NCBI GenBank assembly: GCA_026004935.1
Contig: BPKC01000001.1
Location: 2,119,381-2,183,380, forward strand
Direction: 5' to 3'
DNA: 64,000 nt
Origin: Rhodothalassiaceae bacterium
GTDB lineage: Bacteria > Pseudomonadota > Alphaproteobacteria > Sphingomonadales > Rhodothalassiaceae
The notes beneath the pieces were generated by a model. The model ran no database searches, was not told where the DNA came from, and saw only the letters and a list, made by a program, of their open reading frames with translations. The translations under genes and the position numbers were made by a program. Position 1 is the stretch's first letter. Each line of letters opens with the position of its first letter. Shown one piece after another: positions 1-64,000 of the stretch.

Positions 1-832
1 CGAGCCAGCCTTCCGCGCAGGCCCTGGCCAGCGCGCGCACGCGGGCGATGAAGGCCTGGCGCTCGAGCACCGAGATCACGCCGCGGGCATCCAGCAGATT
101 GAACAGATGGCTCGCCTTGATGCACTGGTCGTAGGCCGGCAGCACGAGATCGCGCGCGAGCAGCGCCCGGCATTCGGCCTCGGCATCGGCGAAATGCCGG
201 CGCAGCATGTCGGTGTCGGCGGCCTCGAAATTGTAGGCGGAAAACTGCCGCTCGTTCTCGAGAAAGACGTCGCCGTAGGTCACCCCGCGGTCGTTGAAGG
301 CGAGATCGAAGACGTTGTCGATGCCCTGCACATACATTGCCAGCCGCTCGAGCCCGTAGGTCAGCTCGCCGGAGACCGGGCGGCAGTCGATCCCGCCCAC
401 CTGCTGGAAATAGGTGAACTGGGTGACCTCCATCCCGTCGCACCATACCTCCCAGCCGAGCCCCCAGGCGCCGAGCGTCGGGCTTTCCCAGTCGTCCTCG
501 ACGAAGCGGATGTCATGGGCGCGGGTGTCGATCCCGATCGCCTCCAGCGAGCGCAGATACAGATCCTGCATGTCGTCCGGCGAGGGTTTGAGGATCACCT
601 GGAACTGGTAATAGTGCTGCAGCCTGTTCGGATTCTCGCCGTAGCGCCCGTCGGTGGGCCGCCGGCAGGGCTGCACATAGGCGGCCCGCCACGGCCGCGG
701 CCCCAGGGAACGCAGGGTGGTGGCCGGGTGGAAGGTGCCCGCGCCCATCTCGACGTCATAGGGCTGGAGGATGACGCAGCCCTGCTCCGCCCAGTAGCGC
801 TGAAGGGTGAGAATCAGTGACTGGAAGTCCAT
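1..832 (-). CDS. glyQ: Glycyl-tRNA synthetase alpha subunit, 3' end cut by window edge
   Basis: Class II aminoacyl-tRNA synthetase catalytic subunit of the bacterial alpha2beta2 glycyl-tRNA synthetase; it charges tRNA-Gly in the cytoplasm. Reading the minus strand from the ATG at 832 gives 277 residues with no stop before the window edge. The start [19 protein letters not shown] is the family's usual N-terminus. The family segments [49 protein letters not shown] and [12 protein letters not shown] follow in order. The family is about 290-300 residues, so little is missing. glyS would be expected just outside the window. A hairpin with a U-tract on the same strand (986-1019) separates it from anything upstream. 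Confidence 0.97.
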
Positions 833-985
833 CGCGCCCGCTCTGCCCGCCTCGCCCGAACGTGGTCTTGTGCGCGATCGCGCGCGCCGGGCCTCAAGGT
901 GGGCCGAGCTTTAGGCAAGCGCCCCGTCGCCGGTCAAGTGCGCGCACGGGCGGGCCGGCGGGCCCGAAGGAGATGCCGCGGCCAA

Positions 986-1019
986 AAAAGAGGGTGTTGC
1001 GGAGGGATCCGGAACACCC
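986..1019 (-). terminator. Probable intrinsic terminator on the minus strand
   Basis: GGGTGTT (992-998) and AACACCC (1013-1019) form a stem that continues inward with one mismatch (GCGG against CCGG). Read on the minus strand the hairpin is followed by CTCTTTTTT, the arrangement of a Rho-independent terminator. It lies between the divergent glyQ and cobB genes, so it would stop antisense transcripts crossing cobB before they enter glyQ. Confidence 0.55.
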
Positions 1020-1146
1020 CAAGTTCAGGGAGGAAACACGCATGCAAGCGGGAAGGCACATCGACCGCCGGCTGGAGACCGAAGGTCTCGTGATTCGCCT
1101 GCATGCCGATTCATAGCACGGGAATATTAACGGGGGATTACCGCCC

Positions 1147-1860
1147 ATGGCGAAATTCGAACGGATCGTCGTGTTGACGGGTGCCGGCATCTCCGCGGAG
1201 TCGGGGCTTTCCACCTTCCGCGACGAAGGAGGGCTGTGGGCGAAGCACCGCATCGAGGACGTCGCGACCCCCGAGGCCTTCCTGCGCAACCCGGAGCTCG
1301 TGCAGAACTTCTACAATGCGCGCCGCGCCCAGCTGAAATCCGTGGAGCCCAACGCGGCGCACCGGGCGCTCGCGGAACTCGAGGCGGCATATCCGGGCCG
1401 CGTGACGGTGATCACCCAGAATGTGGACGATCTCCACGAACGCGCCGGCTCGCGCCGGGTGATCCACATGCACGGGGAGCTGAAGAAGGCGCGCTGTCTG
1501 GCCTGCGACACCGCCTCGCCGTGGGAAGAAGACATCCGCCCGGACAGCCGCTGTCCGGCCTGCGGGGCCGGCGGACGGCTGCGGCCGCACGTCGTGTGGT
1601 TCGGGGAGATCCCGCTTCATCTCGACGAGATCGACCGCGAGCTCGGCAGCTGCGACCTTTTCGTGTCGATCGGGACCTCGGGCGCCGTGTATCCGGCGGC
1701 CGGCTTCGTGACCCAGGTGCGCGCGCTGGGCCGGGCGCATACGGTCGAGCTCAATCTCGAGCCCTCGGCCGGCTCGCACTTCTTTCACGAGGCGCGTCAC
1801 GGCCCGGCGACGCAGCTCGTGCCGGCCTTCGTCGAGGAACTGCTGAACGGGGCGGGGTGA
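1147..1860 (+). CDS. cobB: NAD-dependent protein deacylase (sirtuin)
   Basis: Removes acyl groups from protein lysines using NAD+, in the cytoplasm. At 237 residues it has the full bacterial sirtuin layout: NAD-binding GAGISAESGLSTFR at residues 12-25, TQNVDDLHERAG at 90-101, catalytic His in HMHG (107-110), and a zinc site of two CxxC pairs (Cys117/120 and Cys136/139). Residues Tyr56 and Arg59 (YxxR) match the class III signature that binds succinyl or malonyl groups, so desuccinylation is likely as well as deacetylation; that is an inference from the family. It is transcribed alone, with 15 bases to the convergent stop of the next gene. Confidence 0.95.
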   Translation: MAKFERIVVLTGAGISAESGLSTFRDEGGLWAKHRIEDVATPEAFLRNPELVQNFYNARRAQLKSVEPNAAHRALAELEAAYPGRVTVITQNVDDLHERAGSRRVIHMHGELKKARCLACDTASPWEEDIRPDSRCPACGAGGRLRPHVVWFGEIPLHLDEIDRELGSCDLFVSIGTSGAVYPAAGFVTQVRALGRAHTVELNLEPSAGSHFFHEARHGPATQLVPAFVEELLNGAG

Positions 1861-1875
1861 GCCCGGGCGGACGGC

Positions 1876-2514
1876 TCAGGCCGTGCCGGCCGATTCGCCC
1901 GCCTCGGGCGCCGCATCCGCCGCCGGCTCCGCCGGGCCGCCTTCGGAGACCATCTCGCCGCCCGCCTCCTTCGCCTCGCGGGCCCTGCGCCGCTCCTCGC
2001 GGGCGCGCGCCTCGGCGACGGCCTGGTCCAGCTCGTCCTGCCGGCACAGCCCGAGCTGCACGGGATCGCGCGGCTGGATCTGGGCCATCTGACGATGGGT
2101 CTTGTTGCGGATGGCCTGGATCGTGGGCCGCGTCGTGCCCACCAGCCGGCAGATCTGGGCATCCGAGAGCTCGGGATGATGCTTGACGAGCCAGGCGATG
2201 GCGTCCGGCTTGTCCTGCCGGCGCGAGACGGGGGTATAGCGCGGCCCCTTGGTGCGCGAGGGCGGAATGATGGCGTCCGCGTTCATCTTCAGCCGCGCGT
2301 CGGGATCGGCCTCGCAGCGGCGGATCTCCTCCCAGGTCAGCTCGCCGCTCGCGACCGGATCGACCCCGACGATGTGCGCCCCCACCGTGCCGTCGGCGAT
2401 GCCCTGCACCTCGAGCTCGTGCAGACCGCAGAAATCCGCGATCTGCTTGAAGGTGAGCGTGGTGTTGTCGATCAGCCACACGGCCGTGGCCACGGGCATC
2501 AGGGGTTGCGCCAT
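1876..2514 (-). CDS. trcR: DUF1013 cell-cycle transcriptional regulator (TrcR family)
   Basis: A 212-residue protein of the alphaproteobacterial DUF1013 family, annotated as the cell-cycle regulator TrcR. Residues 1-60 (MPVATAVWLIDNTTLTFKQI onward) form the conserved N-terminal block with a GLHELEVQGIADG helix. A second HTH-like stretch (SDAQICRLVGTTRPTIQAIR) lies at about 135-155. The C-terminus is low-complexity, rich in Ala and Glu, as usual. It is a presumed DNA-binding protein of the cytoplasm. The ABC transporter genes lie upstream on the same strand, 130 bases away. Its target genes cannot be read from the sequence. Confidence 0.88.
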   Translation of the reverse strand: MAQPLMPVATAVWLIDNTTLTFKQIADFCGLHELEVQGIADGTVGAHIVGVDPVASGELTWEEIRRCEADPDARLKMNADAIIPPSRTKGPRYTPVSRRQDKPDAIAWLVKHHPELSDAQICRLVGTTRPTIQAIRNKTHRQMAQIQPRDPVQLGLCRQDELDQAVAEARAREERRRAREAKEAGGEMVSEGGPAEPAADAAPEAGESAGTA

Positions 2515-2644
2515 CTCGTCATGCTCCCGTCAGAACGTCTGGTGCGCGGATCACGCCCGGCCCCGGCACTAGCCGAGGCCGCCTCCCGCCGTCAATGTGG
2601 CGAGGCGGGCGTCCGGCCGCAAGGCGCGCCGCCGTCCTTTGCGC

Positions 2645-3832
2645 CTACTGGGCGCGGAAGGCCGCGGTGACCGGCACGCGCGCGGCCCGGATCCCGGGGA
2701 AGATGCCGCCCAGCAGGCCGATCGCGATCGCGAGCACCACGCCCGAGGCCACCGCCGCCGGGGTCAGATGGAAGCTGAAGACGACCTGGGTGAAGCTGCC
2801 GCCGAGCGTGGAGCCCGTGCGGCCCTCGAACAGAAAATAGGCGCCGAGGCTGCCCACAAGGCCGCCGAGCGCCGCCAGCACCAGCGATTCGAGCATCGTG
2901 CCGACGAAGGCGGCAAAGCCCGAAAAGCCGATCGCGCGCAACGTCGCGATCTCGCGCATGCGCGCGGCCACCGCCGCATACATCGTGTTGAGCGCACCGG
3001 CGAGCGCGCCGATCGTCATGATGATCGCCGTGGGCCAGCCGAACCAGCGGATCAGGAGAACTGTGCCTTCGGCCAGCCGCGCCAGATATTCCTTTTCGCT
3101 CTGGGCCTTGAGTTTGAGGCGGGGATCCGCGTCGAGCCACGCGTTCAGCCTGGGAAGATCGGCCGGCGATTCGAGCTTGATGCGCACCGCCTGGACGCTG
3201 CCACCGCGGTTGAACCGGCTCTGGATCGTGGCAAGATCCCCCCACAGCTCGGACTCGAAGACGTTGCCGCCGGTCTCGAAGATCCCGACCAGCCGCCAGC
3301 TCTGGCTGCCAAAGCGGATCTCCTTGCCGAGCTCCAGGCCCTCCACGCTCGCCAGCAGGGCGCGGCCGGCGATGATCTCGTTGCGCCCGGTCTCGAACAT
3401 GCGCCCGGCGACGAGCCGGAAATTGTCCCTGAGCTCGGCGGCGATCGGCCGCACGCCCCTGAGCGGCACGTTGACCGGCGTGCCCGTGCGCTTCTTCGTG
3501 CCGTCGACGATGACATAGAGCTCGGGCGAGATCAGGGCCCGGCCCTCGGCATCGCGCGCGGCATAGGGCGCGCCCTCGATCAGCCGCAGCTGGTCGCGGG
3601 TGATCACGCTGTTGAGCTCGGACTGGGATCCCGGGCGCATGACGACCGCGACATCCGCGGCGCCGGCGCCGGCCACCGTGCGCTCGAAGCCGTCCGCCAT
3701 GGCGAGAAAGGCCAGCAGCACGCCGACGACGATCGCGCTCGCCAGCAGGGTGGTCAGCGCCATGCCCGGCCGGCGCGGCAGCGAGCGGATGTTGATCCGG
3801 GCGACGGCCAGAATCTGGCGGATGATGCGCAT
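2645..3832 (-). CDS. ABC transporter permease, FtsX/MacB type (second of a pair)
   Basis: Integral membrane subunit of a DevC/MacB-type ABC exporter. The start MRIIRQILAVARINIRSLPR (ATG at 3832) overlaps the stop of the preceding permease by one base (TGATG), so translation is probably coupled. The protein of about 395 residues has one N-terminal membrane helix, a large periplasmic MacB-like domain, and three C-terminal helices around EIATLRAIGFSGFAAFVG, the FtsX-domain coupling helix. The C-terminus ends with FPGIRAARVPVTAAFRAQ, as in the family. Earlier in-frame starts are poor and lie inside the upstream gene. It acts with the other permease, the ATPase and the HlyD-type protein upstream. 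Confidence 0.9.
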   Translation of the reverse strand: MRIIRQILAVARINIRSLPRRPGMALTTLLASAIVVGVLLAFLAMADGFERTVAGAGAADVAVVMRPGSQSELNSVITRDQLRLIEGAPYAARDAEGRALISPELYVIVDGTKKRTGTPVNVPLRGVRPIAAELRDNFRLVAGRMFETGRNEIIAGRALLASVEGLELGKEIRFGSQSWRLVGIFETGGNVFESELWGDLATIQSRFNRGGSVQAVRIKLESPADLPRLNAWLDADPRLKLKAQSEKEYLARLAEGTVLLIRWFGWPTAIIMTIGALAGALNTMYAAVAARMREIATLRAIGFSGFAAFVGTMLESLVLAALGGLVGSLGAYFLFEGRTGSTLGGSFTQVVFSFHLTPAAVASGVVLAIAIGLLGGIFPGIRAARVPVTAAFRAQ

Positions 3833-5001
3833 CAGAGATTCCTCCACGACAGGCCCTCGACGATCTTCACCCGCATCGCCGTCCAGGCCGGCGGCAGCCC
3901 CGTGAGCACCGCCAGCGCGAGCATCCACAGCGCGGCTTCAAGCCAGATCCCCCCCGACATCACCAGCGGCGGCAGATACTGGCCGAGCGCCTCGCTCGCG
4001 CCCTTCACGAAGCCGGCCGAGACCGCCATGCCCGCAAGCCCGCCGCCGAAGGCGATCACCGCCGCCTCCCAGACCACCATCCGGAACACCTCGTCGGGCC
4101 GGAAGCCCAGCGTGCGCAGCACCGCGATCTCGCGCGTGCGCTCGCGCACCGCCAGCATCATCGTCGTCCCCGCAATCATCAGGATCGTGAACATCGCCGC
4201 GCCCACCACCGAGGTGATGATCAGGCCGATGTCCCCGAACATCTCGAGGAAGGCCTTGGAGAAGGCGGCCTCCGTGTCCGTGCGGGTGCGGAAGGGCGAA
4301 TTTTCGAACATCTGATCGATTGCGCGCGCGACCTGTTCGTTCACATCGGCCGAGGTCGTGCGGATGATTGCCCAGCCGAAGGTGTCGCGCGCGAAGCTGC
4401 GCCCCTCGTTGAGGTAGGTCCAGTGCATGAGCATGTAGCCGGTATCGACCCGGGGATCGTCCGCGTCGAAGATGCCGGCGACATTGACCTCCCAGGTCTT
4501 CTCGCCGGTGTCCCGCCGGATCCAGATCTGGCTCTTGATCGGAATGCGGTCGCCGACCTTCCAGCCGTAGCGCTGCGCCAGCTTGCGGCCGATCAGCGCG
4601 CCCTGGCGGTCGGCTTGAGCCAGCGTTCGCGGTCCTCTCTCGCTGACCTTGAGCTCGGGATAGACGCGCAGGTAGCTTTCCGGATCCACGGCGAAGGCGA
4701 CGAAGACCTCGCGCTCGTCGCGCCAGTAGGCGCCGATCCAGTCCGCCCAGGTGACGTCCTTGACGCCCTCCACCCTGCGGATGCGGTCGATGTAGGAGAT
4801 CGGCAGCGGCTGGGTGAAGTTCACCTTGTTGATGACGACGAGGCGGTCGGCCGCCGCCAGATCGCTGCCGGAGTTGAGGGCGGTCTCCACCGTCTTGAGC
4901 AGCCCGAACAGCAGGAAGGCCGTGAGCACGGCGATCACGGTCAGCGTCGTGCGCAGCGGCTTGCGCGTCAGATTGCGCCGGATCAGCGTGCCGCGGGTCA
5001 T
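3832..5001 (-). CDS. ABC transporter permease, FtsX/MacB type (first of a pair)
   Basis: Starts most plausibly at the ATG at 5001 (MTRGTLIRRNLTRKPLRTT), the classic N-terminus of this permease class; the 27 residues upstream in frame belong to the end of the ATPase. About 389 residues: one N-terminal helix near 20-40, a periplasmic domain, then three helices with REIAVLRTLGFRPDEVFRMV as the coupling segment. It forms a heterodimeric permease with the next gene. The family exports lipids, peptides or macrolide-like compounds, but the substrate cannot be told from the sequence. Confidence 0.9.
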   Translation of the reverse strand: MTRGTLIRRNLTRKPLRTTLTVIAVLTAFLLFGLLKTVETALNSGSDLAAADRLVVINKVNFTQPLPISYIDRIRRVEGVKDVTWADWIGAYWRDEREVFVAFAVDPESYLRVYPELKVSERGPRTLAQADRQGALIGRKLAQRYGWKVGDRIPIKSQIWIRRDTGEKTWEVNVAGIFDADDPRVDTGYMLMHWTYLNEGRSFARDTFGWAIIRTTSADVNEQVARAIDQMFENSPFRTRTDTEAAFSKAFLEMFGDIGLIITSVVGAAMFTILMIAGTTMMLAVRERTREIAVLRTLGFRPDEVFRMVVWEAAVIAFGGGLAGMAVSAGFVKGASEALGQYLPPLVMSGGIWLEAALWMLALAVLTGLPPAWTAMRVKIVEGLSWRNL

Positions 5002-5689
5002 GAGAGCGAGCTCCGCCTCCACGAACACGCCCTTGTCCAGAGTGCAGCACGCGGCCCGCGAAGCGCGCGGCCTCCGGGTCATGGGTGACCATGACGATGG
5101 TCTTGCCGAAGTCGCGGTTCAGCATCTGGAGGAGCTCGAGGATCTCCTGGGCCGTCGCGCGGTCGAGATCGCCGGTCGGCTCGTCGGCGAGCAGCAGCTT
5201 CGGGTCCGAGACGATGGCGCGCGCGATCGCCACGCGCTGCTGCTGGCCGCCGGAAAGCTCGTCGGGGGTGTGCTTCGCCCGGTCCGCGATGCCGACGAGC
5301 TCGAGCGCGGCCATGACCCGCCTGCGGCGCTCGGCGCGCGACAGCTTCGTCAGCAGCAGCGGCAGCTCGACGTTCTCGGCCGCCGAGAGCACCGGCATCA
5401 GATTGTAGAACTGGAAGATGAAGCCGATGTTCGCGGCCCGCCAGCGCGCGAGCCGGCCCTCGGAGAGCGCCGCGATGTTCTGGCCGGCGATGATGATCTC
5501 GCCCGCGCTCGGCCGGTCGATGCCGCCGAGCAGATTGAGCAGCGTGGTCTTGCCGGAGCCCGACGGCCCCATGATCGCAAGAAAGGCGCCCTCCTCGATC
5601 TCCATGTCGAGGTCCTTGAAGATCGTGATGGCCTGGGGGCCCTTGCGGTAGACCTTCGAGATCTTCCTCAGCTCGGCGATCGCCGTCAT
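5002..5689 (-). CDS. ABC transporter ATP-binding protein (LolD/MacB type), frameshifted near its 3' end
   Basis: ATPase of the exporter encoded by the neighbouring permeases. From the ATG at 5689 ([18 protein letters not shown]) the protein shows Walker [10 protein letters not shown], the Q-loop [12 protein letters not shown], signature [14 protein letters not shown], Walker [13 protein letters not shown] and the switch His in [10 protein letters not shown]. At about 5041 an extra base breaks the frame. Before it the protein reads RVLH; after it the other frame supplies [13 protein letters not shown], the usual family ending. Without correction the ORF runs to 3938 as nonsense over the permease. 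With the single base removed it would join the permease in frame without a stop. Either a sequencing error or a real lesion explains this. Confidence 0.85.
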
Positions 5690-5747
5690 GCCTGCCGTCC
5701 TCTCCTCGCCATGCGCCGGAACCGTGGCCCGGTCGCGCCGTCCGTGC

Positions 5748-6820
5748 TCAACCCTCGTAGAAGGCGACGTTGACGCCCATCTCGGGCAGGATGCGCGCAT
5801 CGCGCTCGTCCAGCCCCACGCGCACCTTCACCGTCGCCTTCGAGCGGTCCGCGGTGGGGATCACCGCGATCACATGCGCCGGGATCGCCCAGTCCGGATA
5901 GGCGTCGAGACGCGCCTCGGCGCGCATGCCCGGCCTGATGCGGGCGATGTAGCTTTCGGCGACGTCCACCTCGACCTCGAGGCTCGCCCATATCCACGAT
6001 GGTGCAGATGCCGGTGCGGGTGAAGCCGCCGCCGGCGGACACGGGCGAGACGATCTCGCCCGGCTGGGCCGCCTTGTTGACGACGACACCGGCAAATGGC
6101 GCGCGGATGACGTGCTTGTCCACCCGCTCGCGGGCATCCGCCACCTGCTCCTCGGCGACATCGCACCTGCGCGCGGGCGGCCGCGAGCTCGCCCTCCAGG
6201 CGCTGGACCTCGGCCTCGGCGCGGGTGACGTCGGCTTCCGGCGCAAAGCCCTGGGCGTTGAGCGCCCGCTTGCGGGCGAGATCGCGCCGCGCCTCGCCCA
6301 GCTGGGCCTCGAGCGCGTCCACGCGGGCGCGCGCGGCCGCGGCCTGCGCCTCGGCCAGCTTGAGCGCCGTGCGCGCCAGGGTGTCGTCGAGATGCGCCAC
6401 CACCTCGCCTTCCGCGACCTCCTGGCCTTCCTCGACCAGAATGTCGACGAGCCGTCCCGTGATCTCGGCGGAGACCGTCGCCATCCGCCGGGCGACGACA
6501 TAGCCCGAGGCGTTGAGGATCGGCGCCGGACCGGACGACGGGGATGAGGGTGCTTCCGCCGCGTCACCGGAAGCGGCCGGCGATGCCGCCGGCGCGCTTG
6601 CGGTGGCGGGCTCGGGCTCGGCCGTGCCCGACCGCTCCGCGGACGGCGCCGCAGCGAACCTGCCCGCCGCGAACCATCCGGCCGCCACCCCGATCGCCAG
6701 GGCGAGCAGCACCGCGCCGATGACCAGAGCCCGCGACGGCGGCCCGCCGCCCGGATCACCGGTATCGCGGGCGCCCTCGTCTATCCGCAGGCTCTCGAGG
6801 AGAGTCTTCCTGTCGGCCAT
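5748..6820 (-). pseudogene. HlyD/RND-type periplasmic adaptor, two frameshifts
   Basis: Membrane-fusion (adaptor) subunit that would link the ABC exporter to the periplasm or outer membrane. From the ATG at 6820, residues 30-55 form a membrane anchor (ALVIGAVLLALAIGVAAGWF), followed by a Pro/Ala/Ser linker, the lipoyl half ILNASGYVVARRMATVSAEI and a coiled-coil hairpin. The frame is lost near 6163; the matching continuation (DVAEEQVADARERVDKHVIR, APFAGVVVNKAAQPGEIVSP) is in the next frame. It is lost again near 5987, where SLEVEVDVAESYIARIRPGM onward is in the third frame and ends at 5748. Together the three pieces give a normal adaptor of about 355 residues. Two indels could mean decay or poor base calls. 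Confidence 0.82.
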
Positions 6821-7065
6821 GGGGTCCTCGCCGTCGCTACATCGTTATCGGGCGTGCGGGCATGCCCGCGCGCCCTCTTGTGTGGCCATTATCACGCCGC
6901 CCTCGCGCCATCGCAAGCCCTTCCGCCGACCACCGCGCCGACCTCCCCCGACCGGCCGTCCGGATGGCCTCCCTTCTCCCGCACGCCGCGGCGCGCTTCC
7001 CGATCCTCTTCCGCCACCCGCAACAGCCCTTCCCGGCGTCTCCATCACGACGCAATCGCCAACGA

Positions 7066-7082
7066 ACTTTGTGTCGCAAAGT
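7066..7082. promoter_or_regulatory. 17-bp palindrome upstream of the export operon
   Basis: ACTTTG (7066-7071) and CAAAGT (7077-7082) are perfect inverted arms around TGTCG. The element lies in the 359-base gap between the oxidoreductase stop (7180) and the adaptor start (6820), both on the minus strand, and in its most AT-rich part. The size and symmetry fit a MarR- or TetR-type dimer operator. Nothing else convincing was seen in this gap; short ORFs there lack coding character. Confidence 0.4.
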
Positions 7083-7179
7083 ATTCCATGCAACGGTGTT
7101 CGCTGTCAAGCTCCCCTCCCCTCGCGAGCCATCGCGCGGACCGCGCCGCAGCCGCAAGCGTTGCCGCTCATCCGCCGCC

Positions 7180-8197
7180 TCAGGACTGCGCCAGCGTCGC
7201 CCCGAAGGCCGTCACCAGCAGGATCTTGCCGACATGAGCGCTCTCCTCCATGCGGCGGTGCGCGTCCGCCGCCCGCTCCAGCGGCAGGCGCGAGTCGATC
7301 ACCGGCCGCACCCGCCCCTCGGCGATGAGCGGCCAGACGTACCGCTCGACCTCCTCGGCGAGCGCCGCCTTGAAGGCGAGCGGGCGGGAACGCAGGGTCG
7401 AGCCCGTCAGCGTCAGCCGCCTCAGCATGACCGGCATCATGTTGAGCTCCACCTTCGGTCCCTTCAGAAAGGCGATCGAGACATGCCGGCCGTCTTCCGC
7501 CAGCACGGCGATATTGCGGGGGACGTAGTCGCCGCCCACCATGTCCAGCACGACATCGACGCCGCGCCCGCCCGTGATCTCCCTCGTCACGCGGGCCACG
7601 AAATCCTCCGTGCGGTAGTTGATGGCGGCATCCGCCCCGAGTTCCTCGCAGAAGCGGCATTTCTCGTCGCTGCCGGCGGTGACGATCACATGCGCATCGA
7701 AGGCCCTCGCGAGCTGGATGGCGGTCGTGCCGATGCCGGACGCGCCACCATGGACCAGCAGCCACTCGCCGCCGTCCAGATACGCCCGCTCGAAGACGTT
7801 GGACCACACGGTGAACACGGTCTCGGGCAGGCCCGCGGCATCCACGAGCGGGATCCCCCGCGGCGCGGGAAGAGTCGTCGCCTCGGGCGCCGATGCGTAT
7901 CTCCGCATAGCCGCCGCCGGCCAGCAGCGCCACCACGGCATCCCCCGGCCGGTAGCGCGTCACCCCCTCGCCCACCGCATCGACGATGCCCGAGACCTCG
8001 AGCCCCGGCAGGTCGCTCGCGCCCGGCGGCGGCGGATACATCCCCATCCGCTGGAAGACGTCCGGCCGGTTCACCCCGGCGGCGGCCACCCGGATTCTGA
8101 GCTCGCCGGGCCCGGGCTCGGGGACGGGAAGTTCTATGACCTCCAGCACCTCCGGCCCGCCGGGTTCGCGGATCGCGATCGCCTTCATGGATGACAC
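7180..8197 (-). pseudogene. NAD(P)H:quinone oxidoreductase (MDR family), one frameshift
   Basis: Zinc-free medium-chain dehydrogenase/reductase of the QOR (PIG3-like) type, reducing quinones with NADPH. The first frame from 8197 (or the ATG at 8188, MKAIAIREPGGPEVLEV) covers the GroES-like half up to LLAGGGYAEIRIGA. At about 7886, within a run of three Gs on the plus strand, the frame breaks. The rest (ETVFTVWSNVFERAYLDGG, then the Rossmann segment LLVHGGASGIGTTAIQLARA and ELGADAAINYRTEDF) is in another frame and ends at 7180. Removing one base restores a normal protein of about 335 residues. It diverges from the Ste24-type protease gene. Confidence 0.85.
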
Positions 8198-8301
8198 CCG
8201 TTTCCTCCCTGTTGATTACCATCCAGATTGGCGGCTAGGCTCGGCCCTGACAAGCCTTCGGCAAGCGAACCGCCGGAGCGGACCGGGGAGGGGATCACGC
8301 G

Positions 8302-9675
8302 ATGAAGAGGCATTGCGCAAAGGTGGCGGCGGTTCTGCTGGGGATCATTCTGGCAATGGGGACGGCGCAGGCGGCCGCAGGCGGTCCCGGGACCGGCGCG
8401 GCTTCCGGCGAGGAATTCGACGTCGCGCGTGCCGTCGAGGCCTATCTCGCAACGCTCTCACCCGAGGAGAAGGCCCGCTCGGACGCCTATTTCGCGGGCG
8501 GCTACTGGATTGAGCTCTGGGATCTTCTGATCACGCTCGCGATCGCCTGGCTGCTGCTCGCCCGCCGCTGGTCGGCGCGGCTGAGGGACGGGGCGGAGCG
8601 GCTCACCGGCGCGCGGCCCAATCTCGCGGCCGCCGTCTATGCCGTCTTCTACAGCGTCGCCGTCTTCCTCCTGGGGCTGCCATGGACGATCTACACCGGC
8701 TTCATCCGCGAGCACCAGTACGGCCTTGCGACCCAGAGCTTCGGCCCCTGGTTCGGCGAGCGGCTGATCGCGCTGGCGGTCGGCAGCGTCATGCTCGCCG
8801 TCTTCGTCACCGTCATCTACGCGATCATCCGCCGGGCGCGCGCGACCTGGCATCTGTGGGGGGCCGGCGCGAGCGTCGTCCTCATCGCCTTCGCGCTGTT
8901 CATCTCCCCGGTCTTCATCGAGCCGCTCTTCAACAGCTACACGCCGCTGGATGAGGGGCCGCTCAAGGAAGACATCCTCTCCATGGCGCGCGCCAACGGG
9001 ATCCCGGCCGATCAGGTCCATGTGGTGGATGCCTCGCGCCAGACGACGCGGATCTCGGCGAACGTCGCGGGCCTCTTCGGGACCATGCGCATCGCCCTGA
9101 ACGACAATCTCCTGAACCGGGGCACGCCGGCCGAGATCCGGGCGGTGATGGGTCACGAGATGGGCCATTACGTCCTCAACCACGCCTCGAAATTCCTGAC
9201 GGCCTTCGTGATCATCATCGCCGTCGGTTTCGCCTTCGTGCGCCGGGGATTCGCGTATCTGCACGCCCGCCACGGCGCCGCCTGGGGCGTACGCGACATC
9301 GCCGATCCGGCGGGTTTTCCGCTGTTCTCGGCGCTGGTCGCGGTGTTCTTCTTCGTGATGACGCCGGTCACCAACACCCTCTCGCGCACGGCGGAAGCGG
9401 AAGCCGACATCTTCGGGCTGAATGCCGCCCACGAACCCGACGGCTTCGCCTCCATCGCGATGAAGCTTGCGACCTATCGCAAGATCGACCCGGGCCCGAT
9501 CGAGGAATTCATCTTCTACGACCACCCTTCCGGGCGCGCGCGGGTGGAGATGGCGATGCGCTGGAAGGCGGAGAACCGCGCGCTGCTCGCCGCTCTCGGC
9601 AAATGGACGGGGACGGCCGGCGCCACGCGCGACGAGGACGCGGCGCCGCCGCAGACTCCGCCCGCGGCGCCCTGA
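8302..9675 (+). CDS. M48 family zinc metalloprotease, Ste24 endopeptidase type
   Basis: Membrane-bound zinc protease resembling Ste24/CAAX protease 1. A cleavable signal peptide (MKRHCAKVAAVLLGIILAMG to about residue 26) precedes a periplasmic start and several membrane helices (about 70-85, 105-125, 150-175, 190-210). The zinc-binding HEMGH is at residues 285-289, and the downstream Glu ligand lies in AEAEADIFGLNAA near 365. The motif DHPSGRARVEMAMRWK near the end is family-typical. In bacteria these enzymes usually act in envelope protein quality control rather than prenyl processing; that is inference. A DUF1192 gene follows 18 bases downstream. Confidence 0.93.
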   Translation: MKRHCAKVAAVLLGIILAMGTAQAAAGGPGTGAASGEEFDVARAVEAYLATLSPEEKARSDAYFAGGYWIELWDLLITLAIAWLLLARRWSARLRDGAERLTGARPNLAAAVYAVFYSVAVFLLGLPWTIYTGFIREHQYGLATQSFGPWFGERLIALAVGSVMLAVFVTVIYAIIRRARATWHLWGAGASVVLIAFALFISPVFIEPLFNSYTPLDEGPLKEDILSMARANGIPADQVHVVDASRQTTRISANVAGLFGTMRIALNDNLLNRGTPAEIRAVMGHEMGHYVLNHASKFLTAFVIIIAVGFAFVRRGFAYLHARHGAAWGVRDIADPAGFPLFSALVAVFFFVMTPVTNTLSRTAEAEADIFGLNAAHEPDGFASIAMKLATYRKIDPGPIEEFIFYDHPSGRARVEMAMRWKAENRALLAALGKWTGTAGATRDEDAAPPQTPPAAP

Positions 9676-9693
9676 GCCGGGGAGAACCGGGCC

Positions 9694-9906
9694 ATGGATT
9701 GGGACGATCTGCCGAGGAAGACGCCGGATTCGCCGCTCGATGCGCTGGAGCGCGAGACGCTGGACGAGCTCTCGCGCGACGAGCTCGAACACCGCATCCG
9801 CCGCCTGGAGCGCGAGATCGCGCGCACCCGCGCCGTGCTCGAGGCGAAAACCCGGCACGCCGCCGACATCGACCGCCTGTTCGGCGGGCGCGACCGTTCG
9901 TCCTGA
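9694..9906 (+). CDS. DUF1192 small protein
   Basis: A 70-residue cytoplasmic protein of the alphaproteobacterial DUF1192 family. It starts with the acidic MDWDDLPRKTP, followed by SRDELEHRIRRLEREIARTR, a single amphipathic coiled-coil helix conserved in the family, and a short tail ending RLFGGRDRSS. The role is unknown. It sits 18 bases after the protease gene and is probably cotranscribed with it. Confidence 0.8.
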   Translation: MDWDDLPRKTPDSPLDALERETLDELSRDELEHRIRRLEREIARTRAVLEAKTRHAADIDRLFGGRDRSS

Positions 9907-9948
9907 AGCCCCCGCCCGCCGGGCCGTGCGCCGGCGGGGCGTCCGGCT

Positions 9949-10461
9949 TCACGCGCCGTCCTCGCTCCCGCCTTCGGGCCACAGGCCGCGGTGGTGCATC
10001 CACAGCATGACAAGCGCGGCGAGGAAGACCGAGACGGCCATGGCGAACAGCGTGCCGCCGTCCTTCGGGATCCCCTGCTCGGGGTCGCCGACGTTGATCC
10101 CGAGCGGCGTGAAGAGATGGAAGAACAGCGCCCCCGTGATCACGGCTAGAGACAGCACGACCCCGTCGCGATGCAGGCGCGCGCCGAGCCCGCGGTGCCG
10201 GGCCGAGAAGGTGAGCGCGGCGCCGACGAGCAGCAGCAGGCTGGCAAGCCCCTCGAGGATGCCGATGGTCATGGGTCCCAGCACGTCGCCCGGCCCGAAC
10301 AGCCAGGCGATGCCGAGCGTGTCGGTGGCCCACCGGTCGATCGTCGTGAAGATGTAGCGCGCCTCGGGCGCCAGCGAGAACTTGGACATCAGCGACGGCA
10401 CGAAGACGACGAGAATCCAGACCGTCAGCAGATAGGGGCCGTAACGGCGCAGCAGCTCCAT
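9949..10461 (-). CDS. DoxX-like inner-membrane protein
   Basis: A 170-residue four-helix membrane protein. The start MELLRRYGPYLLTVWILVVF (ATG at 10461) is chosen because upstream in-frame sequence lies antisense to the DUF2807 genes. The segment LAPEARYIFTTIDRWATDTL after helix 1 and the HLFTPLGINV stretch before helix 4 match a conserved alphaproteobacterial DoxX-like group. The DoxX fold is linked to quinone or thiosulfate redox and oxidative stress in some species, but no function can be assigned here. It is divergent from the promoter of the DUF2807 genes. Confidence 0.75.
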   Translation of the reverse strand: MELLRRYGPYLLTVWILVVFVPSLMSKFSLAPEARYIFTTIDRWATDTLGIAWLFGPGDVLGPMTIGILEGLASLLLLVGAALTFSARHRGLGARLHRDGVVLSLAVITGALFFHLFTPLGINVGDPEQGIPKDGGTLFAMAVSVFLAALVMLWMHHRGLWPEGGSEDGA

Positions 10462-10619
10462 GGCTTCCTCCCTTTCCTCCTCACCCCTTGCGGCACGCCG
10501 GAGTGGTCGCCCCGCCCGGCCAGCATGCCCCGCACCGCCTCCGCTGACAAGGACCAGCGCAAAACCGCGCAGCAAGCCGGCATGGCGGCTGGCCGTCCGA
10601 CCGGACCGAATTATTCCGC

Positions 10620-10647
10620 TTGCATATATCGTGACGAGATATATAAT
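10620..10647 (+). promoter_or_regulatory. Sigma-70 promoter with an embedded palindromic operator
   Basis: A -35 box TTGCAT (10620-10625) and -10 box TATAAT (10642-10647) are separated by 16 bp and lie 36 bp before the first DUF2807 gene. The spacer holds an inverted repeat, ATATATC (10624-10630) and GATATAT (10638-10644), overlapping both boxes, where a repressor would block RNA polymerase. The TATATCG-type arms resemble PadR-family operators. No such regulator is encoded nearby. Confidence 0.7.
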
Positions 10648-10683
10648 GACGCCGGGAGCAGACCGGACCCAGGGAGACCTGCA

Positions 10684-11415
10684 ATGCGCGAGACGCTGAT
10701 CAAGACGGGGCTGTTCGCGGGCGTGGTGATCGCGGCGCTGGCCGCCATCGTGCTGCTCAACGAGCCGAAGGGCTTCGGCGGCGGCGGGGACGACCGCTCC
10801 GCATCCATCACCCTGAGCGGCGAGCGGGCGACACTTGCACCACAGCTTGCCCCTTTCACCGCCGTGACCTTGAGCGTTCCGGCCAGCATCCATGTCACCG
10901 TCGGGGCCGACCAGAGGGTCGAAGTGGAAGGTGATCGGGCGGTTCTGGACCGCATCGAGGTCGCGGTCGACGACGGCGCGCTCGAGATCCGGCCGAAGGA
11001 CCATCTGCGCATCCGCAAGAATCACGACCTGAAGGTCGCCATCTCCGTTCCGGCGCTGTCGGCCTTCACGGTCAACGGCGCCGCGGAAGGCAAGATCCTG
11101 GGATTGACGGACGGCGACTTCGCCCTTCTCGTCAACGGCGCGGCCGACCTTGATCTCGAGGGCGCCTGCGACAGCTTTTCCCTCACCATCAACGGCGCGG
11201 GCGACGTCGATGCGAGCGGGCTGCGCTGCCGCGAGGCGACCGCCACCATCAACGGCGCCGGCAATGCCGAGGTGTATGCGCAAGAGAAGGTCGCCGCCAG
11301 CATCAATGGCGCGGGCAACATCCGCATCCACGGCCAGCCGCCCCAGGTCCAGGCCGGCAAGATCGGCTTCGGCCACATCGAGATCGTGAAGGATGAGGCG
11401 AAGACCGAGGGGTGA
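10684..11415 (+). CDS. DUF2807 (putative auto-transporter adhesin head) exported protein
   Basis: A 243-residue protein with an N-terminal membrane anchor or signal (residues 7-26) and a DUF2807 domain. The domain is a right-handed beta-helix-like fold recognisable by repeated NGAG/NGAA turns: VNGAAEG, LVNGAADLDL, TINGAGDVDAS, TINGAGNAEVY and SINGAGNIRIHG. It opens with LAPFTAVTLSVPASIHVTVG, the usual first strand set. Function is unknown across the family; proposed roles are in envelope stress or adhesion. It is the first gene of a pair of paralogues 56 bases apart, driven by the strong promoter at 10620-10647. Confidence 0.87.
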   Translation: MRETLIKTGLFAGVVIAALAAIVLLNEPKGFGGGGDDRSASITLSGERATLAPQLAPFTAVTLSVPASIHVTVGADQRVEVEGDRAVLDRIEVAVDDGALEIRPKDHLRIRKNHDLKVAISVPALSAFTVNGAAEGKILGLTDGDFALLVNGAADLDLEGACDSFSLTINGAGDVDASGLRCREATATINGAGNAEVYAQEKVAASINGAGNIRIHGQPPQVQAGKIGFGHIEIVKDEAKTEG

Positions 11416-11470
11416 GGGGCGCCTGCCGCCCCCCGCAAACCCCGGGGTCGTCAAGGCGAGGAGAGGAATC

Positions 11471-12205
11471 ATGGCGGGCAAGGGCCGACCGCGGATGATC
11501 CTGCCGCTGCTGCTCGCGGGAGCGAGCGTCGCGGTCGGTGCCGCCATTCTGGCGGCGCAGACGGAAGAACCCTCCCGCACGGACGCAAAGGCCCGTGCAC
11601 ATCATGAAGACAAGCCGGGCACGGCCCTCTTCGACCCGGCCGCGCTGGAGGCGGTGGAAACGGTCTCCGTGGAAGGCATCGCGCATCTGACCGTGGTGCT
11701 GGGCGAGGCCCCGCCTTCCGCGAGAGCCGCGCATGAAGAAGACCTCGAAATCGCGCTGCGCGATGAGGGGCGTCGCCTCGTGATCGAGGGCCCGGACCGC
11801 CACAGCCTTTTCGGCAGCGACCCGGTGCCGCGCGTGCGCCTGCATCTGGCGCGCCTTTCACGCATCGATGTCGACGGCGCGGGGCGCATCACGCTCGAAG
11901 GCCCGGTCGAGTCTCTCCTCCTCGACATCGACGGCGCAGCCGAGGCCACGCTTTCCGGCCCGCGCTGCGGGGAGCTGACGGTCCGCATCGACGGGGCCGG
12001 GGCGGTGGACGCCGCGGAGCTGCCCTGCGAGGCCGTGCGTATCGCGGTGGACGGTGCCGGCAAGGTCGAAGCCCATGCCAGCCGCTCGGCCCGGGTGGGG
12101 CTGGACGGCATCGGATCGATCACCGTGCACGGCCGTCCGGCCGAGGTGAGCGTCGACAAGGACGGCCTCGGCACGGTGCGCTTCCCCGACCGTCCCGGCA
12201 TCTAG
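11471..12205 (+). CDS. DUF2807-like exported protein, paralogue of the preceding gene
   Basis: The ATG at 11471 follows GGAGAGGAATC and gives 244 residues; the longer in-frame extension is not preferred. A signal or anchor helix (residues 9-28) precedes a DUF2807-like domain with DGAG turns (DVDGAGRITLEG, DIDGAAEATLSG, RIDGAGAVDAAE, AVDGAGKVEAHA, GLDGIGSITVHG). The two paralogues have diverged: this one uses Asp where the first uses Asn at each turn. It is probably cotranscribed with the first, suggesting that the pair work together at the envelope. Confidence 0.8.
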   Translation: MAGKGRPRMILPLLLAGASVAVGAAILAAQTEEPSRTDAKARAHHEDKPGTALFDPAALEAVETVSVEGIAHLTVVLGEAPPSARAAHEEDLEIALRDEGRRLVIEGPDRHSLFGSDPVPRVRLHLARLSRIDVDGAGRITLEGPVESLLLDIDGAAEATLSGPRCGELTVRIDGAGAVDAAELPCEAVRIAVDGAGKVEAHASRSARVGLDGIGSITVHGRPAEVSVDKDGLGTVRFPDRPGI

Positions 12206-12352
12206 AGCCTTCTTCGTCTCCTCCCTTGGCACCCGCCCTCGCGCGCGGGTAAGATCGCGATCGGCCGGCGGGCGGCGCGCGCCGCTCCCGGATTGCGTCG
12301 CAGCCGTGTCCTTGATGCGGAACACCGTGCGGCCGCGGCAGACGGAGGGCTC

Positions 12353-14680
12353 ATGAGCGACGAGACGCAGGAGCGGAAGACGTTTTCCCTCGAGGAGGCG
12401 GCGCTGCGCTACCACCGCGAGCCGGTGCCCGGAAAGCTCGCGATCCGCGCGACCAAGCCGCTGGCCAACCAGCTCGATCTCTCGCTCGCCTATTCCCCGG
12501 GTGTCGCCGCCGCCAGCCGTGCGATCGCGGACGATCCCGACAAGGTGGTCGACTACACGATCCGCGGCAATCTCGTGGCGGTGGTCACCAACGGCACGGC
12601 GGTGCTGGGCCTCGGCGACATCGGCCCGCTGGCCGCCAAGCCGGTGATGGAGGGCAAGGCCGTCCTCTTCAAGAAGTTCGCGAACATCAACTGCTTCGAC
12701 ATCGAGGTCGACGCGAAGGACGTGGACTCCTTCGTCGAGGTGGTCGCGCGGCTCGCCCCCACGGTCGGCGGCATCAACCTCGAGGACATCAAGGCGCCGG
12801 AATGCTTCGAGATCGAAAGGCGTCTGCGCGAACGCCTCGACATCCCCGTCTTCCATGACGACCAGCACGGGACGGCCATCGTGGTTGCGGCCGCGGTGCT
12901 GAACGGGCTCGAGGTCGTGGGCAAGCGCATCGAGGACGTGCGCATGGTCTCCGTCGGTGCGGGCGCCGCAAGCATCGCCTGCACCGACCTGCTCATCAAG
13001 ATCGGCCTCGACCCCGAGAAGGTCCTGATGGTGGACCGCGCGGGCGTCATCTACGAGGGCCGCGAGCAGGACATGAACCCCCACAAGGCCCGCTTCGCCC
13101 GCAGGACGGACAAGCGCACGCTGGAGGAGGCGATCGAGGACGCGGACATCTTTCTCGGGCTCTCGGGCCCCGGCGTGCTCAGGAAGGAGTGGGTGAAGAA
13201 GATGGCCGAGCGCCCGCTCATCCTGGCGCTCGCCAACCCCGTGCCCGAGATCCTGCCCGAAGACGCGCTCGAGGCCCGGCCGGATGCCGTGATCGCGACC
13301 GGCCGCTCGGACTATCCCAATCAGGTCAACAACGTCCTCTGCTTCCCCTTTCTCTTCCGCGGCGCGCTCGACGTCGGCGCGACCGAGATCAACGACGAGA
13401 TGAAGATCGCGGCCGCCCGCGCGATCGCGGGGCTTGCGCGCAAGGAGGCCTCCGATGTCGTGGTGCGCGCCTACCAGGCGGGCGAGGGCCTGAAGCTCGG
13501 GCCGAAGTATCTGATCCCGAAGCCCTTCGACCCCCGGCTCATCACGGAGGTGGCGCCCGCCGTGGCGAAGGCGGCGATGGAGACCGGCGTCGCGCGCCGC
13601 CCGATCGCCGACTTCGACGCCTACCGCCGCAGCCTGGAGAACATCGTCTTCCGCTCCGGCACGCTGATGCAGCCGATCTTCGATGCCGCACGCCGGCACA
13701 GGAAGCGGCTGATCTTCGCGGAGGGCGAGGATCCAAGGGTGCTGCAGGCGGCCCAGATCATGGTCGACGACCGGCTCGCCGACATCACCCTCGTCGGCCG
13801 GCCCGAGGTGGTGGCGATGCGCATCGAGCGCGCGGGGCTGCGCCTGAAGCCGGGCCAGGACGTCGAGATCGTGAACCCCCAGTCGGACGCCCGCTACCGC
13901 GAGTACTGGACGCTCTACCACAGCCTGATGGAGCGCAAGGGCGTCTCGCCCGGCGAGGCCCGCACGGTGGTGCGCACCAACAACACCGTCATCGCCGCAC
14001 TCGCCGTGCGGCGGGGCGAGGCGGATGCCATGGTCGCCGGCCCCGTCGGCCGCTACCATGCCCATCTGAAGGCGATCCTGGACGTGATCGGTCTCGAGTC
14101 GGGCGCGCGCGTGGCGGCGGCGCTGTCGATCCTGCTGCTGCGGCGCGGGACCTTCTTCCTGTGCGACACCTACATCAATCCCGAACCCTCGGCCGAGGAG
14201 ATCGCCGAGATCGCCATGATGGCCGCGCGCGAGGTGCGCCGCTTCGGTCTCAAGCCGAAGGTGGCGCTGCTCTCGCACTCCAACTTCGGCTCGGCGGACA
14301 CGCCGTCCGCACGGCGGATGCGCGAGGCGCTGCAGATCCTCCACCGCCGCGTCCCCGACCTCGAGGCCGAAGGCGAGATGCATGGCGATGCGGCGCTCGA
14401 CGAGGCGATCCGCTCGGAGATCTTCCCCAACTCGCGCCTCAAGGGCTCCGCCAATCTGCTGGTGATGCCGAATCTCGATGCCGCCAACATCTCGTATGAG
14501 CTGCTGAAGGTGCTGGGCGACGGCCAGCCGGTGGGCCCGCTTCTCATCGGCACCGCCAAGCCGGCCCATATCGTCACCCCTTCGGTGACGGCGCGCGGCA
14601 TCCTCAATGTCGCGGCGATCGCGGCGGTCGAGGCGGCGGAGCAGATGGAACTCGGCCTCCTGCGCCCGGGCGGCGGCTGA
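12353..14680 (+). CDS. maeB: NADP-dependent malic enzyme, MaeB type with phosphotransacetylase-like domain
   Basis: Oxidatively decarboxylates malate to pyruvate with NADP+ reduction, linking the TCA cycle to NADPH supply. The 775 residues match the long two-domain MaeB family. Residues 1-415 hold the malic enzyme core with [29 protein letters not shown], the NAD(P)-binding [16 protein letters not shown] and [14 protein letters not shown]. Residues about 440-775 form a phosphate acetyltransferase-like domain ([43 protein letters not shown]), usually regulatory and sensing acetyl-CoA. The ATG at 12353 gives the conserved [19 protein letters not shown] start. It stands alone, followed by the first repeat array. 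Confidence 0.96.
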
Positions 14681-14691
14681 ACGCGCACCGG

Positions 14692-14760
14692 TCGTCGGTC
14701 ATCGGTCGTCGGTGAGCGGTCGTCGGTCGTCGGTCACCTGTCGTCGGTCGGCGCTGAGGG
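14692..14760. repeat. Degenerate heptanucleotide tandem repeat
   Basis: Directly after maeB about nine consecutive 7-mers of the form CGGTCRT occur (CGGTCGT, CGGTCAT, CGGTCGT, CGGTGAG and so on). The same heptamer, as CAGTCAT or CGGTCTT, recurs next to every hairpin array in the window (about 15042, 15252, 20475, 20812, 25980, 26075, 57858, 60684, 60912, 61140 and 61655). Confidence 0.75.
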
Positions 14761-14829
14761 CTCCTCGGTCTGCAGTAGTCGGTCTTCTCTCGTCGAAACG
14801 GTCGAGCCGCTGACCGCTCTCCGCGTCAC

Positions 14830-15480
14830 CCGCCGGCACGTTCTCTCTTTGCGTCACCCGCCGGCTCGACCCCTGGGTCCAGCCCCCTTCTCGTCATCCG
14901 CCGACTTGATCGGCGGATCCAGCCCTCTTCTCGTCATCCGCCGACTTGATCGGCGGATCCAGCGGGAGGCGGGGACAGCCGCAAGCGCCGGGATCATCCC
15001 CGGCAGCGGCTGGATTCGCCGCTTTCGCGGCGAACGACGATTCAGTGATCGGTGATCAGTCATCAGTCATCAGTGACCGAAATGGCCAGCCCCACCCGCC
15101 GGCACTCTCTCTTCGTCACACGACGGCACGTTCTCTTTTTGCGTCACCCGCCGGCTTGACCGGCGGGTCCAGCGGACGGCGGAGCCCACCACAGGCGTAG
15201 GGGCTGTCCTCACCGCCGGCTGGATTCGCCGCTTTCGCGGCGAATGACGATTCAGTGATCGGTGATCAGTCATCAGTCATCAGTGACCGAAATGGCCAGC
15301 CCCACGCGCCCGCACTCTCTCTTCGCCGCACGACGGCACGTTCTCTTTTTGCGTCACCCGCCGGCTTGACCGGCGGGTCCAGCGGACGGCGGAGCCCACC
15401 ACAGGCGTAGGGGCTGTCCTCACCGCCCGCCGGATTCGCCGCTTTCGCGGCGAATGACGAAAAAGGAGAGCATCACCCGC
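14830..15480. repeat. Hairpin repeat array with two copies of a 210-bp unit
   Basis: Non-coding stretch between maeB and the DUF6445 gene. It contains hairpins with stems CCCGCCGG/CCGGCGGG, ATCCGCCGA/TCGGCGGAT and ATTCGCCGC/GCGGCGAAT, with TCAAG or TTTC loops. A unit of about 210 bp (hairpins plus heptamers plus GACCGAAATGGCCAGCCCCA) begins near 15041 and repeats at 15251. Open frames here encode only repeat-derived Arg/Ser/Pro-rich sequence, so no gene is called. Confidence 0.85.
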
Positions 15481-15541
15481 CGGCACTCTACTCCTCGTCA
15501 CTCGCAGGCGCGGGAGGCCGCGGCGGGGCGGCGATCATCGC

Positions 15542-16165
15542 TCACCGCGTCGTCAGCCTGCCCTTCTCCTGGAAGAACATGAGGAAGACGAGCCGGCCGT
15601 TCTCCGGCCGGTCGCCGAAACCGGGACCGGCCGTGTGGAAGAACCACGGCCGGAACAGCACCAGCCGGTTGTAGCGCATCGGCACCGTCATGATCTCCTC
15701 CCAGGCGCTGCGGTCCTTCGACTGCGGCACCAGCACGTCGTCCCAGAAGGCCTCGAAGCTCTCCACCCCGAAGCGCGCCAGCTCGTCCCGCGAAAGCGGT
15801 GCGCGGTCCATGCCGCTTGCGCGGTGGCGGAAGAAGACGGTGCCGCCGCGGCAGTCCTCCGGCCGGCTGAGGTAGAGGATGCCGGACCAGAAGCATTCGT
15901 CGATGTGGACGTCGCCGAGCCCCTCGTCCCCCGCGAGGGTGAGGCGGAAACGGCCGTGCCCCGTGCCCGCGGCCGCCTCCACGGGCACGCCGAGTATCCG
16001 CGAGACCTGCTCGTCGAGCCCGGAGATGTCGAGGCGCCCCGCCGAGTTGCGCCCGGGAAAATAGGTGGGGCGCTCCGGCTTCGGGTAGTCCTGGGCCAGC
16101 CCGATCGCCCGGATCTCGTCGACATTGACGAGGAAATCGTCGAGAATCAGCAGGCTGAGCGGCAT
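15542..16165 (-). CDS. DUF6445 family protein, 2OG-Fe(II) oxygenase-like fold
   Basis: A 207-residue cytoplasmic protein. The HxD-containing strand DVHIDECFWSGILYLSRPED and the distal FHTAGPGFGDRPENGRLVF place it near 2-oxoglutarate/Fe(II) oxygenase-type double-stranded beta-helix proteins, with candidate metal ligands His and Asp of HID and the later His of FHTAGP. Between them, GGTVFFRHRASGMDRAP is DUF6445-like. The substrate is unknown; it may hydroxylate a peptide or small molecule. It lies 30 bases downstream of the HNH nuclease gene on the same strand and may be cotranscribed with it. Confidence 0.75.
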   Translation of the reverse strand: MPLSLLILDDFLVNVDEIRAIGLAQDYPKPERPTYFPGRNSAGRLDISGLDEQVSRILGVPVEAAAGTGHGRFRLTLAGDEGLGDVHIDECFWSGILYLSRPEDCRGGTVFFRHRASGMDRAPLSRDELARFGVESFEAFWDDVLVPQSKDRSAWEEIMTVPMRYNRLVLFRPWFFHTAGPGFGDRPENGRLVFLMFFQEKGRLTTR

Positions 16166-16195
16166 GCCGGAACCTCTGCCTTCATGACCACGATT

Positions 16196-16789
16196 CTAGG
16201 GCTCGAGCTCGGCATCCCAGTAGAGATAGTCGCGCCAGGATTCGTGCAGGTAGTTCGGCGGGAAGGCGCGCCCGGCCTCCTGCAGCTCGCGCCGGGTGGG
16301 CCGATAGGGCCGGATCCGCGGCGTCATCCCCGCGGCCTCGGGCGTGCGGCCGCCCTTTCTGAGATTGCAGGCGGCGCAGGCGGTGGTGACATTCGTCCAG
16401 GTCGTGCGGCCGCCGAGCGCGCGCGGGATCACGTGGTCGAAGGTCAGGTCCTCGCGGGCGCCGCAGTACTGGCAGCGGAAGCGGTCGCGCAGGAAGAGGT
16501 TGAAGCGCGTGAAGGCCGGCCAGCGCCCCTGCTCCACGTATTCCTTGAGCGCGATCACCGACGGCAGCCGCATCTCGAAGCTCGGCGAGCGCACGACCCG
16601 GTCGTATTCGCTCACCACCATGACGCGGTCGAGGAAGACGGCCTTCAACGCGTCCTGCCAGTGCCAGAGGGACAGCGGAAAATAGCTGAGCGGCTGGAAG
16701 TCGGCATTGAGCACGAGCGCGGGACAGGCCTCCGGCGAGACCGCGCGCGGCGGCACCCAGTTTTCCGTGACCGCTGCTCCATCCAGCAT
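16196..16789 (-). CDS. HNH endonuclease domain protein
   Basis: A 197-residue protein of a conserved HNH family found in most alphaproteobacteria. The N-terminal half (PALVLNADFQPLSYFPLSLW and KAVFLDRVMVVSEYDRVVRS) is diagnostic of that family. The HNH core is FRCQYCGAREDLTFDHVIPR followed by TTACAACNLRKGGR, providing two CxxC zinc pairs and the catalytic His. It is presumed to be a metal-dependent nuclease, with a role perhaps in DNA repair but unproven. The start at 16789 is supported by the conserved N-terminus. Confidence 0.9.
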   Translation of the reverse strand: MLDGAAVTENWVPPRAVSPEACPALVLNADFQPLSYFPLSLWHWQDALKAVFLDRVMVVSEYDRVVRSPSFEMRLPSVIALKEYVEQGRWPAFTRFNLFLRDRFRCQYCGAREDLTFDHVIPRALGGRTTWTNVTTACAACNLRKGGRTPEAAGMTPRIRPYRPTRRELQEAGRAFPPNYLHESWRDYLYWDAELEP

Positions 16790-16837
16790 CCGTGGCCTCC
16801 CGTCCCCGGATCTCGGATCACCCGCGGGCGTGTCCTA

Positions 16838-16852
16838 CAACATACTGTGTTG
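16838..16852. promoter_or_regulatory. Inverted repeat in the HNH gene promoter region
   Basis: CAACA (16838-16842) and TGTTG (16848-16852) flank TACTG in the 114-base gap between the MarR gene and the HNH gene, within an AT-rich spot in GC-rich surroundings. A dimeric regulator could bind there. The arms are only five bases, so chance is possible. Confidence 0.3.
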
Positions 16853-16903
16853 CAGGGGGATGACAAGCGGGAATCCGTCCGCGATCCCGGCGCCCACCCC
16901 GCC

Positions 16904-17497
16904 TCAACCGGCGGCCCGGTGGTCGGGACAGGAAAGGCGCAGCGTCGTGATCGTGAGCGGCCGGTCGATGAGGGCGCAGTGATAGCCTGCGCCGCGCCGC
17001 GCGAGGTGGCGGCAGGTCAGGCACATCCCGGTCTCGGCGACCACCCCCGCCCGGACCAACTGCGCCACCGCCTCCATCAGCATGGATGCGGCGCGCTCAT
17101 CCGCCCCGGCGGCGGCCAGCGCTGCAACGAGCGGTGCGTCATGGCCGCGCAGCCCGGCCGCAAGCCGGCGGCCCGCCCGGGTGAGAACGAGGACGTGGCG
17201 GCGGCCGTCCGCCGGGTCGGGGCGACGGGCAAGCAGCCCCTTGCGCACGAGGGCGGAGACCGCCTCGCTCACGGTGCCGGGCGCCAGCGCCAAGGCATCG
17301 GCCAGCGTCATCACGCCGGCCGCACGGTCCGCGAGATGAAGCAGCAGCTGCGCCTGGGTTGCGCTGAGGCCGAGGGCGAAGGCGCGGCGCGTGATGAGGC
17401 TGCGCTCGACCTGCCCCAGGCGCTCGACGAGCGCGGCGACGGTCCGCGCCGTGCCCTCTTCCTCGCCACCGCTATTTGCGCCACGCGCTGAAGACAT
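16904..17497 (-). CDS. MarR-family regulator with a C-terminal cysteine cluster
   Basis: A 197-residue winged-helix regulator. The start at 17497 (MSSARGANSGGEEEG) gives a normal length; longer frames lie antisense or inside the P460 gene. The MarR core includes LGLSATQAQLLLHLADR, LALAPGTVSEAVSALVRKGL and RRPDPADGRRHVLVLT. The tail adds four cysteines, CLTC, a Cys in YHCALIDRP and a Cys in RLSCPDH, suggesting a bound metal or Fe-S cluster and thus redox or NO sensing. The gene start overlaps the 3' end of the cytochrome P460 gene by 26 bases, so the two are very probably one operon. Confidence 0.87.
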   Translation of the reverse strand: MSSARGANSGGEEEGTARTVAALVERLGQVERSLITRRAFALGLSATQAQLLLHLADRAAGVMTLADALALAPGTVSEAVSALVRKGLLARRPDPADGRRHVLVLTRAGRRLAAGLRGHDAPLVAALAAAGADERAASMLMEAVAQLVRAGVVAETGMCLTCRHLARRGAGYHCALIDRPLTITTLRLSCPDHRAAG

Positions 17498-17996
17498 GAT
17501 CCGTCCCGGCCGCCTGCTCGTGACAGGCATGGCAGCCGGCCGGATCGATGGCAAGGGGCGCACCCGCCGCATCGAAGGCGTAATAGCCCCAGCCGCCGGT
17601 CTCGCCATGAAGCGCCGCGTTCTTCACCATCATCCCGGTCAGCTTGCGCGCGCCCTCGGTGAGCACATGCTCGCCCTCATCGGCCTCCAGCAGGTCGAAG
17701 ATGATCACGGTGCCGTCCGGGAACGGCGCCGTCTTGCCCGCCTCGTAGGTCGCGCGGCCGACATCGTTCACATAGACGTGATGGATGCCGCCGAAGGTGC
17801 CCGAGAGCGGATGCCCCTCGAATATCACCATGGATTTGACGTGATTCCAGGAGCGGTAGTCTTCCGGCACCGAAACACCCTGCCCGCCGGCGACGCGTCC
17901 CGCCAGAACGGCGCCGGCGACCACCGCCGCAGCGCCCGCGATTCCCGCCGCACCCATGAGCCGCCTCCGGCCGCCGCCTGCCGCACGCTTCTTCAT
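17472..17996 (-). CDS. Cytochrome P460 family protein
   Basis: A periplasmic c-type heme protein. The N-terminus MKKRAAGGGRRRLMGAAGIA with a hydrophobic stretch to about residue 37 looks like a signal peptide or anchor. The heme-attachment motif CHACH is at residues 155-159, near the C-terminus as in P460 proteins. The core segments YRSWNHVKSMVIFEGHPL, GIHHVYVND and FPDGTVIIFDL are family-typical. Members oxidise hydroxylamine or detoxify NO. Together with the Cys-rich MarR gene overlapping its end this suggests a nitrosative-stress response; that is inference. Confidence 0.9.
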   Translation of the reverse strand: MKKRAAGGGRRRLMGAAGIAGAAAVVAGAVLAGRVAGGQGVSVPEDYRSWNHVKSMVIFEGHPLSGTFGGIHHVYVNDVGRATYEAGKTAPFPDGTVIIFDLLEADEGEHVLTEGARKLTGMMVKNAALHGETGGWGYYAFDAAGAPLAIDPAGCHACHEQAAGTDHVFSAWRK

Positions 17997-18062
17997 GATC
18001 GCCTCCTCCTCTCTCCCGCCCGGACCACGGCCGCCTCAGCGGCCGCCGCTCCGGATCATTGA

Positions 18063-18075
18063 TTCGGATTCCGAA
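18063..18075. promoter_or_regulatory. 13-bp palindrome upstream of the P460/MarR operon
   Basis: TTCGGA (18063-18068) and TCCGAA (18070-18075) are perfect arms around a single T, located 67 bp before the P460 start in the only AT-rich part of that gap. It is a likely operator for the MarR-family protein encoded in the same operon, which would give autoregulation. Confidence 0.5.
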
Positions 18076-18197
18076 GTATATCCGTGTTGCGCGGCATGTC
18101 AACGGGAATCGCCCACGCGGGCCTCACCGGGCCGCCCGGTGGGCGCGCGAGCCCTGACGCGTTTCCTCCTCGGGAATCCTGCGGATCGCCGATCGCC

Positions 18198-18716
18198 TCA
18201 GGCGCTGCCTTCGGTCTCCAGCATGGCGGCCTCCAGCGCCTCGAGCGGCGCGCGGCCGTCATCGGCGACGAAGGAGAAGAAGGGATGGAAGCGCTCGACC
18301 TCCTCGAACGCGTTCTGGAGCAGGAGCGCCAGATGTTCGCCGCCGATCCCGTCCGCCGATTCCAGCGCCACCGCATGGCGGAAGATGAGGGCCGCCTCGT
18401 CGCTCCAGCACTCGAAATGGCCGAGCCACAGCCGCTCGTTGGCGAGCGCCAGCGCCTCGTAGATCGCCGGCAGGCGCTCGCGCGCGAGCCCCGTGTAGAA
18501 CAGACAGACGAGCTGCAGCACCCGCTCCTCCGGCCGCCACACGGCCTTCAGCTCCAGCTCGCCGTAGGCGCCGGGCACGCGCAGCGTCAGCTCGTCGTCG
18601 CCCGTCTGGGACGACGACCAGTCGTTGGCGAGCGCCAGCTCCTCGATCAGCTCCAGCGGATCGCCGCTCGTGCCCTCGATGTCCGCCGTCAGCAGTACCG
18701 TCATGTCCACCCGCAT
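18198..18716 (-). CDS. YbjN domain-containing protein
   Basis: About 172 residues of the alphaproteobacterial YbjN family: DPLELIEELALANDW, VPGAYGELELKAVWRPEERV, LALANERLWLGHFECWSDEA and EEVERFHPFFSFV occur in order. The fold resembles type III secretion chaperones. E. coli YbjN suppresses temperature-sensitive phenotypes, but the biochemical role is unknown. Two close starts, at 18716 (MRVDMTVLL) and 18704 (MTVLL), fit equally well. The 232 bases upstream of it contain nothing else I can name. Confidence 0.88.
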   Translation of the reverse strand: MRVDMTVLLTADIEGTSGDPLELIEELALANDWSSSQTGDDELTLRVPGAYGELELKAVWRPEERVLQLVCLFYTGLARERLPAIYEALALANERLWLGHFECWSDEAALIFRHAVALESADGIGGEHLALLLQNAFEEVERFHPFFSFVADDGRAPLEALEAAMLETEGSA

Positions 18717-18948
18717 CCGGTTGTCGTCGGTGCGCCGCCCGCCCGCCTCGCGCCGGCGCAGATACGGCGCCTTGCGCTTAGCCGATCGCAGCCGGCCCGT
18801 CGACTCGAATCTTGGCGGCGCCGGCCTTCGACGCACGCCGCGGGCCGCCGGCGGCCGACGCCCCGCGCAGGAGCGAGGCTGCCAAGGCCGCGGTACGAAA
18901 TCAAGCGGCATCGTGATCGAAGAACACAGGATCTGGGGCGCGCCCGCC

Positions 18949-20370
18949 TCAACTGCCGCCGGACGCGCGGCGGCCGGCCCCCTGCTCCTCCCAGGCCTGG
19001 AGCTTGCGGTAGAGGGTCGAGGGCGACACCTCGAGCAGGGCGGCCGCCCTGGGCACGCTGCCGTCGCAGGCGGCCAGCGCCATCTCGATCGCCTCCCGCT
19101 CCACCTGCCACAGCGGCTTGACCGCGCGCTCGGCGTCGCCATGTGCGGCCCCGCCCTCCCGGGCGCCGGCGGCGCGCGCGCGCACCGCCGGGCCCGCGGC
19201 GTGCCGCAGGCTGGCCGGCAGCATGTCCGGGGTGACCTCCTCGCCGGCGTGGAGCACCACGATCTGCTGGATCACGTTCTGGAGCTGGCGGACGTTTCCC
19301 GGCCAGTGGTAGCCGCGCAGGATCGCCCGGGCGTCGGGGGCGAAGTCCCGGAAGGCCTTGCCCTCCTCGCCGGCGAAGCGCGCAAGGAAGTGGCGCGCAA
19401 GCAACAGGATGTCATCGCCCCGCTCGCGCAGCGGCGGCATCTCGATCGGGATCACGTGCAGACGGTAGTAGAGATCCTCCCTCAGCCGCCCCTCCTCCAC
19501 CTCCTTCAGGGGATCGCGGTTGGTGGCCGCGACGAAGCGGACATCGACGCGCACCGGCTCGTCGCTGCCCACCGGCTGGACGACTCCCGTCTGGATGAAG
19601 CGCAGCAGCTTGCTCTGAAGCCTCGGATCCAGCTCGCACAGCTCGTCGAGGAAGAGCGTGCCGCCGTCGGCCTTGAGCGCGGCGCCCTCGCGGTGCTCGT
19701 GAGCGCCGGTGAACGCGCCCTTGCGGTGGCCGAACAGCTCGCTTTCCAGCAGATCCTTCGGAATCGCGGCGCAGTTCAGGGCGACGAAGGGCCGGTCGGC
19801 GCGCGGCGAGAGCCGATGGATCGCCTCGGCCGCGAGCTCCTTGCCTGTTCCCGATTCGCCGGTGATGAAGACGCTCGCCTTCGAGCGGGCGGCGCTCTCG
19901 ATGATGCGGTAGACCGCCTGCATCGGAAGCGACCGGCCGACGAGGCCGCAGAATCCCTCCTCGCGAAACCCCGACTCGTAGGAGCGCAGCTTGCGTTCGA
20001 GGTCCGATTTCTCGAGCGCGTTGCGCACGGTGGTGACGAGCCGCGTGTCGTCGAAGGGCTTGACGAGAAAATCCACGGCCCCCCGGCGCATCGCTTCCAC
20101 CGCCAGCTGCACCGAGCCGTGGGCCGTCATGACGACCACGGGCACGCCGCGCCGGGCGCGGGCAAGCTCGTCGAGCAGCGCCAGCCCCTCGCCGTCCGGC
20201 AGCTTCACGTCCAGCAGGACGAGCGCCGGCTCCGCGCGCGCGAGCAGGCGCCGCGCCTCGGCCAGCGTTTCCGCCGTCTCGATCGGCAGATCGAGGGCCG
20301 CGAGCGCCCCGCGGCAGGCCTCGGCCACCGTCTTGCTGTCCTCGACCACCAGGATGGGCGCCCTGCCCAT
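18949..20370 (-). CDS. Sigma-54-dependent response regulator, NtrC/LuxO type
   Basis: A 473-residue transcriptional activator. The receiver (1-120) has the phospho-acceptor Asp54 (VLLDVKLPDGEG), the MTAHGS Thr and the Lys of FLVKPFDD. The AAA+ domain has Walker A GESGTGKE at 171-178, the sigma-54 contact loop GAFTGA at 218-223, and Walker B GGTLFLDELCELD. The C-terminal Fis-type HTH is CDGSVPRAAALLEVSPSTLY. It would remodel sigma-54 RNA polymerase after phosphorylation. No histidine kinase is adjacent; the single CDS is followed by YbjN. Its targets are unknown. Confidence 0.95.
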   Translation of the reverse strand: MGRAPILVVEDSKTVAEACRGALAALDLPIETAETLAEARRLLARAEPALVLLDVKLPDGEGLALLDELARARRGVPVVVMTAHGSVQLAVEAMRRGAVDFLVKPFDDTRLVTTVRNALEKSDLERKLRSYESGFREEGFCGLVGRSLPMQAVYRIIESAARSKASVFITGESGTGKELAAEAIHRLSPRADRPFVALNCAAIPKDLLESELFGHRKGAFTGAHEHREGAALKADGGTLFLDELCELDPRLQSKLLRFIQTGVVQPVGSDEPVRVDVRFVAATNRDPLKEVEEGRLREDLYYRLHVIPIEMPPLRERGDDILLLARHFLARFAGEEGKAFRDFAPDARAILRGYHWPGNVRQLQNVIQQIVVLHAGEEVTPDMLPASLRHAAGPAVRARAAGAREGGAAHGDAERAVKPLWQVEREAIEMALAACDGSVPRAAALLEVSPSTLYRKLQAWEEQGAGRRASGGS

Positions 20371-20469
20371 GACGCGTCCCCCGCCTTGCTCATCGCATCC
20401 CGCGATTCATCCTTCTCATCGAAAGTTAATACATGATTAAGAATTGTGCCAGCTTTGCCTTGTTCTCTT

Positions 20470-21110
20470 TTGCGGTCATCGGTCATCAGTCGTCAGTCGT
20501 CAGGACCGCAAGGCGCGCCGGCGCCTGAAGAAGAAGAGCGTCTACCTGCCGTGCCGATCGGCCTGCGCGGATCGCGGGTGCGCACCGGCGGGTGACGCAA
20601 AAAGGCGCCGGCGGGTGACGCTCTCTTTTCTCGTCATTCGCCGCGCAAGCGGCGAATCCAGCCGCCGCCGGGGATGATCCCGGCATATGCGGCTGTCCCC
20701 GCCTTTCGCTGGACCCGCCGGTCAAGCCGGCGGGTGACGAGGTAAGGTGCGCACCCGCGGGTGACGCGCCCCTCCCGCGTCGTTCGCCGGCTTGACCGGC
20801 GAACCCTGCCGGTCGTCGGTGATCAGTCATCAGTCATCAGAAACGGGAGACAGGCCGGCGCGCACCCCCGCCCGCGTCGTTCGCCGGCTTGACCGGCGAA
20901 CCCATGAGGCGCTGAACGCATCCCCCACTCCGGGGGTTGGCCCCGCCTGCCGGCTGGACCCGCCGGTCAAGCCGGCGGGTGACGAGGGAAAGGGAACGGA
21001 CCCGCCGGTCAAGCCGGCGGGTGACGAAGAAAGGGTGACGGCGGGTGACGCAAAGAAGAACAGACGCCCGGTGCCACAAAAGGGAGGGGCGGCGGATGAC
21101 GCGAAATGAG
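20470..21110. repeat. Hairpin repeat array with heptamers
   Basis: This non-coding stretch between the NtrC-type regulator and the TauE gene holds at least six hairpins of the window-wide family: ATTCGCCGC/GCGGCGAAT with a GCAA loop near 20636, CCCGCCGG/CCGGCGGG near 20717, 20957 and 21000, and TTCGCCGG/CCGGCGAA near 20784 and 20879. Heptamer runs (CAGTCAT) occur at about 20475 and 20812. Predicted reading frames are repeat translations only. Confidence 0.82.
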
Positions 21111-21155
21111 GAACCGCCGGCGGGCGAGAAGGACGGAATGGCGGCAGGCTGTGGG

Positions 21156-21965
21156 TCAGGCGAAGGCGATGCGGGCGGCGGCAAGCAGCAGAAAGATGCC
21201 GAAGACCGCCGAGAGCGCCCGGTGCGGCAGGGCATGGGCGGCCCGCGCGCCCCAGGGCGCGGCCAGCATTGCCGCCGGGGCGAGCGCGGCGGCCGCCGGC
21301 AGATGGACGAAACCGAGATAACCGGCCGCCGGCGCAAGCTCGGCGTGGCCCCAGCCGCCGGCGACATAGCTTGCCACCCCCGCCATCGCGAGGGCGGCGC
21401 CGATGGCGGCGGCGGTTCCCACCGCGCGCCGTATGGGCATGCCGAACAGCGTCATGTAGGGCACGGAAAAGGTCGCCCCGCCGATGCCCATCATCGCCGA
21501 GACGAAGGCGATGAGAAAGGGGGCGGCGGCGGTCCAGATCCCGCGCGGGATGCGCGCACCGAGGCGCAGGTCGTCGAGCGGCAGCAGCATCTTGACGCCC
21601 AGCAGTGCCGCAACCGCACCGAAGACGTCGGCCAGCGTCTCGCTGGCAAGCGACCGCGCGACCAGGGCCCCGGCGACCGCGCCCGGCAGGACCCAGGGGA
21701 TCCAGCGGGCGAGCAGCGCCGTGTCGGCCGAGCCGCGGCGCCAGTGGGAGCGCGCGGAGACCAGCCCGGTCGGGACGATGACGGCCAGCGATGTCGCCAC
21801 CGTCACATGCATGTGCCAGGACTCCGGCACGCCGAGGCGTCCGAGCACGAGAAAGAGCACGGGCGTCATCACGATGCCGCCGCCGATGCCGAGCAGCCCG
21901 GCCAGGAAACCGGCGAGCGCGCCGGCGACCAGCAGCAGCGCCAGATGGGCAAGCAGATCTTCCAT
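21156..21965 (-). CDS. TauE/SafE family sulfite or organosulfur exporter
   Basis: A 269-residue membrane protein of the TSUP family (DUF81). It has two repeated halves, each with the Gly-rich helix typical of the family: LAGFLAGLLGIGGGIVMTPV near residue 25 and VSAMMGIGGATFSVPYMTLF near 155. Seven or eight membrane helices are predicted by eye. Family members export sulfite, sulfoacetate or related anions; the actual substrate here is not shown. It is monocistronic. Confidence 0.92.
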   Translation of the reverse strand: MEDLLAHLALLLVAGALAGFLAGLLGIGGGIVMTPVLFLVLGRLGVPESWHMHVTVATSLAVIVPTGLVSARSHWRRGSADTALLARWIPWVLPGAVAGALVARSLASETLADVFGAVAALLGVKMLLPLDDLRLGARIPRGIWTAAAPFLIAFVSAMMGIGGATFSVPYMTLFGMPIRRAVGTAAAIGAALAMAGVASYVAGGWGHAELAPAAGYLGFVHLPAAAALAPAAMLAAPWGARAAHALPHRALSAVFGIFLLLAAARIAFA

Positions 21966-22027
21966 TCCCGGATCCCGGCCGAGCCGCGGGTCACGCCCGC
22001 CCGCCTAGCAGAGGCCGCGCGCCTTCG

Positions 22028-22522
22028 CTAGTCCGTCACGAGCAGCGTGCTGAAGAGCAGCCGGCGGGTGGCGGTCCGCGCGCCCGGGTCGCCATCGCGC
22101 AAAAGAAGACCGTGGAACCGCGTCGCGACCACCGCACCAGCGGCAAGCTCCGGAGCGAAGTCGTCGAGCGCCAGCGCGAGCTGCCAGGCGAGCCGCTCCG
22201 CCGCCGGGTCCCGGCCGCCGACATCGATCACCCATTCCACGGCGAGCGCGGCCACGCCGCCCTGACACAGCCGATCCGTGCGCATGATGCGCAGGTGCGC
22301 CCGCGGCTGCGACTCTGCGGCCGCTGTTGCGGAGCTGCCGCGGCGTCGCGGAAGAGGAACCGTCCGCCTGCTTTCCGCACCCCCCGGTGGCGGGCCGCCG
22401 GCTGCGCATTCAGGGACGGGAACGGGGTCGGCACGCCGGCCGGGATCGCACAGCCGCGCCAGCTCATATCCGAGCGCGGCCTCCCATGCGCTCAGCAGCC
22501 CCCGCACCTCGGCTTCCGTCAT
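22028..22522 (-). CDS. Hypothetical protein, function not recognised
   Basis: A frame of about 164 residues from MTEAEVRGLLSAWEAALGYE (ATG at 22522; an alternative start lies at 22576). Its composition follows host codon bias. It has a Pro/Arg/Ala-rich middle (residues about 35-75) and a more structured end (VAALAVEWVIDVGGRDPAAE, WQLALALDDFAPELAAGAV). No domain is recognised; the layout is loosely like a small phage tail protein, but I cannot support that. It lies 62 bases from the TauE start on the same strand. Confidence 0.5.
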   Translation of the reverse strand: MTEAEVRGLLSAWEAALGYELARLCDPGRRADPVPVPECAAGGPPPGGAESRRTVPLPRRRGSSATAAAESQPRAHLRIMRTDRLCQGGVAALAVEWVIDVGGRDPAAERLAWQLALALDDFAPELAAGAVVATRFHGLLLRDGDPGARTATRRLLFSTLLVTD

Positions 22523-22890
22523 CTCGAACCCTCCCATCGCAGCGAAGTCCCCCTCGCCTTCGCCTGCCCTCACCACTCCGGCACACCGGACTGCAAGCCC
22601 GGCGCGATCCGACCCACCCGGATGCGATTCAAGCGCGCATACATATCGTTTTTGTCAAATTGTCGCAATCAAATTTACCAGATTGGCACATTCTGCCTCT
22701 CTGCCGGACGCGACCCCGGCCGCGGCTTCTGCCCGGTTCGTCCGTCTTTCAACGCGAAACACCCTTGCCTCGGGTGCGTTTGGCCGCCCTTATACTACTG
22801 CCGGTTGGCTCAGACATATATCGGATTATTCCTATTCGCAAGCGGTTTTTTCCTATTGTCCGAATCGCTTGAAAACCATAGGCTTTTGCC
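22523..22890. promoter_or_regulatory. AT-rich divergent control region of the S24-like regulator
   Basis: A 368-base gap, markedly AT-rich from about 22620. It contains the element TACCAGATTGGCACATT (22676-22692), which recurs at 56300 and 58077, and a hairpin around CACCC/GGGTG near 22763. Close to the gene two TTCCTATT direct repeats lie within 25 bp, the second near 22850. No -35/-10 pair stands out clearly. It probably holds operators for the regulator encoded next to it. Confidence 0.45.
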
Positions 22891-23631
22891 ATGAAACGCA
22901 TGGAAGACACGCAAGCCGAGGCCGCCTTCCGCAGGCGGCTGCGGGCGGCGATCGCGGCCCGGCACGACGTCAGCGCGGCCGCGCTCTCGCGCCGGCTCGG
23001 GCGCAATCACGCCTATCTGCACCAGTATCTGACCCGCGGCAGCCCGCGCCGCCTGCCGCTCGAGGACAAGCTGGCGATCGCGGAGCTTCTGGGAATCGCA
23101 CCGGCCGAGCTGGGCATTCCCGGTCCCGCGCCGGCCTCGGCGCAAGCGGATCCGCATCGTCTCGACGAGCTTCCCGTCTTCCGGCCGGGTGACGCGGACC
23201 GGCTGCGCAGCTGGCTCGCACAGCGGGACGGCTCCGGGCGGCGGGAGCGTCCGCAGGCCCCGCCGGATCCGGCACCGGCGCAATGCCCGCGTCTCGGCGT
23301 CTTCCTGCGCGAGGCGCTGCCGCGCAGGGCCTTCGTTCTCGTGCACGGGGACGACGCGCTCGCCCCGGCCGTGCGCCCGGGCGACCTGTTGATCGTGGAT
23401 GCGCATGTGCGCGAGCCGATGGACGATGCGATCCACGTGATCGATCTCGGGCCCGCCGGCATCGCCGTGCGCCGCATCTTCCGGCGCGGGGGCGATCTCG
23501 TTCTGCTGGCGGCGGACAATGTGCCGCCGGCCGCCCTCGCCGCCCTGCCGCGCGGGCGGGTCGCCGTCCTCGGCCGGGTCGTCGCCGTCGTGCGGGCGCT
23601 TGCGGGCGGCTGGCCTGCCGGCGGAGCTTGA
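22891..23631 (+). CDS. HTH/S24-like transcriptional regulator lacking the catalytic serine
   Basis: A 246-residue protein with an N-terminal HTH (AALSRRLGRNHAYLHQYLTR, residues 30-49) of the form common to alphaproteobacterial phage-type repressors, and a C-terminal LexA/CI-like domain. At residues 151-170 (VHGDDALAPAVRPGDLLIVD) the family motif normally reads GDSM; here the nucleophilic Ser is Asp. The Lys expected downstream is in an Arg-rich segment (VRRIFRRG). Self-cleavage is therefore unlikely. The start may be 22891 or 22900. The upstream region is AT-rich and probably carries its own operators. Confidence 0.8.
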   Translation: MKRMEDTQAEAAFRRRLRAAIAARHDVSAAALSRRLGRNHAYLHQYLTRGSPRRLPLEDKLAIAELLGIAPAELGIPGPAPASAQADPHRLDELPVFRPGDADRLRSWLAQRDGSGRRERPQAPPDPAPAQCPRLGVFLREALPRRAFVLVHGDDALAPAVRPGDLLIVDAHVREPMDDAIHVIDLGPAGIAVRRIFRRGGDLVLLAADNVPPAALAALPRGRVAVLGRVVAVVRALAGGWPAGGA

Positions 23632-23635
23632 GGGT

Positions 23636-23728
23636 TCAGAACAGGCCGAAGATGATGTTCGCAACCACGAGGAAGAAGCCGATGAACAGGATGCTGAAGA
23701 AGATCGCGCGCTGAAGGTCGCCCTTCAT
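23636..23728 (-). CDS. Small single-span membrane protein (30 residues), translationally coupled
   Basis: A very short ORF that starts MKGDLQRAIFFSILFIGFFL and ends with a hydrophobic stretch and GLF: a charged N-terminus followed by one complete membrane helix. Its ATG overlaps the stop of the GlpQ-type gene as ATGA, and GGGGG lies seven bases upstream, so it would be translated by coupling from the same mRNA. Size, helix and coupling all favour a real small membrane protein. Function is unknown; it could modulate the envelope or the lipoprotein's partner. Confidence 0.65.
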   Translation of the reverse strand: MKGDLQRAIFFSILFIGFFLVVANIIFGLF

Positions 23729-24813
23729 GACATCCCCCTTTCCTCGCCTGCCGTCGCCGCACGCGCAACGTCCCGGATCACCGCGACGGCCGTATCCGGA
23801 AAATCCGTGAACACCGCATCCACACCGAGCGCAAAGACCGCGCGGTATAAGGCCCGCGCATCCGTCACCCCGGGCGGCAGCCGGTCGTCGCGCAGCGTCC
23901 AGGGATGCACCGCCAGCCCCAGCTCATGGGCCCGCGCGACATAACCCGTGTCCGCGCCCTCGGGCGTGAGCAGCAGGGCGAGCGACGGCCCCGCGACCTG
24001 CGCATGGCGCGCGGCCTCCTCCAGCGGCACGGAGGGCACGAGCCGGCCGTCCGGGCCCGGCCCGGCATCGACGAGCTGGACGAGAGGCGCCGCGATCGCC
24101 TCGCCCATCGCGCGCACCGTCTCCGGCTCGAAGGCCTGCAGGAACAGCCGCGCCGGATCGGTGAACCCCGCCCGCCGCAGTTCCTCGGCAAGCGCCGGCA
24201 CGGGATCCAGTCCCTCTTCCAGAAAGAACGGCCGCTGCTTGATCTCCGGATAGATGCCCACACGCCGGCCCGCGGCCTCCGCCTCGCGCACGAGCGCCAG
24301 GATTTCGTCGAGCCGCGGGATCCGCTCCTTCCCGTCGAAGGCGTGGTCGCGCCCGGGGAAGGGCTGGCGGGTCCTGAGCGTGGAAAGCTCCGCCCAGGTG
24401 AAGTCGCTCACGAACCAGTCCTCGCGATCGCCCACGCGCCTGCGGCGGTCGGCGAACTCGGGGCGCTCCGCCACATCCGTGGTGCCGGACAGATGGATGT
24501 CGTGGCGGGCCACCAGCACGCCGTCGCGCGTCATCACGAGATCCGGCTCGATGAAGTCCGCCCCCATCCCGATGGCGAGCCGATAGGAGGCGAGCGTGTG
24601 TTCCGGCCGCCAGCCGCTCGCACCGCGGTGGGCGATGACGAGCGGCCGGGCGCCGGTCAGCGTCGGATACGGCCAGCCTGCGCCCATCACACCCGGTCCC
24701 CGTCCCCGCCGGCCACCGGCGCAGCCGGCAAGAAGGGCGGCCGCCGCCGCCGTTGCGATCGTGCCCAGCGCTCTCCGGCGCGATACGGCCGCCGGCCCGT
24801 CCTCGGCCCGCAT
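23725..24813 (-). CDS. glpQ: Glycerophosphodiester phosphodiesterase, exported lipoprotein
   Basis: Hydrolyses glycerophosphodiesters to glycerol-3-phosphate and an alcohol outside the cytoplasm. From the ATG at 24813 there is a signal with adjacent arginines (SRRRALGTIA), a hydrophobic stretch and a lipobox LLAGC. The GDPD TIM barrel follows with VIAHRGASGWRPEHTLASY, FIEPDLVMTRDGVLVARHD, YPEIKQRPFF and the late segment AVFALGVDAVFTDFPD. At 362 residues it matches periplasmic GlpQ. The twin arginines suggest Tat export, but this is not proven. It diverges from the radical SAM gene 198 bases away and is coupled to the 30-residue protein downstream. Confidence 0.9.
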   Translation of the reverse strand: MRAEDGPAAVSRRRALGTIATAAAAALLAGCAGGRRGRGPGVMGAGWPYPTLTGARPLVIAHRGASGWRPEHTLASYRLAIGMGADFIEPDLVMTRDGVLVARHDIHLSGTTDVAERPEFADRRRRVGDREDWFVSDFTWAELSTLRTRQPFPGRDHAFDGKERIPRLDEILALVREAEAAGRRVGIYPEIKQRPFFLEEGLDPVPALAEELRRAGFTDPARLFLQAFEPETVRAMGEAIAAPLVQLVDAGPGPDGRLVPSVPLEEAARHAQVAGPSLALLLTPEGADTGYVARAHELGLAVHPWTLRDDRLPPGVTDARALYRAVFALGVDAVFTDFPDTAVAVIRDVARAATAGEERGMS

Positions 24814-25011
24814 TCCCGCTCCCGCATGACGGTGCCGCTCCACGGCATCTTGAGGCGCGCGCCCCTTCGCGCCACAATAGCGCCCGGGTCGGACGGCAAG
24901 CAAGGGGCGGCCACGGGAGGGCGACGACGAGCGCCCCGGCCATCCCGTGCGGATCGCCCTCGACGAGGCGGCCGGCATCGGCGGATGCCGGCGAGGAGGT
25001 GACGGACCGGC

Positions 25012-25956
25012 ATGGCCCATGATCGCGCAAGCGAGGCGCTTCGTGCGCCCTTCACCGACCCCGATGTCACGGCGGACGGCAGCCCGCGGGCGCGGGTGCG
25101 GATGACGGCGCTGCGCACCCTGTGGTTGAACACGGGCACCCTGTGCAACATCGCCTGCGCCCACTGCTACATCGAATCCTCACCGCGCAACGACCGCCTC
25201 GCATATCTGACGGCGGACGAGGTGGCGGCCTATCTCGACGAGCTGGATGTGCTCGGCATCGGCCCCATAGAGGTGGGGCTGACCGGCGGCGAGCCCTTCA
25301 TGAACCCGGACATCATCCGCATCATGCGCGACGTCCTGGTCCGCGGGCACCGCCTGCTCGTGCTCACCAATGCCATGAAGCCCATGTGGCACAAGCGCGC
25401 CGCGCTCTTCGATCTCAACCAGCGCTTCGGGGACAGGCTGATGATCCGGGTCTCCGTCGATCACTACGACCCGGCCCGGCACGAGGAGGAGCGCGGTCCG
25501 CGCAGCTTCGCGCCGATGCTCGACGGCCTGCGCTGGCTGTCGGAGAACGGCTTCGCCGTCGCGGTCGCGGGCCGCCTGCGCTGGGGCGAGGAGGAAGCCG
25601 CGATGCGCGCCGGATTCGCGGCGCTGTTCGCGCGCGAGGGGATCCGGATCGACGCCCATGATCCGCAGCGGCTCGTGCTGTTTCCGGAGATGGACCCGGC
25701 GCGCGCGGTGCCCGAGATCACGACCGCCTGCTGGGACATCCTCGGCGTCCGTCCCGAGGACATGATGTGCGCGACGAGCCGGATGGTGGTCAAACCCAAG
25801 GGTTCCCGGCCGCGGGTGCAGGCCTGCACGCTGCTCGCCTACGACCCGCGGTTTGCGACCGGCGAGACCCTCGCCGAGGCCGTCAAGGCGGAGGTTCCCC
25901 TGAACCACCCCCACTGCGCCCAGTTCTGCGTCCTCGGCGGCGGCAGCTGTTCGTGA
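25012..25956 (+). CDS. Radical SAM domain protein with a C-terminal cysteine cluster
   Basis: A 314-residue cytoplasmic enzyme. The SAM-binding [4Fe-4S] motif CNIACAHC places Cys45, Cys49 and Cys52 after strand TLWLNTGTL. The SAM contact motif GLTGGEPFMNPD follows. Further cysteines (TACWD, MMCATSR, QACTLL) and the final CAQFCVLGGGSC suggest additional Fe-S ligands of SPASM type, although the domain is short. Such proteins modify peptides or small molecules; no substrate peptide is evident beside it. It sits alone, with a repeat array downstream. Confidence 0.88.
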   Translation: MAHDRASEALRAPFTDPDVTADGSPRARVRMTALRTLWLNTGTLCNIACAHCYIESSPRNDRLAYLTADEVAAYLDELDVLGIGPIEVGLTGGEPFMNPDIIRIMRDVLVRGHRLLVLTNAMKPMWHKRAALFDLNQRFGDRLMIRVSVDHYDPARHEEERGPRSFAPMLDGLRWLSENGFAVAVAGRLRWGEEEAAMRAGFAALFAREGIRIDAHDPQRLVLFPEMDPARAVPEITTACWDILGVRPEDMMCATSRMVVKPKGSRPRVQACTLLAYDPRFATGETLAEAVKAEVPLNHPHCAQFCVLGGGSCS

Positions 25957-25969
25957 CCGGCCTACGGGC

Positions 25970-27520
25970 GTCGGGTGTCGGTCATCGGGCTTCAGTCTTC
26001 AGAGGCGGATGGCAAGCCGCCGGTGACCCGTCCCTCTCGCGTCGTTCTCCGGGTTGACCGGCAAACCCGACCGGTCATCGGTGATCGGTCATCAGTCTTC
26101 AGACACGGAAGACAAGCCGGCGGGTGGCCCTCTCCCACCGCGTCGTTCGCCGGCTTGACCGGCGAACCCATGAGGCGGTGGCGACGTCACGGACGCCGGG
26201 CGCTCGTCCCCGCCGCCCGCTGGACCCGCCGGTCAAGTCGGCGGATGACGAAGAAAGGGGCTGGACCCGCCGGTCAAGCCGGCGGGTGACGAAGAAAGGG
26301 GCTGGACCCGCCGGTCAAGCCGGCGGGTGACGTGGGAAGGTACGGCCGCGCGGGTGACGTGCCCCTTCGCGTCGTTCGCCGACTTGATCGGCGAACCCAT
26401 GAGGCGGTGGCGACATCACGGACGCCGGGCGCTCGGCCCCGCCGCCCTCTGAACCCGCCGGTCAAGCCGGCGGGTGACGAAGAAAGGGGCTGGACCCGCC
26501 GGTCAAGCCGGCGGGTGACGTGGGAAGGTACGCCCGCGCGGGTGCCGTCCCCCTTCGCGTCGTTCGCCGACTTGATCGGCGAACCCATGAGGCGGTGGCG
26601 ACATCACGGACGCCGGGCGCTCGGCCCCGCCGCCCTCTGGACCCGCCGGTCACGCCGGCGGGTGACGAAGAAAGGGGCTGGATCCGCCGGTCAAGCCGGC
26701 GGGTGACGTGGGAAGGTACGCCCACGCGGGTGCCGTCCCCCTTCGCGTCGTTCGCCGGCTTGACCGGCGAACCCATGAGGCGGTGGCGACATCACGGACG
26801 CCGGGCGCTCGGCCCCGCCGCCCGCTGGACCCCGCCGGTCAAGCCGGCGGGTGACGAAGAAAGGGGCTGGACCCGCCGGTCAAGCCGGCGGGTGACGATT
26901 GGGGGCTGCGCAACGACGGGCGACACTTTCCCAAAAGCGTCGTTCGCCGGCTTGACCGGCGAACCCAGCCGGCCGAAGTGGCCACTCCCGGCGGTCGAGG
27001 TTGCCCCGCCGCCCTCTGAACCCGCCGGTCACGCCGGCGGGTGACGAAGAAAGGGGCTGGACCCGCCGGTCAAGCCGGCGGGTGACGTGGGAAGGTACGC
27101 CCGCGCGGGTGCCGTCCCCCTTCGCGTCGTTCGCCGACTTGATCGGCGAACCCATGAGGCGGTGGCGACATCACGGACGCCGGGCGCTCGGCCCCGCCGC
27201 CCTCTGGACCCGCCGGTCACGCCGGCGGGTGACGAAGAAAGGGGCTGGATCCGCCGATCAAGTCGGCGGATGACGAGAGAGTAGTGCGTCGGCGGGTGAC
27301 GTGCGAAGGTGCGCCCACGCCCGTGACGCTCCTCCCTTTGCGTCGTTCGCCGGCTTGACCGGCGAACCCAGCCGGCTGTGGAGCATCCCCAGCGCTGGTG
27401 ATTGGCCACGCTTCCCCCTGGATCCGCCGATCAAGTGGGCGGATGACGAAGAAAGGGGCTGGACCCGCCGGTCAAGCCGGCGGGTGACGAAAAAACGAGG
27501 TGGATCCGCCGTCCGGATCG
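25970..27520. repeat. Largest hairpin array, with a 188-bp unit repeated in tandem
   Basis: About 1.5 kb of non-coding DNA between the radical SAM and KAP genes. More than fifteen hairpins of the common family alternate in both orientations: CCCGCCGG/CCGGCGGG, TTCGCCGG/CCGGCGAA, TTCGCCGA/TCGGCGAA and ATCCGCCGA/TCGGCGGAT. A unit of 188 bp (for example 26332 and 26520, again near 26708, and a further copy near 27087) is nearly identical between copies. Heptamers occur near 25980 and 26075. Predicted frames across it are repeat translations. The array stops about 190 bases before the KAP start. Confidence 0.88.
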
Positions 27521-27706
27521 GCGGGCGGCTTCGGTTGGGAACGGCCCCGTCCCCCTTGCGCCGGCGCACGGCGGGCGGCGGGAGGCGCTCCGCTTTACGC
27601 GCGCCGGTACGGGCGGTATCATGCGCCTGCAACCGCACTTTCCGCGGCGCGGCCGGGGGCCGGCCCGGGCGCGGGCGGAGCGGCGGACATGGGGGAGGAG
27701 CGAGCC

Positions 27707-29179
27707 ATGGCCGGGCAGACGACGCGCCGCGGCCGGCTGCCGTTGAAGCTGCCGGAGATCGACTGGGCGGACATCGAGGCGAAGAACGATCCCTTCGATC
27801 CCGCGCTCGACATCTTCGGCCTCAAGGACTTCGCGGAGGGGCTGAAGGACATCGTCGAAGGCGTGGAGCTGCCGTTCACGATCCTGCTGGACGGCCGCTG
27901 GGGCACCGGCAAGACGGTCTTCATCAAGCAGTGGGTCGTGATGATGCGCAAAGCCGGCGCCCGCGTCGTCTATTTCGACGCCTTCCGGCACGACTACCAC
28001 GAAGACGCCTTCGCCGCCCTCGCCGGCGCGATCTTGCGGGAGTTCGAAAAGGCCGGTCTCAAGGAGCAGAAGCCCAAAATCTGGGAGGCCTTCAGAAAGC
28101 AGGCAGCCGATCTCGCAATCGCACTCGGCTTCGGAACGCTCAAGGGATTGGCGGGGCTTTTCACCGCCGGTGTCGCCGCCGCGGTGCTGGAGGAAGGCGA
28201 AGAAACGGCCCGGGAAAGGTACGAGCGCAGCCTCGCGGCTCGCGTCGACGCCGCCTTTACGCTGGAAAGCCAGCTCGAGGCGTTCCGGAAGGCGCTGTCC
28301 GAGGCGGCCGCTGCGACACTCCCGGACAGCAAATCAGAGGGCGCAAATGACAAAGCAACGGCTGGCGAGCCCTACCTGATCGTCGTGATCGACGAGCTCG
28401 ACCGCTGCCGCCCGGATTTCGCCCTCAAGATTCTGGAGCTCGTGAAACACGTGTTTCAGACGGATTCCTTATGCTTCATTATTTCCGCTGACACGAGAAA
28501 TCTTGGAGAAATAATTCGCACAAAATATGGTAATGATTTTGACAGCATGGATTATTTGAAAAAATTTTACGACTTGTATATTCGATTTGCGAAAATATAT
28601 GTACCAAATTATTATGGACAAACCGGAATCATAAATCCAAAAAGAAACTCGAAATTTAACATTGAAAATCAGGCCATTCTTACGATGATGGAAACATTTT
28701 CCCAAATACAGCGCGTATATGACTTATCTTTACGCGATCTGCAGAGATTATATGCATCCTCGATCGTATTTTACTTCATAGATCCAAAGAATAATGATGC
28801 GAATCAGTCGATCATTCGGGGAATTATTGGGGGACCAGCGGAAGGCTACAGACCGGGGCGACAACACGCACTCCTATCCTTTTTGCTGTTGCATCATGGA
28901 AAATCGTTTATCGAAGAAATTTCTGATCTTAACAAGAAAAGAAATCGGGAGCACATCTATATAATTGTTGATAATTATAGAAATGAAGTTACATCTTTCA
29001 GGACATTTAAAGTAATAATGAAAATAAATCTTCAGACGACAAGACTCGAAAATCGCGATACACCGGATAGTCAAATACGTCTTTTATCAGAGAAATTAAC
29101 ATTAAATGACTTCAAGCAAGTTGCATCGTTATGGGAGTCCGTTGAACATTTTAGATTAGAATTTCCAGAGAATTCCTAA
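27707..29179 (+). CDS. KAP family P-loop NTPase with AT-rich 3' half
   Basis: A 490-residue predicted NTPase of the KAP family, several members of which act in phage exclusion or other membrane-linked defence. The ATG at 27707 is preceded by GGGGGAGGAG at ideal spacing. Walker A is DGRWGTGKT (62-70). A hydrophobic segment (about 137-161) between Walker A and B is the membrane insert common in KAPs. Walker B is LIVVIDELDRCRPDF (224-238), followed by SADTRNLGEIIRTKYG. From about base 28465 (residue 253) the DNA changes abruptly from GC-rich host-like codons to AT-rich ones through the stop. It stands alone, and its last four bases overlap the convergent DUF3501 gene. Confidence 0.9.
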   Translation: MAGQTTRRGRLPLKLPEIDWADIEAKNDPFDPALDIFGLKDFAEGLKDIVEGVELPFTILLDGRWGTGKTVFIKQWVVMMRKAGARVVYFDAFRHDYHEDAFAALAGAILREFEKAGLKEQKPKIWEAFRKQAADLAIALGFGTLKGLAGLFTAGVAAAVLEEGEETARERYERSLAARVDAAFTLESQLEAFRKALSEAAAATLPDSKSEGANDKATAGEPYLIVVIDELDRCRPDFALKILELVKHVFQTDSLCFIISADTRNLGEIIRTKYGNDFDSMDYLKKFYDLYIRFAKIYVPNYYGQTGIINPKRNSKFNIENQAILTMMETFSQIQRVYDLSLRDLQRLYASSIVFYFIDPKNNDANQSIIRGIIGGPAEGYRPGRQHALLSFLLLHHGKSFIEEISDLNKKRNREHIYIIVDNYRNEVTSFRTFKVIMKINLQTTRLENRDTPDSQIRLLSEKLTLNDFKQVASLWESVEHFRLEFPENS

Positions 29180-29769
29180 CAAACATCCCCCTTCACCTCT
29201 TCGACCACCGCGGGCGGGATGACGGCCATGTGGCGGTAGTCGGGATGGTCGATGGCGAAAATCACGGGGCCGGTCCAGGCCCTGAAGGCCTTCACCTGCT
29301 CGGGCGTCATGCGGAAATGGAGGAAATGCACGGATGACGCGCGGCCCTCGGGCGTCGAGCGCTCGACGTCATGCTCCGGCTCGCCGGGGATGTCCACGTC
29401 GCCGAAGCGGATGTGCATCGTCCGCTCCACGCCGCCGAGGCGCGAGAGGATGCGCTCGCGCCGCTCCCTGTCCTCGATCTCGAACATCACGGTGGCGACG
29501 AGCTCGCGCCCGTCCGGCACCAGCGGCGCATAGGCGGCCAGCTCGTCGGCGATCTGCTCCTCGCCGCCGCGCTCGGTGATCAGCATCTCGTGCACCTGGT
29601 ACCACATCGTGTCCCAGTTCTCGAAGATCACCGTCGCATAGGGGCCGACGTGGAAGCGCCGGCGGCGCTTGGTCTCGATCATCTCGCGCCGCTTGTCGGC
29701 CCGGATCTTCGCATAGTCCTCGATCGGGATCACGTCCTCGCGGGTGAGCGTGCGGGCCTGTTTCGGCAT
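29176..29769 (-). CDS. DUF3501 family protein
   Basis: A 197-residue cytoplasmic protein of unknown function: EDVIPIEDYAKIRADKRREM, RRFHVGPYATVIFENWDTMW and VHEMLITERGGEEQIADEL match the family. It is typically encoded next to a rubrerythrin and a GlpC/HdrD-like Fe-S protein, as here, and is assumed to work with them in peroxide or redox homeostasis. It starts 38 bases after the Fe-S gene. The start at 29769 (MPKQARTLTREDVIP) gives the conserved N-terminus. Confidence 0.92.
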   Translation of the reverse strand: MPKQARTLTREDVIPIEDYAKIRADKRREMIETKRRRRFHVGPYATVIFENWDTMWYQVHEMLITERGGEEQIADELAAYAPLVPDGRELVATVMFEIEDRERRERILSRLGGVERTMHIRFGDVDIPGEPEHDVERSTPEGRASSVHFLHFRMTPEQVKAFRAWTGPVIFAIDHPDYRHMAVIPPAVVEEVKGDVC

Positions 29770-29807
29770 GTCTGCGAACCCTCCTTCGATCTTCGCGCCC
29801 GCGGTCC

Positions 29808-31151
29808 TCAGGCGACCGCAAGCCCGTAGCTTTCGGCCAGAATCTCGACCGGATGCGGCTGGCGCAGCCGCTCGTCGCCATCCTCGCCGCGGATCAGCTG
29901 CTCCAGATGGATCCCGGCCAGCGGGCATTCCGAGCAGCGGTGGGCCGCGCCGCTTTCGGCCTGGCGCCGGGCCGCCGGCCGGCCGACCTTGCAGGCGGTG
30001 GCGAAATGCTCGGCCATCATGCCCCATTTGCCGCCGTGGCCGGAGCAGCGCTCGACGATCGTGATCTCGGCCTCGGGGATGAGCCGCAGCATCTCGACGG
30101 CCTTCGCCCCCATGTTCTGGGCGCGCGCATGACAGGCCAGATGCACGGCGATCCCGCCCGCGACCGGCTTGCGGCCATCGACGAGACCATGGCGCTTGTG
30201 GATGTCCACGACATATTCGGCGATGTCGAAGGTGGCCTCGGCCAACCGCTTGACGCCCTCGTCTTCCGGCAGGATCAGCGGCCATTCGAATTTGAGCATC
30301 AGCGCGCAGGACGGCACGGCGGCGACCACGTCCCAGCCGTTCTCGACAAGCGGCAGCAGCGCGCGCTTGACCGCTTCGGCCTGGGCCGCGACGCCCGCGA
30401 TGTCGCCGTTCTCGAGCTTCGGCATGCCGCAGCAGGCCGGATGCAGCACCCGCGTCTCCACGCCGTTCAGCGCCAGCACGGCGCGGGCCGCGCGCACCGC
30501 GCGGTGGTCGTTCCAGTTGCCGAAGCAGGTGGCATAGAGCACGGCCCGGCGCTTGCCGAAGGCGGGGGCCTCGCGGTTCACCTCCACCGGCTGCGCCGCC
30601 GCCTCGCGCTCCATGGGCGGCGCCTCGAAGGGCGGCACCTCGGCGCGGGCGTCGATATGGGCCAGCTTCTCCATCACCGGGCGCGTGAGGCGATTGTCAC
30701 GCCGCGTCGCCCAGTTGACGAGCCCGGGCAGCGCCATGGCGAGCCGGCCGTTGCGGTCGGTCTCGGCGAGCTGGCGGTCCACGAAGCGGCGCTCGCCGCG
30801 GCGGAACTCGGCCGCCCGGTAGCGCAGCATCAGATGCGGGAAGTCGATGTTGAACTCGTGCGGCGGCACATAGGGGCATTTGGTCATGAAGCACATGTCG
30901 CACAGCGTGCAGGCGTCCGCGACCTGCTTGAAGTCCGCCGAATCGACGGAATCGAGCTCGCCGGTCTCGGATTCGTCGATGATGTCGAACAGCCGCGGGA
31001 AGGCGTCGCACAGATTGAAGCAGCGCCGGCAGGTGTGGCAGATGTCGAAGACCCGCCGCATCTCGCGGTCGATCTCCTCCGGGTCATAGAAGGACTCCTC
31101 GCGCCACGGGATCGGGTGGCGCGTCGGCGCCTCCAGACTGCCTTCGCGCAT
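29808..31151 (-). CDS. GlpC/heterodisulfide-reductase-like Fe-S protein
   Basis: A 447-residue electron-transfer protein. Two [4Fe-4S] ferredoxin motifs are near the N-terminus ([12 protein letters not shown] and [13 protein letters not shown]). These are followed by CCG-domain features: a Cys in [29 protein letters not shown] and [14 protein letters not shown] final [10 protein letters not shown] adds another Cys pair. It probably passes electrons between a quinone or thiol partner and the rubrerythrin/DUF3501 proteins; that is inferred from gene context. The start is at 31151; the 3' end of the truncated ThDP gene overlaps it. Confidence 0.92.
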
Positions 31152-32052
31152 GCGTCGCCTCCTGTCTGCATGGTTGCGCGCGCAGCGGACCGCGGCGGCA
31201 CGACCACCGGCCCGTCCGCAGCCGCCGGTCGACCAGCCGGGAAAGACGCGGCGCCCGCGCCCGCCCCGCCGCGGCGGGCCGGACGACGGGCGCCCGCGGC
31301 AACAGCCCGCCGATGCACAGCGGATGGTCGTCGTCGATGAAATCCTTGGCCTTAAGGCTGCGCACGATCGGCGCCCTGACGGCCTCGGCGAAGGCGATCA
31401 GCTCCTCGCGCGCCTGCCGGCAGCCGATGCCGGCGAGAATCACGGGCCGCTCCGCCGCGTCGATGGCGGCCGCCGCCGCCCGGCAGTCGTCGTCGCCCGG
31501 CAGCACGCGCCCCGGCAGACTGGCGACCAGGCGGTGCGCACCGTCGAAGGATACCGTGCGGCCCGACACGTCCGTCGCGATCGCAACATGCGCCACCCCG
31601 CGGTGCGCCACGGCGGCATGGCAGGCCTCGAGGATGACGTCGGGAATCTGGCGCTCGGTCGTCACCGTCTGCGTATAGACCGCGACATCGGCGAACAGCC
31701 GCTCCAGCCGCACCTCCTGATGGTATTGCGTGCCGATGAAGCCGGTCGCCACCTGGCCCGTGATCGCCAGCACCGGCGCATGGTCGAGCTTGGCGTCGTA
31801 GAGGCCGTTGAGAAGATGGATGGCGCCCGGCCCCGCCGTACCGACGCAGGCGGCCAGCCCGCCCGTCAGCTTGGCCTGGGCGCTCGCCGCGAAGGCACCC
31901 GCCTCCTCGTGCCGCACCGAGATGAAGGAAATCCGATCCTGCCGGCGCACCGCGTCCATCACGTCATTGATGGCGTCGCCGGGAATGCCGAAAAGCTGGC
32001 GCACCCCGTGGGCGGCCAGGATCTCGAGCAGCACGTCGGATACGGTCGTCAT
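31152..32052 (-). pseudogene. Truncated thiamine-diphosphate enzyme (pyruvate oxidase/acetolactate synthase-like)
   Basis: The frame from 32052 encodes an intact N-terminal PYR domain ([20 protein letters not shown], the catalytic Glu in [40 protein letters not shown]) and the start of the central domain ([20 protein letters not shown]). After [17 protein letters not shown] (about residue 245, near base 31320) the similarity ends and a short Arg-rich tail runs into the Fe-S gene. The PP domain that binds the ThDP diphosphate is absent, about 320 of roughly 570 residues. It is most likely a deletion remnant. It separates the rubrerythrin gene from its usual partners. Confidence 0.8.
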
Positions 32053-32297
32053 GGCTTGTCCCTCCCGGTCATCTGCGATCGATGTCGATCATGGCATCCT
32101 GACAGCCGGGAGAGCGCGCCTCAATCCACTTCTCAAGCCGTTTGGGGTGCCGTTTCGGCGCCTGCCGCTTCGGCGATGCGTCGCGACGATCCCCCGCCGC
32201 GGCCGGGGACCGGATCCCCGCGCGGCGGGCGCCTCCGGGACGCCGCCGGCGCCCCGGAGCACCCGCGCCGGATACACGCGATCGCCGTGGCGCCGAC

Positions 32298-32720
<423 letters not shown>

Positions 32721-32825
32721 GACGTCCTCCTTTCCTCAACTGGTCCTGCCCCGTGCAGGAAGACCAACGCGGCCGCCGCCGCGCCGGTTCCGCCATCCGG
32801 TCTCTTAGCACGATCGCGGGTGTTC

Positions 32826-32870
32826 AGAAAAACGGAATTTTTCTATGAGCTTGATCGATCAGATCGATCA
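32826..32870 (-). terminator. Two consecutive inverted repeats at the end of the RHH gene
   Basis: On the minus strand TGATCGATC/GATCGATCA (32852-32870, arms around one base) falls within the last codons of the RHH gene. It is followed by AGAAAAA/TTTTTCT around CGGAA (32826-32844), which contains the stop codon. The second, T-rich on both strands, could act as a bidirectional terminator between the RHH and rubrerythrin genes. The GATC-rich palindrome is unusual in its own right. Confidence 0.4.
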
Positions 32871-33160
32871 TTCGCCGCCCCCTCGCCGGCCGCCAGCACG
32901 ACCAGCCGCAGCGCGGCGGAGAGATTGAGGGGGCCGCGCGCCTCGTCCACCCGCGCCACCAGCTCGGCGAGCGAGAGCCCCTCGGCGGCGGCAAGCCGCC
33001 TCAGCGCCCGCCAGAAGGGCTCTTCCAGCGAAAGGCTGGTGCGGTGGCCGCGCAGGCTGATCGAGCGTTTCGCGGGGCCGAGCGCGGGCGCGCGGGCCTT
33101 GAGCTCCGCCAGCAGGGCATCGAGCCGCCCCGCCCCGGCATCCGCATCCGGGCCGGCCAT
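32843..33160 (-). CDS. Ribbon-helix-helix domain protein
   Basis: 105 residues. The central part KRSISLRGHRTSLSLEEPFW, then RRLAAAEGLSLAELVARVDE and RGPLNLSAALRLVVL, is a ribbon-helix-helix fold of the alphaproteobacterial RHH_4 family; the Arg/Ser-rich strand would contact DNA. It lies just downstream of fumC on the same strand (24 bases) and is probably in one transcript with it. Targets are unknown. The last residues (SDRSDRSSS) are encoded by a GATC-rich palindrome. Confidence 0.82.
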   Translation of the reverse strand: MAGPDADAGAGRLDALLAELKARAPALGPAKRSISLRGHRTSLSLEEPFWRALRRLAAAEGLSLAELVARVDEARGPLNLSAALRLVVLAAGEGAANDRSDRSSS

Positions 33161-33183
33161 GCCGCCTCCCCATCCCGGCCGCG

Positions 33184-34587
<1,404 letters not shown>

Positions 34588-34679
34588 CGTCTCCAGCCTT
34601 TCCGATTCTCCTGCCTGAACCATGCCCGCGCCCGGCGCACCGCGTGCGTGCCGCGGTGGCCGCCGAGTGCCGGACGGGA

Positions 34680-35198
34680 TCAGGGCTGCTTCTCGCGCTT
34701 CTTGCGGAAGGCGTCGAGGGTGACGACCTTGCCACCCTTGCCGCCGTCGGCCGGCGGCGTGTCGCCGTCGTTCTGGTTTTCGGCGCGCTGGCCGTCGGTC
34801 GCGATCGCGGGCTCCTCCAGCGGCGCGTCGGCCTTCGGCGGCTCGAACTGCAGCGCGAACTGGGCGTAGGGGTCGACGAAGCCCAGGATCGCCTTGAAGG
34901 GGATCACGAGATGCGCCGGCTTGCGGTTGAAGGACAGCCCGACCTCGAAGCGGTCGTCGTGGACGGCGAGATCCCAGAAGCGGTGCTGGAGGACGATCGT
35001 CATGTCCTCGGGATAGCGCTCCTTCAGATCCTCCGGCATGACGACGCCGGGATAGCGGGTCGCGAAGGCGATGTAGAAATGGTGCTGCCCGGGCAGGCCG
35101 TCTTCCGCGACCCTGCGCAGCAGCTCGCGCACCACGCCGCGCAGCGCGTCCTGGACCAGATCGTCGTAGGGAATGAGCAGCTCGCGCTTGTCGTTCAT
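34680..35198 (-). CDS. sspB: SspB-like ClpXP adaptor protein
   Basis: A 172-residue adaptor that in family members delivers ssrA-tagged or specific substrates to the ClpXP protease. The N-terminal substrate-binding domain ([77 protein letters not shown]) is followed by a long flexible Asp/Pro/Gly-rich linker. The C-terminal peptide [11 protein letters not shown] is the conserved ClpX-tethering tail. This is the alphaproteobacterial SspB-alpha arrangement. It is preceded by 133 bases separating it from the adenosine kinase gene. Confidence 0.92.
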
Positions 35199-35331
35199 GG
35201 CTTCCTCACCACTGGCCGGCGCGCATTCCGGACCCGCGGCCCCGATGGCGACGGCGGCCGTCGGAGCCCATATACCCGGCGCAACCGGCGATGGCCAGAG
35301 CCAAGCCGGCCGCCGGGGGCGCCTGCGGACC

Positions 35332-36333
35332 TCAGCCTTTCGGGATGTCCGCGACGAGCGCCTTGAGATCGGCTTCCGGGCGCGCGCCGTAGTGCGAAAT
35401 CACCTCGCCGGCCACGCGCGCGGCGAGCCGACCGGCTTCGGGCAGGCCGTAGCCGTGGGTGAGCCCGTAGAGCAGACCGGCGGCGTAGAGATCGCCGGCG
35501 CCGGTCGTGTCCACGACGCCGTTCGGCGCCTCCGCCGCGACCGCGTGCACCGCACCCGCGCCGCCGTCGATGAGCCAGGAACCCTTCTCGGAGCGGGTCA
35601 GCGCGACCAGCGGCCGGCCGAGCTCGACGAAGGCATCGCGCGCGGCCTCGGCGCTGTCGACCTTGAAGAGGGTCCTGGCCTCCTCCTCGTTCGCGAACAG
35701 GATGTCCACCTGCTCCAGAAGCTCCATGAATTCGGCGCGGTGGCGGCTGACGCAGAAGGGATCGGACAGGGTGAAGGCGACCTTGCGCCCCGCCTGCTTC
35801 GCGATTCGGATGGCCTTGCGGAAGGCGCGCTTGGCACCCGGCGGATCCCAGAGATAGCCCTCGAGATAGAGAATCTCGGCGGAGGCGACGGTCTGCTCGT
35901 CCACATCGGCCTCGTCCAGCATCTGGCTGGCGCCCAGAAAGGTGTTCATCGTGCGCTGGGCGTCCGGTGTGACGAGGATCAGCGAGCGGGCGGTGGTCGC
36001 CGGCGCCGGCGCCGGCGGGGTGGCGTAGTGGATGCCCAGCGCACGGATGTCGTGGGCGAACACCCGGCCGAGCTCGTCTTCCGCCACCTTGCCGATGAAG
36101 GCGGCGCGCCCGCCGAGCGCCGCAAAGCCCGCGACCGTGTTGGCCGCCGATCCGCCGGACATCTCCACCCCCGGCCCCATGTCCTCGTAGAGCGCCTCGG
36201 CCCGGGCGGCGACGACGAGCCGCATCGTGCCCTTCTTCAGCCGGTGCCTTTCCAGAAAGGCATCGTCGGCGCGGGCGATCACGTCCACGATCGCATTGCC
36301 GATGCCGCACAGGGCAAAGCGCGTCGCCGTCAT
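35332..36333 (-). CDS. Adenosine kinase, PfkB family
   Basis: Phosphorylates adenosine (or a related nucleoside) with ATP in purine salvage. The 333 residues carry GVEMSGGSAANTVAGFAALG (PfkB signature 1 region), AQRTMNTFLGAS, LYLEGYLWDPPGAKRAF and, near the C-terminus, the anion-hole motif VDTTGAGDLYAAGLLYGL with catalytic Asp. The family also holds other sugar and nucleoside kinases, but the overall layout fits the adenosine kinase-like group of alphaproteobacteria. It is transcribed toward sspB. Confidence 0.88.
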   Translation of the reverse strand: MTATRFALCGIGNAIVDVIARADDAFLERHRLKKGTMRLVVAARAEALYEDMGPGVEMSGGSAANTVAGFAALGGRAAFIGKVAEDELGRVFAHDIRALGIHYATPPAPAPATTARSLILVTPDAQRTMNTFLGASQMLDEADVDEQTVASAEILYLEGYLWDPPGAKRAFRKAIRIAKQAGRKVAFTLSDPFCVSRHRAEFMELLEQVDILFANEEEARTLFKVDSAEAARDAFVELGRPLVALTRSEKGSWLIDGGAGAVHAVAAEAPNGVVDTTGAGDLYAAGLLYGLTHGYGLPEAGRLAARVAGEVISHYGARPEADLKALVADIPKG

Positions 36334-36453
36334 CCGCTGTTCCTCCCTGACCGTTCGTTCATGCCGGCCCCGAAGCGGGCGCCTGCGCCCGCCTAGCGGA
36401 TCGGCGGCGGGCGAGGCAAGCGCCGCGGCCGGCCGCGCCGGATGCGGGCGGGA

Positions 36454-37221
36454 TCAGGACTCCGCTTCCGCCGCCGCCGCCAGGAGAGCCGCGATCGCAT
36501 CGACGCGCGCGGCGGGCGCAGGCTGGTGGACGGCCGCCAGCAGATGCCGTTCGAGGAAATGGCCGGTGAGCCGGAAGGCCTCATCCAGCTCCGCGCGGCC
36601 GGGCGGCGAGGCCCCGCGGGTGGCGCCGGGCCGCAGGAAGGCGGGCAGCGGCAGAAGCCTTTCGGCATAGGGTGCCCCCGCCTCGCGGCTGACCGCGCGG
36701 CCCGTGCGGGGGGAGACATGGACGAGGTCGCGGTTCTGCCCGGTGACCGCGCAGCGTTCGAGATCGAGCGCAAAGCCGGCGGCGGCGATGAGCGCAAGCT
36801 CGAAGCGCACGAGCGCCTCGCCCAGATGGCCGGCCGCCACCCCCTCGAGCGCCAGCACCGCGAGCAGACCCTCGAGCGCCTCGAACACCGGCTGGTACGG
36901 CTGGCGCTCCGGCAGCGCGACGATCAGCAGGCTGCGCGCGGCCTGCCAGACCTTGAGCTTGAGCGGCGCCCCCATGAGATGCGGCAGCAGCGCCCGCTCC
37001 GGCTCGACGAGGAAATGGCCGAGCTGGTCGAGCAGCCGCGCGCGCCAGTGCACGCTCACCAGATTCCCCGGCTCCAGATGCGCGGCCAGCCGCGCGCTCG
37101 CGCCGCCGTGCACGAGCCCGCGCCAGCGCCCGTGGCCGCGGGCGAAGAGATCGACGAGCGCATGGCGCTCGCCGTGCCGCCGCCGCTCCAGGATCACCGC
37201 GTCATCGCGCCATTCGATCAT
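36454..37221 (-). CDS. recO: DNA repair protein RecO
   Basis: Works with RecF and RecR to load RecA on SSB-coated gaps. The start MIEWRDDAVILERRRHGERH (ATG at 37221) begins the OB fold; RGLVHGGASARLAAHLEPGN and VHWRARLLDQLGHFLVEPER match alphaproteobacterial RecO. The helical C-terminal half includes YAERLLPLPAFLRPG and FRLTGHFLERHLL. At 255 residues it has the family's length. It lies between the adenosine kinase and GST genes on the same strand. Confidence 0.93.
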   Translation of the reverse strand: MIEWRDDAVILERRRHGERHALVDLFARGHGRWRGLVHGGASARLAAHLEPGNLVSVHWRARLLDQLGHFLVEPERALLPHLMGAPLKLKVWQAARSLLIVALPERQPYQPVFEALEGLLAVLALEGVAAGHLGEALVRFELALIAAAGFALDLERCAVTGQNRDLVHVSPRTGRAVSREAGAPYAERLLPLPAFLRPGATRGASPPGRAELDEAFRLTGHFLERHLLAAVHQPAPAARVDAIAALLAAAAEAES

Positions 37222-37274
37222 GCGGTGCTTCCAGCGTCCCCGGGCCGATCCCGCCAGCGGCGGCCGGCGGACCG

Positions 37275-38369
37275 TCAATCGAGACGGTAGACGTCCAGCA
37301 CGCCGAGCGGCTCGAGCGCCTCCTCCACGCGCTTCTTCGCGTCCTCCGGCAGCGCCGCGATCGCGGCCGCCGTCATGCGCCGGGTCTTCTCCGCATACTT
37401 GCGCGCCTTCATGCGGGTGGTGCCGTAGCCGATGTCGATCGCCAGCCACTCGCGCTCCTCGGCCAGGGCCTTGCGGTTCGCGCGCAGGAAGGTGTGGAAG
37501 GTGAGCGCCGCATACTGGAGCAGCGGCGCCAGCGTCTCCGCGAAGCGGTCTTCGGCCGGCCAGGGCGCGGCGGTCGAGGCGCGCGCGGCCTTCAGCCGCT
37601 CGGCATAGTCGATGACGCCGGCCGCGTGGCGTTCGATCAGCTTCGCCGGGATCGGATCGCGCAGGAAATGCCCCTCGAGCGCCCCGAGCAGCGCGAAATC
37701 CGGCAGCGACGGCCGCGGGCCGAGCAGGAAGTCCTCCCACTCGGCGTGCTGGGCGACAAGCTGCATCATGCGCACGAGCTCGCCCTCCATCTCCTCGGCG
37801 TTGCGCCGGTCCGCGCCGACGTTCCGGCACACGTCGAGCCCCCAGGACTTGAGGATCTCGCGCAGCTTGAAGACCATCTGCTGGCCTTCCGAATCGGGCT
37901 TGGCGTCGCCGGGAAGCCCGATCTGGTTGAGGGCGATCTCGGTGCCGGAGGTGTAGATGCCGGTGTCCATCATCCAGCGGAAGTGGACGGCCTGGCGGGT
38001 CGGCCATTCGTCGAAGAAGTCTTCCAGAATCCGGCCCGCGACATGGAGCACCGGATGGGTCTCGATCGGCGGCAGCAGCGCGGATTGGGGAAAGCGCCGG
38101 TCCATCTCGAAGGCGATGGGCGTGGAATCCCACATCCATTCGCGCTCGGGGGTGACGACGACGGGGATGAGCCGCGTGCCGGCGCGCTTTTCCACCTCCG
38201 GGGCGGCGGTCAGCGTCTTCCAGCGGTATTCGTGCGGGATCTCCTTGTAGCGGAAGAAGCCCAGCACCTTCTGGGTGAAGTAGGACGGATCGAGGCCGTA
38301 GATCACATGGGGGCGCGGCTCTCCGCCCGGCCCTTCGCTTGCCCCCCTTGCGGCGTCCTGCTCGCTCAT
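37275..38369 (-). CDS. Glutathione S-transferase family protein
   Basis: A 364-residue protein with a thioredoxin-like GST N-domain (VIYGLDPSYFTQKVLGFFRY, TRLIPVVVTPEREWMWDSTP) and an all-helical C-terminal part (PRPSLPDFALLGALEGHFLR). It is much longer than canonical GSTs (about 210), as in a conserved alphaproteobacterial subfamily, with a C-terminal extension rich in Ala and Arg. The substrate is unknown. It diverges from the cold-shock gene across 197 bases. Confidence 0.87.
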   Translation of the reverse strand: MSEQDAARGASEGPGGEPRPHVIYGLDPSYFTQKVLGFFRYKEIPHEYRWKTLTAAPEVEKRAGTRLIPVVVTPEREWMWDSTPIAFEMDRRFPQSALLPPIETHPVLHVAGRILEDFFDEWPTRQAVHFRWMMDTGIYTSGTEIALNQIGLPGDAKPDSEGQQMVFKLREILKSWGLDVCRNVGADRRNAEEMEGELVRMMQLVAQHAEWEDFLLGPRPSLPDFALLGALEGHFLRDPIPAKLIERHAAGVIDYAERLKAARASTAAPWPAEDRFAETLAPLLQYAALTFHTFLRANRKALAEEREWLAIDIGYGTTRMKARKYAEKTRRMTAAAIAALPEDAKKRVEEALEPLGVLDVYRLD

Positions 38370-38566
38370 GGCTCCACCACTTCGTCGCTCGCACCCTCGG
38401 CGCCCGACCGCGCGGGGCGGTCCCTTGCGCGCGCCCGGCGAAGATGTCGGCGGATCGCACAGTTTTCAAGATGTTTCCCGCGGCGGCGGCGTCGGAACGG
38501 CTGCGGGCTTGCGCGCCGGGACCGGCCGGCGCCATGTAAGGAGGCTGCGGGACGAAAGGCCGGGCG

Positions 38567-38791
38567 ATGCCCGAGGGCGAGGTGCGCTGGTTCAGCTGGA
38601 AGCGGGGCTACGGCTTCATCGCGAGCCCCGTCTGGCCCAAGGACATCTTCTTTCACGTCTCCGCCGTGCGGCAGGCGGGGATAACGAGGCTCGAGCCCGG
38701 CATGCGCGTCGCCTTCACGCTGGAGGAGGACGCCCGCCGCCCCGGCCGCGCCATCGCCCGGAATCTCAGGATCGTCGCCGCGGCACCGTGA
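38567..38791 (+). CDS. Cold-shock domain protein
   Basis: A 74-residue single-stranded nucleic-acid-binding OB fold. RNP1 is KRGYGFIASP and RNP2 is DIFFHVSAV, both with their aromatic residues; the C-terminal strands (AFTLEEDARRPGRAIARNLR) complete the barrel. An unusual N-terminus (MPEGEVRWFSWKRGY) replaces the common GTVKWFN. It is probably an RNA chaperone. No strong promoter motif was seen in front of it. Confidence 0.9.
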   Translation: MPEGEVRWFSWKRGYGFIASPVWPKDIFFHVSAVRQAGITRLEPGMRVAFTLEEDARRPGRAIARNLRIVAAAP

Positions 38792-38849
38792 TCTTTCTCC
38801 GCGCGACCTGCTCACCTTCGCCCGGGCTTCGCAGGCCCCTCTGCCACGC

Positions 38850-39950
38850 TCACCCTGCACCGGCGCAGTAGGCAAACAGCTTGTCCTCGGTCAGGTCGAC
38901 TCCCCGCGTACGAAAGATCCCGGACACGACGGCGGGATCCTTCAGCTCGCTCCTGCCGCCCTTCTTCATCAGAATTGCCACGACGGCCAGGCTGTCGGCA
39001 TCGGCAAGAAAATCGATCAACCCGCGGACCTGAGCGGAGTAAATCGCGGCCTCCTGGGAGAGGGCCTGAAACCGGGACCGGGAGAGGACGATCGTCCGAG
39101 TCCCCCGAATCCGCGCCCCTTGGCCGCCGTTCCGCAGCCGCACCGCTTCGCGGAATTCCCGATCGCCCCACAAGGGATGCTCCATCGCAAAGAAGCGCGA
39201 GAGCGGGAACGGAAGGCGACCATGACGCCTGCAGAAGGATTGCCACAGGGCGCGTCTGCGGTTTGAAAGCTTTTCGTCTTCCGCGAAAATCGCGGGCAGT
39301 TCATCAAGCCAGTCCGGCAGGTCCGTTCCGTAGCCGCCTTCCGATCCCGTGCGCGCGTGCTCGGGACTTCCGGTCCTTGCCAGAGCGTGCGCCACTTCGT
39401 GGCGCAAAATCGACCGTTCAGGCCACTGGACGGCCCCGCCCTCATTGCGGGCCAGTCCGGCAGCAGGACGATCTGCGGCCGAATTCCCGTCCACCGGCGA
39501 GTCCACCACCGGCCACGTCAGGTGCCAGGGATAGCGCCTGAGACGCGCTGCGAACTCCGGCAGGTCCGCAAGGGTCGTGTCCACCACGACTCCTTTCGGA
39601 GGATCCAGGCCCAACAGGCGGGCAACGGCTGTGCGGGCGGCCTCGACCTCGCTTTCGATGTGGCGCGAGATAGCCTTGCCGGCCTTCTCTCCCAACCGAT
39701 CCCACGTCGCCCGGGGCACAAGAATGTCGGCTCCCGCAACCGAAACAAGAACGGCGTCTCGATCCGGTCCGGAAGACTCACCACCCACCAGTCTTGACCA
39801 ATGCTTCCAGCCGGCGAAAAACAGGAACAGAAGGATGCACGACGCGGCTGCGAGCAAAGGAGGACGCCATCTGCGGCGATGCTGCGGGGAGCCGCGCTCC
39901 CCGGCCTTTCCGGTCATCGCCATGTCCCGGCGGCCGCCCATCCTGGACAT
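38850..39950 (-). CDS. Membrane-anchored HExxH metallopeptidase-like protein
   Basis: About 366 residues from the start at 39950 (alternatives at 39923 and 39917). After a basic N-terminus one membrane helix (LLAAASCILLFLFFAGW, about residues 30-46) anchors an extracytoplasmic domain. The motif ILRHEVAHALARTG contains HExxH, and the downstream WLDELPAIFAEDEKL supplies acidic residues at a distance compatible with a gluzincin third ligand, so a zinc peptidase is likely. It is the last gene of the operon begun by the 49-residue peptide at 43188, so that peptide, or a product moved by the permease, is a candidate substrate (inference). Confidence 0.7.
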   Translation of the reverse strand: MSRMGGRRDMAMTGKAGERGSPQHRRRWRPPLLAAASCILLFLFFAGWKHWSRLVGGESSGPDRDAVLVSVAGADILVPRATWDRLGEKAGKAISRHIESEVEAARTAVARLLGLDPPKGVVVDTTLADLPEFAARLRRYPWHLTWPVVDSPVDGNSAADRPAAGLARNEGGAVQWPERSILRHEVAHALARTGSPEHARTGSEGGYGTDLPDWLDELPAIFAEDEKLSNRRRALWQSFCRRHGRLPFPLSRFFAMEHPLWGDREFREAVRLRNGGQGARIRGTRTIVLSRSRFQALSQEAAIYSAQVRGLIDFLADADSLAVVAILMKKGGRSELKDPAVVSGIFRTRGVDLTEDKLFAYCAGAG

Positions 39951-39966
39951 GCGCCGGCCCGGGCTC

Positions 39967-40389
39967 TCACGGGCGCCCGTCACCGGAACCGGGGTCGCTG
40001 CGGCGAAGCTCCACCGTGCCCGCGACACCGGGCAGGACCGCCACCTCGCCCGTGAACCGGCTGCCGGCCATGCGTCCCCTTATTCTGAACGGCGCGGGTT
40101 TTGCGGGAATGCTGAACGCCAGTTCGTCCCCCTCCCGCCGGACCTCGGCAAGCGAGATCGCCGTCGTCGATTGCGCGACCCACGCTTCCCCCGTCGGGAC
40201 TGATCCTCCGCGCAGCCTGAGCTTCAGCGGAATGACGGTCTGACCGATGCGCATCTCTCCTGACCACGTGCTTTCATCCTCGGGGGCCGGATGAGCAGGC
40301 GTGGCCGCTGCAAAAATCATCATGAACGACCATACCGCCGCCATGATGACCGCATGAACCCGTGCACGAACCGATGTTGGTCTCATCAC
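39967..40389 (-). CDS. Small secreted beta-rich protein of unknown function
   Basis: 140 residues with a clear signal peptide: VHAVIMAAVWSFMMIFAAAT to about residue 35 and a cleavage site near PAHPA. The mature part (MRIGQTVIPLKLRLRGGSVP, AISLAEVRREGDELAFSIPA, IRGRMAGSRFTGEVAV) consists of short beta strands resembling the all-beta domain found at the front of some secreted hydrolases. It stands alone here between the permease and metallopeptidase genes, 16 bases before the latter. It may be a carrier or accessory protein of that system. Confidence 0.65.
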   Translation of the reverse strand: MMRPTSVRARVHAVIMAAVWSFMMIFAAATPAHPAPEDESTWSGEMRIGQTVIPLKLRLRGGSVPTGEAWVAQSTTAISLAEVRREGDELAFSIPAKPAPFRIRGRMAGSRFTGEVAVLPGVAGTVELRRSDPGSGDGRP

Positions 40390-40431
40390 ACCATCCTTGC
40401 CGGATCGCTCCGCCCGGTTTGCAGATCGACG

Positions 40432-42924
40432 TCATTCATCGCGCAACGATAAGGTGATCGGCTCTCGCAGTGTCGCAAGGACTGTTCCGGCGACGATCGA
40501 AAAAACAAACAGCGAGAGGAAAGCAAACACGGCGAACATCATCATCGCACCAGTCTCCACCTGATTGGAAAATCTCCCTACGATCCAATCTCGTTGCATG
40601 TATCCAGACATGATTCCGACGATTATTGCGGGCCAGAGTACGACGATCTGACGTCCCGCATACCGCGCCAGCAGCGCACCCGCGCCGGCGCCGAAAAGCC
40701 GGCGCAAGGCGATCTTGCGTCGATCCTCCTTCAGCCTTCCCGACACGGAAGCGAAGGTGGCACCGGCGACGAGAACGAGAACCGCAGCCGAAAGCAGGAG
40801 AAACATCCTCCGCTTCTGCCGCCAGCGTTCAAGCTGCGCTCCATAAGCACTGTCGAGGGATTTGACGTGCACGGGCTCCCCACCGCCCGCACGCAGCGCC
40901 TCGTCGAGTTGCGCCAGCAGCGCTCCGGTCACCGGCCCACCCAGTTGCGCCACAACGGTGCCGAGCCGGTCCGGATCGTTTACGAAGTATGTGGGTGGAG
41001 GAGGCGCATCGAGTTGTCCGAGACGGGCCGCACGGACGACCCCGATGATCTCCAGGGACTGCGTCAGTGGCCCCCGTGCGCCGACAAGATCGGTGCTCGC
41101 GACCATTTGGCCGACCGCTTCGCGGGGCCGCCCGAACCCGAGCGCGCGTGCCAGTGTCTCGTCAATCACGGCGCGCCCGGCGGCCTCGCCATCCTCCCCG
41201 ATCCGCAGCACATCCGCCGGATCGTCGCTGAACCACCGCCCCGCGAGCAGTTCCAATCCCATCACTGCCGCGAATTCGGGCGACGCGGGAATGACGTCGG
41301 ACTCGACGGGCACTCCCTCGGATTGTGCAGCCTTGAGCACCACGGGAACCCGTGCATGCCCGCGCCGTGGAAGGTCGCCGCCGACGAGCGCGGTGCGAAC
41401 CACCCGAGGGTACTCCTTCAGGCGGGACGCAATGGCACGTGCGCGTACGGCGCTGATGCCGGATTCGAATGCGATCCGTCCTTCCCATGCCAATCCCCTG
41501 TCAAGCCGCAGGAGCTGACCCAGCTGCAGGGTCGCGACGGTCCCCCCGACGAGAACGAAGGCGCACAGAGCCGTCTGGGCGGCGACGAGACCCGCCCGGA
41601 ACAGACGCATCGCCCTGTCGGCCGCGCGCCGAATGAGGGCGGTGAGCGGGGCCCGGAGCACGAGCGTCGCCATGACCGCTGCGAGCAGCGCCGCCAGCAC
41701 ACCTCCTCCCAGCGTCGAGATCCACACGGAAGCCGAAGCATCACAAAGAAGGGCGGAGCAGCGTGGCAATTCCCCTCCATACAGGGATCGTGCCATCGCC
41801 ACGACGCCCAAGCGATAGAAAGGCGCCGCCAGCGTCATCGCCCCGACCACGAGAAGGACATGTTCACCAAGGCGGTGAAGAAAGACCTGCCGGGGCGCCG
41901 CCCCGACGAGGCGCCGAATGCCCCATTCGAGACGCCCGGCAAGTTCATAGAGAGAGGCAGCCATGAACGCACCGAGAACCAGGGTCGCCGCCACGAGGCC
42001 GGCGTACCCGCGGTAGAGATGCACCAGATCGGGGTTGCCGGGCGGGCGCATCTGGCCCGGCCCCACAGAATTCAGATGGATGTCCGGCAGGGGACGAAGA
42101 ACCAGCCGCAACCCGATTCTCCCCTGTTCGCCGGAGGTGGAAAAGCGCGGCGAATACCGATCGATCAGGCTGGAAATGAAGTGTCGGATTTCTTCCCACG
42201 ATGTTTCACCGGTCCGCCTGACATACGTGTACAGGTCGAAAGCCATCCATTCCTGCTGAGAAACGGTCAGCGCCGCTGAAGGCTTGCGCTCCATCGGCAG
42301 GATCACGCCCATTCTGAGATGCGTGTTCGGCGGCAGAGGCGCGAGGATGGAACCGATGCGGAACGCTCCGAGATCCTCGATCTCGACGCTGGCGTCGGCG
42401 TCCATGCGAGGGCCGTTTTTCGCCTGCTCGGCCGCGCCCGCGATTTCCGCGTAGGCGTCCTGCGTCAGGACCGCGAATCCGCGTGAGAGGGCCTCCTCCA
42501 CCGACAGGCCGGACAGGGGCGGCGGCAGTCCCAGAACCGTCGCCACCTCCGCATCGCCAAAACTGACCGGCAAAAGCGCTTTGCTGTCCCCCCACCGTGC
42601 CTGCTTGCGGATTGGCTGGGACAACCGGACGGCCCGCAGGGGCAACCCCAGATCCGCGGCCCTCGCGTTCAGCAGAGGAGCCAGCGCCGGCATGGTGAGC
42701 GGGATGTCCATCTGCTTGCCTCCCGGCGGCAGCAGTTGAACCTCGATGCGCCGGACTTCCCGGAAGTCCTCCAGCCACGTGTCGAAACTCGTCTCCCACG
42801 TGACGACATGGGCGAGCAGAAGCACGATGCCCCCACCGCCGGCCAGGATGAGCAGATAGGTCGCAAGCCACAGCCACCGCCGGGGCAGGATTCGCAAGAG
42901 CCTTTTCAGCTCGAACGCCAGCAT
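40432..42924 (-). CDS. FtsX/MacB-like permease with duplicated domain, no ATPase nearby
   Basis: An 830-residue membrane protein built from two FtsX-type halves. Helix 1 (LWLATYLLILAGGGGIVLLL) is followed by a periplasmic domain of roughly 275 residues and helices around residues 310-420. The second half begins LVAAQTALCAFVLVGGTVAT, has another periplasmic domain, then three helices with RKIALRRLFGAGAGALLARY as the coupling segment. The layout is like long two-module (ADOP-type) permeases. No ATP-binding partner is encoded in the surrounding genes, so it would rely on an ATPase from elsewhere or act as a mechanical scaffold. It sits between the peptide gene and the secreted/metallopeptidase genes. 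Confidence 0.85.
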   Translation of the reverse strand: MLAFELKRLLRILPRRWLWLATYLLILAGGGGIVLLLAHVVTWETSFDTWLEDFREVRRIEVQLLPPGGKQMDIPLTMPALAPLLNARAADLGLPLRAVRLSQPIRKQARWGDSKALLPVSFGDAEVATVLGLPPPLSGLSVEEALSRGFAVLTQDAYAEIAGAAEQAKNGPRMDADASVEIEDLGAFRIGSILAPLPPNTHLRMGVILPMERKPSAALTVSQQEWMAFDLYTYVRRTGETSWEEIRHFISSLIDRYSPRFSTSGEQGRIGLRLVLRPLPDIHLNSVGPGQMRPPGNPDLVHLYRGYAGLVAATLVLGAFMAASLYELAGRLEWGIRRLVGAAPRQVFLHRLGEHVLLVVGAMTLAAPFYRLGVVAMARSLYGGELPRCSALLCDASASVWISTLGGGVLAALLAAVMATLVLRAPLTALIRRAADRAMRLFRAGLVAAQTALCAFVLVGGTVATLQLGQLLRLDRGLAWEGRIAFESGISAVRARAIASRLKEYPRVVRTALVGGDLPRRGHARVPVVLKAAQSEGVPVESDVIPASPEFAAVMGLELLAGRWFSDDPADVLRIGEDGEAAGRAVIDETLARALGFGRPREAVGQMVASTDLVGARGPLTQSLEIIGVVRAARLGQLDAPPPPTYFVNDPDRLGTVVAQLGGPVTGALLAQLDEALRAGGGEPVHVKSLDSAYGAQLERWRQKRRMFLLLSAAVLVLVAGATFASVSGRLKEDRRKIALRRLFGAGAGALLARYAGRQIVVLWPAIIVGIMSGYMQRDWIVGRFSNQVETGAMMMFAVFAFLSLFVFSIVAGTVLATLREPITLSLRDE

Positions 42925-42983
42925 GTCGAACGGATTGCCCCCACGAAGCGTCTCTTCGCCCCTCGCTTCGGTTTCTAGCGCAA

Positions 42984-43019
42984 GATGCGTCCGAAGGCAA
43001 TCTCGCCTCCGGACGCATC
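42984..43019 (-). terminator. Strong hairpin between the peptide gene and the permease gene
   Basis: GATGCGTCCG (42984-42993) pairs with CGGACGCATC (43010-43019). The interior AGGC/GCCT pairs as well, giving about 14 base pairs and a six-base loop. It lies 20 bases after the peptide stop and 60 bases before the permease start. No long U-tract follows, so it is more likely a partial terminator or 3' stabiliser that raises peptide mRNA over the downstream genes, as seen in bacteriocin operons. Confidence 0.6.
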
Positions 43020-43038
43020 AACTCCCGCGATCACCGGG

Positions 43039-43188
43039 TCAGATGACAACCGTGCCGTCATCGAACACGACGATGATGATCACATCGTCGGTCACGATCG
43101 CCCGGGCCTCACCGCCGAACAGGGCGGCCGTGGCGGGCACGATGTTGACGGCCAGAGCCAACGTGATCGCTGCCCATTTTGCCCGCAT
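43039..43188 (-). CDS. Putative exported 49-residue peptide precursor
   Basis: The ATG at 43188 is preceded by GGAGAGGAGG at good spacing. The peptide begins MRAKWAAITLALAVNIVPAT, a Sec-type signal (basic start, hydrophobic core, Ala-rich end). It continues AALFGGEARAIVTDD and finishes with an extremely hydrophobic, acid-flanked tail (VIIIVVFDDGTVVI). The mature product would be about 25-28 residues. A strong promoter sits 41 bases upstream and a hairpin directly downstream, then an FtsX-like permease, a small secreted protein and a metallopeptidase. I recognise no known peptide family; the role as a secreted or processed peptide is inferred from layout. Confidence 0.65.
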   Translation of the reverse strand: MRAKWAAITLALAVNIVPATAALFGGEARAIVTDDVIIIVVFDDGTVVI

Positions 43189-43228
43189 GGCACCTACCTC
43201 CTCTCCTTGGTTCTGCCCCCAGCAAATC

Positions 43229-43257
43229 ACTATAACTTTTAGTGCCAGGTCCATCAA
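43229..43257 (-). promoter_or_regulatory. Sigma-70 promoter of the peptide operon
   Basis: On the minus strand a -35 box TTGATG (plus-strand 43252-43257) and -10 box TATAGT (43229-43234) are separated by exactly 17 bp and lie 41 bp upstream of the peptide ATG. The -10 region overlaps a small dyad (ACTA and TAGT arms around TAACTTT). It is one of the clearest promoters in the window. Confidence 0.7.
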
Positions 43258-43477
43258 TCTGCTCGTGCTCGCGATTAGCGTATTACGGTAATCTTGTCTG
43301 CGGCGCCGCAATTGAAATCGCGCGTTTCCGCCCGGCCCGGGTGCCCGGCTGACGTCATGGGCCCGTCAGGAAATATGCGCAGGCGGAACACGCGCCGTTG
43401 CGCAGTCTGTGTCAGAGAACCGCAGTGGGTTCGGGAGGGCGTGGCGCAGCGGAATTCGAAAGATGTACCGCCCGCCC

Positions 43478-43996
43478 CTAGCGCCGTTCCTTGTATTTGG
43501 CGATGGCCTCGTCGAGCGAGCGGCGCAGCTCCGCGCCGATCTCGCCGCCGTCGCCCTTGATGCGGCCGCGGATGACCGCGCGCATGGCGTCGATGTGGGC
43601 CTTGACGAGCTCGACCATGCGGTCGGAGATCTCGCCCTTCGAGCCCGTGAAGTTGTAGAGGGATTCCGCGAAATCCGTGATCAGCGGATAGCCGAAGGTG
43701 CCGCCCTGGCCCTTCATGTCGTGGGCGATGGCGTGGATCTCCTCGAAGAATTCGTGGCGCTTTTCCGGGGTATCCACGCAGCGGCCGTGCTTGTCGGCAA
43801 GCTGGCCGATCAGCCCCATCACCCAGTCCGGATAGTCTTCCGCCATCTGCTGCAGCGCCTCCTCGGCGCGCGCGAGCGCCTCGGGCGAGATCCCGCCCGC
43901 ACCGGTGCCCAGTCCATGACACTTCTCCTTCAGCCGGTTGCGGAACCGGTAGAAGCGCACGATGGTCGGGGCTTTCTGGTTGCCGATGCTAGCCAC
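43478..43996 (-). CDS. Histidine phosphotransfer (Hpt) domain protein
   Basis: 172 residues. The four-helix Hpt core carries IHAIAHDMKGQGGTFGYPLI with the phosphorylatable His92 in the H-x-x-K-G motif. The N-terminal 40 residues are basic and not part of the fold. It would shuttle phosphate between a hybrid kinase and a receiver. Its start overlaps the 3' end of the receiver gene by eight bases, so the two are cotranscribed and presumably interact. Confidence 0.87.
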   Translation of the reverse strand: MASIGNQKAPTIVRFYRFRNRLKEKCHGLGTGAGGISPEALARAEEALQQMAEDYPDWVMGLIGQLADKHGRCVDTPEKRHEFFEEIHAIAHDMKGQGGTFGYPLITDFAESLYNFTGSKGEISDRMVELVKAHIDAMRAVIRGRIKGDGGEIGAELRRSLDEAIAKYKERR

Positions 43997-44540
43997 GCAC
44001 GATCTCCACGCCCGGGGACTTGTCGGTGAGCTTGCGCCGGTCGGGAAAATCGATCGGGATCTTCCGCCGCCGCCTGTCCGGCCCGAAATAGTCGCGCGTG
44101 TGCACGAACTGGCGCGGATGCTCGATGATGGTCACCAGCTTCTCGCCCAGGGACTTGATGGTGAACGGCTTCGTCATGAACTCGGTGACGCCCAGATCGC
44201 GCGCCTCGATCACCCGCTTCGGCTCGGAATAGGCGGTGATCATGATGAAGGGCACGAAGCGGTCCGGGCTTTCCTTGTGGCGGCGGATGAAGCGCAGCAG
44301 CATCATCCCGTCCACCGGCGACATCTGCCAGTTGGACAGCACGATATCCACCTCCTGGACGCCGACCTTCATCGGCTCGGTCTTCACCCGCCGCAAAAAT
44401 TCGATCGCCTCGCCGCCGTGCTCGACGGCATGCACCTGGCCGACGCCGAGGATGCGCAGGGAATTGACGAGCAGCGAGCGCAGGAACAGGCTGTCGTCGA
44501 CGACGAGCACGCTCAGGCGTTCGAAATCATAGTCCGCCAT
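43989..44540 (-). CDS. CheY-like receiver protein with the phospho-acceptor Asp replaced by Asn
   Basis: 183 residues with a receiver domain (VLVVDDSLFLRSLLVNSLRI; acidic pocket Asp15/16; Thr of MITAYSEPKR; Lys of EFMTKPF). At the phosphorylation site the segment DIVLSNWQMSPVDG has Asn70 where family members have Asp, and the codon is unambiguous (AAC). A basic tail (YFGPDRRRRKIPIDFPDRRK) follows, as in an alphaproteobacterial group of such regulators. It lies directly before the Hpt gene. It is likely a pseudo-receiver, acting by binding rather than by phosphorylation. Confidence 0.88.
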   Translation of the reverse strand: MADYDFERLSVLVVDDSLFLRSLLVNSLRILGVGQVHAVEHGGEAIEFLRRVKTEPMKVGVQEVDIVLSNWQMSPVDGMMLLRFIRRHKESPDRFVPFIMITAYSEPKRVIEARDLGVTEFMTKPFTIKSLGEKLVTIIEHPRQFVHTRDYFGPDRRRRKIPIDFPDRRKLTDKSPGVEIVRG

Positions 44541-44647
44541 GTCTTTCCCACCCGCCTTGCGGCCGTCCGGTCAGCCGCGAGCGCGGCCTCGCGCGGACCC
44601 GGCAGCCCGCGCGCGCCATCTTCCATACGCGCCATGTGGTAAACAAG

Positions 44648-44986
44648 TCATGAATGCGGGGCGGGTTGTCCTTGCGAATCCGCGGCTTGGCGCCGCCTCG
44701 CCGCCGTCCTCCCGTGCCGGTCGCGGCCGACCGCCGCCATCGCGATGCGTCGGCCCTCTTCCGTCAGCCGGCAGATCAGCCAGTCGGGCTTGATGGGATT
44801 GGCGGTCCAGGGTTCCGCCCAGCCGCGGGCGATGCAGGCCCTGACCGTGCGCGCATCGATGCGCTGGCCCTCCTCGTCGAAGAGCGGCAGCTTGCCGCCC
44901 GGCTGGTCCAGCCCGCGCATCAGATAGGCGAGCTGGCTCGGACTCGGCCGCGCCCGGCCGCTCTTGCCGTCCGTGCTGCGGGGCAC
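44648..44986 (-). CDS. Conserved hypothetical winged-helix-like protein
   Basis: A 112-residue protein from a GTG at 44986 preceded by GGGAGG; a longer frame from 45064 has no ribosome site. The conserved alphaproteobacterial block is SQLAYLMRGLDQPGGKLPLF, RACIARGWAEPWTANPIKPD and LICRLTEEGRRIA, compatible with a small winged helix. The basic C-terminus is unconserved. It diverges from the TipN-like gene. Function is unknown. Confidence 0.75.
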   Translation of the reverse strand: MPRSTDGKSGRARPSPSQLAYLMRGLDQPGGKLPLFDEEGQRIDARTVRACIARGWAEPWTANPIKPDWLICRLTEEGRRIAMAAVGRDRHGRTAARRRQAADSQGQPAPHS

Positions 44987-45084
44987 CGTCGCCTCCCTCC
45001 CGTCCGCGCCCTCGGCTCGGGCGCAACCGTCCGCCGCGCGCGCCACTGTAGCACAAAACCGCAAAACGTCTTAAAGATGTCCCG

Positions 45085-47967
45085 ATGCGGATGCGGCAGG
45101 CCGGTCCGGGGATCGCAGACGGCATGGCGGAAAAGGCGATGGCGAAGCGCAAGGCACGCACGGCCCGCAGGACACCGGAGGCGCAGGCGGAAGCTGCCGG
45201 CGACACCACGGCGGCGGCGGGCGATCCGGCGGCGGCGGGCGATCCGGCGCAAGAGGATGGCCGGCCTTCGGACGGCGCGGACGGGGCGGCCGGCGCGCCC
45301 GATCCCGCATCCGTCGAGGCGGCCGGGGATGAGGCGCACTTCAGGCCGCGTGAGGCCGAGCCCGCACCGCCGGCCGCGCCCCCGGTTCCCGGCCCGACCC
45401 ATCTCGGCCCGCGGCTCGAGCGCCCGCTCAAGGTCGCGGCCGTCCTGTCCGTGCTCTGGCTCGGCGCCGCCGCGGCCGGCGCCCTGCTCTCGCCATGGGG
45501 CGCGGCGCTTCTCGCCGCGGGGCCGGCCGCCTGGACGGGCGCGCTGACCGCGGCCTTCCTGCCGCTCGTCCTCTTCTGGCTCATCGCCCTCGTCGTCCAG
45601 CGCACGAACCCCCTGCTCGAGCACCGGCTCGCCATCGCCCGCAATCTCGATGCGACGCTCGCCCCCATCGACCATGCCGAACGCCGGGTCGTGCGTCTGC
45701 GCGAGGATCTGCAGGCGGGGCTGCGGGAACTCGAGGCGACGGCGGCGCTGACCGACGAGCGCCTTGCGCATCTGAAGACCCGCTTTTCCGAGCAGCTCGA
45801 CCAGCTGTTCTCGGCGGCCGCCGAAGCCGAGGAGAGGGCCCGCGCCATCGCCGACCGGCTGGAGGAGGAACGCGGTCTCATCACCCGCAGCACGGCCGGG
45901 CTCGAGGAGCAGGAGCGGCGGCTGGCGGCCCTGGTCTCGGCCAGCGAGGACCGGCTGGTGGCCGCGGCGGCCCGCCTGCAGGAGGCCGAGGATTCGCTTG
46001 CGGCCCGGCTGGAGCGGCTCGATGCCCTGAGCGCGGAGATCAGCGCGCGCATTTCCGGCACGGCGGCCACGCTGGAAGCGGATCTTGCGCGCGCACAGGA
46101 GAATTTCGCGGCCCGGCGCGAGGCCTTCGCGCGCGACGTGGAGGCCGTCGCCGAGCAGGTCGCCCGCCTGTCCCGGCAGGAAGAGGCCATGGCGGCCCAT
46201 GCCGGATCCATCGAAACGCGCCTCGGCTCCCTGGCCGCCACCGTCGAGGAGGGCATGGCCCGCGCCCGCGAGCGGCTCGACGAGGCGCTCGCCCGTCTCG
46301 AGCAGTGGCGCAACGACGTCGAACGCGGCTGGCAGGAGGCGCTGGCCCGCGAGGAGACGGCGCGGGCGCATTTCAGCGACCGGCTCGGCGAGCTTGCCGC
46401 CCAGGCCGAGGAGCAGGCGGCGGCCTTGCGACGCGACTGGCTGGCCGAGGTCGAGGACGGGCTCGGCCAGATCGAGGGACGCCTTCAGCGCTTCGGCGAC
46501 GGCGTGGCCGAGGCCGAGGCCCGCATCGCGGAGGCGACCGGACGGTTTCTTGCGCGCATGGACGCCGAGACCGCCCGCCTGGCGGAGGCCGCGAGCGGGC
46601 GGGTCGCCGAGATCACCGGGCTTGCGGAGCGCCTCGTCGCGGATGCGGAGCTGGTCGCCGAGCGCCTCAGGGCGGCCGAGCAGGCGCTTGCGGCCGTCGG
46701 CGGCACGCTGGCGCGCCAGACCGATCACCTCGGCCAGACGCTGGAGCGGCTCCAGCGCGAGCTGGAGGCGGCCGACGAGAAGCTTGCGGCAAGCGAATCC
46801 CGGCTTGCCGAGACCACTGACAGCGTCACGAGCAGGCTTGCGACCTCCGGCGAGGCGCTGGCGAGCGAGGCGGACGCGCTCGCCCGGCACGGCGAGGAGA
46901 TCACGAGCCGCCTCGACCGCCAGGCCACGCTGCTCAAGGGGCACATCGCCGCCCTCGGCGAGGCCGGCACCGGCGGGATCGCGGCGCTGGAAGAGGCCGC
47001 CGAACGCCTGCGCAGCGAGGGGCAGACGCTGCTCAGGACGCTCGAGCGCTCGGCGGGCGCACTCGGCGAGGCGGCCGGCGCCTTCGGCGGCGAGCGCCAC
47101 CGCATCCTCGAGGAGACGGAAGCCGCGGCCCGCCGGCTGGAGGAGACGGCGGCGCGCTTTTCCGCCCTCGCCGACGAGCTCGCCGGGCGCGAGAGCACCA
47201 GCGCCGAACGCCTCTCCCGGCTGGCGGAGCGCTTCTCCGAGAGCGCCCGGCTGATCGCCGAGACCGCCGTCGAGGCCGAGCGCGAGGCGCTGGAGCGCGC
47301 AAGAAGCTTCGAGGCGGCCTTCCAGGAGTCGGTCGCCCATGGCCTCAAGGAGGTCGGCCGCTCGATGGACAGCCTGAACACCCTCTTCGCCGCCGAGATC
47401 ACCTCGCTCGAGGAGAAGGTCGCCCGCAGCGTGGACAAGGCGCTGGCCCGCATGCGCGAGACCGTGGCGGCCGCCGAACGCGAGGCCGAGGCGCTGTCCG
47501 CCGCGATCACGAAATCCACCGCCTCGCTCACCCGCAAGGCCGAGGGCTTTCTCGCCCGCGCCGAGGAGGTGCGTGCGCGGATCGCCCAGGAAGGCCGCGA
47601 CCGCTTCCTCGAGACCGCAAATCTCGTGATCGAGAGCCTGCAGTCGGCGGCCATCGACATCCACCGTCTGCTCGCCCAGGAGGTGCCGGACGACCTGTGG
47701 AAGCGCTATCTGGCCGGCGACCGCACGATCTTCTCGCGTCGTACCGTGCGGCTGGCGGACCGCGCCACGCGGGCCAAGATCGCCCGCAGGTTCTCCGAGG
47801 ATCCGGAATTCCGCGCGGCCACGGCGCGCTACATGCGCGACTTCGAGAATCTCCTCGAACAGGCCATGGCCCGCGACCATCAGGGCGCGCTCACCGTCAC
47901 CCTGCTGTCCTCGGAGATGGGCAAGCTCTACGTGATCCTGGCCCAGAGCTTGAAGAAGATGCAGTGA
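45085..47967 (+). CDS. TipN-like polarity protein: N-terminal membrane helices and long coiled coil
   Basis: 960 residues (a start at 45124 is also possible). After an Ala/Pro/Gly-rich cytoplasmic lead two membrane helices lie between about residues 112 and 170 (VAAVLSVLWLGAAAAGALL and AALTAAFLPLVLFWLIALVV-like segments). An almost uninterrupted coiled coil follows to about residue 860, rich in Ala, Glu, Arg and Leu. The C-terminal block ESLQSAAIDIHRLLAQEVPD, SEDPEFRAATARYMRDFENL and GALTVTLLSSEMGKLYVILA is strongly conserved in alphaproteobacterial TipN-type proteins, which mark the new pole and guide division orientation and flagellum placement. The stop overlaps a possible GTG start of the TRAP lipoprotein. 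Confidence 0.85.
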   Translation: MRMRQAGPGIADGMAEKAMAKRKARTARRTPEAQAEAAGDTTAAAGDPAAAGDPAQEDGRPSDGADGAAGAPDPASVEAAGDEAHFRPREAEPAPPAAPPVPGPTHLGPRLERPLKVAAVLSVLWLGAAAAGALLSPWGAALLAAGPAAWTGALTAAFLPLVLFWLIALVVQRTNPLLEHRLAIARNLDATLAPIDHAERRVVRLREDLQAGLRELEATAALTDERLAHLKTRFSEQLDQLFSAAAEAEERARAIADRLEEERGLITRSTAGLEEQERRLAALVSASEDRLVAAAARLQEAEDSLAARLERLDALSAEISARISGTAATLEADLARAQENFAARREAFARDVEAVAEQVARLSRQEEAMAAHAGSIETRLGSLAATVEEGMARARERLDEALARLEQWRNDVERGWQEALAREETARAHFSDRLGELAAQAEEQAAALRRDWLAEVEDGLGQIEGRLQRFGDGVAEAEARIAEATGRFLARMDAETARLAEAASGRVAEITGLAERLVADAELVAERLRAAEQALAAVGGTLARQTDHLGQTLERLQRELEAADEKLAASESRLAETTDSVTSRLATSGEALASEADALARHGEEITSRLDRQATLLKGHIAALGEAGTGGIAALEEAAERLRSEGQTLLRTLERSAGALGEAAGAFGGERHRILEETEAAARRLEETAARFSALADELAGRESTSAERLSRLAERFSESARLIAETAVEAEREALERARSFEAAFQESVAHGLKEVGRSMDSLNTLFAAEITSLEEKVARSVDKALARMRETVAAAEREAEALSAAITKSTASLTRKAEGFLARAEEVRARIAQEGRDRFLETANLVIESLQSAAIDIHRLLAQEVPDDLWKRYLAGDRTIFSRRTVRLADRATRAKIARRFSEDPEFRAATARYMRDFENLLEQAMARDHQGALTVTLLSSEMGKLYVILAQSLKKMQ

Positions 47968-48008
47968 TCGGGCAGAAATCCGCCGCACGGGGCAGGATCG
48001 GCGGGAAG

Positions 48009-49181
48009 GTGCGGCGCGTGCGCAGGAATCCGGTCTGCCGGGCGATCCCGGGTCTCATCGCCGGCATGTTGATCCTTGTCGCGCTTGCCGGCTGCGGGCG
48101 GGAGCAGCCGGACGGAGGCGATGCGCCGGCGGTTCGGGGCGATGGCGGGGCCGCGCAGCCCGCGATCCGCTGGCGCATGGCCTCCACCTATCCGTCCAAT
48201 GTCGTGATCCTGGGCTCGATGGGCAAACGCGTCGAGCGGCTGGTCGCCGGGATCTCCGGCGGGCGGATCGCGCTGCGCTTCTACGAGCCGGGCGCGCTGA
48301 CCCCGCCCTTCGAGATCTTCGATGCCGTCGCCTACGGGGCCATCGAGGCGGGATGGTCGACCCCGGGCTACTGGGCCGGCCGCGAGCCCGCGCTGCAGCT
48401 CTTCGCCTCGGTTCCCTTCGGCCCGCGCGCGGAGGAATATCTCGCCTGGTTCGACCATGGCGGCGGCCGTGAGATCTTCGAGGAGATCTACCACCGCCAC
48501 GGGATCCACAGCCTGATCTGCGGCGTCTCCCCACCCGAGGCGGGCGGCTGGTTCAAGCACGAGATCCGGACGCCGGCGGATCTGCGCGGGCTGAAGATCC
48601 GCTACTTCGGCCTCGGCGGCAAGGTGCTGGAAAAGCTCGGCGCCTCCGTCCAGCTTCTGGCCGGCGGCGACATCTTTCCCGCGCTCGAGCTCGGCACGAT
48701 CGACGCGACGGAATACTCGGTGCCCGCGGTGGACCTCAACATGGGCTTCCATCAGGCGGCGAAGCACTACTACTTCCCCGGCTGGCACCAGCAGAGCACC
48801 TTCTTCGAGCTCATGATCAATCTGAAGAAGTGGCAGGGGCTCGCGCCCGCGGACCGGGCGGTGATCGAGGCGGCCTGCTCGGCGAACATCCGCGAGAGCC
48901 TGTCCGAGGGAGAGGCCCTTCAGGTGGCGGCCATCGCGGAGCTGAAGAGGAAGGGCGTCGTCTTCCACCAGTGGCCGCCCGAGGTGCTCGCTGCCCTGCG
49001 CAAGGCCTGGGACGAGGTGGCGGCGGAGCTTGCGGCCTCCGACGCCGACTTCGCGCGCGCATGGGAGAGCGTGAACGCCTTCCGGCGCAAGAGCCGCGTC
49101 TGGCGTGAACTGGGTTATCTGCCCGAGGAGCTGACGGCACCGCCGGAAGCGGCCGCCGGGTCTCCGGGACCGGAGAGCTGA
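48009..49181 (+). CDS. dctP: TRAP transporter substrate-binding lipoprotein
   Basis: Periplasmic solute-binding protein of a tripartite ATP-independent transporter. Three GTG starts are possible (47964, overlapping the previous stop; 48009; 48018). I choose 48009, where VRRVRRNPVCR leads into the helix LIAGMLILVALAGC with a lipobox. The DctP fold is visible in YPSNVVILGSMGKRVERLVA, DLRGLKIRYFGLGGKVLEKL (with the substrate-carboxylate Arg) and YYFPGWHQQSTFFELMINLK. The segments are closest to 2-oxoacid- or mannitol-type binders by eye, but the ligand is not determinable. It starts a three-gene transporter operon. Confidence 0.9.
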   Translation: MRRVRRNPVCRAIPGLIAGMLILVALAGCGREQPDGGDAPAVRGDGGAAQPAIRWRMASTYPSNVVILGSMGKRVERLVAGISGGRIALRFYEPGALTPPFEIFDAVAYGAIEAGWSTPGYWAGREPALQLFASVPFGPRAEEYLAWFDHGGGREIFEEIYHRHGIHSLICGVSPPEAGGWFKHEIRTPADLRGLKIRYFGLGGKVLEKLGASVQLLAGGDIFPALELGTIDATEYSVPAVDLNMGFHQAAKHYYFPGWHQQSTFFELMINLKKWQGLAPADRAVIEAACSANIRESLSEGEALQVAAIAELKRKGVVFHQWPPEVLAALRKAWDEVAAELAASDADFARAWESVNAFRRKSRVWRELGYLPEELTAPPEAAAGSPGPES

Positions 49182-49184
49182 GCC

Positions 49185-49784
49185 GTGGCGGCGGCCCGCG
49201 ACCCGTGGCGCACGGCGCACGCGTTCGCCCGGCGTCTGGAAGCCTGGACGGCCGCCATGGGCCGGCTCGCGGGCTGGCTGGCGCTGCTTCTGGTCGCCGT
49301 GATCCTCTTCGACGTCGTCGCGCGGCGCTGGTTCGTGGTCGGCTCCACCCGGCTGCAGGAGCTCGAGTGGCATCTGCACGGCGCGCTCTTCCTGCTCGCG
49401 CTGGGCCACGCCTACACCCGCGGTGCGCATGTGCGCATCGAGGTGCTGCACGAGCGCCTGTCGCCGCGGGCGCAGGCGATGGTGGAGCTTGCGGGCATCC
49501 TCCTCTTCCTGCTGCCGTTCCTTGCGGCGCTGATGTGGTTCGGCTGGGACTACGTGGCGCTGAGCTACGCCATCGGCGAGGCGAGCCCGTCTCCCACCGG
49601 CCTGCCGCACCGCTGGATCATCAAGGGCGTGATGCTGCTGGGCTTCCTGCTGCTGGCGCTCGCCGCATGCGCGCGCGCGATCGAGGGGGTGATCTACCTC
49701 TTCGGCCCGCGCGGGCTCGCCGCCGAGACGGATTTCGCCCGCCCCGAGGCGACGCACACCATGATCACCGAGGAGCGGATCTGA
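49185..49784 (+). CDS. dctQ: TRAP transporter small permease
   Basis: A 199-residue DctQ-type membrane protein with four helices; GTG start at 49185, three bases after the dctP stop. RLAGWLALLLVAVILFDVVA, LHGALFLLALGHAYTRGAHV and a terminal helix with IIKGVMLLGFLLLALAA fit the family, as does the motif HVRIEVLHERLSPRAQA. It supports the large permease and is coupled to it by an overlapping TGATG. Confidence 0.9.
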   Translation: MAAARDPWRTAHAFARRLEAWTAAMGRLAGWLALLLVAVILFDVVARRWFVVGSTRLQELEWHLHGALFLLALGHAYTRGAHVRIEVLHERLSPRAQAMVELAGILLFLLPFLAALMWFGWDYVALSYAIGEASPSPTGLPHRWIIKGVMLLGFLLLALAACARAIEGVIYLFGPRGLAAETDFARPEATHTMITEERI

Positions 49785-51163
49785 TGGCGGACGCCCTTGT
49801 CACCTGGCTGCCGCTCGTGATGTTCGCGGTGCTGACCGTGCTGCTGTTCACGGGCGTGCCGGTGATGTTCGTGCTGGGCGGCACGGCCGTCGCCTTCTGG
49901 GCGCTCGCGGTCCTGTTGGGGCTCGAAAACCCCCTCACCTTCTTTCTCGTGGTCGGACGGGTCTTCGGCGAGGTGGTGAACAACCTCGTGCTCGTCGCGA
50001 TCCCCATGTTCATCCTCATGGGGGTCGCGATGGAGCAGAGCGGGATCGCCCGCGATCTGCTGCAGAGCCTGCAGCTGATGCTGCGCCGCTTTCCGGGCGG
50101 GCTTGCGCTCGCGGTGACGCTGCTCGGCGTCGTGATGGCGGCGACCACGGGCATCATCGGCGCCTCCGTCGTGATGATGACGCTGATGGCGCTGCCGGTG
50201 ATGCTGGAGCAGCGCTATGATCCGGGGCTTGCCACCGGCACGATCGCGGCGTCGGGCACGCTGGGCATCCTGATCCCGCCGTCGATCATGCTCGTCGTGA
50301 TGGCGGATCTGCTCGGCAGCTCGGTCGGCACCCTCTTCATCGCCGCGATCGGGCCCGGGATCCTGCTCGCCGGCCTCTACCTGCTCTACATCCTCGCCCG
50401 CGCGCATCTGCGCCCGCGGGAGGCGCCGCCGATGACCGCCGCGGCGGTGGCCGAGGCGGTCGGCAGCCGCGGGCTCGCCCGCCGGCTGCTCGCAAGCTTC
50501 GTCGCCCCGGTGCTGCTGATCGTGGCGGTGCTGGGCTCGATCATCGCCGGGGTCGCAACCCCCACCGAGGCCTCGGGCATCGGCGCGGCGGGCGCGCTGC
50601 TGCTCGCCGCCCTGCGCGGCGGGCTGAAGGAGGATGCGCTCGCCACAATCCTGGAGCGCACCGTGCTGACCTCCGCCATGCTCTTCGGCATCTTCGTCGG
50701 CGCGACCGCGTTCTCCTACGTCTTCGCCCTGCTCGGCGGCCATGACCGCATCGTCGAGATCGTGGACGCCCTGGGCGCCGGCCCCTGGGGCGTGCTGCTC
50801 GCGCTGATGGCGGTCGTCTTCCTGCTCGGCTTCTTCTTCGACTGGATCCAGATCACGCTCATCATCCTGCCGGTGTTCGCGCCCGTCATCGCCCGGCTGG
50901 ACTTCGGCGCGCACGTCCCCTGGCCCGAGCTGGTCGTGCCCTGGTTCGCGGTGCTGATGGCGGTGAATTTGCAGACGAGCTTTCTCACCCCGCCCTTCGG
51001 CTTCGCCCTCTTCTACCTGAAGGGCTCGGCGCCGGCCGGCGTGCGCATGCAGGACATCTACCGCGGCATCATTCCCTTCGTGATCCTGCAGATCATCGGG
51101 CTCGCCCTCGTCGCGCTCTGGCCGGAGATCGCGCTCTGGCTTCCCCATCGCCTCGGCGCGTGA
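49784..51163 (+). CDS. dctM: TRAP transporter large permease
   Basis: The 459-residue channel-forming subunit of a Na+- or H+-driven TRAP importer. The ATG at 49784 overlaps the dctQ stop. Family segments are NNLVLVAIPMFILMGVAMEQ, ASGTLGILIPPSIMLVVMAD, GVATPTEASGIGAAGALLLA and SFLTPPFGFALFYLKGSAP, spread over about 12 membrane helices. It completes the dctPQM operon downstream of the TipN-like gene. Confidence 0.95.
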   Translation: MADALVTWLPLVMFAVLTVLLFTGVPVMFVLGGTAVAFWALAVLLGLENPLTFFLVVGRVFGEVVNNLVLVAIPMFILMGVAMEQSGIARDLLQSLQLMLRRFPGGLALAVTLLGVVMAATTGIIGASVVMMTLMALPVMLEQRYDPGLATGTIAASGTLGILIPPSIMLVVMADLLGSSVGTLFIAAIGPGILLAGLYLLYILARAHLRPREAPPMTAAAVAEAVGSRGLARRLLASFVAPVLLIVAVLGSIIAGVATPTEASGIGAAGALLLAALRGGLKEDALATILERTVLTSAMLFGIFVGATAFSYVFALLGGHDRIVEIVDALGAGPWGVLLALMAVVFLLGFFFDWIQITLIILPVFAPVIARLDFGAHVPWPELVVPWFAVLMAVNLQTSFLTPPFGFALFYLKGSAPAGVRMQDIYRGIIPFVILQIIGLALVALWPEIALWLPHRLGA

Positions 51164-51174
51164 GGGCCGGGATC

Positions 51175-51954
51175 TCAGGGCAGGAACTGCTCGAGGAAGA
51201 TCTTCTCGGCCAGATTGTGCTCGGGATCGAAGAGCAGCCTGACCGAAATGTCGCGGGCCAGCTCCACCTCCACGGCCTTCACGTCGCGCACCTCGTGGAA
51301 GTCGGCCGTGGCCGAGACCGGGCGCTTGCGGCTCTCGAGGATGGTGAAGCGGATCTGGCTCCTGTCCGCGATCAGCGCCCCGCGCCAGCGCCGCGGCCGG
51401 AAAGCGGAGATCGGCGTGAGCGCGAGCAGCGGCGTGCCCAGCGGAATGATCGGCCCGTTCGCGGACAGGTTGTAGGCGGTGCTGCCGGCGGGGGTCGCGA
51501 CGAGGATGCCGTCGCACAGCAGCTCGTTCATGCGCACCTTGCCGTCGATGGTGATCCGCAGCCGCGCGGTCTGACGCGTCTCGCGCAGCAGCGAGACCTC
51601 GTTGAAGGCGAGGTGCTCGCTGATGTGGCTGTCATCCGTGAAGGCGCGCATGCGCAGCGGGTGCAGCTCGACCTCCTCGGCGGCATCGAGGCGCTGAAGC
51701 AGATCCGCCTCGCGGTAGTCGTTCATGAGGAAGCCGACGGTGCCGCGGTTCATGCCGAAAATCGGCGTCGCCCGGCCGATCGAGCGGTGCAGCGTCTGCA
51801 GCATGAAGCCGTCGCCGCCGAGCGCCACCACCACCTCGGCCTCCTCGAGCGGGCAGTCGCCGTAGCGCCCGGCCAGCGCCTCGCGGGCGCGCGCCGCCTC
51901 GGGGCTGTCCGAGGCGATGAAGGCGATCCGCCTTTGTCGCGACGGGCGCTTCAT
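51175..51954 (-). CDS. nadK: NAD kinase
   Basis: Phosphorylates NAD+ to NADP+ using ATP or polyphosphate. From the ATG at 51954 ([20 protein letters not shown]) 259 residues include the GGDG motif (46-49, [12 protein letters not shown]), [17 protein letters not shown] with the conserved Asn-Glu, and [16 protein letters not shown]. The protein is monofunctional and cytoplasmic, convergent with dctM (11 bases) and divergent from the carbonic anhydrase gene. Confidence 0.95.
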
Positions 51955-52032
51955 GCTAGGGCGTCCTCCCGACGGCCGGGGCCCCGCGCCCCGGCGTTGC
52001 AGAGCGAAACGGCAGACAAGGGAGGCATCTGC

Positions 52033-52686
52033 ATGACAAATCCGACCCCGCCTGACAAGCGCCACCCGCTCATCGACGGCTATCGGCGCTGGTTCCGCGC
52101 GCAGCTGCCGCACGAGCGCCGCACGCGCGAGGTGCTCGCCCATGCGGGGCAGAAGCCCTTCGCCGTCGTCGTCGGCTGCGCAGACTCGCGGGCCGATCCC
52201 GGCGCGATCTTCGATGCCGGTCCCGGCGAGATCTTCGTCCTGCGCAATGTCGCGGCCCTCGTGCCGCCGCCTCACGCCGACGGTTTCCACCACGGCACCA
52301 GCGCCGGACTCGAGTTCGCGATCACCGCGCTCGGCGTGCCGCATCTGCTCATCCTCGGCCACACCGGCTGCGGCGGCGTGGCGGCGGCGCTCGATCGGCT
52401 GGACGAGCGCGACCGCGACGGGTTCATCGGCCCCTGGGTGGCGCTGCTCGCCGAAGCGCGTGCGCGCGTGGAGGCCCGGGAGGATCTTCAGCCCGACCAG
52501 CGCCAGCGCGCGCTCGAGGAGGAGGCGGTGCGCCTGTCGGTCGCCCGCGCCCGGGCCTTCCCCTTCGTGCAGGAGGCGGAGGCCGCCGGGCGGCTCACCG
52601 TCGACGGCGCCCTGTTCGACATCGGCTCCGGCGTCCTCCACTGGCTGGACCAGCGCGCGAACGCCTTCGTGCCGCTGGAGAAGTGA
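52033..52686 (+). CDS. Beta-class carbonic anhydrase
   Basis: Zinc enzyme interconverting CO2 and bicarbonate. The 217 residues contain the zinc ligands Cys49 ([11 protein letters not shown], with the Asp51/Arg53 dyad), His110 and Cys113 (ILGHTGCGG). The start at 52033 ([20 protein letters not shown]) follows GGAGG. C-terminal [20 protein letters not shown] is typical. It is cytoplasmic, supplying bicarbonate for carboxylations or pH control. It precedes the tRNA-Lys remnant by 26 bases. Confidence 0.95.
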
Positions 52687-52712
52687 GGAGGAAAAGCCGG
52701 GGACGGATGACC

Positions 52713-52788
52713 TGGTGAGCCCGGCAGGGATCGAACCTGCGACCTACTGATTAAAAGTCAGTCGCTCTACCAACTGAGCTACGGGCAT
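52713..52788 (-). tRNA. tRNA-Lys(TTT) copy with a disrupted acceptor stem (island boundary)
   Basis: A full cloverleaf with anticodon TTT (GACTTTTAATCAG region), TTCGATCC T-loop and genomic CCA, identical over about 74 bases to the copy at 54633-54708. Its 5' acceptor strand reads ATGCCCG instead of GAGCCCG, so the first two pairs with the 3' strand CGGGCTC are lost. It is probably a duplicate left by integration and may not be processed or charged well. Confidence 0.85.
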
Positions 52789-52986
52789 CGATCTGCCAAC
52801 CGAGCACGGACCCGCAAGTAAGCTCAACCAACGATCTGGAGCAAAGCCCGCGCAGAAAGATTTCGACAGCCTGAGTTTGCCCAGAAAGCGTCGTGTCCGA
52901 AACCTGTTTCAGGTATTGACTTTTTGCGCGTATTTCATAAGGTGGCAGGCGCGGAGGCATTCACTCTATATGGTGGAGGATTATCG

Positions 52987-53463
52987 ATGGGAAATCGGAT
53001 CTGCATAAACGCGCCGGCGGGAATCATCGAAATCGAAGGAGATGCGGAGTTTATCGAACACCATTTTGACAGACTAATGTCTCTTGTCGAATCTGCGCCT
53101 TTTGGCATACACCTTTCGCGACATCAGAGCGCGGGGGCTACTGCTTTTTCTGACCCCGGCGTCTCCCAGCAAACAGCTTCCGTTTCTTCAAAGCCTGAGG
53201 TCATGACGCAAAAACAAAAACGTCCCTCACGCAAGCGCCCTTCGAAAAATCAGACGGTGACGGCGCGCGTTGTCGACCTCCGGAAAGAAGGATTTTTCAA
53301 AACGCCAAGAGCAATCAATGAGGTGTACGATGAGCTTCAGAACAAGCGGGGGTTCAATTGCGCAAGAAACCAAATCACGGCAGCCCTTAAGAATCTGTAT
53401 GATAGAGGAGTTTTAAGTCGTAAAAAGGAAAACAAGCAGTTCGTTTATTATACCAATGAGTAA
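52987..53463 (+). CDS. Island gene A: hypothetical protein with HTH-like C-terminal half
   Basis: 158 residues from the ATG at 52987, which follows GGAGGA; an upstream TTG frame from 52924 is rejected. The N-terminal part (ICINAPAGIIEIEGDAEFIE, then HHFDRLMSLVE) looks like a small beta/alpha oligomerisation domain. A Lys/Arg/Gln-rich linker (TQKQKRPSRKRPSKNQTV) follows. The end (KTPRAINEVYDELQNKRGFN, NQITAALKNLYDRGVLSRKK) has the pattern of a winged helix. I recognise no named family. It pairs with gene B in the same direction, with similar foreign composition, suggesting a two-gene functional unit. Confidence 0.75.
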   Translation: MGNRICINAPAGIIEIEGDAEFIEHHFDRLMSLVESAPFGIHLSRHQSAGATAFSDPGVSQQTASVSSKPEVMTQKQKRPSRKRPSKNQTVTARVVDLRKEGFFKTPRAINEVYDELQNKRGFNCARNQITAALKNLYDRGVLSRKKENKQFVYYTNE

Positions 53464-53800
53464 ATACCATGACATGAAAGAGTGAAAAGCATTTTTAACC
53501 TGTTTTAACAATCGAATCGTCGACTTTATATTTAGTATACATAAATTCTATTACTCTGTTGCTCACTTTCTTTCATGGTTACTGATGTTGTCGTCAGCAA
53601 CAAGCTCGAGCAGCGTGTTCGAATTCCATAAAAATTGTGATAACGACGCAATGCCTTGTGGAAGAGTCGTTCCTGTTTTCCGTTTAGATTCCTTCGATTA
53701 TGTATTCTCGACCCGATTCGGAAGAAAGACATAAGATGACGATTACAACCGGTGCTAGACTCCGCGGATTGTTATACGACGCATTCTTGGGAGATAATTC

Positions 53801-54547
53801 ATGCAAAAAGATGACCTTATTAACGCACTGGCCTCCGCATTGGATATTAGTTTGGCAACTCAAATTGTCTCCCACTTTTTAGAGTTGAAGAAAGATGTTA
53901 TTTCTCGGCGTAAAAATAGCACATCCATAGGAAAATTCACGGAAACGTTTGTCCAATGCCATCAGTATCTTGCTACTGGGAATTATGACACTATGCCCAA
54001 TGTTGATAGGTACCTATGCCAGCAGGCTGAAAATCAGGGGAGACTGCCCGATGGATTGCGAATTTGCGCGCCGCGGGTTGCGCGCGTGATCTATACCTTC
54101 CGTAATAAAAGAAATATCGCTCATATTAGTGACTTGGACCAAAACGTTTATGATATAGAAACCGCATATCATTGCGCGGTGTGGATAATGTCCGAGATGC
54201 TAAGAGAATTGCATCAGATTCCTATGGATAAGGCTGCGCTTCTTATAAAATCAGTCCAAGAATCTGTTAGTCACGTTGTCGAGATCATCGATGGTAGTTA
54301 CATAGTTCACGGCGGCACATCGATCCCAGAGAAGATAATATTGCTGCTGTCGCACGTTCCAGATGGTTTAGATCGAGAAACAATTTGGCAAGCGGTGAAA
54401 ACCGCAAAGAAAGAAACCGTCTACAGGTCACTTAGAAGATTGGAGAATCAAATATTGGTTCATCTGACAACAACGCGTCAATATGTTCTGACGACGGGGG
54501 GACAGAGACGTGCTCGCGACATTATCGCAAAGATTGCTGAGACGTGA
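53801..54547 (+). CDS. Island gene B: all-helical protein with HEPN-like and winged-helix parts
   Basis: 248 residues, ATG at 53801 after GGGAG. Residues about 1-150 are helical and contain PRVARVIYTFRNKRNIAHIS, a motif recalling the R-x4-6-H of HEPN/RNase-type domains. The last 90 residues (IPEKIILLLSHVPDGLDRET, then VYRSLRRLENQILVHLTTTR) look like a winged helix. I associate similar proteins with defence-type gene pairs, but no published system can be named from sequence alone. Function could be RNA cleavage regulated by gene A; this is speculation. Confidence 0.72.
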   Translation: MQKDDLINALASALDISLATQIVSHFLELKKDVISRRKNSTSIGKFTETFVQCHQYLATGNYDTMPNVDRYLCQQAENQGRLPDGLRICAPRVARVIYTFRNKRNIAHISDLDQNVYDIETAYHCAVWIMSEMLRELHQIPMDKAALLIKSVQESVSHVVEIIDGSYIVHGGTSIPEKIILLLSHVPDGLDRETIWQAVKTAKKETVYRSLRRLENQILVHLTTTRQYVLTTGGQRRARDIIAKIAET

Positions 54548-54632
54548 TGCTCTTGATTAAGCGTCCGCGTCAATAGCATCAATAGCAAACGTTGCATACG
54601 TTGATAGCATAGCCGAAACTGCTCAATTCGTG

Positions 54633-54708
54633 TGGTGAGCCCGGCAGGGATCGAACCTGCGACCTACTGATTAAAAGTCAGTCGCTCTACCAACTGAGCT
54701 ACGGGCTC
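54633..54708 (-). tRNA. tRNA-Lys(TTT)
   Basis: Complete cloverleaf on the minus strand: acceptor GAGCCCG pairs fully with CGGGCTC, D-arm AGCTCAGTTGGTAGAGC, anticodon TTT in GACTTTTAATC, T-arm GCAGGTTCGATCCCTGC and encoded CCA. It decodes AAA/AAG. This is the structurally intact member of the duplicated pair bordering the island. Confidence 0.97.
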
Positions 54709-54814
54709 GGCATGTCGTGCGCACGGGCGATGGACCCGGAGGCGGGAGACCGCGTCCGCCGCGGTCGCCGCGGCCGCACGCGCGGCGGCGCACCTTATGT
54801 CCGCGGCCCCGCGC

Positions 54815-55345
54815 GGTCAAGCCGGCGGGTGGCGCGGGAAGGAATGGACCCGCCGGTCAAGCCACCGGTGACGAGGAGAGGGAGCTGGCGGGTGATGCTT
54901 TCCTTTCCTCGTCATTCGCCGCGAAAGCGGCGAATCCAGCCGCTGCCGCGGACGATCCCGGCGCTTGTGGCCGTCCCCGCTTCCCGCTGGACCCGCCGGT
55001 CGAGCCGGCGGGTGACGATTGGGGATGCGCAACGGCGGGTGACCCCCTCCACCACGTCGTTCGCCGGCCTGACCGGCGAACCCAGCCAACGGAGACGCCA
55101 GCCCCAGCGCTGGTGATTGGCATCGCTTCCGGCTGGACCCGCCGGTCGAGCCGGCGGGTGACGATTGGGGATGCGCAACGGCGGGTGACCCCCTCCACCA
55201 CGTCGTTCGCCGACTTGATCGGCGAACCCAGCGAACGGAGACGCCAGCCCCAGCGCTGGTGATGGGCATCGCTTCCGGCTGGACCCGCCGGTCGAGCCGG
55301 CGGGTGACGGGAAAAGGAGATGGACCCGCCGATCAGATCGGCGCA
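54815..55345. repeat. Hairpin repeat array next to tRNA-Lys
   Basis: About half a kilobase of non-coding DNA with at least seven hairpins: CCCGCCGG-type with TCGAG or TCAAG loops (near 54990, 55140 and 55285), TTCGCCGG- and TTCGCCGA-types (near 55062 and 55205) and ATTCGCCGC/GCGGCGAAT (near 54915). A segment of about 140-150 bp containing ATTGGGGATGCGCAACGG occurs twice. ORFs across it are repeat translations. From about 55350 to the XRE gene stop at 55570 I see nothing. Confidence 0.82.
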
Positions 55346-55569
55346 CGAGGCGGGAGGGGAGCCTCACCCCCGCCGCAGCCAGTCCAGCCGGCGGGTCCGG
55401 CGCGCCAGCCGCCGGCAGCGGCCGCAAGCGGCATTGTAGTGAATGGTGATGGCGGCCATGTCCGTCTCCCCCGCTCGTCACCCGCCCTTCCCCGAAGGAG
55501 CCTTGCATGCACCTGCGCGCGCGCACAAGGGCCCGCCGCCCGCGCCCCGCCGCAACCGGCGGCGCGGCG

Positions 55570-56151
55570 CTATTCCACGAGGCGGATGACGGCCTCGAGC
55601 GGGGCGAGCCGCACGAGCCGCCGGTCCCGCCAGACCGGTGCGCGCGGGCCCGGGGCGGCGATCACCGCGCGGCCGTCCCCGTCCAGCGCCGCCAGCTTGC
55701 CGAAATAGCAGAACCCCTCCTCCTCTTCGGCGAAGACCTCGCGGCCCACGGCGCGGGGCCAGTCCGCGCGGGCGAGCGCGCGGCACAGCAGCACGTCGCC
55801 GGCACGGTAGGCCCCCAGGTTCTCCTCGACCTTCAGCGCGACGGCATCGCGGCTGAGCTCGCGCAGCGCCACCGTCTCCATGAGCCGCCCGCCGCGGTCG
55901 ACCCGTCCGTGCAGCGCCACCGTGCCCGTGATCGCGACATCGCCCGCCCCCGGCACCGCGAGCAGCTCGGCCGGGTCCACCTCCAGGGCCTCGGCGATCT
56001 TTTCCAGCCAGTCGATGGTGAGCTTGCGCGCGCCCGTCTCCAGCCGGCCGATGGTCTGGGGCGTCGTGCCGCGGGGCCTGACCCGCTCGGCAACCTGCTG
56101 AAGGGTCAGCCCCTTGCGCTTGCGGACCTCGCGCAGTCTCGCGTGCAGCAT
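55570..56151 (-). CDS. XRE-family repressor with degenerate S24-like C-terminal domain
   Basis: 193 residues. The N-terminal Cro/CI-type HTH is LREVRKRKGLTLQQVAERVR followed by TTPQTIGRLETGARKLTIDW. The C-terminal half (ALKVEENLGAYRAGDVLLC) has the S24 fold pattern but lacks the Ser of the usual GDSM, so it is probably not self-cleaving. It is divergent from the DUF6456 gene across 180 bases holding candidate operators. By analogy with the Caulobacter RogA repressor, which controls gafYZ, it may repress gene transfer agent expression; that is inference from position and domains. Confidence 0.85.
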   Translation of the reverse strand: MLHARLREVRKRKGLTLQQVAERVRPRGTTPQTIGRLETGARKLTIDWLEKIAEALEVDPAELLAVPGAGDVAITGTVALHGRVDRGGRLMETVALRELSRDAVALKVEENLGAYRAGDVLLCRALARADWPRAVGREVFAEEEEGFCYFGKLAALDGDGRAVIAAPGPRAPVWRDRRLVRLAPLEAVIRLVE

Positions 56152-56299
56152 GTCGTCCTCCCGCCGTCGGCCGGCCCGCGATCGCCGGTGCGTCCACTCG
56201 CGGCCGCGCGCCTTCCGCCCCCGCGCCCCCGCAACCTGCGTTTATAACCATACAGTCACATGCGCAAGGGGGCTTTACCGATGAGGAACACGCTGGTAT

Positions 56300-56316
56300 A
56301 ACCAATCCGGCACAAT
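56300..56316 (+). promoter_or_regulatory. Candidate shared regulatory element (DUF6456/XRE intergenic copy)
   Basis: AACCAATCCGGCACAAT lies 16 bases before the DUF6456 ATG, in the divergent gap with the XRE repressor gene. It matches the elements at 58077-58093 and 22676-22692 at 12 of 16 positions (core ACCA, four bases, GGCACA). Just upstream a TGGT/ACCA dyad overlaps it. A binding site for the adjacent repressor is a reasonable guess. Confidence 0.45.
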
Positions 56317-56331
56317 GTTCGGGAGCAAGGA

Positions 56332-57135
56332 ATGCAAACGGTTCTTTCCTCCTATGCCGAGGAGGTGCTGCGCCGTCTCGTCGCCTGCGGCGGGGCGCCG
56401 GTGGACGCCGACGGGCGGGTGATGCTGGCGGGCAGGGCGGTGCCGGCGCGCGTCGTGGCGGCGCTCACCAGGGCGGACTTTCTGCGGCTGGAAGGCGGGC
56501 GGGCGCGGCCGACGGCGGCCGGCGTCTTCCATCTCAGGCGGCGCGCGGCAGCCGCCTTTTCGCGGCCGGACGGGCGGCAGCCGGGTGCGGGCGAGCCGCT
56601 CTCGCCCTTCCGCCACCAGCATCTGCTGCCGCGCCGCCCGTCCGGCGCCGGACGCCGGCCCGTCCCCCTCCTCAGCAGCGCCGAATCGCCGCTCCAGCGT
56701 CTCGCCCGCCTGAAGGACCGGCGCGGGCGGCCGTGGTTTCCGCCGGCGCTGATCGCCGCGGGCGAACGCCTGCGCACCGATTTCGAGCTCGCCGGTCTGC
56801 GCCCGCGCACGACCATCCGCTACGAACCCATCGGGCCCGACCGCGCGCGCGGGCGCTGGCGCGAGATGACGCCGGGCGAGCGCATGCTGGACGCCCGCCA
56901 GCGCTTCCACGAGGCGCTCGATGCCGTCGGCCCCGGCCTGCGCGACGTGCTGATCGCGGTCTGCTGCCATCTCGAGGGGCTGGAGGAGATCGAGCGCCGG
57001 CTCGACTGGCCCCAGCGCGCGGGCAAGCTGGTGCTGCGCATCGCGCTCGAGCGGCTTGCCGCCCACTACGACCGCCGCACCCCGTCCGCGCCGCCCGCAT
57101 CCGCCGAAGCCGGGCCCGCCCGCCTGCGGGGGTGA
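56332..57135 (+). CDS. DUF6456 domain protein, GafA/GafZ-like gene transfer agent activator candidate
   Basis: 267 residues, ATG at 56332 after AAGGA. The N-terminal third (MQTVLSSYAEEVLRRLVACG, LTRADFLRLEGGRARPTAAG) looks like a winged helix. Residues about 115-250 form the DUF6456 domain: SPLQRLARLKDRRGRPWFPP, AAGERLRTDFELAGLRPRTT, DVLIAVCCHLEGLEEIERRL and RAGKLVLRIALERLAAHYD. DUF6456 is the C-terminal domain of GafA, the activator of the Rhodobacter GTA, which is split as GafY/GafZ in Caulobacter. Position next to a repressor and about 1.2 kb from packaging genes supports this role. Confidence 0.8.
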   Translation: MQTVLSSYAEEVLRRLVACGGAPVDADGRVMLAGRAVPARVVAALTRADFLRLEGGRARPTAAGVFHLRRRAAAAFSRPDGRQPGAGEPLSPFRHQHLLPRRPSGAGRRPVPLLSSAESPLQRLARLKDRRGRPWFPPALIAAGERLRTDFELAGLRPRTTIRYEPIGPDRARGRWREMTPGERMLDARQRFHEALDAVGPGLRDVLIAVCCHLEGLEEIERRLDWPQRAGKLVLRIALERLAAHYDRRTPSAPPASAEAGPARLRG

Positions 57136-57221
57136 CCGCGCTGCGGCCGGCAGTGCACGGGCCGGCGGTGGTAGTGCACGGGCCGGCGGCGGCAGTGATC
57201 CGGCCCGCCGTCACCCTCTCT

Positions 57222-57965
57222 TCGTCACCCGCCGGCTTGACCGGCGGGTCCAATCCCTCACCTCGTCATCCGCCGACTTGATCGGCAGGTCCTTCCCCCT
57301 TTTCTCGTCATCCGCCGACTTGATCGGCAGGGCCTTCCCCCCTTTTCTCGTCATCCGCCGACTTGATCGGCGGATCCAGCCGCCAGCGGGGCCGATCTCC
57401 TGAGCCGGGTGCCGTCACCGCCCGATGGGTTCGCCGGTCAAGCCGGCGAACGACGCGAATGGGGGGAGCGTCATCCGCTGTCCGCCATTCCCATCGTCAC
57501 CCGCCGGCACCGGGGACGTTACCCCGCTGTGCGCACCCCCCCAATCGTCACCCGCCGACTTGATCGGCGGGTCCAGCCGGCGGCGGACACGACGACGAGT
57601 GCCGGGGCTGCCGTCACCGCCCGATGGGTTCGCCGGTCAAGCCGGCGAACGACGCGAATGGGGGGAGCGTCATCCGCTGTCCGCCATTCCCATCGTCACC
57701 CGCCGGCACCGGGGACGTTACCCCGCTGTGCGCACCCCCCCAATCGTCACCCGCCGACTTGATCGGCGGGTCCAGCCGGCGGCGGACACGACGACGAGTG
57801 CCGGGGCTGCCGTCACCGCCCGATGGGTTCGCCGGTCAAGCCGGCGAACGACGATTCAGGGATCGGTCGTCGGTCATCAGTCATCAGCACACCTGCACGA
57901 CGCCCGTCACCCGCCGGCCCCATCTTCTCGTCACCCGCCGGCTTGACCGGCGGGTCCAGTCGCCA
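57222..57965. repeat. Hairpin repeat array with two copies of a 199-bp unit
   Basis: Non-coding stretch between the DUF6456 gene and the terminase promoter. Hairpins CCCGCCGG-, ATCCGCCGA-, CCGCCGA- and TTCGCCGG-type alternate. A 199-bp unit (from about 57425) repeats almost perfectly at 57624. Heptamers (CGGTCGT, CGGTCAT, CAGTCAT) are at about 57858. From 57970 to 58076 I see nothing recognisable. Confidence 0.85.
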
Positions 57966-58076
57966 GCGGGGCGACCTCGACCATCGGGAGTTCCCGCACC
58001 TCCCGGTCGGGTTCAGCGGGCGGCGGGGCCGGCCGCGCGGGCAGGTCATGCGACGACCGGCGGACAGGCCGGACAT

Positions 58077-58093
58077 AACCAAATTGGCACATT
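58077..58093 (+). promoter_or_regulatory. Candidate shared regulatory element upstream of the terminase promoter
   Basis: AACCAAATTGGCACATT includes the perfect dyad CCAA-A-TTGG and lies immediately upstream of the -35 box. It is nearly identical to the element in front of the S24-like regulator (22676-22692; differs at two positions) and similar to that at 56300. An activator bound just upstream of -35 would fit. Confidence 0.5.
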
Positions 58094-58097
58094 GGGC

Positions 58098-58126
58098 TTG
58101 ACAAGCGTGACGGTTTCGGTTATATC
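58098..58126 (+). promoter_or_regulatory. Sigma-70 promoter of the packaging genes
   Basis: A consensus -35 TTGACA (58098-58103) and -10 TATATC (58121-58126) with 17-bp spacing. It is followed by a leader of about 180 bases before the small terminase ATG. The leader has no evident ORF or structure that I can support. Confidence 0.7.
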
Positions 58127-58305
58127 AGCCGCCAGAATCGCCGAAGTGTCGGCAGGGGGCGGCAACGCCCGTGGGACCCGCCGCTTCGCCGGATGACCTG
58201 GCGGCCGCCGCGCCGGCCGGTCCGCAGGCCGCCCGCGCGCATCCCGCCCCGCCGTCCGCGCTTCGCCCGTCGCCCTCCGCCGCCTGACCGTTCCGCCGAG
58301 CCCGC

Positions 58306-58785
58306 ATGAGCCAGTCCCGCTGGACCCCGCCGCAGCGCGCGCGCTTCCTCGCCGTCCTGCGCGAGACCGCCAATGTCAGCGCCGCGGCCCGCGCCGTCGG
58401 CATGTCGCGCTCCGGCGCCTATCAGCTGCGCCAGCAGGACGAGGCCTTCCGCGCCGCCTGGGACGACGCGCTGGAGGAGGCGCTCGACCTGCTCGAGGCC
58501 GAACTCTGGCGCCGGGCGCTCAAGGGCGTGGCGCGGCCCGTGTTCTACGGCGGCAAGCGCTGCGGCGTGATCCGCTCCTATTCCGACCAGCTCGGCATGT
58601 TCCTGCTCAAGGCCCATCGGCCGGAGCGCTACGGCCAGCTCGCGAAAAGCCGCGAGGAGGACGAGGAGGATCCCGACTCGCGCCGCTACCTCCTCGATCT
58701 GCTCGAGACCATCCGCACCCGCATCGCGCTGGCGGAAGAGGAGGCCGCGCGCGGGCGCGGCCGCGACGGAGACGAAGACGGGTGA
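58306..58785 (+). CDS. Terminase small subunit-like protein (TerS)
   Basis: 159 residues with an N-terminal HTH (NVSAAARAVGMSRSGAYQLR) preceded by TPPQRARFLAVLRE. A central block LEAELWRRALKGVARPVFYG with IRSYSDQLGMFLLKAHRPER follows, and a charged tail. This layout is typical of small terminase/DNA-recognition proteins at the front of GTA-like and HK97-type clusters. The stop overlaps the GTG start of the large terminase (GTGA), so the two are coupled. Confidence 0.87.
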   Translation: MSQSRWTPPQRARFLAVLRETANVSAAARAVGMSRSGAYQLRQQDEAFRAAWDDALEEALDLLEAELWRRALKGVARPVFYGGKRCGVIRSYSDQLGMFLLKAHRPERYGQLAKSREEDEEDPDSRRYLLDLLETIRTRIALAEEEAARGRGRDGDEDG

Positions 58786-60137
58786 AAGACCGGCCCGCCG
58801 CCCGTCCCGATGCGGCGCGGCTGTCGCTCGCCGCCCGCTGCGCCCTGCTGCCGCCGGCCGCGCTCGCGCGCTGGGTGGCGGAACTGACGCCCGAACAGGC
58901 GCGGGCGCTCGCCCATGACTGGCGCTTCTGGGCCCGCCCGGAGCAGCTGCCGCCGGAAGGCGACTGGTTCTGCTGGCTGGTGGTCGCCGGGCGCGGCTTC
59001 GGCAAGTCGCGCGCGGGCGCGGAGTGGGTGCGCAGCCTGGTCGAGGGCGCGACCCCGCTCACCGCGCCGACGCGGGTCGCGCGCATCGCGCTGGTCGCCG
59101 ACACCTTCGCGGATGCCCGCGACGTGATGGTGGAAGGCGAATCCGGACTTCTCGCCATCAGCCCGCGCGACCGGCGGCCGCTGTTCGAGCCCTCGCGCCG
59201 CCGCCTCGTCTGGCCCAGCGGCGCGCGCGCCTTCCTGTATTCGGCGGCCGACCCGGAGCAGCTGCGCGGACCCCAGCATCACGCGGCCTGGGCGGACGAG
59301 ATCGCGAAATGGCACGAGGGCGAGCGCGCCTGGTCCAACCTGCTGCTGGGGCTGAGGCTGGGACGCCGGCCGCGCGTGGTCGCCACCACGACGCCGCGGC
59401 CCGTCGCCTGGATCCGGGCGCTGGCCGAGGAGCCGACGACCGTCGTCACCTGCGGCAGCACCTGGGCCAACCGCGCGCATCTGCCGCCCGCCTTCATCCG
59501 CGAGGTCGAGCGGCTGTATGCCGGCACCCGCCTCGGCCGCCAGGAGCTCGAGGGCGAATTCATCGACGCCCATCAGGGCGCGCTCTGGCGCCCCGAGATG
59601 ATCGAGCCCTGGCGCGTGCGCGCGGCGCCGGTGCCGCTTGCGCGCATCGTGGTGGCCGTCGATCCGCCTGCCGGCCAGGGGGCGAAGGCGGACGCCTGCG
59701 GCATCATCGCCGCCGGCCGCGCCCCCGACGGGCATCTCTACGTCCTCGAGGACGCTAGCGTCGCCGGGCTCAGCCCCCTCGGCTGGGCGGGCCGCGCGCT
59801 CAACGTCTGCGCCCGCCACGGGGCCGACCGGATCGTCGCCGAGGCGAACCAGGGCGGCGCGATGGTGGAAGCGGTGCTGCGCCAGGTCGACCCGAACGCG
59901 CCCCTCAAGCTGGTGCGCGCGAGCCGCGGCAAGCTGATCCGCGCGGAACCCGTCGCGGCGCTCTACGAGCGCGGGCTCGTCCACCATGTGGGCCGGCTGC
60001 CGGAGCTGGAGGACGAGCTCTGCCGCTATACGGGAGACGCGCGCGAAAAAAGCCCCGACCGCCTCGATGCCCTGGTATGGGCGCTGACCGAGCTGGCGCT
60101 CACCGGGGTTGCGAGCCCGTCGCTGCGGCGGATCTGA
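58782..60137 (+). CDS. Terminase large subunit, GTA-like DNA-packaging ATPase/nuclease
   Basis: 451 residues, GTG start at 58782. The packaging ATPase has Walker A VAGRGFGKSRAGAEWVR (69-85) and Walker B region HAAWADEIAKWHEGERAWSN. The C-terminal RNase H-like nuclease begins IVVAVDPPAGQGAKADACGI and ends KSPDRLDALVWALTELAL. The WLVVAGRGFGK form is characteristic of GTA g2 and related phages. All key residues are present, so it may be active. The portal gene that normally follows directly is displaced 2.2 kb by repeats and an opposite-strand gene. Confidence 0.93.
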   Translation: MKDRPAARPDAARLSLAARCALLPPAALARWVAELTPEQARALAHDWRFWARPEQLPPEGDWFCWLVVAGRGFGKSRAGAEWVRSLVEGATPLTAPTRVARIALVADTFADARDVMVEGESGLLAISPRDRRPLFEPSRRRLVWPSGARAFLYSAADPEQLRGPQHHAAWADEIAKWHEGERAWSNLLLGLRLGRRPRVVATTTPRPVAWIRALAEEPTTVVTCGSTWANRAHLPPAFIREVERLYAGTRLGRQELEGEFIDAHQGALWRPEMIEPWRVRAAPVPLARIVVAVDPPAGQGAKADACGIIAAGRAPDGHLYVLEDASVAGLSPLGWAGRALNVCARHGADRIVAEANQGGAMVEAVLRQVDPNAPLKLVRASRGKLIRAEPVAALYERGLVHHVGRLPELEDELCRYTGDAREKSPDRLDALVWALTELALTGVASPSLRRI

Positions 60138-60174
60138 CGGCCCTGCACGGGCGGGCGGCTGACGGGAAGAGAAG

Positions 60175-61610
60175 CCGGCGGGTCCAGCCTCCTCCCCGCG
60201 TCACCCGCCGGCTTGACCGGCGGGTCCAGCGGGAAGCCGGGCAGCCTCGAGAGCCGGTATCGTCCCCGGCAACGGCTGGATTCGCCGCTTTCGCGGCGAA
60301 TGACGAGAAAGGAGAGCGTCACCCGCGGCCATACTTTTTTTCTTCGTCACCCGCCGGCTTGACCGGCGGGTCCAGCCCCCTCCCCGCGTCACCCGCCGGC
60401 TTGACCGGCGGGTCCAGCGGGAAGCCGAGCAGCCTAGAGAGCCGGGATCGCCCCTAGCAACGGCTGGATTCGCCGCTTTCGCGGCGAATGACGAGAAAGG
60501 AGAGCGTCACCCGCGGCCATACTTTTTTTCTTCGTCACCCGCCGGCTTGACCGGCGGGTCCAGCCCCCTCCCCGCGTCACCCGCCGGCTTGACCGGCGGG
60601 TCCAGCGGGAAGCGGCGCAACCGCCAGCGCCGGGGATGCCGCCACCGCCCGCTGGGTTCGCCGGTCAAGCCGGCGAACGACGGTTCAGTGATCAGCGATC
60701 AGTCATCAGTCATCAACACACCGGCACCGGGCGCATTACCCGACTGTGCGCACCCGCCCGCGTCACCCGCCGGCTTGACCGGCGGGTCCAGCCCCCTTCC
60801 CTCGTCACCCGCCGGCTTGACCGGCGGGTCCAGCGGGAAGCGGCGCAACCGCCAGCGCCGGGGATGCCGCCACCGCCCGCTGGGTTCGCCGGTCAAGCCG
60901 GCGAACGACGGTTCAGTGATCAGCGATCAGTCATCAGTCATCAACACACCGGCACCGGGCGCATTACCCGACTGTGCGCACCCGCCCGCGTCACCCGCCG
61001 GCTTGACCGGCGGGTCCAGCCCCCTCCCCGCGTCACCCGCCGGCTTGACCGGCGGGTCCAGCGGGAAGCGGCGCAACCGCCAGCGCCGGGGATGCCGCCA
61101 CCGCCCGCTGGGTTCGCCGGTCAAGCCGGCGAACGACGGTTCAGTGATCAGCGATCAGTCATCAGTCATCAACACACCGGCACCGGGCGCATTACCCGAC
61201 TGTGCGCACCCGCCCGCGTCACCCGCCGGCTTGACCGGCGGGTCCAGCCCCCTCCCCGCGTCACCCGCCGGCTTGACCGGCGGGTCCAGCGGGAAGCCGA
61301 GCAGCCTCGAGAGCCGGTATCGTCCCCGGCAACGGCTGGATTCGCCGCTTTCGCGGCGAATGACGAGAAAGGAGAGCGTCACCCGCGGCCATACTTTTTT
61401 TCTTCGTCATCCGCCGGCTTGACCGGCGGGTCCAGCCCCCTTCCCTCGTCACCCGCCGGCTTGACCGGCGGGTCCAGCGGGAAGCGGCGCAACCGCCAGC
61501 GCCGGGGATGCCGCCACCGCCCGCTGGGTTCGCCGGTCAAGCCGGCGAACGACGCCAAAGGACAGCGTCACCCGCCGCCGCATGGGTTCGCCGCATCTGC
61601 CGGCGAACGA
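60175..61610. repeat. Hairpin repeat array with three copies of a 228-bp unit
   Basis: About 1.4 kb of non-coding DNA inside the packaging cluster. A 228-bp unit (starting near 60573, 60801 and 61029) holds hairpins CCCGCCGG twice and TTCGCCGG once, a heptamer run (CAGTCAT) and CACCGGCACCGGGCGCATTA. The copies are nearly identical. Flanking segments with ATTCGCCGC/GCGGCGAAT and CCATACTTTTTTTCTTCGTC repeat as well. The long plus-strand frames here translate the repeat and are not genes. Confidence 0.88.
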
Positions 61611-61654
61611 CGCGATGGGAAGGTCGTCGCCATCATGTCTTCCGCGTCTGCGGC

Positions 61655-61740
61655 TGACGACCGACCACCGAAGACCGAAGACCGAAGACTGAAGACTGAA
61701 GACCGAAGACTGAAGACCGAAGACCGACGACCGAAGCCCC
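61655..61740. repeat. Heptanucleotide tandem repeat, GACCGAA form
   Basis: About eleven consecutive 7-mers, alternating GACCGAA and GACTGAA, end the array just before the small secreted-protein gene. On the other strand they read CGGTCTT and CAGTCTT, the same heptamer family as after maeB. Confidence 0.75.
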
Positions 61741-61741
61741 C

Positions 61742-62206
61742 TCACCGCGGCCGGCGGCGGCTGGTGGCGGTGCTGCCCATGCTCTGGCTGCTGCCGGCCT
61801 CGAGGCGGGCGTTGAACAGGCGGATCTGCTCGTTCATCGCCCGCTGGAGCGCGACGCGGTCGTTGTGGACGGCGTTGACGTCCTCCTCCCAGCGCGCGCG
61901 CTGGTCCTCGTTCATCCACTGGAAGACCTTGGTCGCGCGCCTGTCCTTGCAGGCGAGCCACGCGTCGACCTCGTCCGAAAAACGCCTGACCGCCTCGACC
62001 GCGGCCAGCATCTCGTCGCGGCTGGCGGTGCGGCCGTCGGGCAGCGCGGGCTTGTCGGCGGGCGGATCGCCGCAGTCGAGCGGCACGTCCGGGACCCTGG
62101 CCGCCGCCTGCGCCAGCGCGGCGGACGGGGCGAACGGGCCGGCGCCGGCCCCGCACACCGCAAGCAGGCCGGCGGCCGCAAGCGCACGCAGGCAGGACTG
62201 GATCAC
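61742..62206 (-). CDS. Hypothetical secreted protein inserted in the packaging cluster
   Basis: 154 residues with a signal peptide (LRALAAAGLLAVCGAGAG to about residue 34, ending SAALAQA). The mature part, with Cys in LDCGDPPADKPALPDG and AWLACKDRR, and EMLAAVEAVRRFSDEVD and WMNEDQRARWEEDVNAVHND helices, resembles a conserved alphaproteobacterial periplasmic family without known function. It is on the opposite strand to the terminase and portal, so it does not belong to the packaging operon. Its stop adjoins the heptamer repeat. Confidence 0.72.
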   Translation of the reverse strand: MIQSCLRALAAAGLLAVCGAGAGPFAPSAALAQAAARVPDVPLDCGDPPADKPALPDGRTASRDEMLAAVEAVRRFSDEVDAWLACKDRRATKVFQWMNEDQRARWEEDVNAVHNDRVALQRAMNEQIRLFNARLEAGSSQSMGSTATSRRRPR

Positions 62207-62319
62207 CGCATCACCTCCTGATCAACCACCGGGCCGGTCGGCCGCGCGCACCCTAGCCGGGCTGAAGCGGCGCTGCCAAGACCCGATCCGGCCCTGACGC
62301 CACGCGGAAAGCCATCCTC

Positions 62320-64000
62320 ATGACGATCTGGACGAGATTGCGGCGGATGCTCCCGCGCGCCGCCCCCCTTGCGGCCGCCGGGCGGCCGCCGGCACGCAAG
62401 GACCTTCCCGGCACCGGCGTGCTGTCCTGGATCCCGGGCTGGGACGGCGCCTGGGGCGGGCGCGGGTATGCGGCGCGGGTGGAGACGGGCTACCGGCGCA
62501 ACCCGGTGGCCTTCCGCTGCGTGCGGCTGATCGCGGAATGCGCCGCCTCGGTGCCGCTCAGACTCGTGCGCGCCGGCGCGGCGGTGACGCTTCCCGTCCA
62601 TGAGCGGCTCCTGCGCCGGCCCAATCCCGCCGTCTCCGGCACCGCCTTCTTCGACCGGCTCTATACCATGCTGCTGCTGGCCGGCGAGGCGTATCTCCTG
62701 CGCCTGCCGGAGGAGCGGGCGGACGATCCGCATGAATTCCACCTCCTGCCGCCTGAGCGCATCAGGCGGGAGGGCCGCGGCCGCGGGCCCTGGCCGGCAC
62801 GCTACGTGCTGGAGGGCGAGGACGGGCGGCGCGTCTTCGCCCCCGACCCGCTCACCGGCCGCGGCGCGGTGCTGCATCTCGTCGAACCGCATCCGCGCGA
62901 TCCGCTCTCGCCGCTTGCGCGCGCGGAGGTCGCGGCGGATGCCGTCGACATCCACAACGCCGCCCAGACCTGGAACAAGGCGCTCTTGGACAACGCGGCG
63001 CGGCCTTCCGGCGCCTTCGTCGTGGAGGCGCGCGACGGCGCACCGGCCAGCCTGTCGGAGGCCCAGTTCGCCCGCCTCAAGGCGGACATCGAGGCCCTCT
63101 TCCAGGGCGCGCGCAACGCCGGCCGGCCGCTGCTGCTCGAAGGCGGGCTCAAGTGGCAGCCGATGGCCTTCTCGCCGGCGGACATGGACTTCATCAACCT
63201 CAAGCACACCGCCGCGCGCGACATCGCGCTGGCCTTCGGCGTGCCGCCGATGCTGCTCGGGATTCCGGGCGACAACACCTATTCCAATTATCAGGAGGCG
63301 AACCGCGCCTTCTGGCGGCTGACCGTGCTGCCGCTGCTGCGGCGGGTGGCCGACGAGCTCACCGCCTGGCTGGCCGACGCCCTGCCCGCCGGCGCAACCC
63401 TCGAGCCCGACCGCGACGAGATCGCGCGCCGCACCGGCGAGCGCGACAGCTTCTGGCGCGAGCTCGATCAGCTCTCCTTCCTCACCGCGGCCGAAAAGCG
63501 CCAACTCGCCGGGATCGAGGGGCTGTTTTCCTCCCGGACGCCGTCAGATCCCGCACCGCACGCGGCCAAAGGGCTTCTTCTGCGGGAACCCACCCGGGAG
63601 GAGCGTAACGGAGTTTGCAACAGGCTTTCTGCAGAACTCTATGCCCTCAACAAGAACGCTGAGGACATCATCGAGACCGTCCTCCGACTGAGCGACGAAC
63701 TTGAAAGGGAAACGGCCGACGCCGATTCCGAGGTTCAAAACGCCCTTCTGAAATTCGTCAAAGACATCGTGGATGGCGCTTTGACTGTTCGAGAGCTGCT
63801 CCAGAACCCGGCATCGATTGCACGATTGGGTACTCTTGCCGCAGGAAGCATCTTCAGCCTGGTATCGCTTATCAGCGCCAATAACGCGGTCTTGCAATAT
63901 ATTCAGCGTAACAGGCGCATCGAAGCCCTTGTCAACGACATTGATTATCATCTGGGAAAATTGAGAGAAATGCGCGATATGGCATTACAGAAATTGAAGG
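62320..64000 (+). CDS. HK97/GTA-type portal protein with an unusual C-terminal extension, cut by window edge
   Basis: From the ATG at 62320 the frame stays open to the window end (560 codons). Residues 1 to about 395 are a portal: YRRNPVAFRCVRLIAECAAS, LLLAGEAYLLRLPEERADD, DIALAFGVPPMLLGIPGDNT, YSNYQEANRAFWRLTVLPLL and FWRELDQLSFLTAAEKRQLA. GTA portals normally stop near here. Instead, from about 63541 the frame continues into an unrelated, AT-richer segment: coiled helices (ELYALNKNAEDIIETVLRLS), a hydrophobic span (LGTLAAGSIFSLVSLISA) and more helices (RRIEALVNDIDYHLGKLREM). The portal would form the DNA entry ring of the head; the added part suggests a fusion or recombination. Confidence 0.88.
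   Translation, partial: MTIWTRLRRMLPRAAPLAAAGRPPARKDLPGTGVLSWIPGWDGAWGGRGYAARVETGYRRNPVAFRCVRLIAECAASVPLRLVRAGAAVTLPVHERLLRRPNPAVSGTAFFDRLYTMLLLAGEAYLLRLPEERADDPHEFHLLPPERIRREGRGRGPWPARYVLEGEDGRRVFAPDPLTGRGAVLHLVEPHPRDPLSPLARAEVAADAVDIHNAAQTWNKALLDNAARPSGAFVVEARDGAPASLSEAQFARLKADIEALFQGARNAGRPLLLEGGLKWQPMAFSPADMDFINLKHTAARDIALAFGVPPMLLGIPGDNTYSNYQEANRAFWRLTVLPLLRRVADELTAWLADALPAGATLEPDRDEIARRTGERDSFWRELDQLSFLTAAEKRQLAGIEGLFSSRTPSDPAPHAAKGLLLREPTREERNGVCNRLSAELYALNKNAEDIIETVLRLSDELERETADADSEVQNALLKFVKDIVDGALTVRELLQNPASIARLGTLAAGSIFSLVSLISANNAVLQYIQRNRRIEALVNDIDYHLGKLREMRDMALQKLK

Follow-up and report, generated by a model that had tools for sequence, protein, structure and literature searches.

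The AT-rich DNA enclosed by two copies of a tRNA-Lys(TTT) gene in this genome is probably a minimal element without an integrase, a CIME-like remnant seated at tRNA-Lys(TTT) and carrying a two-gene conflict cassette. The island itself is of a known kind, and its cargo is a two-gene family that has no name. Insertion is supported by a 74-bp direct repeat with one broken end, the 45% GC of the insert and the single tRNA in relatives, and further by another island at tRNA-Lys(TTT) in a member of the same family and by sister modules in tRNA islands. The reading of the cargo as a conflict cassette draws on a conserved operon, a gene tree that does not follow taxonomy, low GC, a HEPN motif and a profile match to Abi_C. 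Throughout, the window is the whole stretch of 64,000 nucleotides that was analysed.

The insert and its tRNA boundaries

ARAGORN places tRNA-Lys(TTT) genes on the minus strand at 52713-52788 and 54633-54708, in direct orientation and 1,920 bases apart from start to start. The copies share 74 of 76 bases, all those from tRNA position 3 through the CCA end (a 74-bp direct repeat at 52713..52786 and 54633..54706), and the sole mismatch falls on tRNA positions 1-2, which read GA on the right and AT on the left. The acceptor stem of the right copy (GAGCCCG/CGGGCTC) pairs completely, whereas the AT of the left copy leaves acceptor positions 1 and 2 unpaired against the 3' arm; the Rfam scores are 78.6 and 65.9 bits, respectively. 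The right copy, which has the native 5' end and upstream side, is the intact gene and the reconstituted junction of the insertion. The left copy is displaced, lies against the host 3' flank and is likely a non-functional far junction. The duplication of tRNA-Lys described in the initial annotation thus stands, but the two copies are not equivalent. No third tRNA-Lys(TTT) was found in the genome search, the only other tRNA-Lys seen being CTT.

The insert (52789..54632; 1,844 bp) is foreign in composition, with a GC content of 45.1% compared to 70.4% and 72.3% in the 10 kb to its left and right, and is the most AT-rich 1.84-kb stretch of the whole window. Its AT-rich DNA occupies the entire space from tRNA to tRNA and holds two full-length open reading frames on the plus strand, gene 1 (52987-53463) and gene 2 (53801-54547), separated by an intergenic gap of 337 bp and 39% GC (53464..53800) that contains promoter-like matches at 53505 and 53769, about as many as chance would give. 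An integrase is absent between the two tRNA-Lys copies, no ICE, IME or integrase relic was seen in the insert, and Rfam identified no regulatory RNA there apart from the tRNAs. The arrangement given in the initial annotation, two tRNA-Lys copies around AT-rich two-gene DNA with GC-rich flanks and no integrase, is therefore borne out by ARAGORN, GC content and reading frames, and with it the description of a cargo-only or decayed element.

The integration site in related genomes

All six genomes of the same family compared for tRNA-Lys and gene 2 (one of the same genus, and two of the six incomplete drafts) possess one intact tRNA-Lys(TTT) and are without gene 2. A single intact copy in every relative makes an ancient tandem array unlikely at such depth. 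The initial annotation had proposed that the duplication arose by insertion at the tRNA, and named relatives that all carry both copies and both genes as the case against it; this is the state of none of the six. It had also suggested looking for other cargo at the same tRNA, and one such island was found. In a member of the family (G003), a 7.1-kb island at tRNA-Lys(TTT) (L041:5114-12375) ends on its far side in a 46-bp repeat of the 3' part of the tRNA, and encodes a large terminase, a portal protein, two Fic-domain proteins and, adjoining the tRNA, a C-terminal tyrosine-recombinase fragment. It is a prophage or satellite remnant with a truncated integrase, and indicates that this tRNA is an integration site in use within the family.

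The usual att core measures 30-45 bp (PMC10865867). The 46-bp repeat of the G003 island fits the usual tRNA att pattern, and the longer 74-bp repeat of the window stands out; a repeat of this length would be accounted for either by an element carrying nearly the whole tRNA or by a circle that had picked up the tRNA and integrated by homologous recombination. Both window copies have a G within GAGCAACTGAC where the six relatives have an A, and this shared lineage-specific base implies that the duplicated sequence came from the lineage itself or its near kin, or that the copies were homogenised.

The blocks on either side of the island, NADK-Can on the left and XRE-DUF6456 on the right, are each conserved in the relatives, but at separate places, and the tRNA-Lys of the relatives adjoins neither. 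Gene order around tRNA-Lys differs in every relative, and a true empty site could not be recognised in the genus and family comparison, there being no relative in which either flank keeps its synteny with tRNA-Lys. At 51175-57135 of the window, the tRNA-Lys lies between two blocks that are separate in all relatives examined, such that a rearrangement breakpoint coincides with the island. Palindromic units resembling GACCCGCCGGTCGAGCCGGCGGGTGAC are repeated in the intergenic DNA of the right flank (window about 54840-55340 and 57200-58000), and form a dispersed repeat family that could promote rearrangement.

Three proteins of the host genome match PF00589, of which one is a P4-type integrase beside tRNA-Leu and the other two are read as Xer-like; no integrase for tRNA-Lys was recognised among these matches. 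The P4-type integrase (L112; G000:C1, about 18350-20150; Arm-DNA-bind_3 and Phage_integrase domains) directly follows tRNA-Leu(CAG) and is itself followed by lower-GC DNA, a region that is probably a second tRNA-integrated island of the host genome.

Predicted functions of the two proteins

Gene 2 (53801..54547, plus strand; 248 aa) is predicted to consist of an N-terminal all-helical HEPN domain, similar to Abi_C, and a C-terminal winged helix. In an alignment of 42 homologues, ten residues are invariant (E48, P91, R92, R104, H108, D118, W128, E132, R135 and G234) and R52, R101 and K103 are conserved in at least 90%, with the window protein having Q52 where those homologues carry R. The published HEPN signatures are Rx4-6H with a polar residue after the R, and a second motif, E-x3-[KR] (PMC3710099). 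Conservation in the 42 homologues and these rules together point to a catalytic motif at R101-N-K-R-N-I-A-H108 (54101..54124, plus strand), an Rx6H with N after the R, and the E48-x3-R52 of the family corresponds to the second signature. Using hhalign, the profile of the N-terminal half matched an Abi_C-seeded alignment, which had been extended iteratively and also contained a few proteins recovered through DUF4145, a further HEPN family, with an E-value of 2.4e-4 and a score of 33.5 over 103 columns with the motifs aligned; the best of 100 column shuffles scored 18.9 and the reversed profile 12.9. None of the 42 members exceeded the Pfam gathering score for Abi_C (PF14355), and DUF4145, tried as a HEPN relative, gave no usable profile match. 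The AlphaFold2 model (pLDDT 91) has an all-helical N-terminal domain and a winged helix at the C-terminus; Foldseek searches of the PDB and viral models matched the winged helix only, and the HEPN part was without a match. Collectively, the N-terminal domain is likely HEPN, and the protein may be an RNA-cutting toxin, a putative RNase.

For gene 1 (52987..53463, plus strand; 158 aa), HMM matches and the AlphaFold2 model indicate a strand-strand-helix at the N-terminus, then a disordered linker and, at the C-terminus, a winged helix; its match to PF03965 is weak. Two kinds of partner protein occur in the family: the N-terminus carries an (I/E)SGSE-FV element in type A and an FKSEAVQL helix in type B, and both have the winged helix at the C-terminal end. 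In HMM comparisons, gene 1 matched the type-B C-terminus with 39.3 bits (E-value 2.5e-11; best of 2,000 shuffles, 7.7) and the type-A N-terminus with 13.8 bits (E-value 0.002; best of 2,000 shuffles, 5.6). By these profile matches, the window protein joins a type-A-like N-terminus to a type-B C-terminus. Judged from its domains, gene 1 most likely keeps gene 2 inactive and represses the locus.

Distribution of the family

A search of close proteins returned no relative of gene 2, and whole-genome searches identified two relatives, 25-26% identical to it and both immediately preceded by a small winged-helix gene. A profile built from these two relatives recovered 41 loci in named genomes, which span at least eleven phyla (Proteobacteria, Bacteroidota, Chloroflexota and a candidate phylum among them), as well as one viral contig that holds the pair; gene 2 itself was without a match in plasmids and phages. 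A protein of the gene 1 type is upstream of gene 2 in about 40 of the 44 loci with upstream sequence, and the two genes nearly always overlap. The layout of type II toxin-antitoxin systems (two small, co-directional, overlapping genes, one of them DNA-binding) is accordingly that of nearly all family members, and the 337-bp gap before gene 2, where other members overlap or nearly touch, makes the window the exception and is its one clear departure from the gene order of the family. In many phyla the module is isolated among genes of ordinary kind, and in 39 of 40 loci it is lower in GC than its surroundings. The tree of gene 2 mixes phyla and does not track host taxonomy; the window protein shares a long branch with two variants from the Alphaproteobacteria, its exact place being unsure.

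No full-length family for either protein was present in Pfam, NCBIfam, PADLOC, PHROGs or PDB sequences, where matches were weak or confined to the winged helix. In PADLOC specifically, the window protein and a small number of family members matched defence models weakly and over a winged-helix-sized part, and no paper describing the pair was found. Among 137 genes neighbouring the homologues, a count made without a control set, there were a few matches to type I methyltransferase, PDC-S19, PDC-S68 and IetA, which were given no weight as evidence.

Several loci depart from the two-gene form. In three from the Alphaproteobacteria (L061, L062 and L063), gene 2 is preceded by two or three small genes, most of them of the winged-helix kind, and altered forms of the catalytic motif occur (RSKRDVVH and ASNRGGRH). 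In one locus from the Ignavibacteriales (L074:1266-3680), the module is preceded by a class III nucleotide cyclase (PF00211) and a small protein of similar size, an arrangement that is a possible signalling variant.

Sister modules in tRNA islands

Three further modules were located at tRNA genes. The 5.8-kb island of Marinobacter sp. F3R08 runs from tRNA-Leu and an integrase through RNase H-like and resolvase genes to the module and a 27-bp partial tRNA repeat. In Pseudomonas sp. 30_B, the module lies between a degenerate copy of tRNA-Met (85% over 74 columns) and an intact tRNA-Met 3.5 kb further, with no integrase seen in the island. The module of Paralcaligenes ureilyticus adjoins tRNA-Met together with the fragment EVARITGHKSLVMLNRYTHLD, taken from its sequence as a probable tyrosine-recombinase C-terminus. 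The module thus occurs in tRNA islands that have an integrase, a broken one or none, the range to be expected were the window island a reduced form. Most loci are without a tRNA within the 8 kb examined, and thus tRNA islands are one of several homes of the module.

Discussion

The course of events that would lead to the present island begins with an integrative element, or a circle, whose attachment site was a nearly complete tRNA-Lys and which recombined with the resident gene, rebuilding a working tRNA at the right junction and retaining the displaced copy at the left. The recombination genes would then have been lost, or would have been provided by another element; we infer entry mediated by an integrase and subsequent loss of that enzyme. 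The remaining cargo would be an RNase-like HEPN toxin that ends in a winged helix, together with its winged-helix partner, and the conflict type of cargo foreseen in the initial annotation agrees with the predicted domains. Gene 1 would bind and repress, and invasion or loss of the element would release gene 2 to cut RNA. Neutralisation by gene 1 and a role in defence or addiction, as in toxin-antitoxin or abortive infection systems, may be proposed on the same grounds. Under the CIME model (PMC7563491), movement of the element would now depend on a related element that either integrates next to it or provides the enzyme.

Insertion is weakened by the lack of an observed empty site, the length of the 74-bp repeat and the lineage-specific G present in both copies. 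The last two observations, a repeat covering approximately the whole tRNA with a lineage-specific base in each copy, would also result from a tandem duplication of the tRNA in this lineage by unequal recombination or rearrangement, with the AT-rich genes entering the spacer later by another route. Such an origin would accord with the synteny breakpoint at the locus and with the tandem tRNA-Lys copies 229 bp apart in a genome of the same order (G010), but the 74-bp identity stops precisely at the CCA end on one side and at tRNA position 3 on the other, leaving the promoter side and 3' flank unduplicated, and AT-rich DNA fills the spacer from tRNA to tRNA. As the G003 island is a true integration at tRNA-Lys and sister modules sit at the att sites of other tRNAs, a tandem duplication is unlikely. 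It is similarly improbable that the cassette is a cargo-only element still mobile in trans through a helper integrase with tRNA-Lys specificity, one of the two options given in the initial annotation. A direct repeat still marks both ends, the genes appear undamaged (full-length reading frames, the conserved motif and a pLDDT of 91) and the Pseudomonas tRNA-Met island likewise has no integrase; against this, the only clear tRNA-type integrase of the genome is the P4-type enzyme beside tRNA-Leu, and an identical cassette was not found in another genome.

The reading of the cargo is in turn weakened by Q52, by Foldseek matches to the winged helix only, by the few defence neighbours and by the 337-bp gap. 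In another reading, the genes would be a transcription-regulatory pair left over from the control functions of some larger element rather than a toxin-antitoxin or defence pair, with the HEPN-like domain serving as a non-catalytic protein-interaction domain. The winged helices in both proteins, the extra winged-helix genes of some variants, the module beside a class III cyclase and the divergent homologue without the first R of the motif (L063) lend this some credence. It is nevertheless rather doubtful, as the 42 divergent proteins all retain R104, H108 and E48, beyond the need of a scaffold, and the operon occurs alone among ordinary genes in many phyla in the manner of toxin-antitoxin and defence modules. 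Returning to the conflict cassette, it is quite possible, if a little short of an even chance, that the two genes represent an undescribed and widely transferred HEPN/winged-helix conflict system that is repeatedly found in short tRNA-bounded islands with or without an integrase, the window holding its smallest form.

Among known elements, the island most resembles the CIMEs, short integrated elements with att repeats and no recombination genes, classically 1.2-13 kb with cargo; one study reported 215 in Streptococcus agalactiae, located at the 3' end of a tRNA-Lys gene (PMC7563491). The window element likewise has att-type direct repeats (74 bp, in tRNA-Lys) and no recombination or conjugation genes. 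However, CIMEs are described as decayed ICEs or IMEs of Firmicutes and in that study were detected in tandem with a helper, and the window element, with its 74-bp repeat, is in an alphaproteobacterium and has no tandem helper. With tRNA-integrated prophages and satellites, such as the G003 island and P4-type elements, it shares the target gene, a direct repeat of the 3' part of the tRNA and an intact tRNA rebuilt at one junction; it differs from the G003 island in having no phage genes or integrase fragment, and in its repeat, which measures 46 bp in G003.

The putative toxin resembles the HEPN toxins of the Abi_C/AbiJ group in its helical domain, the Rx6H motif with N after the R, E-x3-[KR] and the profile match. 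Abi_C is C-terminal in AbiJ-like proteins, whereas the HEPN domain of gene 2 is N-terminal and followed by a winged helix, with a winged-helix partner encoded beside it, and the gene 2 family does not match Pfam Abi_C at threshold. HEPN-MNT toxin-antitoxin systems also consist of two small genes for a HEPN toxin and a partner, but the partner here is a winged-helix protein and not a nucleotidyltransferase, and the HEPN subfamily is different.

Islands bounded by tRNA genes and devoid of an integrase are easily overlooked by searches based on integrases, and this one led to a conserved two-gene module without a name in Pfam, NCBIfam, PADLOC or PHROGs. Should gene 2 be a HEPN RNase held by gene 1, the module would be a new toxin-antitoxin or abortive-infection family with clear catalytic residues. 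The family alignment can be used by others to find the module.

Additional forms of the module and its neighbourhood were apparent at individual loci. In one (L087:7299-8840; 44% GC in a 64% GC host), the two genes stand alone between repeats of ~45 bp that resemble REP elements, which is another minimal cassette form. A relative (G089) of one module-bearing genome (G033) was considered as an empty site for that module and rejected, as it has a different AT-rich gene, methyltransferase-like by reading of its sequence, between the same flanking genes (L186:698-1462) and no tRNA; the site is one of variable cargo. Lastly, the Pseudomonas tRNA-Met island also encodes a 168-aa protein with an RAKRNAFIH motif and no Pfam match (L071:9335-9841), which could be a further HEPN protein.
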